Assembly: GCA_016938735.1 (NCBI GenBank) | Contig: JAFGUB010000002.1 | Location: 1 to 43,785 of the forward strand | Source: Campylobacterales bacterium | Lineage (GTDB): Bacteria; Campylobacterota; Campylobacteria; Campylobacterales; Sulfurimonadaceae | Reading direction: 5' to 3' | DNA length: 43,785 bases | Shown here: piece by piece, positions 1-43,785 of the stretch | Layout of the letters: each line of letters opens with the position of its first letter | Numbering within the stretch: position 1 is the first letter of the stretch | Notes under the pieces: model-generated | Seen by the model: only the letters and a program-made list of their open reading frames with translations | The model's database searches: none | What the model was told of the DNA's origin: nothing | Program-made: the position numbers and the translations under genes

Positions 1-1
1 C

Positions 2-127
2 TGGGGCGGCTACCGCATCATCCCCCAAAGCGTCGAGTTCTGGCAGGGCCGCGAAAGCCGCCTGCACGACCGCATTCTCTACACCCGCGCTCCGCATGGC
101 TGGGAGCTTTCGCGGCTGGCACCTTGA
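2..127 (+). CDS. pdxH: Pyridoxamine 5'-phosphate oxidase, C-terminal fragment
   Basis: Only the last 41 codons are inside the window; the gene begins to the left. The fragment reads from WGGYRIIPQ through [13 protein letters not shown] to the terminal ELSRLAP and TGA. It contains the family's C-terminal signature W-G-G-[YF]-R, E-F-W-Q-G and R-L-H-D-R, which contributes to substrate and FMN binding at the dimer interface, and most family members end in RL(A/S)P. The enzyme oxidises pyridoxine or pyridoxamine 5'-phosphate to pyridoxal phosphate in the cytoplasm, using FMN and oxygen. The short match is highly specific. No start or regulatory region is visible. Confidence 0.93.
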
Positions 128-169
128 GGGTGCACTGCATAAAGAGTGCTAGGTATGATGGCGTTGATG

Positions 170-397
170 TTATATCGACTGTAGCTCTTTTCTCAGAAAA
201 GCATTGATAAGCGTCTGATAGGGTACCTTTTTTTCGCTTGCTAATTTTTTGAAATACAAGACGATATCATTGTCCAATCTGAGTGAAACAGGTATCTTTT
301 TAGGTTCATAAAATCGGCCTCGAATACCATCGGAAAAATCGTAATCCTCTTCCATTTCATAGGCATCGAATTGTTCTCTATGTTTAATGTTGCTCAT
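170..397 (-). CDS. brnA: BrnA-type antitoxin
   Basis: This 75-aa protein is the likely antitoxin of a type II toxin-antitoxin pair. The N-terminal half is acidic and probably binds and blocks the toxin (DAYEMEEDYDFSDGIRGRFYEP). The C-terminal half, from KKIPVSLRLDNDIV to INAFLRKEL, has the pattern of a ribbon-helix-helix DNA-binding domain, as in BrnA. I chose the ATG at 397 because GAGAGG lies just upstream at good spacing; the open frame continues 30 codons further into the toxin gene, but that stretch only overlaps brnT. Toxin comes first and the genes overlap by 14 nt, the usual brnT-brnA order. BrnA normally represses its own operon together with BrnT. Confidence 0.85.
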   Translation of the reverse strand: MSNIKHREQFDAYEMEEDYDFSDGIRGRFYEPKKIPVSLRLDNDIVLYFKKLASEKKVPYQTLINAFLRKELQSI

Positions 398-668
398 AAA
401 AAATCCTCTCTTTTTGATTTGCTTTTCTCGCACTAATGATTCTGATGGTTTCTTCACCGTTTTCGTCAAAAAACATATTGGCGACAACCAAGATTGTATC
501 TTTGGTTGTTACTCCCAATGTGATCCATCGCTCTTCAAAATAATCAAAGCGGTAGTCTAATTTTGAAATGTGCATAGGATCTAAAAAAACCTCTCGGGCC
601 TCATCAAAACTCACTTGATGTTTTGCAATATTCAAGTTGTTTTTTTCATCACTCCACTCAAATATCAA
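384..668 (-). CDS. brnT: BrnT-type ribonuclease toxin
   Basis: About 94 aa (99 if the upstream ATG at 683 is used). The pattern FEWSDEKNNLNIAKHQVSFDEA, a central ERWITLGVTT and a C-terminal IRIISARKANQKER match BrnT, a RelE-fold endoribonuclease that stops translation when not bound by BrnA. I prefer the TTG at 668 as start. AAAGG precedes it by 7 nt, the protein then begins MIFEW as usual for the family, and the perfect -10 hexamer at 696-701 would put the ATG at 683 only about 6 nt inside the transcript with no ribosome-binding site. The pair sits alone between pdxH and small membrane genes. It is A+T-richer than its surroundings, which suggests horizontal acquisition. Confidence 0.85.
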   Translation of the reverse strand: MIFEWSDEKNNLNIAKHQVSFDEAREVFLDPMHISKLDYRFDYFEERWITLGVTTKDTILVVANMFFDENGEETIRIISARKANQKERIFYEQH

Positions 669-695
669 GATGACACCTTTCATAAATGTGCTTGT

Positions 696-725
696 ATTAT
701 AGCGATTACGTATTTACACTGTCAA
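696..725 (-). promoter_or_regulatory. Sigma-70 promoter of brnTA
   Basis: On the minus strand a perfect -35 TTGACA (720-725) is followed after 18 nt by a perfect -10 TATAAT (696-701). The predicted transcript start, near 689, supports the TTG start of brnT at 668. Confidence 0.8.
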
Positions 726-737
726 TCATTTGTAAAT
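712..737. promoter_or_regulatory. Likely BrnA operator
   Basis: Inverted repeat ATTTACA (712-718), 12-nt spacer, TGTAAAT (731-737). It straddles the -35 hexamer of brnTA, where a bound ribbon-helix-helix repressor would block RNA polymerase. Assignment to BrnA is inferred from position and symmetry. Confidence 0.55.
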
Positions 738-845
738 CAACAATCTCACTTTTGAGATCGAAATGCTAGGCCCACGATGGTACATCTTTAGTCTTTATGT
801 ATCAACTCTAATGCGTATGATTTACTAATGGTTTCTTTAAGAACC

Positions 846-851
846 TATAAT
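846..851 (+). promoter_or_regulatory. Possible -10 box of the small membrane-protein pair
   Basis: TATAAT lies 32 nt upstream of the ATG at 883. No good -35 is seen at the right spacing; TTACTA is the nearest. Tentative. Apart from this I see no further feature in 684-882 beyond the brnTA promoter and operator. Confidence 0.35.
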
Positions 852-882
852 CCCATTCGCAATTCGACATTGGAGGTTGACC

Positions 883-1053
883 ATGCTGACAAACTTCTAT
901 CTTCTCGCCCTTGCTCTGATCGGATGTATCGCGCTGGTGCGCTTGGCCTACAGCTACCGTTACTGGTTTGGCTGGCAGTTTAACAACCTGTTTGCGCACT
1001 TTCGCCGCGCCCCGCAGAAGCAAAGGAGCGATCATGACACCTTTTACATGTAA
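883..1053 (+). CDS. Small membrane protein, 56 aa, unknown
   Basis: ATG at 883 follows GGAGG (872-876) with 6-nt spacing, a strong initiation site. The product has one hydrophobic helix at about residues 5-22 (FYLLALALIGCIALVRLA), then an aromatic and basic cytoplasmic-type tail (YSYRYWFGWQF, HFRRAPQKQR). This suggests a single-pass inner-membrane protein with its C-terminus inside. The last codons TAC ATG TAA are formed by a copy of the TTACATGTAA palindrome, which thus supplies the stop codon. A second small gene starts inside it at 1034. I do not recognise the family. Good ribosome-binding sites on both genes and a terminator behind them argue that they are real. Confidence 0.6.
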   Translation: MLTNFYLLALALIGCIALVRLAYSYRYWFGWQFNNLFAHFRRAPQKQRSDHDTFYM

Positions 1054-1129
1054 GCCCGGGGTGCTTTTACAAACCCTTCTACTCCCCCTGATTGTAGGGC
1101 TTGTCGGACTCTATCTGGTCTGGTTGTAG
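1034..1129 (+). CDS. Small membrane protein, 31 aa, unknown
   Basis: ATG at 1034 is preceded by AAGGAG at about 6 nt and lies within the previous small gene, overlapping it by 20 nt in another frame. The peptide starts MTPFTCKPG and continues with a single hydrophobic helix (LLQTLLLPLIVGLVGLYLVWL) running to the end, so it is probably a one-helix inner-membrane peptide. Size and shape resemble accessory subunits of transporters or oxidases such as KdpF or CydX, but there is no sequence match I would defend. The palindrome at 1044 is read here as Phe-Thr-Cys-Lys, a different frame from the upstream gene. Confidence 0.5.
   Translation: MTPFTCKPGVLLQTLLLPLIVGLVGLYLVWL
1044..1053. repeat. TTACATGTAA copy
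   Basis: Lies in the overlap of the two small membrane genes: Y-M-stop in the first, F-T-C-K in the second. Confidence 0.9.
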
Positions 1130-1131
1130 CC

Positions 1132-1141
1132 TTACATGTAA
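1132..1141. repeat. TTACATGTAA copy (intergenic)
   Basis: Between the second small gene's stop and its terminator hairpin; not in a gene. Confidence 0.9.
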
Positions 1142-1144
1142 CTG

Positions 1145-1166
1145 TATGGCACGGTGCCATATTTTT
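1145..1166 (+). terminator. Hairpin with T-run after the small membrane genes
   Basis: TATGGCAC (1145-1152), a single G, then GTGCCATA (1154-1161) form a perfect inverted repeat followed directly by TTTTT. Fits an intrinsic terminator for the two small genes, 15 nt after the second stop codon. Confidence 0.6.
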
Positions 1167-1200
1167 GCCCTTTGCAACATCGTCTCGCTATGCTACGCGC

Positions 1201-2421
1201 ATGACCATCGAAGAGAAGCTTACCATCCTCACCGACGCCGCCAAGTACGACGTTTCATGCTCTTCGTCGGGTTCGACCCGCACACAGAGCTTTGGCGGTA
1301 TCGGCGCGACCCATGCCAGCGGCATCTGCCACGCCTTTAGTGCGGATGGGCGCTGCATTTCGCTGCTCAAGATCCTCTTTACGAACCACTGCATCTACGA
1401 CTGCGCCTATTGCATCAACCGCATCAGCAATGACCGCCGCCGCGCCGCCTTCACCCCGCGCGAAGTGGCCGATCTGACGATCCACTTCTACAAGCGCAAC
1501 TACATTGAGGGGCTTTTTTTGAGCTCCGGCATTATCAGCAGCGAAGACCACACCATGCGCTTGCTGGTGGGCACGCTGAGGATACTGCGCCATGAGTACG
1601 GTTTCAACGGTTATGTCCACCTCAAGCTGATCCCCGGAGCCGACGCCGCGCTGATCGAGGAGGCGTCGCGCCTGGCCGATCGTGTCAGCTCCAATATCGA
1701 GCTGCCCAGCTCACGCAGTCTCGCGCTTTTAGCCCCCGAGAAGAGCCGCGAAAAGGTGCTTCGCCCTTTGGAGCTGGCACGCGATTTTTCGCTGGAGCGC
1801 GGAAGCAAGCCCATCGGCATGAGCACCCAGCTCATCATCGGAGCAACACCGGAATCGGATCTGGAGATTTTGCGGCTAAGCAGCGCGCTCTATGGCAAAG
1901 CGCTGCTCAAAAGGGTCTATTACAGCGCTTACATCCCCGCCAATACCCACACCCTATTGCCAGCGCTTGCCACTCCGCCGCCACTGCTGCGCGAGCATCG
2001 GCTCTATCAGGCCGACTGGCTGATGCGGTTTTATGGTTTTGGGTATGAAGAGATCGTCTCGGACGCGCACCCCTTTTTGGATGAGCGCTTTGATCCCAAA
2101 ACGGCGTGGGCGCTGCGCCATCTGGAGCACTTTCCGATCGAGATCAACCGCGCCGACCGCGAAAGCCTGCTGCGCGTGCCGGGCTTTGGGGTGCGCAGCG
2201 TGGGCAAAATTTTGCGTGCGCGGCGTTATGGAGCGCTGCGCATCGGCGATCTGGAGCGCCTGAAGATTCCGCTTTCGCGGGCGCGCTATTTTATTACGGT
2301 CGGCGGCGCGACGCTTGAGCCGCTGCGCTTTGAGCGGATCGAGACCGCGCTGCTCGAAAAGCCGCGCAAGGTGCAACCGACACTTTTTGATGCGCACAGC
2401 GCGCTTTTTGGGGAGCTCTAA
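1201..2421 (+). CDS. Putative DNA modification/repair radical SAM protein (TIGR03916 type)
   Basis: A 406-aa radical S-adenosylmethionine enzyme. The cluster-binding motif C-x3-C-x2-C is at about residues 64-71 (CIYDCAYC). A helix-hairpin-helix segment near the C-terminus (about 318-360, ESLLRVPGFGVRSVGKILRA) suggests contact with DNA. The family is linked in many genomes to a DUF4130 protein, often fused to or near a uracil-DNA glycosylase domain, and is thought to act in DNA repair or base modification; its reaction is not known to me. The DUF4130 partner follows 1 nt after the stop. I chose the ATG at 1201, where family members usually begin; an in-frame TTG lies 12 codons upstream. A TTACATGTAA copy and a terminator precede it. 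Confidence 0.85.
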   Translation: MTIEEKLTILTDAAKYDVSCSSSGSTRTQSFGGIGATHASGICHAFSADGRCISLLKILFTNHCIYDCAYCINRISNDRRRAAFTPREVADLTIHFYKRNYIEGLFLSSGIISSEDHTMRLLVGTLRILRHEYGFNGYVHLKLIPGADAALIEEASRLADRVSSNIELPSSRSLALLAPEKSREKVLRPLELARDFSLERGSKPIGMSTQLIIGATPESDLEILRLSSALYGKALLKRVYYSAYIPANTHTLLPALATPPPLLREHRLYQADWLMRFYGFGYEEIVSDAHPFLDERFDPKTAWALRHLEHFPIEINRADRESLLRVPGFGVRSVGKILRARRYGALRIGDLERLKIPLSRARYFITVGGATLEPLRFERIETALLEKPRKVQPTLFDAHSALFGEL

Positions 2422-2422
2422 G

Positions 2423-3160
2423 GTGTGGTGTTTTGATGGCAGCTTCGAGGGGTTTTTGAGCTGTGTAGCGCAGAGCTACCATCAGCGCACCCTGCCCCAA
2501 CGGCTTTGGCGCAGCGCCGAAGCACAACCAAGCCTCTTTGATGCGCCCATGCGGATCGAGACGCAGCGCATGGAGGCGCTGCGGGTGTTGCGCGCGTTTA
2601 GGCGCACGGCGGGGCGCGAAGCCACCGCCCTGCTCGTGCACGCTTTTTTGTGCGATGAAGAGCGTGATGTCGCGGCGCTGCTGCGCTATATGCGTTTGGG
2701 ATTCAAAGCGCCGCATCTGCTGGGGCATCTCGCGCAAGAGGATGTGTTTGAGATAGAACGCCGCGCCAAACGCACCCGCCGAACATTGCACCGCATGATC
2801 GGTTTTTGCCGTTTTGAGACGCTTGAGGAAGGGATGCTCTATGCCCGCATCGAGCCGCCCCAAGACGTACTCGCCCTGATGGGACCGCATTTTTTAAAGC
2901 GCATGGGCGGCGAGGCCTTCATCATCCATGACCTCAAGCGTGCCAAAGCGCTGATCGGCAGCGAGGGTACATGTAAGGTGCGCGACGTGCATGATTTTGA
3001 CGCCCCCACGGTCGATGAGGCGCAGCAGCGCTATGTGCAGTTGTGGCGGCTCTTTTTTGACCGCGTCGCCATCAAGGAGCGCCGCAACGCCGCTTTGCAG
3101 CGTCATCATGTGCCGCTGCTGTACCGCACCTGGATGAGCGAATTTGCCCAATCGACATAA
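2423..3160 (+). CDS. DUF4130 putative DNA-repair partner protein (TIGR03915 type)
   Basis: 245 aa, starting at GTG 2423 as VWCFDGSFEGFLSCV, the normal beginning of this family. The GTG comes 1 nt after the radical SAM gene's stop, with GGGGAG upstream, so the two are translationally coupled. The C-terminal part, from about residue 130, contains the DUF4130 region with the RMGGEAFIIHDLKRAKALI stretch and the C-terminal QRHHVPLLYRTWMSEF. The family is associated with the radical SAM partner and with uracil-DNA glycosylases, which suggests a shared nucleic-acid repair role; the chemistry is unknown to me. The longer open frame upstream of 2423 overlaps the previous gene and is not used. Confidence 0.85.
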   Translation: MWCFDGSFEGFLSCVAQSYHQRTLPQRLWRSAEAQPSLFDAPMRIETQRMEALRVLRAFRRTAGREATALLVHAFLCDEERDVAALLRYMRLGFKAPHLLGHLAQEDVFEIERRAKRTRRTLHRMIGFCRFETLEEGMLYARIEPPQDVLALMGPHFLKRMGGEAFIIHDLKRAKALIGSEGTCKVRDVHDFDAPTVDEAQQRYVQLWRLFFDRVAIKERRNAALQRHHVPLLYRTWMSEFAQST

Positions 3161-3206
3161 AGGCCCTTCAAGCGGAATGAACGAAGATATAAACTATCTA
3201 AAATCT

Positions 3207-3216
3207 TTACATGTAA
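3207..3216. repeat. TTACATGTAA copy (intergenic)
   Basis: Immediately upstream of the flavin reductase-like gene; its right arm provides the AAGG of the ribosome-binding site. Confidence 0.9.
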
Positions 3217-3225
3217 GGCCCTTTT

Positions 3226-3741
3226 ATGTTCCAACGCTACACCCGCCTAAGCGATGCCTCTCTTAATCATCCTAGGCTGTGCGCTCTTGTTTGCTGCGGC
3301 GGCAACCTGATGGCCGCTTCGTGGCACACGCCGCTGAGCCGCGAGCCTTTTCGCTACGGTATTGCCGTTAGGGCGCAAAACGACACCCATCATCTGCTCT
3401 CAACCATCGGCCATTGCAGCCTCAATTTTTTGGATATTAGTGAATATGAGACGATCGACTACACCGGAAGCGTCCATGCCCGCGACGAATGCAAAAGCGA
3501 AGCCTGCGGGCTGGTCGCACCGACATGCGACGCCAACGCCAATCCGGTGTTCGCCTCTGCTCTGAGCGCTTTTGGATGCCGTGTGCGCGACATACTGGAG
3601 ATGGGGGATCATACCCTCTTTGTCTGCGATGTAGCGGAGATCTTCGTCAACGAGAACACGGCTCTGATGCCGACGCTCTTTATGGGGCACGGTCGCTACG
3701 CTACGCTTGGCGAGGAGCGGTTGATCGTGCCTCGCGGATAA
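3226..3741 (+). CDS. Flavin reductase-like / FMN-binding split-barrel protein
   Basis: 171 aa. The order of motifs suits the flavin reductase-like family: an N-terminal strand-rich region ending MAASWHTPLSREPF, then a FRYGIAVRAQNDTHHLL segment, and later HTLFVCDVAEIFVNE. Members bind FMN or a related flavin in a split barrel and act as flavin reductases or unknown flavoproteins; substrate and partner cannot be told from sequence. The ATG follows AAGG, which is the right arm of a TTACATGTAA copy at 3207. The 3' end overlaps the convergent SDR-DUF2867 gene by 41 nt. A flavoprotein beside an NAD-dependent SDR could be part of one redox function, but that is inference. Confidence 0.75.
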   Translation: MFQRYTRLSDASLNHPRLCALVCCGGNLMAASWHTPLSREPFRYGIAVRAQNDTHHLLSTIGHCSLNFLDISEYETIDYTGSVHARDECKSEACGLVAPTCDANANPVFASALSAFGCRVRDILEMGDHTLFVCDVAEIFVNENTALMPTLFMGHGRYATLGEERLIVPRG

Positions 3742-5137
3742 TCGCGCGCAGCATGTCCGCAAATACCAGCGCGTGGATGGGAATAAGCAGGTTCCAATAG
3801 AGCCGTCCCCAGAGTCCTTTGGGCAGAAAATAGGCGCTTTGGATCAGCCGATCCTCTTCGATGCGAAACTCCAGATAGGCTTTGCCCGGGACTTTCATCT
3901 GCGCAAAGAGCAGCACGCGCCGACGGGGCTGCACATCCACCACCTTCCAAAAATCGAGGCTGTCTCCTACGCGCAGGCTGCAGGGCAGCCGACGTCCGCG
4001 GTTTAGCCCTACCCCGCCCATGATCTTGTCTAAAAAGCCGCGAATTTCCCAAAGCCAGTCATACCCAAACCAGCCATTCTCCCCGCCAATGGCGCAGATG
4101 CGCTCAAAAACGGCCTGAACCTCATGAGAGGCTATGGGGGTTTCGCGCCGATCCATATAGACGGCGTTGGCGATGCTGTAGGCATGATCCGTCGCCCATA
4201 CGTCGCCGCCGCGATCGCTCCAGCGGCTAAGGATCTGGCGCTGCTCTACCTCTTCAAGCGCGCGCTTGACGGCTTGGGTGAAGGGCATCGGGTGAATGTG
4301 GGGAAAGAGGGTCCGGGCGTGGTCGTTTTGCACCGTCACTTCCGAGCGTAGCCCTTCGATCAGTGATTTTGCCACCGAAAAAGGCACTGGCGTAAAGAAG
4401 TTGAGCCAATACGACGAGAGGCCGATGGAGAGAAAGGGTACGGGCACGATCAGCCGATGCAGCCCCATCGCCTGTGCACATGCGACCATCATATTCTGAT
4501 AGCACATCGCCTCTGCGCCGATATCCACCACGTGTGTCCCGCCGATGCGGCGTGCGTCGTCAAGATAACACAGCACGTCCTCCACGCCGATAGGCTGCGC
4601 CATCGTGCGCACCCAGCGCGGCGTAATCATGATGGGCAGCTTCTCGATCAGATTGCGGATGATCTCGAAGCTCGCACTTCCTGAGCCGATGATCACCCCC
4701 GCGCGAAACTAGATCACGTCGATAGCGTCACTACGCGCGCTGAGCAGCTCGCCGGTTTCGATGCGGCTGCGCAGATGTTCGCTGGTGTGCTCGTTTTTGA
4801 CCCCAAGACCGCCCAGATAGACGATCCGCTTCACCCCCGCTGCAATCGCGGCGTCACGAAAGGCAACAGCGCTTTGGCGGTCTTTTTGGGCGTAGTCATC
4901 GCTTCCGAGCGAATGGATCAGGTAGTAGGCTGTTTCGATCCCCTGCATGGCTTGGCGCAGCGCTTCGGGCTCAAATGTACTCCCTTTAACGATCTGAGTC
5001 TCATCCTCCAGGTCCTGCTTGAGTGTTTCGGGATGACGCACCAGCAGCCGCAGCGTTACATTTGGGTCTGCTTGCAGGCGTTGCAGAAGCCTGCGTCCGA
5101 TGTATCCGGTTGCTCCGGTCAGCAAGATATGTGACAT
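3701..5137 (-). pseudogene. SDR-family NAD(P)-binding protein with DUF2867, interrupted by an amber stop
   Basis: A continuous reading frame of 478 codons with one TAG at 4709-4711. Before it are 142 codons: MSHILLTGATGYIGRRLL with the TGxxGxxG nucleotide-binding motif, ending at SDAIDVI. After it the same frame resumes with FRAGVIIGSGSASFEIIRNL, the expected continuation of this atypical SDR (NmrA/epimerase-like) family, then a C-terminal DUF2867 domain to the end. A single base change explains the break; there is no frameshift. ATG 5137 has AAGGAG at good spacing. The rest looks well conserved, so the mutation is recent, a sequencing error, or read through. The intact protein would be a cytoplasmic NAD(P)-dependent oxidoreductase, often found near light-response and lipid genes. 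Confidence 0.82.
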
Positions 5138-5258
5138 TTTTACTCCTTTGTACCGCATTATGCCGCCAAAGTAATACGATTGGAAGGCATGAGGTGGCGT
5201 TTGATCGGTGGCCGTTGTCACATTCGGAAGCACATCTATGGTAGTTCTTGATGCTGGA

Positions 5259-5285
5259 TTGACAGATTTAAGCCAAACAGTGTCA
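5259..5285 (+). promoter_or_regulatory. Possible control site upstream of the GGDEF-EAL-CZB gene
   Basis: The 177-nt divergent gap 5138-5314 contains TTGACA at 5259-5264 and an inverted repeat TGACA (260-264)/TGTCA (281-285) with 16-nt spacer. A TTATAA at 5291-5296 is too far (26 nt) for a standard promoter. Could be an operator; weak evidence. Confidence 0.3.
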
Positions 5286-5314
5286 CACTCTTATAAGCTA
5301 GAGGGTGGTGAAAG

Positions 5315-8300
5315 ATGAACTTGAACAAAGCGTCGCTGGGTCTGTTGGAGTTGGCTTGCGTTGAAGTGGTGATCCTCGATCTGGAGGGTAGTTTTATCTA
5401 TGTCAATGAGGTTGCCGCCGCCAATCTGCGCTACAGCCAAGAGGAGTTGCTGCGTATGAAGATCTGGCAGACCGATCCCAACTACCCGACCGATCAGGTG
5501 GATGAGAGCATTGCTTACCTGCGCAGCAACAAGAGCGTTTTTGTTGAAAGCTTACATGTACGCAAAGATGGTTCCAGTTATCCCGTGAGCGTCACCAGCT
5601 CTTTGATTAAGGCAGAAGATCAGGAGCTGTTGCTCAGTTTTTCAACCGACATCTCCGAGCAAAAATCCCTGCAAGCCGCGCTCTTGCATCAGCAGCAGTT
5701 TACGTCCGATGTGCTAAATGCCATTACAGACGGTATTAGTGTACTCGATAGAGACCTCAATGTTTTGATGGTCAATCGCCGGATGGAAACTCTGTTTCAA
5801 GGCCAAGAGCTTGTCGGCCGCAAGTGTCATCAGGTCTATCAAAGTTTGGATGAGATCTGTCCGTTTTGTCCTACCATCAAGAGCTTTGAGACGGGAGAGA
5901 TCCACCGCGCGATTGTCCCTTACCCCAACCCCGATCATCCGGTCGGGTGGATGGAACTTAGCATCTATCCCATCAAAAATGAGCAGGGAGAGGTGGTTCG
6001 GGCCATTGAGTATGTCAAAGATATCACGCAAGAGGTTAAGGCAAAAAATGCGCTGATCGATCAAAAAGCCTTTTTTCGAACCATCATCCAGACGATTCCC
6101 GATCTGGTCTGGATTAAAGACCCTGAGGGTGTCTATCTAGGATGCAACCCCAGATTTGAGCAACTCTACGACGTGAGCGAAGCGCAGATCATCGGAAAAG
6201 CCGATTATGATTTTGTGGATGCGGATTTGGCAGACTTCTTTCGTGCGCATGATCTCAATGCGATGCGTCATAACGGTCCCATCATCAACGAAGAGTGGCT
6301 CACCTTTGCCGCAAACGGCTACAAGGGGTATTTTGAGACCACAAAAACCCCTATGGTGGATGCCCAAGGGGCGCTAATCGGCGTCTTGGGGGTCGCCCGC
6401 GACATCACGGCGCGCAAGCTCAGAGACTCTTTGGCGCAACTGCGCAATCACCTCATCGACAAAATCTATGCACAAGAGGATAAATATGTTCTGCTGCGCA
6501 GCGTGCTGGATCAGGCAGAGACGTGGACGCAGAGCCAGATCGCCTTTTTTCATCTTGTTGACGAAGATCAAGGCGGTGTATCGCTGCAAACATGGTCAAC
6601 CAACACCTTAGAGAAGATGTGTTTCGCCGAAGGCAACAGCGCGCACTACCCCATTTCCCAAGCCGGGGTATGGGTAGAGTGCATCCACCGTCGAAAGAGC
6701 ATGATCTACAACGACTACGCATCGCTAAGCTACAAAAAGGGGCTTCCTCAGGGGCATGCACCGCTGAGCCGCTTCGTGAGCGTTCCTCTGTTTCGCAACC
6801 AGAAGATTGTGGCCATTATGGGTGTAGGCAACAAGCCCACCGATTATGTTCCGCAAGACGTCGCCGCCATCGAGCAGTACTGTGAGGCGGCATTTGATAT
6901 TGTCGAGCGCCATGATCTGCATGCGCGCTTGCAGCATATGGCCTTTTATGACCTGCTCACAGAGCTTCCTAACCGTGCGTTGATTATCGACCGGCTGGAG
7001 CAGGCCTGCGCCATGAGCCGCCGCAACCATAACCTCGTTGCTTTGTGCTACCTCGATCTAGACGGTTTTAAGCCCATCAACGACCGCTATGGGCATCACA
7101 TCGGCGATGCGCTGCTCAAAGAGCTCGCACTGCGGCTGAACAAAAGCCTGCGGGCCGGCGACACGGTGGCCAGATTGGGTGGGGACGAGTTTGTTTTGGT
7201 CTTTACCGAGCTTAAAAAGTCCTCTGAAGTTCAAAAATTGATCAAGCGGACGCTCGAGTCGATCACCGCCGTGTTTGATATTGCCGGCCATCGCATTCAC
7301 ATCTCTGCGAGCATAGGTGCCACAATTTTTCCAAGCGACAACAGTGATCCCGAGATGTTGATTCGCCATGCGGATCAGGCGATGTATCAAGCCAAAGAGG
7401 CAGGCAAATCGCGTTATGTGCTCTATGAGCCGGTAGCCACGATACAAAACGGCGAGATGCAAAAACGGCGGACGGCGTTTGCGTACGCAATGGAAAACGA
7501 CGAGCTGCTGCTGCACTATCAGCCCAAGATCTCGCTGGCTGACGGGCGCATCATCGGATTCGAGGCGCTGATACGCTGGAACCATCCGCAAAGCGGCCTG
7601 CTGCTTCCGGGTGCATTTTTACCGACAATTGAAGAGACCTCACAGGAGCTCCTGCTGGGTGAATGGGTCGCCGCTTCGGCGCTGAAGCAGCTTGAAATGT
7701 GGGATAAGGCAGGTTATGATTTTTCGCTCAGTATCAACATCTCTCCGCGACAGATTCAACAGAGTTCATTTGCGTATTATCTCGAATCACTCGCAGCAAC
7801 CTACAAACGGCCGCTCTTTGAGCGTCTGGAGCTTGAGATTCTTGAGATCGCCGCTATTGATGACAGCACTGCGGCCAATGAGGTGATGAACCGTATACGC
7901 TCACTCGGGATCAAGTTCTCGCTGGATGATTTTGGCACAGGATACTCCTCTGTGGCGCAGCTACACCGCCTTCCCATCGACATTCTCCAAATCGATCAAA
8001 ATTTTGTCAAAGAGATCTTCTCGCGCAAAGAGAATCTCGATATCGTCGAGGGTGTTTTGGTATTGGCCTCCTCTTTACACAAGCCCGTAATCGCCGAGGG
8101 TGTTGAGTCGCAGGAGATCGGCTTGTTGCTCTTGCAGCTAGGCTGTTCATACGCCCAGGGCTTTGGGATCGCCCGACCGATGCCGATTGAAGCGCTTTTT
8201 GCGTGGGTGGATGCGTGGAGTGATAACCCATGGGCGCGTCTGCACCGTGAATTGCCTCAGATGGAACAACACTACGGTATCAACATCGCCATCTTTAGCC

Positions 8301-8599
8301 ATCAACGATGGTTTGAGGCGGTGATGGGCTATCTGCTTCGCGATGAAGCGCTAGTGCCCATCGACGAGCAGCAATGTACGTTTGAACGGTGGTATTTGGG
8401 TATCGGCAGGTCCATGTACGGCAAACAGGAGCGCTATCCGTTTTTGCAGGCGTATCATCATAGAGTCCATGAGCTGGCTTCTGCTTTGGTGCAACAACGC
8501 CTTGACGGTCTGAGTATCGACCATGAAGCGCTTTTGGCCTTTGAAAACGCCAAAGAGTCGTTGGTGCAGCTGCTGCGTGATATGAAAAAGGAGTTGTGA
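5315..8599 (+). CDS. PAS-PAS-PAS-GAF-GGDEF-EAL-CZB cyclic-di-GMP protein
   Basis: 1094 aa, no clear membrane segment, so a cytoplasmic sensor. PAS domains at about 10-115, 128-240 and 250-370; the second has a cysteine set KCHQ..CPFCP that may bind metal or sense redox. GAF about 385-535. GGDEF about 545-710 with ARLGGDEF and an RAGD inhibitory-site motif, so diguanylate cyclase activity is likely. EAL about 715-970 with FEALIRW, DDFGTG, an ILQIDQ segment and AEGVE, so phosphodiesterase activity is also plausible. The C-terminus is a CZB zinc-binding domain with H996, C1021 (CTFERWY), H1048/H1049 and H1052 in the expected order. First of three overlapping genes; its TGA overlaps the next ATG. 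Confidence 0.92.
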   Translation: MNLNKASLGLLELACVEVVILDLEGSFIYVNEVAAANLRYSQEELLRMKIWQTDPNYPTDQVDESIAYLRSNKSVFVESLHVRKDGSSYPVSVTSSLIKAEDQELLLSFSTDISEQKSLQAALLHQQQFTSDVLNAITDGISVLDRDLNVLMVNRRMETLFQGQELVGRKCHQVYQSLDEICPFCPTIKSFETGEIHRAIVPYPNPDHPVGWMELSIYPIKNEQGEVVRAIEYVKDITQEVKAKNALIDQKAFFRTIIQTIPDLVWIKDPEGVYLGCNPRFEQLYDVSEAQIIGKADYDFVDADLADFFRAHDLNAMRHNGPIINEEWLTFAANGYKGYFETTKTPMVDAQGALIGVLGVARDITARKLRDSLAQLRNHLIDKIYAQEDKYVLLRSVLDQAETWTQSQIAFFHLVDEDQGGVSLQTWSTNTLEKMCFAEGNSAHYPISQAGVWVECIHRRKSMIYNDYASLSYKKGLPQGHAPLSRFVSVPLFRNQKIVAIMGVGNKPTDYVPQDVAAIEQYCEAAFDIVERHDLHARLQHMAFYDLLTELPNRALIIDRLEQACAMSRRNHNLVALCYLDLDGFKPINDRYGHHIGDALLKELALRLNKSLRAGDTVARLGGDEFVLVFTELKKSSEVQKLIKRTLESITAVFDIAGHRIHISASIGATIFPSDNSDPEMLIRHADQAMYQAKEAGKSRYVLYEPVATIQNGEMQKRRTAFAYAMENDELLLHYQPKISLADGRIIGFEALIRWNHPQSGLLLPGAFLPTIEETSQELLLGEWVAASALKQLEMWDKAGYDFSLSINISPRQIQQSSFAYYLESLAATYKRPLFERLELEILEIAAIDDSTAANEVMNRIRSLGIKFSLDDFGTGYSSVAQLHRLPIDILQIDQNFVKEIFSRKENLDIVEGVLVLASSLHKPVIAEGVESQEIGLLLLQLGCSYAQGFGIARPMPIEALFAWVDAWSDNPWARLHRELPQMEQHYGINIAIFSHQRWFEAVMGYLLRDEALVPIDEQQCTFERWYLGIGRSMYGKQERYPFLQAYHHRVHELASALVQQRLDGLSIDHEALLAFENAKESLVQLLRDMKKEL

Positions 8600-9426
8600 T
8601 GCGTGCATGGTTGATACTTTTCATACTGTTTAATTCCGCTTTGGCATCGGGCGCAGAGTTTGAACGTCCGATCACCTTTGCTCCATTGCCGATGAAAAGC
8701 AAAGAGCGCTCTATCGAAGCGTTTTTGCCGCTGATCGATCACCTGCGAGAGCATCTGGATGTGACCGTGATCATCCACTATAAATCACCCTATGGAGAGA
8801 TTCTCGAAGGTTTTGAGGCACAGCAGATCGATTTGGCCTATTTAGGACCTTTGCCGCTCTCCTTGCTTAAAAAGCGCTATCCCCATGTCGTGCCCATCAT
8901 CGCTTTCAACCAGCATAACGGTAGCAGCCGTTACCGCTGTGTGCTGAGCAAATTCAAAAAAGATCGGCTCCCCACGGATCGGCCACTTAAGGTGGCGCTG
9001 ACGCAGCCGCTCTCTACCTGCGGATACTACATGACGCAACGACTTCTGCAAGAGCACTACGGCATCGCGCTTGAGACAGAGCACTTTGACTACCTGATGT
9101 CGCATACCAACGCTTTGATTGAAACCCTCAAAGGAAATTTTGACATTGCCGGAGCGACCGAAGAGATTGCAGAGCAGTTTCACTCTTTGGGCATGGAGAC
9201 GGTGGCGTACAGCGATGCACTACCCGGATTTGTGCTCGTAGCCAACACCCAAACCCTCTCGCCCGTGCAGATCGAAGCGCTGAAGCAAAGCATCCTCTCC
9301 ATCAAGCCTGAGCAGTACACTACTTGGGGAGAGACCTTACACCATGGATTTTCAAAAGCCGATCCGCATGAGTACGATGCCATAGAGCTTGATGTACAGA
9401 TCCCCATGAAAGGGAGGATGCCGTGA
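8599..9426 (+). CDS. PhnD-like periplasmic substrate-binding protein
   Basis: 275 aa. A signal peptide is visible (MRAWLILFILFNSALASGAEF). The mature protein has the PhnD/phosphonate-type binding protein pattern: ITFAPLPMKSKERSIEAFLPL, then a stretch around IDLAYLGPLPLSLL and later FDIAGATEEIAEQF. PhnD proteins usually deliver phosphonate or related anions to an ABC transporter, but no permease or ATPase gene is nearby. Instead it overlaps the preceding GGDEF-EAL-CZB gene by 1 nt (TGATG) and the following membrane diguanylate cyclase by 4 nt (GTGA). It is therefore more likely a periplasmic ligand sensor working with that cyclase. The ligand is unknown. AAAAAGGAG precedes the ATG. Confidence 0.85.
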   Translation: MRAWLILFILFNSALASGAEFERPITFAPLPMKSKERSIEAFLPLIDHLREHLDVTVIIHYKSPYGEILEGFEAQQIDLAYLGPLPLSLLKKRYPHVVPIIAFNQHNGSSRYRCVLSKFKKDRLPTDRPLKVALTQPLSTCGYYMTQRLLQEHYGIALETEHFDYLMSHTNALIETLKGNFDIAGATEEIAEQFHSLGMETVAYSDALPGFVLVANTQTLSPVQIEALKQSILSIKPEQYTTWGETLHHGFSKADPHEYDAIELDVQIPMKGRMP

Positions 9427-11378
9427 TACGCTACATAGTCGCATTTATTGTATCCGCGCTTATCGGTACCGCTCTGATTGCGCTCTATTTTCATTCGGCC
9501 TGCGCACAAAAGATTGATGCGATCGGCGAGCGGCTGCTGTTGAAGACCCACGCCTTTTATGATGCCGTCATCAGCACCCACAAGATAGCGGCGCAAAAAG
9601 ATTACAACCATCTGATCTCCAATCCTGAAGCGATGTGTCTGCTACAGAGCTTCAAATATGCCGACAAAGAGGATCAGGCGCTGATCCGGGGCGAGCTCTT
9701 TCGTCTGATGTATCGCCAGTATGATGAGATGAAAGTCTTACATGTAAGACAGTTTCACCTTCACACCCACAAAGGTGAGAGCTTGCTGCGCTTTCATATC
9801 CCCTATGAGAGCGGCGATTGCCTGATGGAGCTGCGCACCTCCATCCGCAAAGCCAACACCGAGCTGATTTCGGTCAGTGGCTTTGAGGGGGGAAGAATCT
9901 TTCCGGGCTATCGCTACATCTTTCCGATCATCAAAGAGGGCGATCATCTCGGAAGCGTCGAGTTTTCCGTCGCTTTTGAAGCGATTGAGGCTGAGCTTAA
10001 GTCGTTTATGCCCCAGAGCGATTTTCAGCTCATCATGACCAAGGAGTCAAGTTTTGACGCAGTCTTTACAAGGCATCAAAGGTTATTAAGCCCTTCGCTC
10101 TGGAGCGAGGCGTACTATGTCGAGGCCTCCGACCTCTCTAGGGTTAACCGTGAGATTAAGAGCAACAGCACCATCTCAAGATTAACTGCCCTGGCCAAAG
10201 CAACGCCGGGGTTTGAAAAGAGGCTACAGCGGCACGAGCGTTTTGCGGTTCCGATCGTTATGGATGAGGAGGGCTATATGGTTCTCTTTGAAGCCATCAA
10301 CAATACCGATAACGAACACGCCGGCTACATGGTAGGCTTTACGCAGGAGCCTATGATTAGGGCAGTAAAAAGGGAGTATCAAAGCTACTTTTTTGCCACA
10401 GCGACGGCGCTACTGCTGATGCTGCTGATGGCAAGCATGATCCTCAGACAGTACCGGCGGTCGCAACGTGACCAAAAGAGCCTTGAAGCACTCAATGTCT
10501 CGCTGCATCAGGCCAATGAACGGCTTGAGCGTTTTATCAATCTGCAACGATCCATCGTCATCTTGACGGATGGGAAGCGCTTTAGCTTTGCCAACAGAAG
10601 CTTTTATGACTTTTTCGGCTACGAGAATCTTCAAGCGTTTTTGGAGCAGCACGCCTGCATCTGCGAGCTTTTTGTCGAACATGAGTCGTTTTTCTCGCTC
10701 TCGAAGGTCAAAGAGGGCGAGGCGCACTGGATCGAGAGCCTTTTGAATCTGCCCGCCAGACAGCGCATCGTCTCCATGCACGATGCCCAAGGGCACCCCC
10801 ACGCCTTCGCCGTAGATATCAGTCACTATGATGAGACGATCTATTTGGTGGATTTTGCCGACATCAGCGAGACGATGGTGGAAAAGCTCCAGCTTGAATC
10901 CCTTGCGACGCGAGACCAGCTTACAGGTGCGTTTAACCGTACCTTTTTTTACGCCTCCATCGAGACCATCCACAACCTTCACCAGCAAAACGGCCTGCTT
11001 ACATGTATTCTCTTTTTCGATATCGATCACTTCAAAGCCGTCAACGATACCCACGGTCATCTGGTCGGAGATAACGTACTTCAAGTGCTCGCGGCGCTTT
11101 TGAGTGCCAAGAACCGCAAGAATGATTATCTGATCCGTTGGGGCGGCGAAGAGTTTCTGATCGTCAGCGGGACTGTTTCGATGCAATCGGGCATACAAAA
11201 AGCGGAACATCTGCGCGCGCTGGTGGATGCGCATTCATTTGAGATCATAGGGCACTTGACCTGTAGCTTCGGCGTGGCCTGCGGCGATGCGTATCACACT
11301 ACCGAAACATTGATTCAACGTGCCGATGAAAAACTCTACGAAGCCAAAGCAGCGGGTAGAAACAGGGTCTGCGCATAA
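9423..11378 (+). CDS. Membrane diguanylate cyclase, double-Cache periplasmic domain plus GGDEF
   Basis: 651 aa from GTG 9423, which overlaps the previous stop. Transmembrane helix at about 4-27, a large periplasmic domain (about 30-318), a second helix at about 320-341, a degenerate PAS-like linker, and a C-terminal GGDEF domain (about 495-650). The periplasmic part, around LHVRQFHLHTHKGESLLRFH and SGFEGGRIFPGYRYIFPI, resembles double-Cache sensory domains of kinases and cyclases. The catalytic motif is GGEEF (RWGGEEFLIV), an active variant, with an RKND inhibitory-site motif five residues upstream. Its operon partner, a PhnD-like binding protein, probably presents the ligand. It makes cyclic-di-GMP at the inner membrane. 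Confidence 0.9.
   Translation: MIRYIVAFIVSALIGTALIALYFHSACAQKIDAIGERLLLKTHAFYDAVISTHKIAAQKDYNHLISNPEAMCLLQSFKYADKEDQALIRGELFRLMYRQYDEMKVLHVRQFHLHTHKGESLLRFHIPYESGDCLMELRTSIRKANTELISVSGFEGGRIFPGYRYIFPIIKEGDHLGSVEFSVAFEAIEAELKSFMPQSDFQLIMTKESSFDAVFTRHQRLLSPSLWSEAYYVEASDLSRVNREIKSNSTISRLTALAKATPGFEKRLQRHERFAVPIVMDEEGYMVLFEAINNTDNEHAGYMVGFTQEPMIRAVKREYQSYFFATATALLLMLLMASMILRQYRRSQRDQKSLEALNVSLHQANERLERFINLQRSIVILTDGKRFSFANRSFYDFFGYENLQAFLEQHACICELFVEHESFFSLSKVKEGEAHWIESLLNLPARQRIVSMHDAQGHPHAFAVDISHYDETIYLVDFADISETMVEKLQLESLATRDQLTGAFNRTFFYASIETIHNLHQQNGLLTCILFFDIDHFKAVNDTHGHLVGDNVLQVLAALLSAKNRKNDYLIRWGGEEFLIVSGTVSMQSGIQKAEHLRALVDAHSFEIIGHLTCSFGVACGDAYHTTETLIQRADEKLYEAKAAGRNRVCA
9738..9747. repeat. 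TTACATGTAA copy
   Basis: Extended to CTTACATGTAAG. Read as Leu-His-Val in the periplasmic domain of the membrane diguanylate cyclase. Confidence 0.9.
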
Positions 11379-11402
11379 GCTTTTGGTGCTTCTCTTCAGG
11401 AA

Positions 11403-14400
11403 TCAACGTGATCTACGATAGCTCTCTATCCATTTGATATCCGGTTTCCAGGTGCTGATCCATTCTGAAACGCTTGCTGCCGGCATGGGACGTGCTATGG
11501 CGTAGCCCTGTGCCCGTTCGCATCCCATTTGAATCAGTATCTCGCCTTGCGCGATCTCTTCGACCCCCTCTGCGACTACCTCCAGTTCAAAAGCCCGCGC
11601 AAGGCTGATGATGCCATCGAGAATGGCCAGATCATCGGCATCGATGAGCATGTCATGAACAAAACTACGGTCAATTTTTAGCTCTGATGCACGCAGGCGC
11701 TTGAGGTAGGTGAGTGACGAATAACCGGTTCCGAAATCATCCAGCGCAAAGGCGACACCCAAGGCGTTACACGCTTGCATGATCTCTATAACACGAGAGA
11801 GCTCTTCGAGGGCGCTGGTTTCAAGAATCTCCAGCATAAAATCACAAGGCTCCACGCTAGGGTATTTGGCAAGCAGCGATTGCAAAGTAGCAACCATGTC
11901 GCCTTTGAGCAAGTGAATGGCACTGATGTTGATGCTGACGACGAGATGAAGTGCGTCTGCTTTCCATTGCGCAATCTGTTTGAACGCCTCTTCAAGCACC
12001 CAAGCCCCTATTTTGATGCTCAGCGGATGGTTTTCGGTGATCGGCAGAAATGCTCCGGGCGGTAGTATTCCTTTTTGGGGATGGTTCCATCGTATCAGCG
12101 CCTCTGCGCCGATCACATTCCCACTGTGCATGTTGACCTTGGGTTGATAATAGAGAACAAACTCTTGTTGTGTAAGCGCCTGTTCAATAGCTTCGAGTTG
12201 TTCGTGATGGCTTCGGATGGTGAGATCATGAGCGGCATCAAAAATGTGAAAACGATTTTTTCCCAAGAGTTTGGCTTGATACATCGCTTGATCGGCCTGA
12301 CGCAAGAGCTGATCGGCATTAATCACATCTTCGGGATCGAAAAAAGTGACGCCAAGGCTTGCGGTGACCCTCATCGCTATCCCATTAAGCGAAATTACTT
12401 CCGATGCGGCGTGCAGCAGTCGATTGAGCAGCGGCACGCAATCATCATGCGTGTCAAAATCAAGCAACACAACCACGAACTCGTCACCGCCGAGGCGCGC
12501 GATGGTATCTTCTTCGCGCAGCGTCTGTGTCATCCGATCCGCAATAATGCGCAGCATCGTATCACCGCTGTCGTGTCCGTGGGTATCGTTGATCTCTTTA
12601 AAACCGTCGAGATCAAGATACGCTACGGCCAAAGTCGAACGGTTTCGATGTGTCCGCACCATCGCCTGCTGCAAACGATCCAAGAGCAAAACGCGGTTGG
12701 GAAGCCCCGTGAGTGCATCATGGTGGGCGATATACTCCAAACGCTTCTGCTGCTCTTTCATGGGGGTGATATCTGAAAAGAGGGCAACATAACGCAGCAG
12801 TTGATCATGATCATCTTTGACGGCAGTGATGGTCATCAGCTCGACGTAGGTTTCGCCACTTTTGCGGCGGTTCCAAATTTCGCCGTTCCAATAACCCTCT
12901 GTTGAGAGCTTGTGCCACATCTCTTGATAAAAAGAGGGGGAATTTTGACCGGAACCGAGTATTTTAGGATTTTTGCCGATGAGTTCATCGCGCGTGTACC
13001 CCGTGATGCGTTCGACAGCCTCATTGGCATCGATGATGCGGTTGTCCGCCGAAGTGATCAAGATAGCTTCGCGGGTGTGGCTAAAGACGCTCGCCGCCAG
13101 GCGCAGGCGCTCTTGCGCTTTTTTGAGCTCGGTGATGTCGCGTCCGACGCCTAAAACGCCCAGCAGGGTACCGTTGCTGTCATAGACGGGCACTTTGGTG
13201 GTGTGAAGTGTCTCTTTGTGGCCATCAACGGCAAAAGGGATCTCCTCTTCGTTGACACTGGGGCTGCCGCTGTGCATCACGGTGCGGTCATGAGCGCGAA
13301 AAAAGTCCGCTAAAGCGGGTTCGACAAAATCCTCATCAGTTTTGCCGACGATCTGCGCCTCCTTGGCGCCAAAAAAATCTTCGAATCGCCGGTTACATAT
13401 CAGATAAACTCCCTCAGGGTCTTTCATCCAGACCAGATCGGGAATGGACTGTATCAGCGTTTTTAAGAAGATGCGTTCGTGAATAAGGGCTGCCTCGGTA
13501 CGCCTGCGATCGGCAACATTGGCTAAAAGAGCGCTAAAAAGTTTCAGTAAGGTAATTTCGTATTCGCTAAAAATGTGATGTGTTTTGACCGCATCAAAAC
13601 CGACAAATCCCTTACATGTAGCCTGTTCAAAGATCGGAAAACTCACCAGACTTTGGATCTGTTGAGACCGTAAAATCTCTTTTAACCCTCCCTCAGGCAG
13701 TGCTGCGACATCTTGAATCACTATATGCTCTCCTGCCGCATGCTTCTGCGGCCAGTCAGGAATCTGCGCTAGAGGGATCTGCTGCAAGGTCTCTATTTGC
13801 GGCGTGATCCCCTCAGCGCACCACTCATAGGTATTGCTGGTGGTTTGGACCTCAAAGTCATAATCAAAAACGTAGGCACGATCTGCTCCGACAAAAGCGG
13901 ACATCTGTGCTAGGGCATTGTCGATGGCGGCGTCGATTTGATCTAAAGGGCAATTCACAAAGGCGGTGGAAAGCGCCAAAAGCAGCCCTTCATAGCGCTC
14001 TTGGTAGGAGGCTTTTTGCTCATAATAGGCGTGGCTTTGAAGTTCACGCATCAGGCGCACGGTGTTGGTGGAGAGGGTCGCGTAGATCGACAGAATGATT
14101 TCGATGAGGATGCGGCTTGAGCCGCTCATTTGCTCTTTGGCATAGGTCGTGGCGACGTCAAACTCAAGCCCTTGTTGCAAGGCTAATACGACCTGCGCCA
14201 TATAGCGATCGGTTTCGAGAATGTGTGATGCCAGCCAACGCGCCAAAAACTCCAAAGTCTCATCGGCAAGTGCAACAATCGGCTTGCTCAAGCGCTCTTG
14301 CCCAAGACGCACAACGGTATCGACAAAGGTTTGATGCACCGCTTGATGTTCACGCTCAAGCGAATCTTGTTTGAGATAACGATGCCAGATCGCCTCTTCG

Positions 14401-14591
14401 GTTTGAAAATGGTAAACGGTGTAATCAATCAGCTCATCAAAGATGGCATTTAGCTCCTCTTTGCTTGCTTGATAAGCCACCAGCGTGGCCAAGCGATTGA
14501 GCAAGACGACCAGTTGTCGATGCTGTGTGTCGATGGCCTCTATGCCGGTGTTAAAGTGCTCATTCCACGGAAAGATATCGATGCTGTTCAT
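11403..14591 (-). CDS. Hemerythrin-GAF-PAS-PAS-GGDEF-EAL cyclic-di-GMP protein
   Basis: 1062 aa from ATG 14591, where the protein begins MNSIDIFPWNEHFNTGIEAID as bacteriohemerythrins do; an in-frame ATG lies 13 codons upstream. The hemerythrin domain (about 5-140) has H24, H61, E65, H82, H86 and a later H-I-L-E-T-D that would complete the di-iron site, so it is likely an oxygen or redox sensor. GAF is at about 190-360, PAS at about 370-495 and 497-615. GGDEF (620-790) has ARLGGDEF and REED inhibitory site; EAL (795-1045) has AEALIRW, DDFGTGYSS and AEGVE. Both activities look intact. The first PAS is very similar to the third PAS of the 5315-8599 protein, showing module duplication. Convergent with the gene ending at 11378. 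Confidence 0.92.
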   Translation of the reverse strand: MNSIDIFPWNEHFNTGIEAIDTQHRQLVVLLNRLATLVAYQASKEELNAIFDELIDYTVYHFQTEEAIWHRYLKQDSLEREHQAVHQTFVDTVVRLGQERLSKPIVALADETLEFLARWLASHILETDRYMAQVVLALQQGLEFDVATTYAKEQMSGSSRILIEIILSIYATLSTNTVRLMRELQSHAYYEQKASYQERYEGLLLALSTAFVNCPLDQIDAAIDNALAQMSAFVGADRAYVFDYDFEVQTTSNTYEWCAEGITPQIETLQQIPLAQIPDWPQKHAAGEHIVIQDVAALPEGGLKEILRSQQIQSLVSFPIFEQATCKGFVGFDAVKTHHIFSEYEITLLKLFSALLANVADRRRTEAALIHERIFLKTLIQSIPDLVWMKDPEGVYLICNRRFEDFFGAKEAQIVGKTDEDFVEPALADFFRAHDRTVMHSGSPSVNEEEIPFAVDGHKETLHTTKVPVYDSNGTLLGVLGVGRDITELKKAQERLRLAASVFSHTREAILITSADNRIIDANEAVERITGYTRDELIGKNPKILGSGQNSPSFYQEMWHKLSTEGYWNGEIWNRRKSGETYVELMTITAVKDDHDQLLRYVALFSDITPMKEQQKRLEYIAHHDALTGLPNRVLLLDRLQQAMVRTHRNRSTLAVAYLDLDGFKEINDTHGHDSGDTMLRIIADRMTQTLREEDTIARLGGDEFVVVLLDFDTHDDCVPLLNRLLHAASEVISLNGIAMRVTASLGVTFFDPEDVINADQLLRQADQAMYQAKLLGKNRFHIFDAAHDLTIRSHHEQLEAIEQALTQQEFVLYYQPKVNMHSGNVIGAEALIRWNHPQKGILPPGAFLPITENHPLSIKIGAWVLEEAFKQIAQWKADALHLVVSINISAIHLLKGDMVATLQSLLAKYPSVEPCDFMLEILETSALEELSRVIEIMQACNALGVAFALDDFGTGYSSLTYLKRLRASELKIDRSFVHDMLIDADDLAILDGIISLARAFELEVVAEGVEEIAQGEILIQMGCERAQGYAIARPMPAASVSEWISTWKPDIKWIESYRRSR

Positions 14592-14711
14592 ACAACGCTC
14601 TTTGTAAAGATCTTTCATGATCATAGCCAAATATCGTTCTCATCAAAAGCATGTCCGAATCATCCGACAAAAAGAGCCTACGAACCGATGCGCGATTGCT
14701 CTAAGATGTGC

Positions 14712-14721
14712 ATACATGTAA
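14712..14721. repeat. ATACATGTAA near-copy
   Basis: One mismatch from the full palindrome; overlaps the AGGAGG ribosome-binding site of the 29-aa peptide by one base. Confidence 0.7.
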
Positions 14722-14731
14722 GGAGGATCAC

Positions 14732-14821
14732 ATGAGTGCTTTGGTTCCGGTTGAGTGGATTGCTTCGATTGCGGGGATGGGTTTTATATTGCTTAGTATT
14801 ATCTGGTCTGTACCTGCGTGA
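14732..14821 (+). CDS. Small membrane peptide, 29 aa, unknown
   Basis: ATG 14732 has a perfect AGGAGG 5 nt upstream, adjoining a TACATGTA core (14713-14720). The peptide MSALVPVEWIASIAGMG followed by FILLSIIWSVPA is one hydrophobic helix. Its TGA overlaps a GTG (GTGA, 14818-14821) that is the natural start of the following SDR frame, so it may be a leader peptide coupling translation into the lipid gene cluster or a real small membrane protein. The strength of the ribosome-binding site is the main reason to believe it. No family recognised. Confidence 0.5.
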   Translation: MSALVPVEWIASIAGMGFILLSIIWSVPA

Positions 14822-15576
14822 AGGGTTAAAAAGTCTGGCTGGTCGGCGGCAGCAGCGGCATAGGATTGGCTTTGGCCGAACTGCTCTTACAAGAGGGGGT
14901 AAGGCTTTGTGTTTCTGCCCGACACGCGCAAACAAACGAGGCACTTCGAGCCTTGATTGTGCGTTTTCCGTCCACACTTTTTCTGCTTGATCTCGACGTC
15001 ACAGACACGGCGGGCACAAGCGCCGCCGCAGCGTCGGCGTGGGAGATTTTGGGCGGCATCGACTGCTGGATCTACAACGCCGGAGCTTACGAGGTGATGC
15101 GCGCCGAGGAGTGGGAGATAGAGCGCTTTGAGGCGATGAATCAGACAAATTACATGGGTGCGTTGCGGCTTGCCTGTGCCTTGATGCCGCTTTTTAAAAG
15201 GCAGGGTTATGGTCGCTGGCGTTTTAACCTCTCGCTCTCCAGTTACTTTGGCTTGCCCTACGGCGGCGGCTACTCTGCGCCCAAAGCGGCGCTGGCCAAC
15301 TTTGCCGAATCGATTCAGCCCGAACTTAAGGTGCTCGGAATCGATGTAGGGATCATCAACCATGGCTTCGTGCGTACCCGCCTCACCGCCAAAAACCGCT
15401 TCCCTATGCCCCAACTCATGAGCCCCGAAGAGGCCGCCCAAGCGATTATGAAAGGGCTCAAGCGCCCAGAGGGCTTCGAGCTGCGCTTTCCCTTTGCCCT
15501 CGCCGCTGCGCTGCGGCTGCTGCGGTTGCTGCCTTATGGCTTCTCACTGCGTCTTAGCCGCTACCTTTTGCAATGA
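14818..15576 (+). pseudogene. Short-chain dehydrogenase, stop at codon 4
   Basis: From GTG 14818 the frame reads V-K-G-stop (TAA 14827-14829) and then directly KVWLVGGSSGIGLALAELL, an intact SDR N-terminus. Downstream it keeps the NAG motif (WIYNAG), the catalytic Ser in NLSLSSYFG and YSAPK of the Y-x3-K pair, to a normal end; total 252 codons. Starting after the stop at a TTG (14866) would remove the glycine-rich nucleotide loop, and only a non-standard CTG at 14839 would keep it. CAA to TAA is the simplest explanation. The GTGA overlap with the 29-aa gene and the ATGA overlap with the transporter gene show that it is the second gene of an operon. SDRs of this class reduce or oxidise carbonyls with NAD(P). 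Confidence 0.75.
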
Positions 15577-16787
15577 ACCTGCCGCGCACCCAAAGGCTGC
15601 TCTACGCCCTTCCCGGCTTTTCACTTGCACTGCTGGGGTTACCGCTGTATATCTATTTGCCGACATTTTATGTTTCAGAGGTAGGTATCGGTATCGCTAC
15701 TGTGGGGGTGGTGTTGCTGCTTGCCCGCCTCATTGATATGCTCGCCGATCCCTTCATCGGCTATTACGCCCCGCATTGGCGCTTTTTTGGTGGAGGCTAC
15801 AGAGCCATGATGCTTTTGGGTGCGGCGGTACTTCTGGGGGCTTTTTACGCTCTGATCCATCCGCAAGGCGGGGCGTGGTGGCTCTTTGGTGCGTCACTGC
15901 TCACCTATCTTGGATGGAGTATGGTCAATGTCCCTTATCTGGCCCAAAGCGCACTTCTCTCGCATACCCCATCTGATCAAACCGCACTGGCACTGTGGCG
16001 GGAACTCTTGGGCATTCTAGGGGTGATAGTCGCGCTTGGGCTGCTTTCGGCACAAGAAGCGCATCATGCTCTGGCACTCTTGTGGCTTGTAGTGGCACTG
16101 GCTTTGCCGCCTGCGCTCTTACTCAACCGCTACGCACTTCGTATCTCTTTTCAACCCCAACCCACACGGATGCAGCATACCGATCTGGCCCGGCTGTGGC
16201 ACACCCCGAAGTTGCGTCGCTTCTTTGCGGCCTATCTGCTGAGCACCACGGCCAACGCCATTCCTGCCACCCTCTTTTTGCTCTTTTTAGAGCATGTCAT
16301 CGGCGCGCCGCAGCACGCAGGATGGCTTTTGCTGCTCTACTTCCTCTCAGGCGTTACCGCCCTTTGGATCTGGAACCGTGTCGCTTTAAGGTGGGGCAAA
16401 GAGCGTGCATGGATAGCCTCGATGGCGCTGTCGTGTCTTACCTTTGTCTGGGCGGCAACGCTTGGGCAGGGCGATCTCTACGGTTTTGTGCTCATTTGTC
16501 TGCTCAGCGGTCTAAGCGTCGGGGCCGATATGGCCCTGCCCGCAGCCATCAATGCCGACACCGCAGGAGCACTCAGTGCCGATGGCAAGGATTACGGCGG
16601 TCTACTCTTTGGATTTTTTGGAATGTGCTCTAAACTTGCCCTCTCGCTTGGGGTGGGGATTGCCTTTGGCGTGCTGGGACTTTTTGGCTTTGATGAGCAG
16701 AGTGCGCAGCCGCTTTGGGTGCTCATCGCACTCTATGCGCTCGCTCCGGTAGCGATCAAGCTAGGCGTACTTTGGCTGCTGCGCTAG
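15573..16787 (+). CDS. MFS transporter, GPH (sugar:cation symporter) type
   Basis: 404 aa, strongly hydrophobic with about 11-12 transmembrane helices. The N-terminal region LPLYIYLPTFYVSEVGIG, then LLLARLIDMLADPFIGYY, is typical of GPH-family members, which carry the D-x(3)-D-P-x-I-G loop between helices 2 and 3. It starts at an ATG overlapping the SDR stop by 4 nt. In similar clusters with FAD oxidoreductase, DUF1365 and CFA-like genes, a GPH-type transporter is also present; there the substrate is unlikely to be a sugar and may be a lipid or precursor, but this is inference. Confidence 0.85.
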   Translation: MNLPRTQRLLYALPGFSLALLGLPLYIYLPTFYVSEVGIGIATVGVVLLLARLIDMLADPFIGYYAPHWRFFGGGYRAMMLLGAAVLLGAFYALIHPQGGAWWLFGASLLTYLGWSMVNVPYLAQSALLSHTPSDQTALALWRELLGILGVIVALGLLSAQEAHHALALLWLVVALALPPALLLNRYALRISFQPQPTRMQHTDLARLWHTPKLRRFFAAYLLSTTANAIPATLFLLFLEHVIGAPQHAGWLLLLYFLSGVTALWIWNRVALRWGKERAWIASMALSCLTFVWAATLGQGDLYGFVLICLLSGLSVGADMALPAAINADTAGALSADGKDYGGLLFGFFGMCSKLALSLGVGIAFGVLGLFGFDEQSAQPLWVLIALYALAPVAIKLGVLWLLR

Positions 16788-16847
16788 GGCGCATGAATCG
16801 ACATGACGCCTCTACGAACGATCCCAAGCGCGCACTACAATGGCTGC

Positions 16848-17366
16848 ATGAAAACATTTGCTTCGCTTATAGCACTATCACTCACGCTCTGCGCCTTCGG
16901 GGTGTAAAATGTAGCTTATGTCGATCCGCTGCGTTTTGGCGGTTTGTGGTATGAGATCGCCCGAACCGATAACCCGTATGAGCGAAATTGCGTCGCGGCT
17001 ACGGTTGAATACACTCATATTAAAGACGATGAATTTCAAGTGGACAACCGCTGCTTTGAAGGCGAAATCGACGGCGAACGCATCCACTATCAAGGGCGTG
17101 CAAATGCCGCAGATGAGCGCAACTTCGCACGCATCGACATGACTTACTTCTGGATCTTCTCACGCCAATACCGCGTCATCTACCTCGATGCGCACTACCA
17201 AAGCGCCGTAGTAAGCGACGATAAGCTGCATCAGCTCTGGATCATGCACCGCGCACCGTTCATGCCCGAACAGACACTTGGCGCGATTCTTGCGCTTTTA
17301 GAACCCTATGGTGTCGTCGATCAACTGATCTGGACACCGCAAGACCCACAAGGAAGGTATCAATGA
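16848..17366 (+). pseudogene. Lipocalin (Blc-like), stop at codon 20
   Basis: The frame opens at ATG 16848 with a signal peptide MKTFASLIALSLTLCAFGV, then TAA at 16905-16907, then continues in the same frame NVAYVDPLRFGGLWYEIART. Lipocalins of the Blc family have exactly this layout: signal sequence, short spacer, V-x-Y-V-D-x-x-R-[FY]-x-G-x-WYEIAR, and a later LWIMHRAP. 172 codons in all. Without readthrough the mature domain could start only at a TTG (16944) and would lack the export signal. A CAA to TAA change explains the break. The stop at the end overlaps the next ATG (ATGA). Bacterial lipocalins bind lipids at the envelope and respond to membrane stress. There is no clear ribosome-binding site for the ATG. 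Confidence 0.75.
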
Positions 17367-18601
17367 ACATTGCCGTTATCGGAGCGGGCATCAGCGGGCT
17401 TGGCGTCGCGCATCTACTTAGCAAGCGCCACCGCGTCGATCTGTACGAAAAAGAGGCTCGTCTGGGCGGACATGCCCGCACCACGACGGTAGAGGAAAAC
17501 GGGCGCAGTTTCGGCGTGGATACAGGATTTCTGGTCTTCAATCACCCCACCTATCCGCTGCTCACCCGTCTCTTTGAGCAGTTACATGTCAACATCGAAC
17601 GAAGCGACATGAGCTTTGGTTTTTGGGATACGCGCAGCAACACCGCCTACAACGGCGCAAGCTTGGGCGGTCTCTTTTTCCAGAAAAAAAATCTCTTTTC
17701 CCCCGCCCACTACGCCATGATTCGCGACATCATGCGCTTTAATGCCAGAGCCCATCGTGACCTGCAGAGCGATGCTCCTGCGCTGCTTGAGTCACTTGAA
17801 GCCTACATTGTCCCCTACTCCAAAGCGTTTAAAGAGCGCTACCTGATCCCCATGGGCGCGGCGATCTGGTCTACACCCGCTGGGGAGATGGGGCGTTTTC
17901 CGGCGGGCACCTTTTTGCGTTTTTTCAAAAACCACGGGCTGCTTGGGGTGAGCACCCACCATCAGTGGCTGACCGTCTCGGGCGGATCGGCGCGCTATGT
18001 CGAGAAGATCGCCCAAAGCGTTTCGGGGAGCATTACATGTAACGCCTCCATCGTGGCCATCAAGCGTGATACGCAAGGGGTTGATCTGATCTTTGAAGAC
18101 GGATCGCGCGCACGCTACGACAAAGTGGTGCTCGCCCTACACGCCCCCGACGCGCTCGCTCTTTTGGGTAATGAGACGAGCGTTGCGGAGCGCGAGATTC
18201 TGGGTGCTTTTGGCTATAAACACAACGATGCAGTGCTCCACAGCGACGCACGAGCCCTCTACCCAGACGCGCGCATCTGGGCGGCATGGAACTACAAAAA
18301 CGGTGGAAGAGCCGACGCAGTAACCCTCTCGTACTGGATCAATCGCCTGCAAAACCTTCCCAGTCAAACGCCCTACTTCGTCTCGCTCAACGAAACGACC
18401 GACCTGGAGCACGTCATTGAGCGCATCGGGTATGAGCATCCGCAGTTTGATGCACGTGCCATCGCCGCGCAGTCGCGCTTTGATCAGATCGACGGAGCGC
18501 ATCACACCCACTTTGCGGGCGCGTATTGGCGTAACGGCTTTCATGAAGACGGTTTCTTCAGCGCCGTGCGCGTCGCCGCCAAATATGGATGTACGCTGTG
18601 A
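17363..18601 (+). CDS. FAD/NAD(P)-binding oxidoreductase, COG2907 type
   Basis: 412 aa. The N-terminal dinucleotide-binding motif is VIGAGISGLGVAHLLS followed by an acidic LYEKEARLGGHART. A characteristic FGVDTGFLVFNHPTYPLL and a C-terminal FAGAYWRNGFHEDGF with adjacent basic residues match the amine-oxidase-like COG2907 flavoproteins. This family nearly always sits beside DUF1365 and a CFA-synthase-like methyltransferase, as here, and in Rhodobacter the set is needed for unusual fatty acids formed under singlet oxygen. Likely reaction: oxidation or desaturation of a membrane acyl chain. Start ATG overlaps the lipocalin stop with GGAAGG upstream. Confidence 0.88.
   Translation: MNIAVIGAGISGLGVAHLLSKRHRVDLYEKEARLGGHARTTTVEENGRSFGVDTGFLVFNHPTYPLLTRLFEQLHVNIERSDMSFGFWDTRSNTAYNGASLGGLFFQKKNLFSPAHYAMIRDIMRFNARAHRDLQSDAPALLESLEAYIVPYSKAFKERYLIPMGAAIWSTPAGEMGRFPAGTFLRFFKNHGLLGVSTHHQWLTVSGGSARYVEKIAQSVSGSITCNASIVAIKRDTQGVDLIFEDGSRARYDKVVLALHAPDALALLGNETSVAEREILGAFGYKHNDAVLHSDARALYPDARIWAAWNYKNGGRADAVTLSYWINRLQNLPSQTPYFVSLNETTDLEHVIERIGYEHPQFDARAIAAQSRFDQIDGAHHTHFAGAYWRNGFHEDGFFSAVRVAAKYGCTL
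18033..18042. repeat. TTACATGTAA copy
   Basis: Read as Thr-Cys-Asn (ITCNAS) in the COG2907 oxidoreductase. Confidence 0.9.
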
Positions 18602-19338
18602 GCCACCGCTATATCGAGGGGCAGATTATGCATCAGCGGCTTGTCCCCTTGCGCCACGGTTTTACCTACGACTACTTTTTTCTCGATATCGATCTCCAAA
18701 GCCTCTCGACACTCAAGCACCGCATGTTTTCGCATGGAGCCTTCAACTGGATGGGTTTTGATGCACGTGACCATTTCGGCTCAAGCAGCGATCTGTTCCA
18801 AAATGCCCAAGCGCTTTGCCGCAGCTTTGATCTGGATGAGACCCTGCCGATGCGTTTTGTCACGCTGCCGCGTATTGCTGGGTTTGTCTTTAACCCTATC
18901 AGCCTGCTGCTGCTGATGCACCAGGACCGCCCGCGTCATCTGCTCGCCGAAGTACACAACTACAACGGCGGACGGGTGATCTATGAAGTACCCCTTACAT
19001 GTAAGGATTCGGGTCTGTGCCAAGGCGAGGCGCGCAAATCGATGTATGTCTCCCCTTTTTTCGATTATGAGGGGTGTTACCGCTTTGATTTGCGCTACGA
19101 CGAAGAGGGAATGGAGCTAAAGCTACTGCTCGAACGCGACGGGACGCCTCAACTCTTAGCCCACTTTAAAGGCGCGTCGCTCCCCTTTGAGAGCCGCTCT
19201 ACCCGCGCACTTTTGTGTCGGCATACCTTTTTGAGCCTCTTTGTCGTCACACGCACGCTGTGGCAATCTTTGCGACTTTGGCGTAAAAAACTGCCGTGGC
19301 ATTCGCCGCGCAGCATCGATCAAATTAGGAGGTTTTAA
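18589..19338 (+). CDS. DUF1365 family protein
   Basis: About 249 aa. Segments SHRYIEGQIMHQRLVPLRHG, YDYFFLDIDLQSL, RFVTLPRIAGFVFNPISLLL and AEVHNYNGGRVIYEVPL are the conserved blocks of DUF1365. Function unknown; it is a constant companion of COG2907 flavoproteins and CFA-like enzymes and is expected to take part in acyl-chain modification. The start is uncertain: ATG 18589 (13-nt overlap with the upstream gene) or GTG 18598 (GTGA overlap). Neither has a clear ribosome-binding site, so translational coupling is likely. It is followed directly by the CFA-like gene. Confidence 0.88.
   Translation: MYAVSHRYIEGQIMHQRLVPLRHGFTYDYFFLDIDLQSLSTLKHRMFSHGAFNWMGFDARDHFGSSSDLFQNAQALCRSFDLDETLPMRFVTLPRIAGFVFNPISLLLLMHQDRPRHLLAEVHNYNGGRVIYEVPLTCKDSGLCQGEARKSMYVSPFFDYEGCYRFDLRYDEEGMELKLLLERDGTPQLLAHFKGASLPFESRSTRALLCRHTFLSLFVVTRTLWQSLRLWRKKLPWHSPRSIDQIRRF
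18995..19004. repeat. TTACATGTAA copy
   Basis: Extended to CTTACATGTAAG. Read as Leu-Thr-Cys-Lys in DUF1365. Confidence 0.9.
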
Positions 19339-20565
19339 ATGCACGCTCTGGTTCAAAAATTCGCTTCTCGCTACTTGGGTAAGATCACTCAGGGAGCCTT
19401 ACATGTACGCTACAAAGACGGTACGTCGCAGCACTACGGCGACCCTGAGGCACAGCCTATCGACTTGCGGATTCATCACAACCGCTTCTTTACACGCATC
19501 ATGCTTTATGGCGATATCGGTTTTGCCGAGAGCTATATGGACGGTGATTTTGACGCAGATGATCTTGAAGGACTGATCCGTTTGGCCATTGAGAACTCTA
19601 AAGTTTTAGGTGCGCTTAGCGGGGATGAAAAACGCTTTCGCTTGAGCAATCTTCTGCCTTTGAGCAACCGTATTCATCATCTGATGCGGCGCAACTCCCG
19701 CACCAGAGCACGTAAAAACATTGCGCAGCACTACGACCTCTCCAACGATTTTTTCGCCCTGATGCTCGATCATACAATGATGTACTCCGGCGCGGTTTTC
19801 GCGCACGCTCACGAGCCCTTACATGTAGCCCAAGAGCGCAAAATCAGACTCATGGCCGATCGCTTGCGGCTGCGACCGGGCTCTAGGGTGCTTGAGATCG
19901 GCTCGGGTTGGGGGGCGATGGCGCTGCATCTGGCCAAAGAGCGGGGTGTTGAGGTAGTGAGCCTGACGCTCTCCAAAGAGCAAAAAGCGCTGTGCGAAGC
20001 GCGTTTTCGCGCCCACGACGTTGCGGGGGCGGCGGAGGTGCTGCTGTGTGATTACCGCGATATGCAAGGCAGCTTTGATGCCATCATCGCGGTGGAGATG
20101 TTCGAGGCGGTCGGGCAGGAGTACTTCGCTGCCTTCTTTACAAAGTGTGAAGCACTGCTAAAGCCCCATGGCGTGATGGCGATGCAGGTGATCACGATGC
20201 CCGATCACCGCTATGAGCGCTACGCCAAAGGGGTCGATTTCATCCAGAAATACATCTTCCCCGGTGGGCATCTGCCGAGCCTGGCCCGAATCTTGCATAC
20301 GACACAACGCCATACGCGGCTAGAGCTTTTGGAGATGCAAGAGTTTACGGAGGATTACGCATTAACGCTGCGCCTTTGGCGCGAGAACTTCGAAGCCAAG
20401 ATCGATAAGGTCAAAACGCTGGGCTTCGATGAGACCTTTATACGCATGTGGCGGCTCTATCTGTGCTACTGCGAAGCAGCCTTTGCGACGCGCCAGATCC
20501 ACCTGGTTCAGCTCGCTTTTAGCCGCGATAACAACGTCTCACTTCATAACAAGGTTGCCGCATGA
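19339..20565 (+). CDS. Cyclopropane-fatty-acid-synthase-like SAM methyltransferase
   Basis: 408 aa, about the size of E. coli Cfa (382). An N-terminal lipid-binding region with GDIGFAESYMDGDFD precedes the methyltransferase core: VLEIGSGWGAMALHLA binds S-adenosylmethionine, followed by VEMFEAVGQEYF and QKYIFPGGHLPS. AGGAGG is well placed for the ATG. Compared with E. coli Cfa as I recall it, two bicarbonate-site residues are changed: C139 becomes G151 (YSGAVF) and H266 becomes Q283 (MQVITM), while E239 (E256) and Y317 (Y340) are kept. The bicarbonate base is used in cyclopropane ring closure, so this enzyme may instead methylate an acyl chain, as in furan or branched fatty-acid formation. It acts at the inner membrane. 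Confidence 0.88.
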   Translation: MHALVQKFASRYLGKITQGALHVRYKDGTSQHYGDPEAQPIDLRIHHNRFFTRIMLYGDIGFAESYMDGDFDADDLEGLIRLAIENSKVLGALSGDEKRFRLSNLLPLSNRIHHLMRRNSRTRARKNIAQHYDLSNDFFALMLDHTMMYSGAVFAHAHEPLHVAQERKIRLMADRLRLRPGSRVLEIGSGWGAMALHLAKERGVEVVSLTLSKEQKALCEARFRAHDVAGAAEVLLCDYRDMQGSFDAIIAVEMFEAVGQEYFAAFFTKCEALLKPHGVMAMQVITMPDHRYERYAKGVDFIQKYIFPGGHLPSLARILHTTQRHTRLELLEMQEFTEDYALTLRLWRENFEAKIDKVKTLGFDETFIRMWRLYLCYCEAAFATRQIHLVQLAFSRDNNVSLHNKVAA

Positions 20566-21095
20566 AACTCAAAACCCTCTTTACACTGGGTCTGTGCACC
20601 CTACTTGGCGGCTGTAGCTCGATGCAGATCGAAGATTTTAAAGGCGCTACTCCAGAGTTTGTGCCGCAGGAGTACTTCAACGGGCCGATGAAGGCCTACG
20701 GAATGGTCAAAGACCGCAGCGGCAAGATTACGCGCCGTTTTACGGGAACGATGGTGGGAAGCTGGGACGCGCAGGGCGTCGGCACCCTCGATGAACACTT
20801 CATCTACGACGACGGAGAGGAGCAGCGCCGCACCTGGACGATGCGCCCTGACGGTGCGCGGCGCTACCTCTGCAGCGCGGGCGACATCATCGGCGAAGCT
20901 CCGATGCGTTTTGAGGGCAATACGGTGGTGCTTGACTATACGATGCGTGTCCCTTATAAAGGCTCGACCATCGATTTACAGGTGCGCGACTGGCTGCATC
21001 TGCAAGCCGACGGGGTGATTTTGAATCACTCAAAGATGACAAAATTCGGCTTCGAAGTAGGGGAATTGGTGATTACGATCATCAAGGAATCATAG
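20562..21095 (+). CDS. DUF3833 family lipoprotein
   Basis: 177 aa with a lipoprotein signal peptide MKLKTLFTLGLCTLLGGC and lipobox LGGC. The mature part matches DUF3833: YFNGPMKAYGMVKDRSGKI, a repeated strand pattern and QVRDWLHLQADGVILNHS, then a GFEVGELVITI end. A small lipocalin-like barrel of unknown ligand is expected at the envelope. It starts by an ATGA overlap with the CFA-like gene and closes the cluster. DUF3833 genes are common members of such lipid-modification clusters. The likely end of the operon is just after 21095, but no strong hairpin is visible. Confidence 0.85.
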   Translation: MKLKTLFTLGLCTLLGGCSSMQIEDFKGATPEFVPQEYFNGPMKAYGMVKDRSGKITRRFTGTMVGSWDAQGVGTLDEHFIYDDGEEQRRTWTMRPDGARRYLCSAGDIIGEAPMRFEGNTVVLDYTMRVPYKGSTIDLQVRDWLHLQADGVILNHSKMTKFGFEVGELVITIIKES

Positions 21096-21127
21096 AAAAG
21101 TTATAATGATGTAAAAAAAGGATTTTG

Positions 21128-22108
21128 ATGCACCAGAGCAGCGAACAGAATGCTCTTTTGATTGAGCAGCTCTCAGAGGGCAAAGAGGCGCTGATCGCTT
21201 CATGGATTAAACGCCGCGACGTTGTATCGGTCTTTGATCGGGCCCGCATCGATCCTCATTTTTTCGGACGTTTTTTCGCCCCCCGTTTTCTGGCTTATCT
21301 CCTTGAAGTGCTCGAAGCTCGTGAGCCTCAGGGCGACTGTCCGGTGATGGCCGTAATGCTGCAGTTTTTTAAAAATCGCCATCTAAGTGTTTCCGATCTC
21401 TATATCATTTGTGCCGCTTTTCGCAATACGGTCGTAGCGACCTTGATGATACATGAGGACTTTGATACCGCGCGCTTTGAAACGATCGTCGAACCGCTCG
21501 ATCACAATTTCGAGTACGCTTTACTTGAATATATTGAGATCAATTATGTCGGACAAATGTCTACATGTACGGCCAATCAAATCCAAAGTACCGCTAAACA
21601 TCCTTTGCCCGACTCAATAACGCAAAACTCTCTCAGCGCTGCAGACTATCTGCATGACAACCCCGTCGATGAAGACGATATACGCGATTTGATTTCGTTA
21701 CAAGAGGCGATCTCCGATGCCCTGTTTGAATCCGAAGCGTCTGAGGAGGCGCAGGCCGGATTTACTCGTGCACTTGGGCTTTTTGAGAAGTTCGGTGCCC
21801 GCTTGGCTTTGTTGGGTGAATTTCACACCATTAGCGAGGCGCTGGTCTCGCTCTCGGCGCTGCTTGATGCCGATACGGCGCAAAATGAAGCGCAGATGAT
21901 GATCAGTCGGGTACTGCTTGAGGCGCTGTGTCACGATCTGCACCACTGGATCGAAGGGATATTCATCCATCGAAATCTTGTCGATGTCCATGCGCTTGAT
22001 GAGAGTATCGTCTGCTCCGTGGCACAGTGTATGGCGCTGTGTCATAGCTCCTGTGCGCTCAATTCCGCTCAGGAGGCGCGGGAGACGCTTGACGATATCT
22101 TCTTTTAG
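21128..22108 (+). CDS. Unknown 326-aa cytoplasmic protein
   Basis: No family recognised. The protein is acidic, mostly alpha-helical, with no signal or membrane segment. The first half (about 1-150) has a helical pattern with WIKRRDVVSVFDRARIDPHFF, reminiscent of sensory helical bundles such as RsbR N-terminal or globin-like domains, but I cannot support a match. It is joined by a polar linker to a second helical half from about 180. The C-terminal part has several Cys and His (CHDLHHWIEG, VAQCMALCHSSC). ATG 21128 follows AAAGGA. A TATAAT at about 21105 may be its -10 box. It precedes the CheB-CheR gene by 149 nt on the same strand. Confidence 0.6.
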   Translation: MHQSSEQNALLIEQLSEGKEALIASWIKRRDVVSVFDRARIDPHFFGRFFAPRFLAYLLEVLEAREPQGDCPVMAVMLQFFKNRHLSVSDLYIICAAFRNTVVATLMIHEDFDTARFETIVEPLDHNFEYALLEYIEINYVGQMSTCTANQIQSTAKHPLPDSITQNSLSAADYLHDNPVDEDDIRDLISLQEAISDALFESEASEEAQAGFTRALGLFEKFGARLALLGEFHTISEALVSLSALLDADTAQNEAQMMISRVLLEALCHDLHHWIEGIFIHRNLVDVHALDESIVCSVAQCMALCHSSCALNSAQEARETLDDIFF

Positions 22109-22188
22109 ACAGGCATATTATGTGTGACCCAAAAATTGAATTTAGTGCAAACTATTTAGTTTTTTTTGCGTCGGCTATTTTAAAATAA

Positions 22189-22218
22189 TGGACTCTTTTT
22201 GGTAGTTGCGGTTACAAT
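22189..22218 (+). promoter_or_regulatory. Possible promoter of the CheB-CheR gene
   Basis: TGGACT (22189-22194), 18-nt spacer, TACAAT (22213-22218) in the A+T-rich 149-nt gap upstream of ATG 22258. Each hexamer matches the sigma-70 consensus partly. Confidence 0.35.
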
Positions 22219-22257
22219 AGTGATTGATCATTCATTTTTTACAAAGGCGATCGACAT

Positions 22258-25089
22258 ATGAAAAAAGCTCCATTTTGGGTAGGTATCGGTGCGTCTGCAG
22301 GCGGACTAGAAGCGATCAAGGAGCTTTTGGGCGCCTTTACATGTAAAGAAGCCGTATTGGTGATCGCGCAGCATCTTGACCCCAAGCACCCCACCATACT
22401 CAAAGATCTGTTAGAGCGCATCACCGCATTGCCGATTGTGATGGTCGATCGCAACACCACGCCTGCTCCCGGTACCATCTACATCATCGCTCCGGGACAC
22501 AACGCAGTGGTTGAGGAGGATCGGATCACCCTTTCTCCGGCCGCCCTTATCGGCCCCAAACCCAACATCAACGAGTTTTTTGTCTCGATGGCTTCGGCTT
22601 TGAGTGAGCGGGCCATCGGCGTCATCCTCTCAGGCACCGGCAGCGACGGCGCTCAAGGGATGATCGCCATCAAAGCCGCCGGAGGCATCACGATGGCCCA
22701 AGACGAGCTGAGTGCGAAATATACGGGAATGCCCCGCTCCGCCGTCGAGACGGGTTTTGTCGATATTGTCCTGCCGCCGCGCGACATCGCGCGCGAAATC
22801 GAGCTTTTTATCGACTCCGCCGAGCATCGGCACGAGAAATTTTCGGGCCCCAAGGTGCGCAGTAATCTGGAGAAGATCTTCCAGCGACTCTTTGATCAGA
22901 CGGGATACGACTTTAGCGGCTACAAGATCAAGACGATCCAACGTCGCATCCAGCGCCGTATGGCGGTGCACAAGCTTGTGACTTTGGATGATTACGTCAC
23001 CTTGCTGCTCTCGTCGAGTGTCGAGGTCGAGGCACTCTTTAAAGACCTGCTAATCTCTGTGACGGCCTTTTTCCGCGACGAAGACGCTTTTGTGGAGCTT
23101 AAAGAGGCGATCGATACGATGGTACAGACGAGGGCGCATCAAGAGGCCTTTCGCATTTGGGTGGCGGGCTGTGCTAACGGCGAAGAGGCATTCTCCATCG
23201 CGATTTTGTTTGAAGAGGCGGTTGAGCGCCATGGGGTCGAAATACCCTATCAAATCTTTGCTACGGACATTGACGATCATGCCTTAAGCCTTGCACGCAG
23301 GGGCGCTTACGCCGCCAATCAGCTCAAAGGGGTCTCACCTGAGCTACTTGTGAAGTATTTTGTCGAACAAGACGGTACCTATCTGGTCAAAAAAACGCTG
23401 CGCGACCATCTGGTCTTTGCACGTCAAAACCTCATTACCGATCCTCCGTTTTCGCACATTGACCTCATCAGTTGCCGCAATGTGATGATCTACTTCAACA
23501 CCGAGACCCAAAAAAAAGTCTTTCAAACCTTTCACTACGCGCTGGAAAAAAACGGCCTGCTCTTTTTGGGCAAATCCGAGTCGGCCAGCAGCGCCTCTCC
23601 TGATCTCTTTGAGGCGCTAAGCAATAAATCGCAGCTCTTCAAGCGGCGGCTAAACTCGCTGAACATGACGCTCGATCACATCAACAGCTCCAAAGCCGTC
23701 GCCTACAACCACGCCAAGAGTGCCAAAACTACCAGCCTCAAAATCAGCGCAAATATTCCGCTCAAAGAGCAGCTCGAACGCACCCTCATCGGCGACATGA
23801 TCCCCGCGGCCATCATCATCAACTCGCAAGGGCAGATGCTACACATCCGAGGTGATCTCAACCGCTACCTTGCGTTTCCCGAAGGGCGGGTTGAAAACAA
23901 CATCATGACGATGGCGCGCAGCGATTTGAAAATCGATATTCGCTCGCTCATTCAACGTGCTAAGCGCGACGGCAAGGCGGCGTCGCAGGCGATCTTTTTT
24001 GAAGGCACCAAAAGCGCCAACCATCTGCTCTATCTCACCCTTTCGCGGATGACGCTTGATGAAAACAGCGATCTCTACGCTTTGGCATTCTTCGAGATCG
24101 ATATGCTCGAAGGACCGCATACGGGCGGTCATATGCGCCTAAGCGAAATGAGTAACGAACGACTCCAAGACGAAGTGGAGATGTTTCGACTGCGCCTACA
24201 AACCTCCATTCAGGACCTCGAGACGGCCAACGAAGAGCTGCAGTCGGCCAATGAAGAGCTGCAGTCGGCCAATGAAGAGCTCCAATCGGCCAACGAGGAG
24301 CTGCAGACCGCTAATGAGGAGCTGCAATCGACCAACGAAGAGCTCTCGACCGTCAATGAGGAGCTGGAGGTCAAATCGTATGAGCTTTCTCAGGTTAACA
24401 GCGACCTGGAGAATATGCTCATCAGTATCGACGAGATCATTTTGTTTATCGACAACCGACTTAGACTGCAGCGCTACACTACCAAAGCGGCGCGCATTTT
24501 CGATCTGGTGCGTGATGACCTCTCTCAGGTGATCACCTCCTTTGCCTTTACGATGGACATTCCCAATCTGCGCTCGGAGCTGCTTAATGTGATCGAAAAC
24601 GAAAAAGAGAGCCGCATCCGCGTCTTTACCCACCAAAACAGCTTCGATCTGCGCCTTGTGGCCTACAAGGCGGATGCCAAAGAGGTGGTGGGCGTGATGC
24701 TCTTTTTTGAAAAGGTGGTGACCGATCAGCACGATAAGGGTATTCAACACCTTGGCATTATTGAGTTGATTGGCCGCAGCAGCCGCCATGCGATGCTCTG
24801 CTTGGATCATGCCAACACGATTAGCTACGCCAACCGTGCCGCTTTAAGCCTCCTTGGCTACCGAAAAGAGGCACTTTTGGGTACCTCGGCCGCGACACTG
24901 ATGCCGCAAGCGCTCTATCATGCGCAGCGTGAGCTTTTTGATCAGCATCTAGCCGATGGTGACGGCTGGAGCAGCATGACGCTTAGCAAAGCCGATGAAG
25001 AGCGGCTGGTGTGTAAATATTACGTCGAGGAGTGTGTGCTCGATCCTGATTATGAACGGATTATCTTCTTTAAAGCATATCTGGAGTAG
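22258..25089 (+). CDS. CheB-CheR fusion with PAS domains
   Basis: 943 aa. The CheB methylesterase part is at about 5-190, with catalytic Ser in GASAGG, His in AQHLD and Asp in GTGSDGAQGM. CheR methyltransferase follows at about 200-455, with WVAGCANGEE for SAM binding and CRNVMIYF. Then a PAS-like domain, a seven-unit heptad coiled coil rich in ANEELQS (about 655-705), and two further PAS-type domains. Such fusions control methylation of receptors or other sensory proteins outside the classical chemotaxis set; here no chemoreceptor or CheA gene is nearby. All catalytic residues named are present. The stop lies 4 nt before the next gene's ATG, so the two are probably co-transcribed. Confidence 0.93.
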   Translation: MKKAPFWVGIGASAGGLEAIKELLGAFTCKEAVLVIAQHLDPKHPTILKDLLERITALPIVMVDRNTTPAPGTIYIIAPGHNAVVEEDRITLSPAALIGPKPNINEFFVSMASALSERAIGVILSGTGSDGAQGMIAIKAAGGITMAQDELSAKYTGMPRSAVETGFVDIVLPPRDIAREIELFIDSAEHRHEKFSGPKVRSNLEKIFQRLFDQTGYDFSGYKIKTIQRRIQRRMAVHKLVTLDDYVTLLLSSSVEVEALFKDLLISVTAFFRDEDAFVELKEAIDTMVQTRAHQEAFRIWVAGCANGEEAFSIAILFEEAVERHGVEIPYQIFATDIDDHALSLARRGAYAANQLKGVSPELLVKYFVEQDGTYLVKKTLRDHLVFARQNLITDPPFSHIDLISCRNVMIYFNTETQKKVFQTFHYALEKNGLLFLGKSESASSASPDLFEALSNKSQLFKRRLNSLNMTLDHINSSKAVAYNHAKSAKTTSLKISANIPLKEQLERTLIGDMIPAAIIINSQGQMLHIRGDLNRYLAFPEGRVENNIMTMARSDLKIDIRSLIQRAKRDGKAASQAIFFEGTKSANHLLYLTLSRMTLDENSDLYALAFFEIDMLEGPHTGGHMRLSEMSNERLQDEVEMFRLRLQTSIQDLETANEELQSANEELQSANEELQSANEELQTANEELQSTNEELSTVNEELEVKSYELSQVNSDLENMLISIDEIILFIDNRLRLQRYTTKAARIFDLVRDDLSQVITSFAFTMDIPNLRSELLNVIENEKESRIRVFTHQNSFDLRLVAYKADAKEVVGVMLFFEKVVTDQHDKGIQHLGIIELIGRSSRHAMLCLDHANTISYANRAALSLLGYRKEALLGTSAATLMPQALYHAQRELFDQHLADGDGWSSMTLSKADEERLVCKYYVEECVLDPDYERIIFFKAYLE
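22337..22346. repeat. TTACATGTAA copy
   Basis: Extended to TTTACATGTAAA. Read as Phe-Thr-Cys-Lys in the CheB domain. Confidence 0.9.
24220..24366 (+). repeat. 21-bp tandem repeat coding for a coiled coil
   Basis: Seven 21-bp units, each coding a heptad of the form x-x-A/T/V-N-E-E-L, inside the CheB-CheR gene. The units differ at synonymous positions. This is the usual signalling helix of this family, not a mobile or CRISPR-type repeat. Confidence 0.85.
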
Positions 25090-25093
25090 ACAC

Positions 25094-27289
25094 ATGGTGC
25101 CATTGGATCGATCCGCTTCTATTGAGATTGCCGCTTATCAAGAGCAGCTCGAAGCCCTCAATACGCTGGTGGTGGAGCTGCAAGGTGAGCTTCAAAGTCA
25201 GCATCAGCACATCGAAATTCTCGAAAACGACCTGCTGTCTCAAAACAACGGCGTGTCGATCGACTATCGCATGGTTTTTGATGCTTCACCTATGCCGATG
25301 CTGCTGCTCGATCATCACGGCATTATCGAAAGCCTCAATGTAGCAGCCGTAGGTTTTTTTGAGCTGCCGCAAAGTCAGCTGATCGGCCGATCGCTACGCT
25401 CTTTCTTGTCGCGCGTCTGCTTCACCGATTACACGCTCAAACTCAAGCATCTACGCGACTCTACAGAGCTGCTGCAGCAGTTTCACCATCTGCAACTGCG
25501 CAACGAAAAGCCCTTTGCCCTGATGCTTAAAAAGCTCTCCATGCCTGGCGGTCATGAAGAGAAGATATTGGGTCTTATCAGTGACTTTTCGAGCTCCAGC
25601 GTGCAGCAGTTTGATTATCTCTCGAGGGTAGTGATCGAGCAGTTGCGCGAAGCGGTGCTCATTACCGACAATGAGGGTACGATTTTACTCGTCAATAATG
25701 CCTTTACGGAGATCAGCGGCTACAGTCGAGACGAGGCGCTGGGACAAACACCTAAAATGCTCAAATCAGGCCGCCACAGCGAAGCGTACTACCGCTCAAT
25801 GTGGGAGCAGATCGAACACCACGGCTGGTGGGCGGGGGAGATCTGGAACAAGCGCAAAAACGGCCAAATCTACCCCGAATGGCTTCAGATCAACCGTATC
25901 ACGGAGCCGGTCACACACAAGCGCTACTACGTGAGCACCTTTAGTGATATCACCGAGCGCAAAAAACATCAAAATAACCTTGACCGCATGGCCCACTACG
26001 ACACCTTGACGGGGCTCATGAACCGCAGTTTTCTCAAGATCTCCTTGGAGACGATGCTGGAGCGCCGACGCGAAGAGCACGCCAGTAAGCTGGCCCTGCT
26101 CTTTTTGGATCTCGATCACTTCAAGCAGATCAACGACCGTTACGGTCACCACGAAGGCGATCTCGTCTTGCAAGAGGCAGGGCAGCGTCTATTGGCTTCG
26201 GTGCGCAACTATGACTTGGTGAGTCGGCTGGGCGGGGATGAGTTTGTCGTGGTGATTCCCCGCTACGACTCCCTTGTGCAGCTCGAGCAGATCGCACGAA
26301 AGATTATCAATACGCTCTCGATGCCCTTTCGCTTCCATGAAAACGCCCATCATGTAGATGCCTCTATAGGTATTGCCCTCTATCCCGAGCACGGCGACAA
26401 TGTGGACGATTTGATGAAACGCGCCGATACCGCGATGTACCGCGCCAAAGCACTGGGGCGCTGCCGTATGGCCTTTTTTGACCACTCGGATGAAAGGGAG
26501 TTGATTGTCAAGGATGAGATCAAAGTGCTGCTACGCAGCGCCATTGATCATCCGGCAACAAAAATTGAAGTGCATTATCAACCCATTATTTCGGCACAAA
26601 CACTTGAGCTGCACTCCATCGAAGCGTTGGTGCGCTTGCGTGATGCAAGTGGAGCGCTGGTTTACCCCGATCTATTTATCACCACGGCAGAGCAAGAGGG
26701 GCTGATCGTGGCGCTTGGTGAGGCGATTTTTGATCAAGTTTGTCTCTTCGTTGCCGAGAATGACGCACTGAGGTTACGACAGGTTCCCGTCGCTGTAAAC
26801 CTGTCGGCATTGCAGTTGTGCGATGAGACGCTGATGAATCGTCTAAACGAGATCACACATCGCCACGGCTTGGGGCTGGGTCGGTTTGAGTTTGAAGTAA
26901 CCGAGACGGCGGCGATGCAGCATCTTGACACCATCCTCTCTACAATCAACGCACTTACCTTGCACGGCTGCGAGATCTTGCTGGATGATTTTGGTACCGG
27001 TTTTGCGTCGCTTTCGCAACTGCACAATATTCCGGTTGATTACGTCAAGATCGACCGCAGCTTCACGATGCAGATGGAGAATGATGAACGCTCCAAAGCG
27101 ATGGTTGAAGCCATGCTGGCGATGAGTGAAGCGCTGAATTTGCAAACGATCGTCGAAGGGGTTGAAACGGAGTCTCAGCAGAAGCTGCTATGCCAAATGG
27201 GGGCGACGTATCTACAGGGTTATCACTTCTCTCGACCGATTGGCAAAGAGCTGCTGCGCGAACGGTTTTTACGATCAGATGAGACGTGA
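25094..27289 (+). CDS. PAS-PAS-GGDEF-EAL cyclic-di-GMP protein
   Basis: 731 aa from ATG 25094, with GGAG 7 nt upstream and 4 nt after the CheB-CheR stop. An N-terminal coiled coil (about 10-50) leads to PAS at about 55-170 and 190-310. GGDEF is at about 315-480 with SRLGGDEF and RNYD inhibitory site. EAL is at about 490-730 with IEALVRL, VNLSALQL, EVTETAAM, DDFGTGFAS, YVKIDRSF, VEGVET and QGYHFSRP, so both activities appear intact. The open frame extends about 33 codons upstream inside the previous gene, but that part is not used. The 3' end overlaps the convergent phytochrome gene by 15 nt. Operon partner of CheB-CheR, suggesting a linked output. Confidence 0.92.
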   Translation: MVPLDRSASIEIAAYQEQLEALNTLVVELQGELQSQHQHIEILENDLLSQNNGVSIDYRMVFDASPMPMLLLDHHGIIESLNVAAVGFFELPQSQLIGRSLRSFLSRVCFTDYTLKLKHLRDSTELLQQFHHLQLRNEKPFALMLKKLSMPGGHEEKILGLISDFSSSSVQQFDYLSRVVIEQLREAVLITDNEGTILLVNNAFTEISGYSRDEALGQTPKMLKSGRHSEAYYRSMWEQIEHHGWWAGEIWNKRKNGQIYPEWLQINRITEPVTHKRYYVSTFSDITERKKHQNNLDRMAHYDTLTGLMNRSFLKISLETMLERRREEHASKLALLFLDLDHFKQINDRYGHHEGDLVLQEAGQRLLASVRNYDLVSRLGGDEFVVVIPRYDSLVQLEQIARKIINTLSMPFRFHENAHHVDASIGIALYPEHGDNVDDLMKRADTAMYRAKALGRCRMAFFDHSDERELIVKDEIKVLLRSAIDHPATKIEVHYQPIISAQTLELHSIEALVRLRDASGALVYPDLFITTAEQEGLIVALGEAIFDQVCLFVAENDALRLRQVPVAVNLSALQLCDETLMNRLNEITHRHGLGLGRFEFEVTETAAMQHLDTILSTINALTLHGCEILLDDFGTGFASLSQLHNIPVDYVKIDRSFTMQMENDERSKAMVEAMLAMSEALNLQTIVEGVETESQQKLLCQMGATYLQGYHFSRPIGKELLRERFLRSDET

Positions 27290-28744
27290 AAGTTGTCGCA
27301 GAAACTTCATGGCACTGGAATGCTCGAAACTGTTAAAGCTCTTGGCGTAGCCGCGCCGCTCTTCAATCCATTTTTCAAATGAACGTCTTGGTGAGAGCAT
27401 GAGCGCTCCGGCATCTTCAATCACCGGTTTGTTGGGGTTGCCCGCCCAGGCATAGGCTTCGATCGTCTCGTCGCGAAACCAGTAGCAGCGTTTGTACTCC
27501 CCGCCTTGAAACACCTTGGCCGCCAAAACACCCAAGGGCCCAAGATAGTGTCCTGAGATGAATCGATCGTGCACCAAGGCATTGGAGTGCAGCAAAGGCG
27601 CTTCGTATTGCGTCAAAAAGTAGGTGTCGAGCTGTTTAAAAGCAGTGGCATCAGGGGTGTTGCCGATAGCGTAGGCTTGTTGACGGTCACAATAGATAAA
27701 TCCGTCGGCATCCACGAGCTTCAAAATGGCGTCGCCATTGGCCACCAGACTCGTGTGTGGATCGTGCTCTTTGTCAATCGATTTGATCAGAGCGCCGATC
27801 ACAAACTCGATTTCATCGTAGTAGCGCATTTTGTGCAGGGCGAAAAAGTTACGCAAACCCAACTCAAAGGTTTTGGTGAGTTTGACGCATCGGTGTCGGT
27901 TGCTGCTGCCTAGGTGCCTTGGGACGAGGTGGTGGGCGGCAAGCAGCCCCCACAGTTCGTTACCGATGATGATGGGGATGGAGAACGAGGCGCGTACGCC
28001 CATATGGGTGAGGTACTCGATATGAATCGGCGAAACACTACGGGTGTCGGAGTAGGTCAGATCGAGGCTTTGATCGCGCTTGGAGATGATGCCAATCGGC
28101 TCTACTTGGGTATCGCAGATGGTGCGCGATGGGTTGAGCATATAAAGATCACGGGCAATTTTGGGAATATCGGAGGCGGGAAAGCGCAGATTCATATAGC
28201 TACCCATGGTGCTACGCGCCGATTCGGTGATCACCTTGCCACTGAAATCCTCTTGAAACTGATAGAGCAGCACCCGATCGTAGCCGCACAAATGGGCGAT
28301 GTGCGTGACGTATTGATTAAAATAGTGCTGCAGATCATTTTCGTGTTGCGGCGCGAAAAAGATATCGAGATTTTCAAACTGTCTGGGGGTAAAGTGCTCT
28401 TGCTGATACTCTTCAATATCAAATATAAAACCCCCTCCACTGCGGCTGAGTTTGACCTCGACGCGCCGCTCGCTCAGACGCAGCGCGGCGTAGTGAAAGG
28501 GCTTTTCGTCTAACGAAAAAGTCTCCAGCAGCGGGACAAACTCGGGAAGAGCGTCAAGCAGTGAGCGTTCAAGCAGTGACTCGGGGGTTTGGCCCAAAAA
28601 GGCAGCGCAGTTGGCGCTGACATGGGTGATCTGCCCATCATGCACACCGATGAGCGCACCGAAGGGTTGAATGGCACCTGAAAGGTGCAGCTTTTCGCTT
28701 TCGCAACCTAAAACGAGCTGCTCCATAGTGGGGGTAGTCTGCAT
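27275..28744 (-). CDS. Bacteriophytochrome photosensory module (PAS-GAF-PHY) without output domain
   Basis: 489 aa. C14 lies in the GCESEKLHLSGAIQPFGAL stretch where bacteriophytochromes attach biliverdin. PASDIP at 189-194 supplies the key Asp192; H241 and H271 match the two chromophore-pocket histidines, and the PHY tongue has YAWAGNPNKP and LSPRRSF. The family His in IQPHG is Phe here and IHxPG is LHLSG. The protein ends about 35 residues after the PHY tongue, so no kinase, GGDEF or other output domain is present. GGAGG (28750-28754) places the start at ATG 28744. A red/far-red light sensor that must signal through a partner. No heme oxygenase gene is in the window. A TATAAT at 28767-28772 (minus) may be its -10 box. 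Confidence 0.9.
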   Translation of the reverse strand: MQTTPTMEQLVLGCESEKLHLSGAIQPFGALIGVHDGQITHVSANCAAFLGQTPESLLERSLLDALPEFVPLLETFSLDEKPFHYAALRLSERRVEVKLSRSGGGFIFDIEEYQQEHFTPRQFENLDIFFAPQHENDLQHYFNQYVTHIAHLCGYDRVLLYQFQEDFSGKVITESARSTMGSYMNLRFPASDIPKIARDLYMLNPSRTICDTQVEPIGIISKRDQSLDLTYSDTRSVSPIHIEYLTHMGVRASFSIPIIIGNELWGLLAAHHLVPRHLGSSNRHRCVKLTKTFELGLRNFFALHKMRYYDEIEFVIGALIKSIDKEHDPHTSLVANGDAILKLVDADGFIYCDRQQAYAIGNTPDATAFKQLDTYFLTQYEAPLLHSNALVHDRFISGHYLGPLGVLAAKVFQGGEYKRCYWFRDETIEAYAWAGNPNKPVIEDAGALMLSPRRSFEKWIEERRGYAKSFNSFEHSSAMKFLRQLSRLI

Positions 28745-28855
28745 CATCGCCTCCGAAGAAAAAAGCATTATAGCCCAAAATACAACCAACCGACATGTGC
28801 GCGCTACCAAAACAATGTGTTCCCCCATACAATGTCACAAATCAAAAGGATCGTG

Positions 28856-30283
28856 ATGCTTGAGTATGCCGTAGTGGGATCGGGAATCGGCGGAAGCGCG
28901 ATGGCCGCGCTGCTGGGTGCCAAAGGACGAGACGTGGCGCTCATCGAGAAAGAGCCCTACCTCGGAGGCTGCAGCAGCACCTTTACCCACCGCAACCGTC
29001 GCTACAACACCGGAGCAACCACTTTTGCGGGCTTTGAAGAGGGGCGAAAAGTGAAGCAACTCTTTGACGCGGCAGGTGTTACGCCTGCTTTACATGTAAG
29101 CGATCCTGCCCTTGTGGTGGTGCAAAAAGGGTGCTTGATCAAGCGCTACCGCGATCTTGATGCCTTTTTGGATCAATTAGAACAACTCCATCCACACCCT
29201 AAAAACAGAGCGTTTTGGACACTAATCGCACAGATCAACCGCGACTTTTATGCGATGCAAGGCTATGGCTATTCGGGCCGATCGCTTGTGTCGAAAATCT
29301 GCTCAAGCAGCAGCTACCTACCGCTGGCATGGCGCTTCTCTTCGTATATCACCATCTCGGCGCGCGCTTTTATGGAGCGTTTTTTCGGTGATATGAGCCC
29401 GGAGTATCTCGATTTTATGGAGGCGCAAATCCTTATCGTGGCGCAAGCTACCAGCGATGAGACCCACTTTCTCACGGCAGCACTCGCCCTTGGCTACACT
29501 TTTGGTGCCAACCACTACAGCATCGGCGGGATGGGATCGCTTTTTGATACCCTTACATGTAAGGTGCCGCATCTACACCGCGACACCCGAATTGAGAAGA
29601 TCAAGCGCCGTTATGACCGCTTTGAACTTTATGCCGGAGAGGAGCGATTTGAGGCGGCAAACGTTGTTTTAAACACCACCGTCTACGACTCTGCTTTCTT
29701 GTTTGAAGACGAATCGATACGCCGTTACTACGAACGCCTGAGCAAACGCGGCAATACGCAAAGTGCCTTTATGCTCTATGCGACGCTGCGCAGCGATATC
29801 GCGCTGCATCACCACTATCAGATCATCACGGAGCAGACCATACCGATGACCCGCTCCAAAGCGCTCTTCGTCTCTTTTTCGGATCGCGAGGATCGTTTGA
29901 TGAGCGAGCAGGGCTATTACAGCATGACTGCTTCGATCCACACCGATGTGCTTTGGTGGCAGACTCTGGACGCTTCGAGCTATCGCAGTTTTAAAGCGCT
30001 TCTGCAACAGCATTTAAGCGAGTTGATTTGTGCTACACTTGGGCTTGAGAGGGAATGGTTTGTAGATCTTTTTAGTGCTACTCCGACCACTTTTGAGCAC
30101 TATATCGGACGCAGTCAGCTTGGCGGCTTACCGATGACGATGCGCAACCACCTCTGGCATATTCCCTCCAACGACACTCCTTTTAAAGGACTCTATCATG
30201 TCGGAGACACCACCTACGCGGCGCAAGGGTGGCCCGGGGTGAGCGAGGGGGCGCTCAACTTAATGAGGCTTTTAGATGTATGA
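28856..30283 (+). CDS. CrtI/phytoene-desaturase-like FAD oxidoreductase
   Basis: 475 aa. N-terminal YAVVGSGIGGSAMAALL binds FAD, followed by EKEPYLGGCSSTF. C-terminal LYHVGDTTYAAQGWPGVSEG is the second FAD motif of the CrtI/CrtISO group. Members desaturate or isomerise carotenoids or related polyenes; no phytoene synthase gene is in the window, so the substrate is uncertain. I use ATG 28856, with AAAAGG 6 nt upstream; a longer frame from 28817 exists but has no ribosome-binding site. Divergent from the phytochrome gene across 111 nt, and followed by an overlapping LytS-type kinase gene. Confidence 0.85.
   Translation: MLEYAVVGSGIGGSAMAALLGAKGRDVALIEKEPYLGGCSSTFTHRNRRYNTGATTFAGFEEGRKVKQLFDAAGVTPALHVSDPALVVVQKGCLIKRYRDLDAFLDQLEQLHPHPKNRAFWTLIAQINRDFYAMQGYGYSGRSLVSKICSSSSYLPLAWRFSSYITISARAFMERFFGDMSPEYLDFMEAQILIVAQATSDETHFLTAALALGYTFGANHYSIGGMGSLFDTLTCKVPHLHRDTRIEKIKRRYDRFELYAGEERFEAANVVLNTTVYDSAFLFEDESIRRYYERLSKRGNTQSAFMLYATLRSDIALHHHYQIITEQTIPMTRSKALFVSFSDREDRLMSEQGYYSMTASIHTDVLWWQTLDASSYRSFKALLQQHLSELICATLGLEREWFVDLFSATPTTFEHYIGRSQLGGLPMTMRNHLWHIPSNDTPFKGLYHVGDTTYAAQGWPGVSEGALNLMRLLDV
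29090..29099. repeat. TTACATGTAA copy
   Basis: Read as Leu-His-Val in the CrtI-like oxidoreductase. Confidence 0.9.
29553..29562. repeat. TTACATGTAA copy
   Basis: Second copy in the CrtI-like gene, in another frame: Leu-Thr-Cys-Lys. Extended to CTTACATGTAAG. Confidence 0.9.
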
Positions 30284-31283
30284 CATAGAACTGGAAATCA
30301 GAAAACGCGACTGGCTCTACATCGTGGCCATCGGTGTTGCTTTTGGCGCACTTTTGTCGTTACTGCTCTACCGGCTGCTGCACCTTCCGATCGTAGAAGG
30401 GCTGTTGTTTGGGGCACTTGCCGGATGCTGCATTACCCTCTATTCACTGCTCTTTATCACCATGATGAACCGCGTGCTGCTGCCCCGCGTCGCACATCGA
30501 TACTGGGTGGTGATCGCGGTACTCTTCTCTTTTTTGGCAGGCTTTTTGGGTGCCTACAATGCTTTTGGACTGAGCAGCGCGCTGCATTTGCTGGTGCCTG
30601 AGTCGATGAGTGAAGCGCGCTTGCAGATCGCTGCGGGCGTGGGTGTACTGACCTACATCGTCGGTGCCCTACTTTACCGTTTTGTGAAGATGCGCAACGA
30701 AAAAGAGTTGATCGATCACCACTACGCCCTAAGCCGCTTGCGCTCGCTGGAGACACAGCTTAACCCGCACTTCCTCTTCAATGCCCTCAACTCCGTCGCG
30801 GAGCTGATCCACACCGACGCCGACAAAGCCGAAGAGGCGCTACTGGGGATCTCTAGTTTTTTGCGCAACACCATGCAAGAGCGCGCACTGCTGAGCTTAG
30901 AATCGGAGCTGCGCAACGTGCGTGACTATCTGGCTCTGGAGAATCTGCGCTTTGATGGGCAAATTCTCTTACATGTAAGCGTCAATCCCGAAGATTTAAG
31001 GCGGAAGGTTCCGAAGTTTTCGGTACAGTTGTTGGTCGAAAATGCGATCAAACACGGCTTTTCAAACCGTCCGTTGCACATCAAAGTAACGATGGATGGT
31101 GCGGTGCTGCGCGTCGAAAACGATGGAGCACCGATGAGCAAAATGAGCTTCGGCATCGGTCTGCGCAACCTTCAAGAGCGGCTTGAGCGGCTCTGTAACG
31201 GTGCGCTTGAGGTTGGTTCTTTCGATCCGCCTGTGTTTCACATTATTTTAGGAGCTTGTCATGAACCTACTGATCGTCGATGA
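30276..31283 (+). CDS. LytS-type sensor histidine kinase
   Basis: 335 aa. Four transmembrane helices at about 13-35, 41-66, 77-97 and 117-139, with no large periplasmic domain. The phosphoacceptor is H165 in QLNPHFLFNALNS, typical of LytS/YehU-type kinases, followed by LLVENAIKHG as N-box and FGIGLRNLQERL as G-box. It pairs with the LytTR regulator, whose start lies 23 nt inside this gene. The ATG overlaps the upstream oxidoreductase stop by 8 nt, tying the two-component system to that enzyme in one operon. Confidence 0.9.
   Translation: MYDIELEIRKRDWLYIVAIGVAFGALLSLLLYRLLHLPIVEGLLFGALAGCCITLYSLLFITMMNRVLLPRVAHRYWVVIAVLFSFLAGFLGAYNAFGLSSALHLLVPESMSEARLQIAAGVGVLTYIVGALLYRFVKMRNEKELIDHHYALSRLRSLETQLNPHFLFNALNSVAELIHTDADKAEEALLGISSFLRNTMQERALLSLESELRNVRDYLALENLRFDGQILLHVSVNPEDLRRKVPKFSVQLLVENAIKHGFSNRPLHIKVTMDGAVLRVENDGAPMSKMSFGIGLRNLQERLERLCNGALEVGSFDPPVFHIILGACHEPTDRR
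30969..30978. repeat. TTACATGTAA copy
   Basis: Read as Leu-His-Val in the LytS-type kinase, before its ATP-binding region. Extended to CTTACATGTAAG. Confidence 0.9.
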
Positions 31284-31956
31284 CGAAGCGCTGGCGCGCA
31301 GCCGTCTGGAGCGGATGCTTCGCACTTTGGGGCATGAGCAGATCGAGAGTTGCTCTAGCGGTGCCGATGCCCTTGAGGCAGCAAAAGAGAACGCGTTTGA
31401 TATTGCCTTTTTGGACATTAATATGCCGCAGATGAACGGGCTTGATCTAGGCTATGAGCTGCGCTATCTACAACCGCAGCTGGGGATCGTCTTTCAGACG
31501 GCGTACAGCGAGCACGCTCTTGAGGCGTTTGATATCGGCGCCGTGGGCTATCTGGTAAAACCCTACAGCCTTGATCAGCTCTCCAAAGTCCTAGAACGGC
31601 TGGGCGAAGAGCGGGAGCGCGCACGCAGTGACGTGCGGCTGATGAGCAAAAACGGTGAAAACTACTTTCTGCTCCGCCCTGAAGAGATCTACTACATCAA
31701 AGCGGATCTGAGCGAAGTGATGGTACGCACCAAAAAGGGCTTTTCGTATATGAGCAAGAAGATCTCCGATCTGGAGCGTCTGCTCACACCGTATCACTTC
31801 GTGCAGGTACACCGCTCTTATCTCATCAATATCGACACCATCAAAGCGATGGAGACGATCGAGCAGAGTAAAATTCGCTTTAGTTTTGAGGGGATCAACG
31901 ATACCGTCGAATCGAGCAAAGACGGAGCCAAGGCGTTTCGCAACCGTTTCGCATAA
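31261..31956 (+). CDS. LytTR-family response regulator
   Basis: 231 aa. Receiver domain about 1-120 with acidic pair in LLIVDDEA, phosphoacceptor D52 (FLDINMP), conserved T in FQTAYSEHA and K in LVKPYSLDQL. The LytTR DNA-binding domain is at about 130-230, including YIKADLSEVMVRTKKG and HRSYLINIDTIKAME. It should act as a transcription regulator controlled by the overlapping LytS-type kinase. Targets are unknown. Start chosen at ATG 31261, the normal beginning of the domain. Confidence 0.92.
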   Translation: MNLLIVDDEALARSRLERMLRTLGHEQIESCSSGADALEAAKENAFDIAFLDINMPQMNGLDLGYELRYLQPQLGIVFQTAYSEHALEAFDIGAVGYLVKPYSLDQLSKVLERLGEERERARSDVRLMSKNGENYFLLRPEEIYYIKADLSEVMVRTKKGFSYMSKKISDLERLLTPYHFVQVHRSYLINIDTIKAMETIEQSKIRFSFEGINDTVESSKDGAKAFRNRFA

Positions 31957-32006
31957 GTTAAAATAATGCTTAGTTCTTATGTCTTCTTTGATGATGATAG
32001 TTGTTC

Positions 32007-32016
32007 TTACATGTAA
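32007..32016. repeat. TTACATGTAA copy (intergenic)
   Basis: In the 99-nt gap between the LytTR gene and yceI. Extended to CTTACATGTAAG. Confidence 0.9.
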
Positions 32017-32055
32017 GGCGACTAAGATAGCTTCAATTCATTCAAGGAGAATCCC

Positions 32056-32622
32056 ATGAAACTCGTTTCCCTGCTTTCGCTTTCCCTGCTCTCTTCCGCC
32101 CTGCTTTTTGGCGGAAACTACAAGGTTGACGCCGCCCACAGCAGCGTCGGATTCAAGGTGCGCCACATGATGGTCAGCAACGTCAAGGGCAACTTCACCA
32201 AGTTTGACGGGACATTTGAATTTGACGAAAAGAGTCAAGCGCTCAAATCCATCGACGGCGTGATTCAGACCGCTTCCATCGACACCGACAACGCCAAGCG
32301 CGACGAGCATCTGCGCAACGACGACTTCTTTAGTGCCCAGAAGTATCCGCAGATCACCTTTAAAAGCACCGAAGTTAAAGGCGACAAGGTACATGGCGTG
32401 CTCACCATGCGCGGCGTGAGCAAGCCCGTGGTGCTAAGCTACGAATTTGGCGGTATGGCCGAAGATGCGTGGGGTAATCAAAAGGTCGGCTTTACGCTTG
32501 AAGGCGAGGTGAACCGCCTCGATTACGGTATCAAATGGAACAAGCTGATCGAAGCGGGCGGCGTCGCCGTGGCGGAGAAGGTCAAACTTGAGATCGAACT
32601 CGGCGGCGTACTCCAAGACTAG
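32056..32622 (+). CDS. YceI-family periplasmic protein
   Basis: 188 aa with signal peptide MKLVSLLSLSLLSSALLFGG, cleaved before NYKVDAAHS. YceI hallmarks: HSSVGFKVRHMMVSNVKGNF, FKSTEVKGDKVHGVLTMRGVSKPV and GFTLEGEVNRLDYGI. The family forms a lipocalin-like barrel that binds long-chain isoprenoids or amphiphiles in the periplasm. CAAGGAG precedes the ATG. A TTACATGTAA copy sits about 40 nt upstream. Its TAG overlaps the TAG of the convergent kinase gene (shared CTAG). Not placed in an operon. Confidence 0.93.
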   Translation: MKLVSLLSLSLLSSALLFGGNYKVDAAHSSVGFKVRHMMVSNVKGNFTKFDGTFEFDEKSQALKSIDGVIQTASIDTDNAKRDEHLRNDDFFSAQKYPQITFKSTEVKGDKVHGVLTMRGVSKPVVLSYEFGGMAEDAWGNQKVGFTLEGEVNRLDYGIKWNKLIEAGGVAVAEKVKLEIELGGVLQD

Positions 32623-33608
32623 GCTTTGAGCAGAATGTAAAACCCTTTGCGGCTCCCGCTGCAAAGCCCCACCGCGCCTGCGTGCGCCTCCGCAATCTGC
32701 TTACACAGCAGCAAGCCTAAACCGTTTCCTTTTTGCTTCGTACTTTTAAACGCCTCAAAAAGCAGCTCGATATGTTCAATCGCCACTCCGCTGTCATAGA
32801 TCTCGAAACGGTGGTAGGCACCTTCGCGGCAATGGGTTAGCTCGATCAAACCCTCATCGTCTTCATCCGCTTCGATGGCATCGATGGCGTTGAAGATGAA
32901 GTTGGTAAAGAGCATCGAGAGCAGATCGATATCGCCATGCAGCGTAAAGCGCTCCTGCGGCAGTTCAAAACGGATCGCTTTGGTGTAGCTGTAGTAGCCG
33001 ATGGCGGTTTCGATCTCGCGCAGCAGCGTCTGCCACTCGATCGGCTCCATCGCGGTTTTGACCCCCTTGGAGAACATCAGCGTCGATTTGATAATCCGCT
33101 CGATGCGGTAGATGGACTTTTGAATCTCCAGTACGATGGGTTTGTTTTGGGGAATCACCCGTTTCATCAGCGTGGAAGCCAGCAGCGAGATGGAGCCGAT
33201 GGGGTTGCGGATCTCGTGGCTGAGGTGCGCCGCCATCTGCCCCATCGTCACCAGATTCTCCTTGCGCTTTTGCTCAGTGATGTCGGTAGCGGAGACAAGA
33301 TGCTTTTGCTGATAGCGCGAGAGTTTAATGAGATAGGCACGCGACTCGAAGACGAGTTCGTACTCCTCTTCACTAAAATGCAGCTCTCCCAGCAGCGCGC
33401 GCAGGGCTTTGGCGCGGGAGTTTTCCAAAAAGATCGTGCCGTCTTCGTCGCTGAGAATCCAGACCGCGTTGGGTAAAAACTCCACCATCGTCTCGATGGT
33501 GCCTTGCAGATGGGCGTAAGAGGCTTTGAGGTCGCTAAAGTCTTTTTCGAGCTTGTAGGTCTGCTCGATGAGCAGACGCAGCTCTTCGGGGTTAAGCGTT
33601 TCGGCCAT
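32619..33608 (-). CDS. flgS: FlgS-type sensor histidine kinase
   Basis: 329 aa, no membrane segment. N-terminal helical part, a PAS-like domain (about 40-110), then HLSHEIRNPIGSISLLAS (phosphoacceptor His), an N-box NFIFNAIDAIEA and a G-box KGNGLGLLLCKQIAE. The HLSHEIRNPIGS pattern and soluble architecture match FlgS of Campylobacterota, which phosphorylates FlgR to switch on sigma-54-dependent flagellar genes in response to export apparatus assembly. Its regulator gene is not in the window. It starts at ATG 33608, overlapping the aminopeptidase stop by 17 nt without its own ribosome-binding site. The assignment to FlgS rather than another soluble kinase is likely, not certain. Confidence 0.75.
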   Translation of the reverse strand: MAETLNPEELRLLIEQTYKLEKDFSDLKASYAHLQGTIETMVEFLPNAVWILSDEDGTIFLENSRAKALRALLGELHFSEEEYELVFESRAYLIKLSRYQQKHLVSATDITEQKRKENLVTMGQMAAHLSHEIRNPIGSISLLASTLMKRVIPQNKPIVLEIQKSIYRIERIIKSTLMFSKGVKTAMEPIEWQTLLREIETAIGYYSYTKAIRFELPQERFTLHGDIDLLSMLFTNFIFNAIDAIEADEDDEGLIELTHCREGAYHRFEIYDSGVAIEHIELLFEAFKSTKQKGNGLGLLLCKQIAEAHAGAVGLCSGSRKGFYILLKA

Positions 33609-34860
33609 CGGCTAGGGCCAAAACAGTGCGCCAAAGGCCAAAGGCGTCGCGCACTCCGGCGAGTTCACGGATGGAGTGCATCCCCAGCGTAGGCAGCCCC
33701 ACATCAAGCGTCTCAACGCCCAGACGGGTAGCGCAAATCGGGCCGATGGTGGAGCCGCACCCCATATCACTGCGATTGGTATAGAGCTGATAGGGCTCAT
33801 CGGCACGCTCCAAAGCCAGCTTGAAGAGTGAAGCGCCCAGTGTGCCCGTAGCGTAGCGCTGGTTGGCATTGTGCTTGATCACGACGCCGCCGCCGATGCG
33901 CGGCTTGTGTTCGCTTTCGTGTTTGTCGGCAAAGTTGGGATGCACCGCGTGGGCGTTGTCACATGAGAGCAGTAAGGAGCGGCGCATGGCGCGGATGCGC
34001 TCTTCGGAGTGCGGATAGATGCGCATGATCACCTGCTCCATAAACGCGCCTGCCGCACCGCTTGTGCTCGCGCTGCCCACCTCTTCATGATCGAGCGCGG
34101 CCATCATCACCGCCTGATCGGGCCTTACATGTAAGAGGCTTTGGAGATTGACAAAGCAGCTAAGCAGATTGTCCAGCCGAGACGAAGCGATAAACTCACG
34201 TTCAAAACCGATGATGCGCGCCTTTTGAGTGTCATAGAGGCTTAGGTCATGCGAGAGGATCTTCTTAGGATGTAGCGCGGGATCGATATGCGCCAAAAGT
34301 GTGTCATAAAGGTCAAACTTGGGGTTACAAGTCAGCAGCGGAAGGATCTCTTTTTGCAGATTGACGCTGCGCTCTTTGTTGGCATTTGGGTCAAGGTGAA
34401 TGGCCAAAGAGGCGATGGTCGCTACAGGCTCCTTAAGATCGATCAGGCACTCTTGCAGTCTTAGCGCCTCATCAAGAAACTGCACATTACCGGCAATCGA
34501 GAGGTCACGATCGAACCACGGGTTGATCAGCAGCCCGCCGTAAGGCTCGACGCTAAGCTGCGTGATCCCCTCTTTGTGCACTGTGGGGTTGGGTTTGATT
34601 TTGAGATGGGGCGAATCGGTATGCGCGCCCAGCATCAAATAGCCTCCGGCGGTGTCGGCGGGATAGGTAAAGGCGATGAGCGCTCCGCCGCGTACGACGA
34701 AGTAACGCCGGTTCGCTTCAAGCACCCATGTGCGCGTTTCATCGAGCGCTTGAAATCCCGCCGCCCGTAGCCTTTCGCTCATCTGCGCTACGGCGTGATA
34801 GGCGGTCGGCGACGTGTCTAAAAAATCGATCAATTGAGCGTTAAATGACGCAAGATCCAA
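33592..34860 (-). CDS. apeB: M18-family aminopeptidase
   Basis: 422 aa. The metal-binding motifs of M18 enzymes are present: GAHTDSPHLKIKPNP, ALDHEEVGSASTSGA and a C-terminal LPTLGMHSIRELAG. A zinc-dependent cytosolic aminopeptidase, usually a large oligomer, removing N-terminal residues from peptides. The start codon is TTG at 34860, with GGAG 6 nt upstream (on the minus strand); the frame begins MDLASFNAQLIDFLD as usual for the family. Transcribed ahead of flgS and 9 nt downstream of the OmpA-like gene. Confidence 0.92.
   Translation of the reverse strand: MDLASFNAQLIDFLDTSPTAYHAVAQMSERLRAAGFQALDETRTWVLEANRRYFVVRGGALIAFTYPADTAGGYLMLGAHTDSPHLKIKPNPTVHKEGITQLSVEPYGGLLINPWFDRDLSIAGNVQFLDEALRLQECLIDLKEPVATIASLAIHLDPNANKERSVNLQKEILPLLTCNPKFDLYDTLLAHIDPALHPKKILSHDLSLYDTQKARIIGFEREFIASSRLDNLLSCFVNLQSLLHVRPDQAVMMAALDHEEVGSASTSGAAGAFMEQVIMRIYPHSEERIRAMRRSLLLSCDNAHAVHPNFADKHESEHKPRIGGGVVIKHNANQRYATGTLGASLFKLALERADEPYQLYTNRSDMGCGSTIGPICATRLGVETLDVGLPTLGMHSIRELAGVRDAFGLWRTVLALADGRNA
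34125..34134. repeat. TTACATGTAA copy
   Basis: Read as Leu-His-Val on the minus strand in the M18 aminopeptidase. Extended to CTTACATGTAAG. Confidence 0.9.
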
Positions 34861-34869
34861 TACCCGCTC

Positions 34870-36240
34870 CTAGTGACGTACGTTCATTTCGGCGCGGCGG
34901 TTTTGGGTGCGTCCCGACTCATCCGCATTGCTCGCCGCTGGCTTTGCTTCGCCATCGGCACGGGTCTCGATCCGTTTGGCGTCGATACCGTTACCGATCA
35001 GGAATGCTTTGATCGCCTCCGCGCGTGCTTTGGAGAGCTTGAGGTTGTAGCGCTGGCTGCCGACATCGTCGGTATGCCCTACGATGATTACCGACGCCTC
35101 GCTTTGGCTGCGCATACGTTCAAGCAGCGGCTCTAGTTTGCTGACTTTGCCGCTAAGCGAAGCGGAGTTGTAGTCGAAAAGCACCGGCGTGATCGAATCG
35201 ATAAAATAGAGATCGACCCGACGGTTGAGTGCCCTGCCCTCGGCAATGGCGTTGTCGGCGGCGGGTTTGGTTTCGCCTTTGCCGGAGCTGACGATGCGCG
35301 CGGCGTCAAGCCCTTTGCTATGGGTGTATTCGCCTGCCGCGCTAGAGCGTTTGAGCGAAAGTTTTTGGTTGTACGCCGCCGCGCCCGTACTGTCGGTGTG
35401 ACCTTCAAACTCGATGCGGGTATCTGGATGGTCTTTGAGGCAGGTAACGGTAGCATCGATCACGCTTTTGGCCTCCTCTTTGAGCACCGCGCTGTCAAAG
35501 TCAAAATGGAAGCGGCGCTTGAGCCCTGCAAGATCGCACGGCTCGGCGGGCACCACGGGAGCAACTACGGGGGCTGCTACCGGCGTAGGCTCTGCTGCGG
35601 GAGGTGGAGTAGCAGCTTCGGACTGCGGCACAGGAGCGCTAGTGTGCTCGAAGCGAAAACGCAACCCCGCCAGCGCCGAAAGGGCAAAGCGATCGACTTG
35701 CTCAGTGCTGTGATCCTCTGTCTCATGCTGAGTGGTGAGCTCATACCAGTCTCCGCGTAAGGAGAAGGTGGCGTCGATCCAATCGCTAAGCTCCAATGCC
35801 ACGCCGCCGTGTAGCGAAGCGACGGCGCTGTTCATTGCCTTGTCACTCTTGGCGGTGGCGCGCAGCGGCGAATCGATCCAACGCATCTGCGCATAACCGA
35901 TCCCCGCAGCCGCAAAAGGGGCAAGCCCGAGAACGGAGCCAAAGTCGTGGTGCAATCCTACACCAAAGGTCTGAGCGTCGCGGTCGCTATAGTGGCGTCC
36001 CGTAAAATCGACATAAGGTTTGAAACTCTGGAAAAATCCCTCATCAGTTACGTTGAATGCGGCGCTGAGATCGTAGATTAAGCCGCCCGTTTTGCTCTCA
36101 TCGGCATCCACCTTAGTGCTGCTGTGATCTTGCATGATGGCCTGTGAATAGCCGCCGCGTACGCCGATGTGATCAATCAATCCCGCCATAAGGCAAGAGG
36201 AGAGTGCCGCCGAAATGGTGACCAGTCGCATCGTTTTCAT
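34870..36240 (-). CDS. Outer-membrane protein with two OmpA-like domains
   Basis: 456 aa with an N-terminal signal sequence (MKTMRLVTISAALSSCLMAG). About 20-205 is a strand-rich region like an OmpA-type beta barrel (IDHIGVRGGYSQAIM, VALELSDWIDATFSLRGDWYEL). A Pro/Ala linker at about 205-235 leads to two tandem OmpA C-terminal domains at about 245-350 and 351-456. Both have the peptidoglycan-binding pattern: GHTDSTG then LNRRVDL in the first, GHTDDVG then QNRRAEM in the second. Having two of these domains in a row is unusual. It overlaps the upstream lipoprotein gene by 4 nt (ATGA) with GGAGGT as ribosome-binding site, so they are co-expressed. Confidence 0.88.
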   Translation of the reverse strand: MKTMRLVTISAALSSCLMAGLIDHIGVRGGYSQAIMQDHSSTKVDADESKTGGLIYDLSAAFNVTDEGFFQSFKPYVDFTGRHYSDRDAQTFGVGLHHDFGSVLGLAPFAAAGIGYAQMRWIDSPLRATAKSDKAMNSAVASLHGGVALELSDWIDATFSLRGDWYELTTQHETEDHSTEQVDRFALSALAGLRFRFEHTSAPVPQSEAATPPPAAEPTPVAAPVVAPVVPAEPCDLAGLKRRFHFDFDSAVLKEEAKSVIDATVTCLKDHPDTRIEFEGHTDSTGAAAYNQKLSLKRSSAAGEYTHSKGLDAARIVSSGKGETKPAADNAIAEGRALNRRVDLYFIDSITPVLFDYNSASLSGKVSKLEPLLERMRSQSEASVIIVGHTDDVGSQRYNLKLSKARAEAIKAFLIGNGIDAKRIETRADGEAKPAASNADESGRTQNRRAEMNVRH

Positions 36241-38012
36241 TGTGCACCTCCGGTGGTGAGTGTGATGGTTTTGAGGATGGTGGTCTCCCCTTCTAAGTGG
36301 TAGCCGTTATTGTTGATCAGCAGATAGCTGCCATTCCAGATGCGTGTCATCCCTTCAAGCGTGCTTGGGAATACTTCGGTAGCGGTCGCGGAGTCAAAAA
36401 GCAATGTTTTAGCCATAGGCGTGATCTTATTCAGATCGGCCCCAGAAGTAATTTTGGCACTCTCTTGAAGCGCTGTTTTGTAGATTCTTGTAGAGGCCAA
36501 AAGACGCTCCATCACCAACAAATCGCCCTCGGGTGAAAGAGAGAGTTCAACTACACCTGCGTCCGCATCGTCCAATCTATAGAGATAGCTTGATGCACCT
36601 TGCGGGTTTTGAATGGGCATCTCATAGAGGCGTAGATAGCGTGATGTGCCTGAAGTGTTTTTATCAATAAATAACGGTGTTCGAGAGACAAAATAGAGCA
36701 TGTTTTCGGCGGTGTTGGCGGTGATACCGTGCAACCCTTGGTTTGGCGCTACAGTAGAGAGCTCGGAAGGGAGCACGTCTTGAACAGGACAACGCGAGGC
36801 GTTGAAGTCGTTTTGCATTCCAGCAGGCACCAGACGTTTGAGACTTTTGCCATCAGCATTGACATGTAATATGCTGGCAACCGAAGCGTCACTGACCCAG
36901 AAGGTGCCATCAGACATACGAACGATACCGCGTGGATCGATACCGTCGGGATCGTAAGCAACTTCGTTGCCCATGACGTCAAATGCGCGTTGGTGTACCG
37001 CAAGTTTGGGATGTGAGCGCCCACTAAGCACTTTACCGCCTTGGTCCATCAACGGTAAAATAGATCGCAATTGTGTTTGCTTTTGGTCTAAATCGAGATC
37101 GAAAACAAAGATAGAGGGAACAAAATTGGGTTTGAGCATCACAATGTCATCAGCTGAAGCGTCGGCGGGACAGATCGTTTTAAGTGCAATCTTTTGGGTG
37201 TCGCCGCAACGCATCACCGGCCCCTTGTCCGTCAGCGCGTAGAGTAGATTCGGTTCGCTTTGACTCGCCGCAAGGCCGCTGCCGACGTTGAGCGTAAAGT
37301 CGATTTTTTGTTCGTTGTCGAGCACCACACTGCAGTATTCGATCTCAAGACGATCTAGGGGATATTCGGTACCATAAAGCGGCAAGCGACAGAGGCAGCC
37401 GGAGTAGCAACCGTTGTTAAAAGCGTCACAGCTCTTTTCGACACATGTGCCGTTTTGCAAAAAGAGTCCTTCCGGGCAAGAGGTTTGAAGGCAGTAGCCG
37501 CTACCATCAGCGTTATAGCTAAGCGTTTGATAGGCGTTACATGTAGGACATCCATACCCATCGGCTTGGCAAGTTTTGTTCACACACACGGCGTGAGTTT
37601 GGTTGATATCAACCAACTTTTGAGACTCCGGACATGATGAGAGTTTGCAAAAACCGCTGCCGTCATCAAAGTACATCAATGTTTCATCGCTGTTACATGT
37701 AGGACATCCGTAGCCGTCGGCTTGGCAGGTTTTGTCCACACACATCGCGTCGGTCTGGTTGATGTCGATCCAGTTTTGAGACTCGGGGCAAGAGGTGAGT
37801 TTGCAAAAACCGCTTTGATCTTCAAGGTATATCAGGGTTTCATCACTATTACATGTAGGGCATCCGTAGCCGTCAGCTTGGCAAGTCTTAGGTACGCATG
37901 ACCCATCTTTGGCGGTTTGTCCCGCACCACATGTGAATGTACTCTCTTGGCATCCCACCAGCACTATAAGCGTGGCTAGGGCGATTAAGAGTTCGTTTAT
38001 GCTTTTGCGCAT
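36237..38012 (-). CDS. Cysteine-rich repeat lipoprotein with phytase-like esterase domain
   Basis: 591 aa. Signal peptide with lipobox LVGC (Cys21). Residues 42-192 are three tandem repeats of about 52 aa beginning KTCQADGYGCPTCN and containing GFCKLTSCPE, rich in regularly spaced cysteines that probably form disulfides. A fourth partial Cys motif follows (KSCDAFNNGCYSGCLC). The C-terminal half, from about 215, resembles the esterase-like activity of phytase (PF13449) family: VGSGLAASQSEPNLLYALTDKG, then DGIDPRGIVRMSDGTFWVSD. It is predicted to sit on the outer membrane or cell surface. GGAGGG precedes the ATG. Translationally coupled to the OmpA-like gene. Confidence 0.8.
   Translation of the reverse strand: MRKSINELLIALATLIVLVGCQESTFTCGAGQTAKDGSCVPKTCQADGYGCPTCNSDETLIYLEDQSGFCKLTSCPESQNWIDINQTDAMCVDKTCQADGYGCPTCNSDETLMYFDDGSGFCKLSSCPESQKLVDINQTHAVCVNKTCQADGYGCPTCNAYQTLSYNADGSGYCLQTSCPEGLFLQNGTCVEKSCDAFNNGCYSGCLCRLPLYGTEYPLDRLEIEYCSVVLDNEQKIDFTLNVGSGLAASQSEPNLLYALTDKGPVMRCGDTQKIALKTICPADASADDIVMLKPNFVPSIFVFDLDLDQKQTQLRSILPLMDQGGKVLSGRSHPKLAVHQRAFDVMGNEVAYDPDGIDPRGIVRMSDGTFWVSDASVASILHVNADGKSLKRLVPAGMQNDFNASRCPVQDVLPSELSTVAPNQGLHGITANTAENMLYFVSRTPLFIDKNTSGTSRYLRLYEMPIQNPQGASSYLYRLDDADAGVVELSLSPEGDLLVMERLLASTRIYKTALQESAKITSGADLNKITPMAKTLLFDSATATEVFPSTLEGMTRIWNGSYLLINNNGYHLEGETTILKTITLTTGGAQ
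37437..37889 (-). repeat. 156-bp tandem repeat in the lipoprotein gene
   Basis: Two full 156-bp units (37734-37889 and 37578-37733) and a third of 141 bp (37437-37577). Each codes a Cys-rich repeat of about 52 aa. Each unit carries the same GTTACATGTAGG (TTACATGTAG at 37537, 37693 and 37849, exactly 156 bp apart). Confidence 0.85.
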
Positions 38013-38038
38013 AAGCCCTCCTTCAACAAAATATTCTC

Positions 38039-38044
38039 ATTATA
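38039..38044 (-). promoter_or_regulatory. Possible -10 box of the lipoprotein-OmpA operon
   Basis: TATAAT on the minus strand, 26 nt upstream of the lipoprotein ATG at 38012. No good -35 hexamer at standard spacing. Confidence 0.35.
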
Positions 38045-38090
38045 GTTGAATGAAGATTTAGCCTTGTTGAGACGGAGGGCATATGGGTGC

Positions 38091-38246
38091 TTAAGGCTTG
38101 AGCAAACGCTCTTTGGCAAGATCGGCGCTGGTTTTGCCCATCACCTCGCTATGTATCATCCATGCACTGATACCCATATAGACAAGCGCGGCGACTATGA
38201 CGGCCGAAACCAAGTAGATGTTGTAACTTTTTTTATCGAGTGTCAT
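38091..38246 (-). CDS. Small membrane protein, 51 aa, unknown
   Basis: ATG 38246 has GGAGG 5 nt upstream. MTLDKKSYNIYL is followed by a hydrophobic helix (VSAVIVAALVYMGISAWMI, about 13-31), then a polar tail HSEVMGKTSADLAKERLLKP. This suggests a single-pass inner-membrane protein, N-terminus inside. The open frame extends 11 codons upstream, but the ribosome-binding site supports this start. A sigma-70-like promoter precedes it. Function unknown; it lies alone between dnaE and the lipoprotein gene on the same strand. Confidence 0.6.
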   Translation of the reverse strand: MTLDKKSYNIYLVSAVIVAALVYMGISAWMIHSEVMGKTSADLAKERLLKP

Positions 38247-38274
38247 GACATCCTCCTTATGAGTGATAAGGATG

Positions 38275-38303
38275 ATCATAGACCTACTCGGTTAAAAGCA
38301 CAA
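38275..38303 (-). promoter_or_regulatory. Promoter of the 51-aa membrane protein
   Basis: On the minus strand -35 TTGTGC (38298-38303), 17-nt spacer, -10 TATGAT (38275-38280). It lies 29-57 nt upstream of the ATG at 38246. Confidence 0.5.
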
Positions 38304-38329
38304 GCGATTTTGCGATCTAGTCTCAAAAT

Positions 38330-41300
38330 CTAAGCGACATTCACAAAGGGCAGTTTCTCCAGCTCTTCGATCAGCCGTCCATCAACGCGGATGGCCGAAT
38401 CGATCACAATATTTTGCAGTTTGCTCACTAGGGTGAGTGTCAGCGGACGGTTGCCCGGATAGCGACGCACCAGCCGATAAAGCGTCTCAAGATGCTCGCT
38501 CTCCTGACTCATCTGCAGCTCGATAAAGAGCGGCTCGGGCGGTTTTTCGACGATCTTGGTTTCGGTCTTTTTGGCCTCTTTGGCAGCCTCTTTGAGGCTG
38601 AGGATCTTTAGCACGCTGATGCGGGTGAACTGCTCGGTGTGGGTGATGCGTACCTTAAACGCCACCGGCTCTTCAAGATTCATGGCTTCTAGCTCTTCGA
38701 GTTTATCGCTAAAGAGCATCACCTCGATATTGCCGTGAAAGTCCATCAGGTTCACCAGGCCGAAGGTGCTCCCTTTTTTGGAGATTTTCTTAGTGATCTC
38801 TTCAACTTTGCCGATAAAAATGGCGCTTGATCCGTCGGCGATATTTTCTACTTCGCTAGAGAGGGTGTAAGGGATCTCATCGATTTGATCACGAAAGCCA
38901 TCAAGCGGATGGCCAGAGACGTAAAAGCCCAGCGTCTCTTTTTCAAACTCCAAGATCTCTTTGAGGCCGTATTCGGGCTCGTTTTTAAGGCTCAGCGCCA
39001 CCGTGGTGATCTCCTCATCGTCGCCAAAAAGGCTTCCAAAGGCGTTTTTCTTCGCACTAGAGGCGTCTTTGGCGGTCTCTACCAGCGTCTCGATCTGCTG
39101 CAGCAGTGCGCGGCGCGAGAAGCCGAAGGCATCATAACCGCCCGCTTTGATGATACACTCGATCACCTTTTTGTTGACCTTATTGGGGTTGATACGGTTG
39201 ATAAAGTCGCCCATATCGGCGAATTTGCCATCGCGGCGCACCTCCAGAATCGAATCAACCGCCGCCTCCCCTACCCCTTTGATGGCACCCAGTCCAAACA
39301 AGATGACATCCTTGCCCTCGATCTGCGCCGGCGAGAACTCCATATAGGAGCGGTTGATGTCGGGCGGAGAGAGTTCGATCCCCATGCGTTTGGCTTCGTC
39401 GATATACTTGACGATCTTGTCGGTGTTGTCTTTTTCCGAGGTGAGCAGCGCGGCCATAAACTCGTTGGGGTAGTAGGTCTTGAGCCACGCGGTCTGAAAG
39501 GTGACCATCGCGTAGGCGGCGGAGTGCGATTTGTTGAAGCCGTAACCCGCAAACTTCTCGATCAGATCAAAGAGCATGGAGGCCTTTTGATAATCCAAGC
39601 CCTGCTTTTGCGCCCCCTCCGAGAAGAGCTTGTTGTACTTTTGCATCTCTTCTAGCTTCTTTTTTCCCATAGCGCGGCGCACGATATCCGCGCCGCCGAG
39701 CGAAAAGCCGCCCACGGTCTGTACGATCTGCATGACCTGCTCTTGATAGACGATCATCCCGTAGGTGGGCCCAAGGGTGTCGCTGAGCAGATCGAAGCTG
39801 ACCTCTTCAAAGGGGTAAAAAATCTTTTTGCGCCCGTGCTTGCGCTCAATAAAGTCATCGAGCATCCCCGACTCCATCGGCCCCGGACGATAGAGCGCAA
39901 GCACCGCAATGAGGTCTTCAAAGCTTGAGGGTTTGAGCCGTTTGTTGAGATCTTGCATCCCCGAACTCTCGATTTGGAACATCCCCACCGTCGCGCCGCT
40001 TTGAATCAGGCTATAGACCTGCGGATCATCCATGTCGATGCTGTGCCAATCCACCTTGCGCTTGTGGCGCAGTTCGATCAGTTTGAGCGCACTATCGATC
40101 ACATCAAGCGTCTTGAGCCCCAAAAAGTCGAACTTGATCAGATCGACCTCTTCGAGGTAGTTAAGCGAATACTGGGTAACAAAAGTCTCCTCCCCGGAGG
40201 GCTTGTAGATCGGGGTCTTTTTCCACAGCTCTTCGTTAGAGATCACCACCCCTGCGGCGTGCATCCCCGCGTTGCGCTTGAGCCCTTCGAGTTTTTTGGC
40301 AAACTCCCAAACCCGCGCCGCATTGGCATCACTTTCGATGAGCTCTTTGATCTTCGGCTCTTTATCAAACGCGCCGGGCTTGAACTCCCCGCCTTTGCTG
40401 CGTCCCTCTAGGGTGATGCCCAGCTCATCGGGGATCAGCTTGGCCATCTTATCGGCCTGAGAGAGCGGCATATCAAGCACCCGCGCCACGTCGCGGATCA
40501 CCCCTTTGGCCAGAAGCGAGCCAAACGTGATGATCTGCGCCACCTGATTGCGCCCGTATTTGCGCACCACATACTCGATGATCTCGCCACGACGCGCCTG
40601 CATGAAGTCCATATCGATATCGGGCATGGAGACACGCTCGGGGTTGAGAAAACGCTCAAAAAGCAGATCGTACTTCATGGGGTCGATGTCGGTGATCTCC
40701 AGCGAAAAAGCGACCAGACTTCCCGCTGCCGAACCGCGCCCCGGCCCCACCGCAATGAGCATCTCCTTGGCCACCTTCACAAAGTCCCAAACGATGAGCA
40801 TATAGCCCGGAAACTTCATGGAGTTGATGACGTTCATCTCAAATTCCAGCCGCGCCCTATACTCCTCATGACGCTCCTGGGGCACATACTCCAGCCGCTT
40901 TTGCAGCCCTTTGCGGCAGCAGTGGATGAAGTATTCGGCGTCGTTTTTATCCGCCGCGCTGCGCCACTTTTTACGCGCCTCTTTATCGGCGTCTTGCGGC
41001 AGCGGCGCATCGTCTTCATGGTCTACATGTAAGCCCTCAGCTTCGGCATATTCGCGGGTAAATTTGAAGTTGGGCGGAATGGGCTCTTTGACGGTGGGGG
41101 AGAACTCCTCGCATTTATCGACGATCTCTTGGGTGTGCAGAAGTGCTTCGGGAATATCGGCGTAGAGTCTGGCCATCTGCTGCGGGCTCTTGACATAAAA
41201 CTCATGCACCGAGTGGCGCAGACGGTTGGGATCGTCATAAAGTTTGTTCATTCCGATACACATAAAGGCCTCATGGTACTGCGCATCGTCGGGAAAGGTG

Positions 41301-41953
41301 TAGTGGGTATCGTTGGTGGCGACGATCTTGATGCCCGTCTCTTGGCTTAGGCGCAGCAACGGCTCATCGATGTAGTGCTGATCGCCGATACCGTGGCGCA
41401 TCAGCTCCAGATAAAAATCATCCCCGAATATCTCTTGATACTCCAGCGCAACGCGCTTGGCCTCATCGTAGCCTTTGGCACCGTTTTTGACGTTGCGCTC
41501 GTTTTGTAAGTTGAGCTGCCAGCTCACTTCACCCTGCAAGCACGCGGAGGTGCAGATCAGCCCCTCGGCATGGTCGCGCAGCAGCTTTTTGTTGATGCGC
41601 GGAAAATAGTAATATCCCTCAATATAAGCCATCGAAGAGAGGTACATCAGGTTTTTATAACCCGTCATATTCTTGGCAAAAAGGCAGACGTGAAAGCGCT
41701 GTTTGACGCTCTTATCGCCCAACTCTTCACCGTTGTGCAGATAGGCTTCGATGCCGATGATGGGCTTGAGCCCAGCGCCTTTGGCCTGTTTGTAAAAGTC
41801 AATCGCCCCAAACATATTGCCGTGATCGCTCATCGCCACCGAACTCATCCCCAGCTCCTTGACACGGCTCATTAGCGCGCCGATCTTGTTGGCACCGTCA
41901 AGCAGAGAGTATTCGGTATGCAGATGCAGATGGGTAAAAGGAAGAGTGCTCAT
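38330..41953 (-). CDS. dnaE: DNA polymerase III alpha subunit
   Basis: 1207 aa, full-length for this family. The N-terminal PHP domain (FTHLHLHTEYSLLDG, about 6-20, and SDHGNMFG) is followed by the polymerase core with GPGRGSAAGS near 403-412 and the catalytic PDIDMDF at 444-450, then a helix-hairpin-helix region and a C-terminal OB-fold. This is the main replicative polymerase. The N-terminal half is very close to Campylobacter jejuni DnaE as I recall it, the best phylogenetic marker in the window. AAGGAG precedes ATG 41953. An acidic and basic linker at about 303-345 contains GLHV, encoded by a TACATGTA-core site at 41023. Confidence 0.98.
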   Translation of the reverse strand: MSTLPFTHLHLHTEYSLLDGANKIGALMSRVKELGMSSVAMSDHGNMFGAIDFYKQAKGAGLKPIIGIEAYLHNGEELGDKSVKQRFHVCLFAKNMTGYKNLMYLSSMAYIEGYYYFPRINKKLLRDHAEGLICTSACLQGEVSWQLNLQNERNVKNGAKGYDEAKRVALEYQEIFGDDFYLELMRHGIGDQHYIDEPLLRLSQETGIKIVATNDTHYTFPDDAQYHEAFMCIGMNKLYDDPNRLRHSVHEFYVKSPQQMARLYADIPEALLHTQEIVDKCEEFSPTVKEPIPPNFKFTREYAEAEGLHVDHEDDAPLPQDADKEARKKWRSAADKNDAEYFIHCCRKGLQKRLEYVPQERHEEYRARLEFEMNVINSMKFPGYMLIVWDFVKVAKEMLIAVGPGRGSAAGSLVAFSLEITDIDPMKYDLLFERFLNPERVSMPDIDMDFMQARRGEIIEYVVRKYGRNQVAQIITFGSLLAKGVIRDVARVLDMPLSQADKMAKLIPDELGITLEGRSKGGEFKPGAFDKEPKIKELIESDANAARVWEFAKKLEGLKRNAGMHAAGVVISNEELWKKTPIYKPSGEETFVTQYSLNYLEEVDLIKFDFLGLKTLDVIDSALKLIELRHKRKVDWHSIDMDDPQVYSLIQSGATVGMFQIESSGMQDLNKRLKPSSFEDLIAVLALYRPGPMESGMLDDFIERKHGRKKIFYPFEEVSFDLLSDTLGPTYGMIVYQEQVMQIVQTVGGFSLGGADIVRRAMGKKKLEEMQKYNKLFSEGAQKQGLDYQKASMLFDLIEKFAGYGFNKSHSAAYAMVTFQTAWLKTYYPNEFMAALLTSEKDNTDKIVKYIDEAKRMGIELSPPDINRSYMEFSPAQIEGKDVILFGLGAIKGVGEAAVDSILEVRRDGKFADMGDFINRINPNKVNKKVIECIIKAGGYDAFGFSRRALLQQIETLVETAKDASSAKKNAFGSLFGDDEEITTVALSLKNEPEYGLKEILEFEKETLGFYVSGHPLDGFRDQIDEIPYTLSSEVENIADGSSAIFIGKVEEITKKISKKGSTFGLVNLMDFHGNIEVMLFSDKLEELEAMNLEEPVAFKVRITHTEQFTRISVLKILSLKEAAKEAKKTETKIVEKPPEPLFIELQMSQESEHLETLYRLVRRYPGNRPLTLTLVSKLQNIVIDSAIRVDGRLIEELEKLPFVNVA

Positions 41954-41976
41954 CCTGGCTCCTTTTAAAGGGGCAA

Positions 41977-41982
41977 ATTATA
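41977..41982 (-). promoter_or_regulatory. Possible -10 box of dnaE
   Basis: TATAAT on the minus strand, 23 nt upstream of the dnaE ATG. No good -35 at standard spacing. Confidence 0.4.
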
Positions 41983-42020
41983 GCGTTTTGGGTTGAAAGG
42001 GGGCTTTGTCAGGAGAGGTT

Positions 42021-42044
42021 GCGATGCCGGAAAACGGGCATCGC
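42021..42044 (-). terminator. Hairpin at the end of the serpin gene
   Basis: GCGATGCC (42021-42028), 8-nt loop, GGCATCGC (42037-42044): a perfect 8-bp stem that includes the last base of the serpin stop codon. No T-run follows, so intrinsic termination is uncertain; it could also be an mRNA 3'-end stabiliser. Confidence 0.45.
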
Positions 42045-43408
42045 TACACTTCGGGCACTTCGAGTTTGCCTCCGAAGATGATCATGCCTGTTTTGTTATC
42101 GACAATGAAAAAGATAAAGGGGTGATCCGCATTGAATTGAGGTGTGATCATATCGATGCCACCTGACGTTTCACTCACGATGACCGCAGTGGCCGCCGCC
42201 GCTTCGGCACCCTCTTCATTAACTTCGATAAAGGTCTGATGCACAACATCCGAAATATAGAGATTTTCGTCTGTCTGACGATGCCACATACCGGTAAAGT
42301 CGGCATATGAAGGATCAAAAGCCTCAATCATCCCTCGCAACTTTAAAAAATCTACAATACTGTATGTTCCCCATTTGATTTTGAATTTCGGCAACGAGAC
42401 GATGACATTGGAAGAGCGAAGCGCATCGCGTAATTGCAGCGGAGAGTATTGGGTAAAAAGATACTCCTCAAGCGTGCCCATATCATCGATGTGCTTCGGT
42501 AGGAACAGAAGCATCGAGAACTCATGCTCTTTATAAGGCAGTTCAAGCATTTGAAACGAGGTCGTTTCGGCATAGTTTAATTCGCTCTCCATATGCATCA
42601 TATCGACTTCGGTTTGCATACCGTCTGTTTGGTAAAAAGGCTGCTTATCGGTATCGTTGATATCAAATTCATACTCCCAGACACCTTTAAAATAGAGCGC
42701 GTTGACCAGCACCATGCGTGTCAATTCATTAATGCCGGCTGGGGGGATGAGATCGACAATCTTCTCTTGCGTTTTCTCCTCTACCCAACCGTTGATCGTC
42801 TGGCGCGCCGCCTCAGGCTCTAGGGCGTAGTTTTGATAGTTGATTTCCGAGTGATAGGCCGTTTGGACGGTGTAGAGATAGTTCTCTTTAAACGGATAGC
42901 CCTCTTGCGGCCATAGAGAGTTGGCAATATTAAACGTGTTATGCGCGTAGCTGCTTTGAGAGAGCAAGGCGTCAAAGGACTCATGAACCGAGAGGTTGGC
43001 ATCAAAATGCAGCAGGGTTTCAAACTCCTGCTTGGTCGTATTCATGGCCCCTGCGTAGGTCATTGAAAGGGCGCTGAAAATGCTGTAAGAAGAGTAAAAA
43101 AGATTTTTTCCATCCTCTTTGAGACCTTTGTACAGGTCGCTATTGAACTGTGTGTTGGCCCGAACGAGCGCTGAAGCGTCGATCACGCCTCGTGCGGCAT
43201 CTTTGATCAATTCTCCTATTAAGACAGCGCCGGCGGAGCTACTGCTTTGCTCCTGAGAAGAGGTCGCAACGCTGCTTTGGCTATCAGACGTTGAACTGGA
43301 GCTAGAGGGATCATTTGTATGCGTACCCGAACCGTTTTGGCAGCCGTGTAGCAACATAAGCGAGAGTGCGCAGACGGTGAGTGCGCTTCTGGTGAGGTTG
43401 ATGGTCAT
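42044..43408 (-). CDS. Serpin-family protease inhibitor lipoprotein
   Basis: About 454 aa from ATG 43408 (an in-frame ATG is at 43420). Lipoprotein signal MTINLTRSALTVCALS then LMLLHGC, a Ser-rich linker (about 20-60), then a full serpin domain from about 75. Serpin signatures: NTFNIANSLWPQEGYPF, LVNALYFKGVWEYEF, and the C-terminal DHPFIFFIVDNKTGMIIFGG. The reactive-loop hinge EEGAEAAAATAVIVSETS fits an inhibitory serpin; counting from the hinge, the bait bond would be Thr-Ser. Anchored to a membrane, it would protect the envelope from proteases with small or polar P1 preference. The preferred start is supported by a promoter that places transcription about 8 nt before the first ATG. Confidence 0.9.
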   Translation of the reverse strand: MTINLTRSALTVCALSLMLLHGCQNGSGTHTNDPSSSSSTSDSQSSVATSSQEQSSSSAGAVLIGELIKDAARGVIDASALVRANTQFNSDLYKGLKEDGKNLFYSSYSIFSALSMTYAGAMNTTKQEFETLLHFDANLSVHESFDALLSQSSYAHNTFNIANSLWPQEGYPFKENYLYTVQTAYHSEINYQNYALEPEAARQTINGWVEEKTQEKIVDLIPPAGINELTRMVLVNALYFKGVWEYEFDINDTDKQPFYQTDGMQTEVDMMHMESELNYAETTSFQMLELPYKEHEFSMLLFLPKHIDDMGTLEEYLFTQYSPLQLRDALRSSNVIVSLPKFKIKWGTYSIVDFLKLRGMIEAFDPSYADFTGMWHRQTDENLYISDVVHQTFIEVNEEGAEAAAATAVIVSETSGGIDMITPQFNADHPFIFFIVDNKTGMIIFGGKLEVPEV

Positions 43409-43434
43409 GCGATTTCCCATGTTGAAGTGATCAC

Positions 43435-43463
43435 ATTAAACCTGAAGTGGAATTAGGAATCAA
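43435..43463 (-). promoter_or_regulatory. Promoter of the serpin gene
   Basis: On the minus strand -35 TTGATT (43458-43463), 17-nt spacer, -10 TTTAAT (43435-43440). A GTGATCAC palindrome at 43427-43434 lies just downstream of the -10 and could be an operator. The gap between the serpin start and the CRISPR repeats holds nothing else I can see. Confidence 0.55.
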
Positions 43464-43555
43464 TAAAAATGATGAAATTTGTGAATGGTCGTCAGTGGGG
43501 CACATCAAGCAAATATCTTGTATGTATTGATCTTCTTCAAGGTCACCAAAATATT

Positions 43556-43785
43556 GTTTCAATCTGTACCCAGCCGGGTGGCTGGGTGATACCTCGCTGC
43601 TAACCCTTGCATCATCACGAGTACTTGTTTCAATCCGCACCCAGCCGGGTGGCTGGGTGATACTTGTTTCGATTGCTGATTTTTTAGGTTTGGATTATGT
43701 TTCAATCCGCACCCAGCCGGGTGGCTGGGTGATACCGGCGCGCCTACGTTTGCAAACTTTGTCAAGATGGTTTCAATCCGCACCC
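43556..43785 (-). CRISPR. CRISPR array, leader-distal end
   Basis: 37-bp repeats at 43556-43592, 43627-43663, 43699-43735 and a partial copy at 43770-43785, separated by spacers of 34, 35 and 34 nt. The full repeats at 43627 and 43699 are identical; the one at 43556 has two substitutions. On the minus strand the repeat ends in ATTGAAAC, the common 5' handle of type I-B/III-like crRNAs, and contains a 9-bp stem CACCCAGCC...GGCTGGGTG. Transcription from right to left and a degenerate repeat at the left end fit a trailer end, with leader and cas genes beyond the window. Open frames inside are artefacts of the repeats. Confidence 0.95.

Follow-up and report, generated by a model that had tools for sequence, protein, structure and literature searches.

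In a campylobacterial cluster of lipid-modification genes, a single base substitution appears to have introduced an early stop codon into the gene for a lipocalin. A ribosome starting at the ATG at 16848 would then make no more than 19 residues, so that just a piece of the signal peptide would be produced and no lipocalin exported, and the gene would be a null allele or a young pseudogene among other genes of the cluster that are open. Scattered, recent nonsense changes of this sort would also have hit genes for a short-chain dehydrogenase (SDR), a DUF2867 protein, a nitric oxide reductase, a chemoreceptor, a reverse transcriptase and a PhoD-type phosphatase, and neither a shared pathway nor recoding would be required for the stops. 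We consider it probable that these are scattered and recent single-base nonsense alleles and that the lipocalin product is lost; the stops themselves, the homology that runs across them, the intact relatives and the variety of stop codons and genes are observed, and what we infer is that the assembly shows the true base at each stop and that no lipocalin is made. The window, that is, the whole stretch of 43,785 nucleotides analysed, contains the following genes of interest:

3701-5137, minus strand: NAD-binding/DUF2867 gene at a separate locus, with TAG at 4709-4711 (Pfam, class relatives, same-genus genome)
14818-15576, plus strand: SDR gene with TAA at 14827-14829; its GTG start and the stop codon of a small ORF overlap (Pfam, sequence, relatives)
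15573-16787, plus strand: MFS_2 transporter gene, open (Pfam)
16848-17366, plus strand: interrupted lipocalin gene, consisting of signal-peptide stretch, stop and mature domain (sequence, Lipocalin_2 profile, relatives)
16905-16907, plus strand: in-frame TAA of the lipocalin gene (sequence)
17363-18601, plus strand: FAD-dependent amine-oxidase-type gene, open (Pfam, relatives)
18589-19338, plus strand: DUF1365 gene, open (Pfam)
19339-20565, plus strand: cyclopropane-type fatty acyl methyltransferase gene (CMAS), open (Pfam)
20562-21095, plus strand: DUF3833 gene, open (Pfam)

A first-pass annotation had reported three single in-frame stops without frameshift, and three such stops are present: the lipocalin TAA at 16905-16907 and, as the two that fit its description of the other cases, the TAA at 14827-14829 and the minus-strand TAG at 4709-4711. 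It had also placed the lipocalin TAA between the signal peptide and the mature domain, which is confirmed. From ATG 16848, 19 codons of signal-peptide character (MKTFASLIALSLTLCAFGV) lead to the TAA, and past it the frame continues (NVAYVDPLRFGGLWYEIAR...) for 152 open codons up to the terminal stop at 17364-17366. This second part matches Lipocalin_2 (PF08212) with an E value of 1.6e-29 over profile positions 2-146 of 146, scores 103.2 bits against a curated cut-off of 24, and includes the G-x-W motif within this full match. A frameshift at the TAA is ruled out, the frame being the same on both sides and the relatives aligning with no insertion or deletion between the stop column and the conserved motif. 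An alternative start that would rescue the domain is likewise ruled out: no in-frame ATG, GTG or TTG lies between the TAA and the TTG at 16944, which is the first candidate. This TTG codes for Leu in the conserved G-L-W motif, and initiation there would therefore remove the beginning of the domain. The signal peptide has no evident lipobox. A second lipocalin of this genome (contig C30, 3790-4191) is open, 32% identical and lipoprotein-like, with an LLGCS lipobox-like motif.

Loci of relatives were found by scanning genome contigs with the neighbouring FAD protein, and 80 were kept. Fourteen of these are campylobacterial, with FAD matches of 64-68% (Sulfurovum, Sulfuricurvum, Sulfurimonas, Arcobacter and Campylobacterales). 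A lipocalin is present at 12 of the 14 cluster loci (the copy at L024 is clipped by the end of its contig), and no stop was seen inside the lipocalin matches of these loci. At the other two, L030 and L032, no lipocalin was found, which indicates that the gene can be lost. For the N-terminal comparison, further loci were added to the 14, giving 22 loci that represent 17 distinct lipocalin N-terminal regions. In none of the 17 does the TAA column hold a stop. Sixteen are open from an in-frame Met, and the remaining one (L252) lacks such a Met and may start elsewhere. Since the frame continues past this column in 17 distinct relatives, a chance origin of the frame is irrelevant. The alignment thus marks the gene as a predicted nonsense pseudogene, with a stop where the homologues have sense codons and with no other start that would restore the domain. 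The column itself is occupied by Q (four relatives), L (three), K, N and P (two each) and S, T, I and A (one each), and the codon is one step from TAA in 6 of the 17, by three kinds of codon. The original base is not readable from so poorly conserved a column.

The TAA of the SDR gene is the fourth codon from its GTG start. The corresponding column in 12 campylobacterial SDRs holds K in five, L in four, Q in two and S in one, and this variability likewise makes the ancestral base unreadable. As a frameshift alternative, we considered the slip of one base in the short run of A that follows 14827. By eye it was judged less likely, because the different frame that it would join lacks the 29-codon ORF led by a Shine-Dalgarno sequence. 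This ORF (14732-14821, MSALVPVEWIASIAGMGFILLSIIWSVPA) stands ahead of the SDR gene, is preceded by a strong AAGGAGG, overlaps the SDR GTG with its stop, and looks like a single-span membrane peptide. Among the relatives, the SDR of L021 was rejected as a broken gene, its short match coming from masked N and not from mutation, and so was DUF1365 of L024 and L031, in which the counted stops fall at codon 2, upstream of the Met that starts the conserved part. Downstream of the lipocalin, the start of the FAD gene and the lipocalin stop overlap (ATGA), and AAGGAAGG precedes that start. This gene, with its own likely ribosome-binding site, need not be lost and can probably still be made.

The DUF2867 gene tells most about its stop. 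Of 14 relatives from the class, 13 have Trp at the TAG column and one has Cys. A same-genus genome, G001 (74% complete), encodes a DUF2867 protein that is 91% identical, open past the stop point and with Trp there. The amber codon is therefore read as a Trp codon changed by a G:C-to-A:T transition. The first-pass annotation had described all three stops as consistent with C-to-T, with G-to-T also possible for the amber, and this is poorly supported: the amber transition is C-to-T on the other strand only, and the lipocalin and SDR columns are variable. A simple home-written count against G001 gave dN/dS values of 0.078 before the stop and 0.040 after it, at a near-saturated dS of 1.6 and 1.2, respectively. 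As far as such a comparison reaches, strong purifying selection shows on both sides of the stop. The gene was thus kept for nearly all of the divergence from G001, and the TAG is recent, tolerated or an error; purifying selection alone does not prove loss of function. G001 is informative only for this gene, because it gave no match for the lipocalin or the nitric oxide reductase fragment described below, its FAD matches are weak and its SDR is distant.

We measured decay as departures at otherwise invariant alignment columns. The mature lipocalin domain departs at 2 of 25 such columns, within the range of the 16 other rows (0 to 8), and thus shows no visible decay past the stop. The SDR shows no departure at its 38 columns; the DUF2867 part has 7 at 127 columns, where the other rows have 0 to 4. 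By this measure the interrupted genes seem free of visible decay, with DUF2867 perhaps a slight exception. An intact downstream frame is equally expected if the stop is a consensus error or is tolerated. The main rival reading, which we hold to be unlikely, is that the consensus is wrong at the stops, or shows there the base of a minority strain in a mixed assembly, and that the genes are intact in the organism. The downstream frames with little or no decay, the strong selection on both sides of the DUF2867 stop and an assembly split over 62 contigs would all agree with it; however, single-base substitution errors seldom survive in the consensus of short-read assemblies.

The two interrupted cluster genes have their stops 2.1 kb apart and make up two of the seven recognised genes of the cluster. 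This could hint at relaxed selection there, which the model of scattered alleles does not require. In such a case the accessory SDR and lipocalin genes would be decaying together under relaxed selection on the whole lipid cluster, a situation that we find very improbable. The absence of the lipocalin at L030 and L032 and of both SDR and MFS at L032 is in its favour, as is the MFS gene, which is open and unusually divergent, with the most departures among the window genes compared (16 at 92 invariant columns). However, the MFS, FAD, DUF1365, CMAS and DUF3833 genes are all open at full length, the FAD protein departs at just 4 of 193 invariant columns, and the DUF2867 gene and further interrupted genes lie outside the cluster.

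To these further genes we turned with a home-made codon-usage detector, applied outside the window to 630,918 bases (22% of the genome, mostly contig starts and the surroundings of tRNA genes); its count covers in-frame stops only. The detector catches only one of the three window stops, because it needs at least 20 upstream codons. It gave 33 candidates without a Shine-Dalgarno start, or 36 when the model was trained without the window. Pfam was run on 12 of the 33, and four have the stop within one domain match:

L172, 6635-8866: nitric oxide reductase gene, TGA inside COX1 (Pfam)
L193, 2525-3964: chemoreceptor gene, TAG inside MCPsignal (Pfam)
L185 (contig C46), 2119-3270: reverse transcriptase gene, TGA inside RVT_1 (Pfam)
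L194, 3900-5747: PhoD-type phosphatase gene, TAA inside PhoD (Pfam)

In the other Pfam-run candidates the stop lies at most five residues from the domain end (L183), or at or just ahead of a domain match that begins mid-profile (L186 and L208), and five gave nothing decisive; the 21 candidates beyond these 12 were inspected by eye. The reverse transcriptase of L185 may, judged by eye, be of the diversity-generating type. As controls, 400,000 bases of a one-contig relative (G010) gave 17 candidates, with no stop inside a domain in the seven that were run against Pfam, and 210,094 bases of G014 gave three candidates with the detector alone. The difference of four against none between the source genome and G010 does not reach significance (p about 0.07, from a simple exposure split done by hand). 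The first-pass annotation had suggested counting interrupted genes over the genome and had named relaxed selection on one pathway as a possible shared cause. The sample did yield four further domain-internal stops, though in unrelated types of gene and with mixed stop codons. As to the single pathway, the SDR and lipocalin genes do share a cluster, but DUF2867 lies apart from that cluster, on the opposite strand, and the genes interrupted elsewhere are unrelated. The unrelated kinds of gene and the use of all three stop codons argue against both one pathway and one reassigned codon.

The decoding machinery is in accordance with this. Two release-factor genes of the RF-1 family (PF00472) score over the cut-off in the genome, so the loss of a release factor that recoding would involve is not observed. 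Long open frames end with TAA 91 times, with TGA 86 times and with TAG 63 times; no single stop codon lies systematically within coding frames, and TAA, TAG and TGA each interrupt and end genes. No stop-reading anticodon occurs among 38 tRNA matches (one of them partial, at a contig end), a list that is incomplete, as Pro, His and Ile tRNAs are missing from it. Readthrough or a suppressor tRNA, which had also been put forward as a shared cause, finds no evidence in these genes and in this incomplete set of tRNAs. It is highly unlikely, in our view, that low-level readthrough still yields functional lipocalin, SDR and DUF2867 proteins: the base after the stop is A for both TAA codons and T for the TAG, TAA is generally the tightest terminator, and none of the 17 distinct relatives shares the lipocalin stop. 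The frames conserved downstream of the stops would be compatible with readthrough, and a survey of interrupted bacterial genes (PMC7918605), in the part that we drew on, makes the case that function can survive some in-frame stops in bacteria. Readthrough is without positive support here, and we give hardly any credence to the broader idea of leaky termination, in which the lineage would tolerate many in-frame stops and the secreted lipocalin would be made at a low, regulated level through its stop. The annotation ought to flag the genes for the lipocalin, the SDR and the DUF2867 protein as interrupted, and recoding should not be argued from this genome. If the stops are true, the genome offers a modest example of numerous young nonsense alleles in genes that are otherwise conserved.

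Scattered nonsense alleles of this kind resemble the nonsense-interrupted bacterial genes described in the portion of PMC7918605 considered here, in having a single in-frame stop, flanks that both align cleanly, all three stop codons and varied types of gene. In that portion, the survey needs the same stop in at least two genomes, whereas no second genome sharing the stop was found here. The cluster recalls, by domain types alone, the furan fatty acid (ufa) operon of Rhodobacter sphaeroides as presented in the part of PMC7380195 that we used: FAD-dependent desaturase-like, DUF1365 (UfaO family) and fatty acyl methyltransferase types occur in both, and the cluster in the window additionally has MFS, lipocalin and DUF3833 genes. 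Our search for literature linking DUF1365 with cyclopropane and a lipocalin returned none. Two other features of the window were recorded. Two CRISPR-DR9 repeats (RF01322) lie at 43627-43735 on the minus strand, near the contig end, and a CRISPR array may therefore extend past the contig. At 27275-28828, also on the minus strand, the gene for a phytochrome-like protein with PAS_2-GAF-PHY architecture and no kinase domain match adjoins a GGDEF/EAL gene, in a genome that looks campylobacterial.
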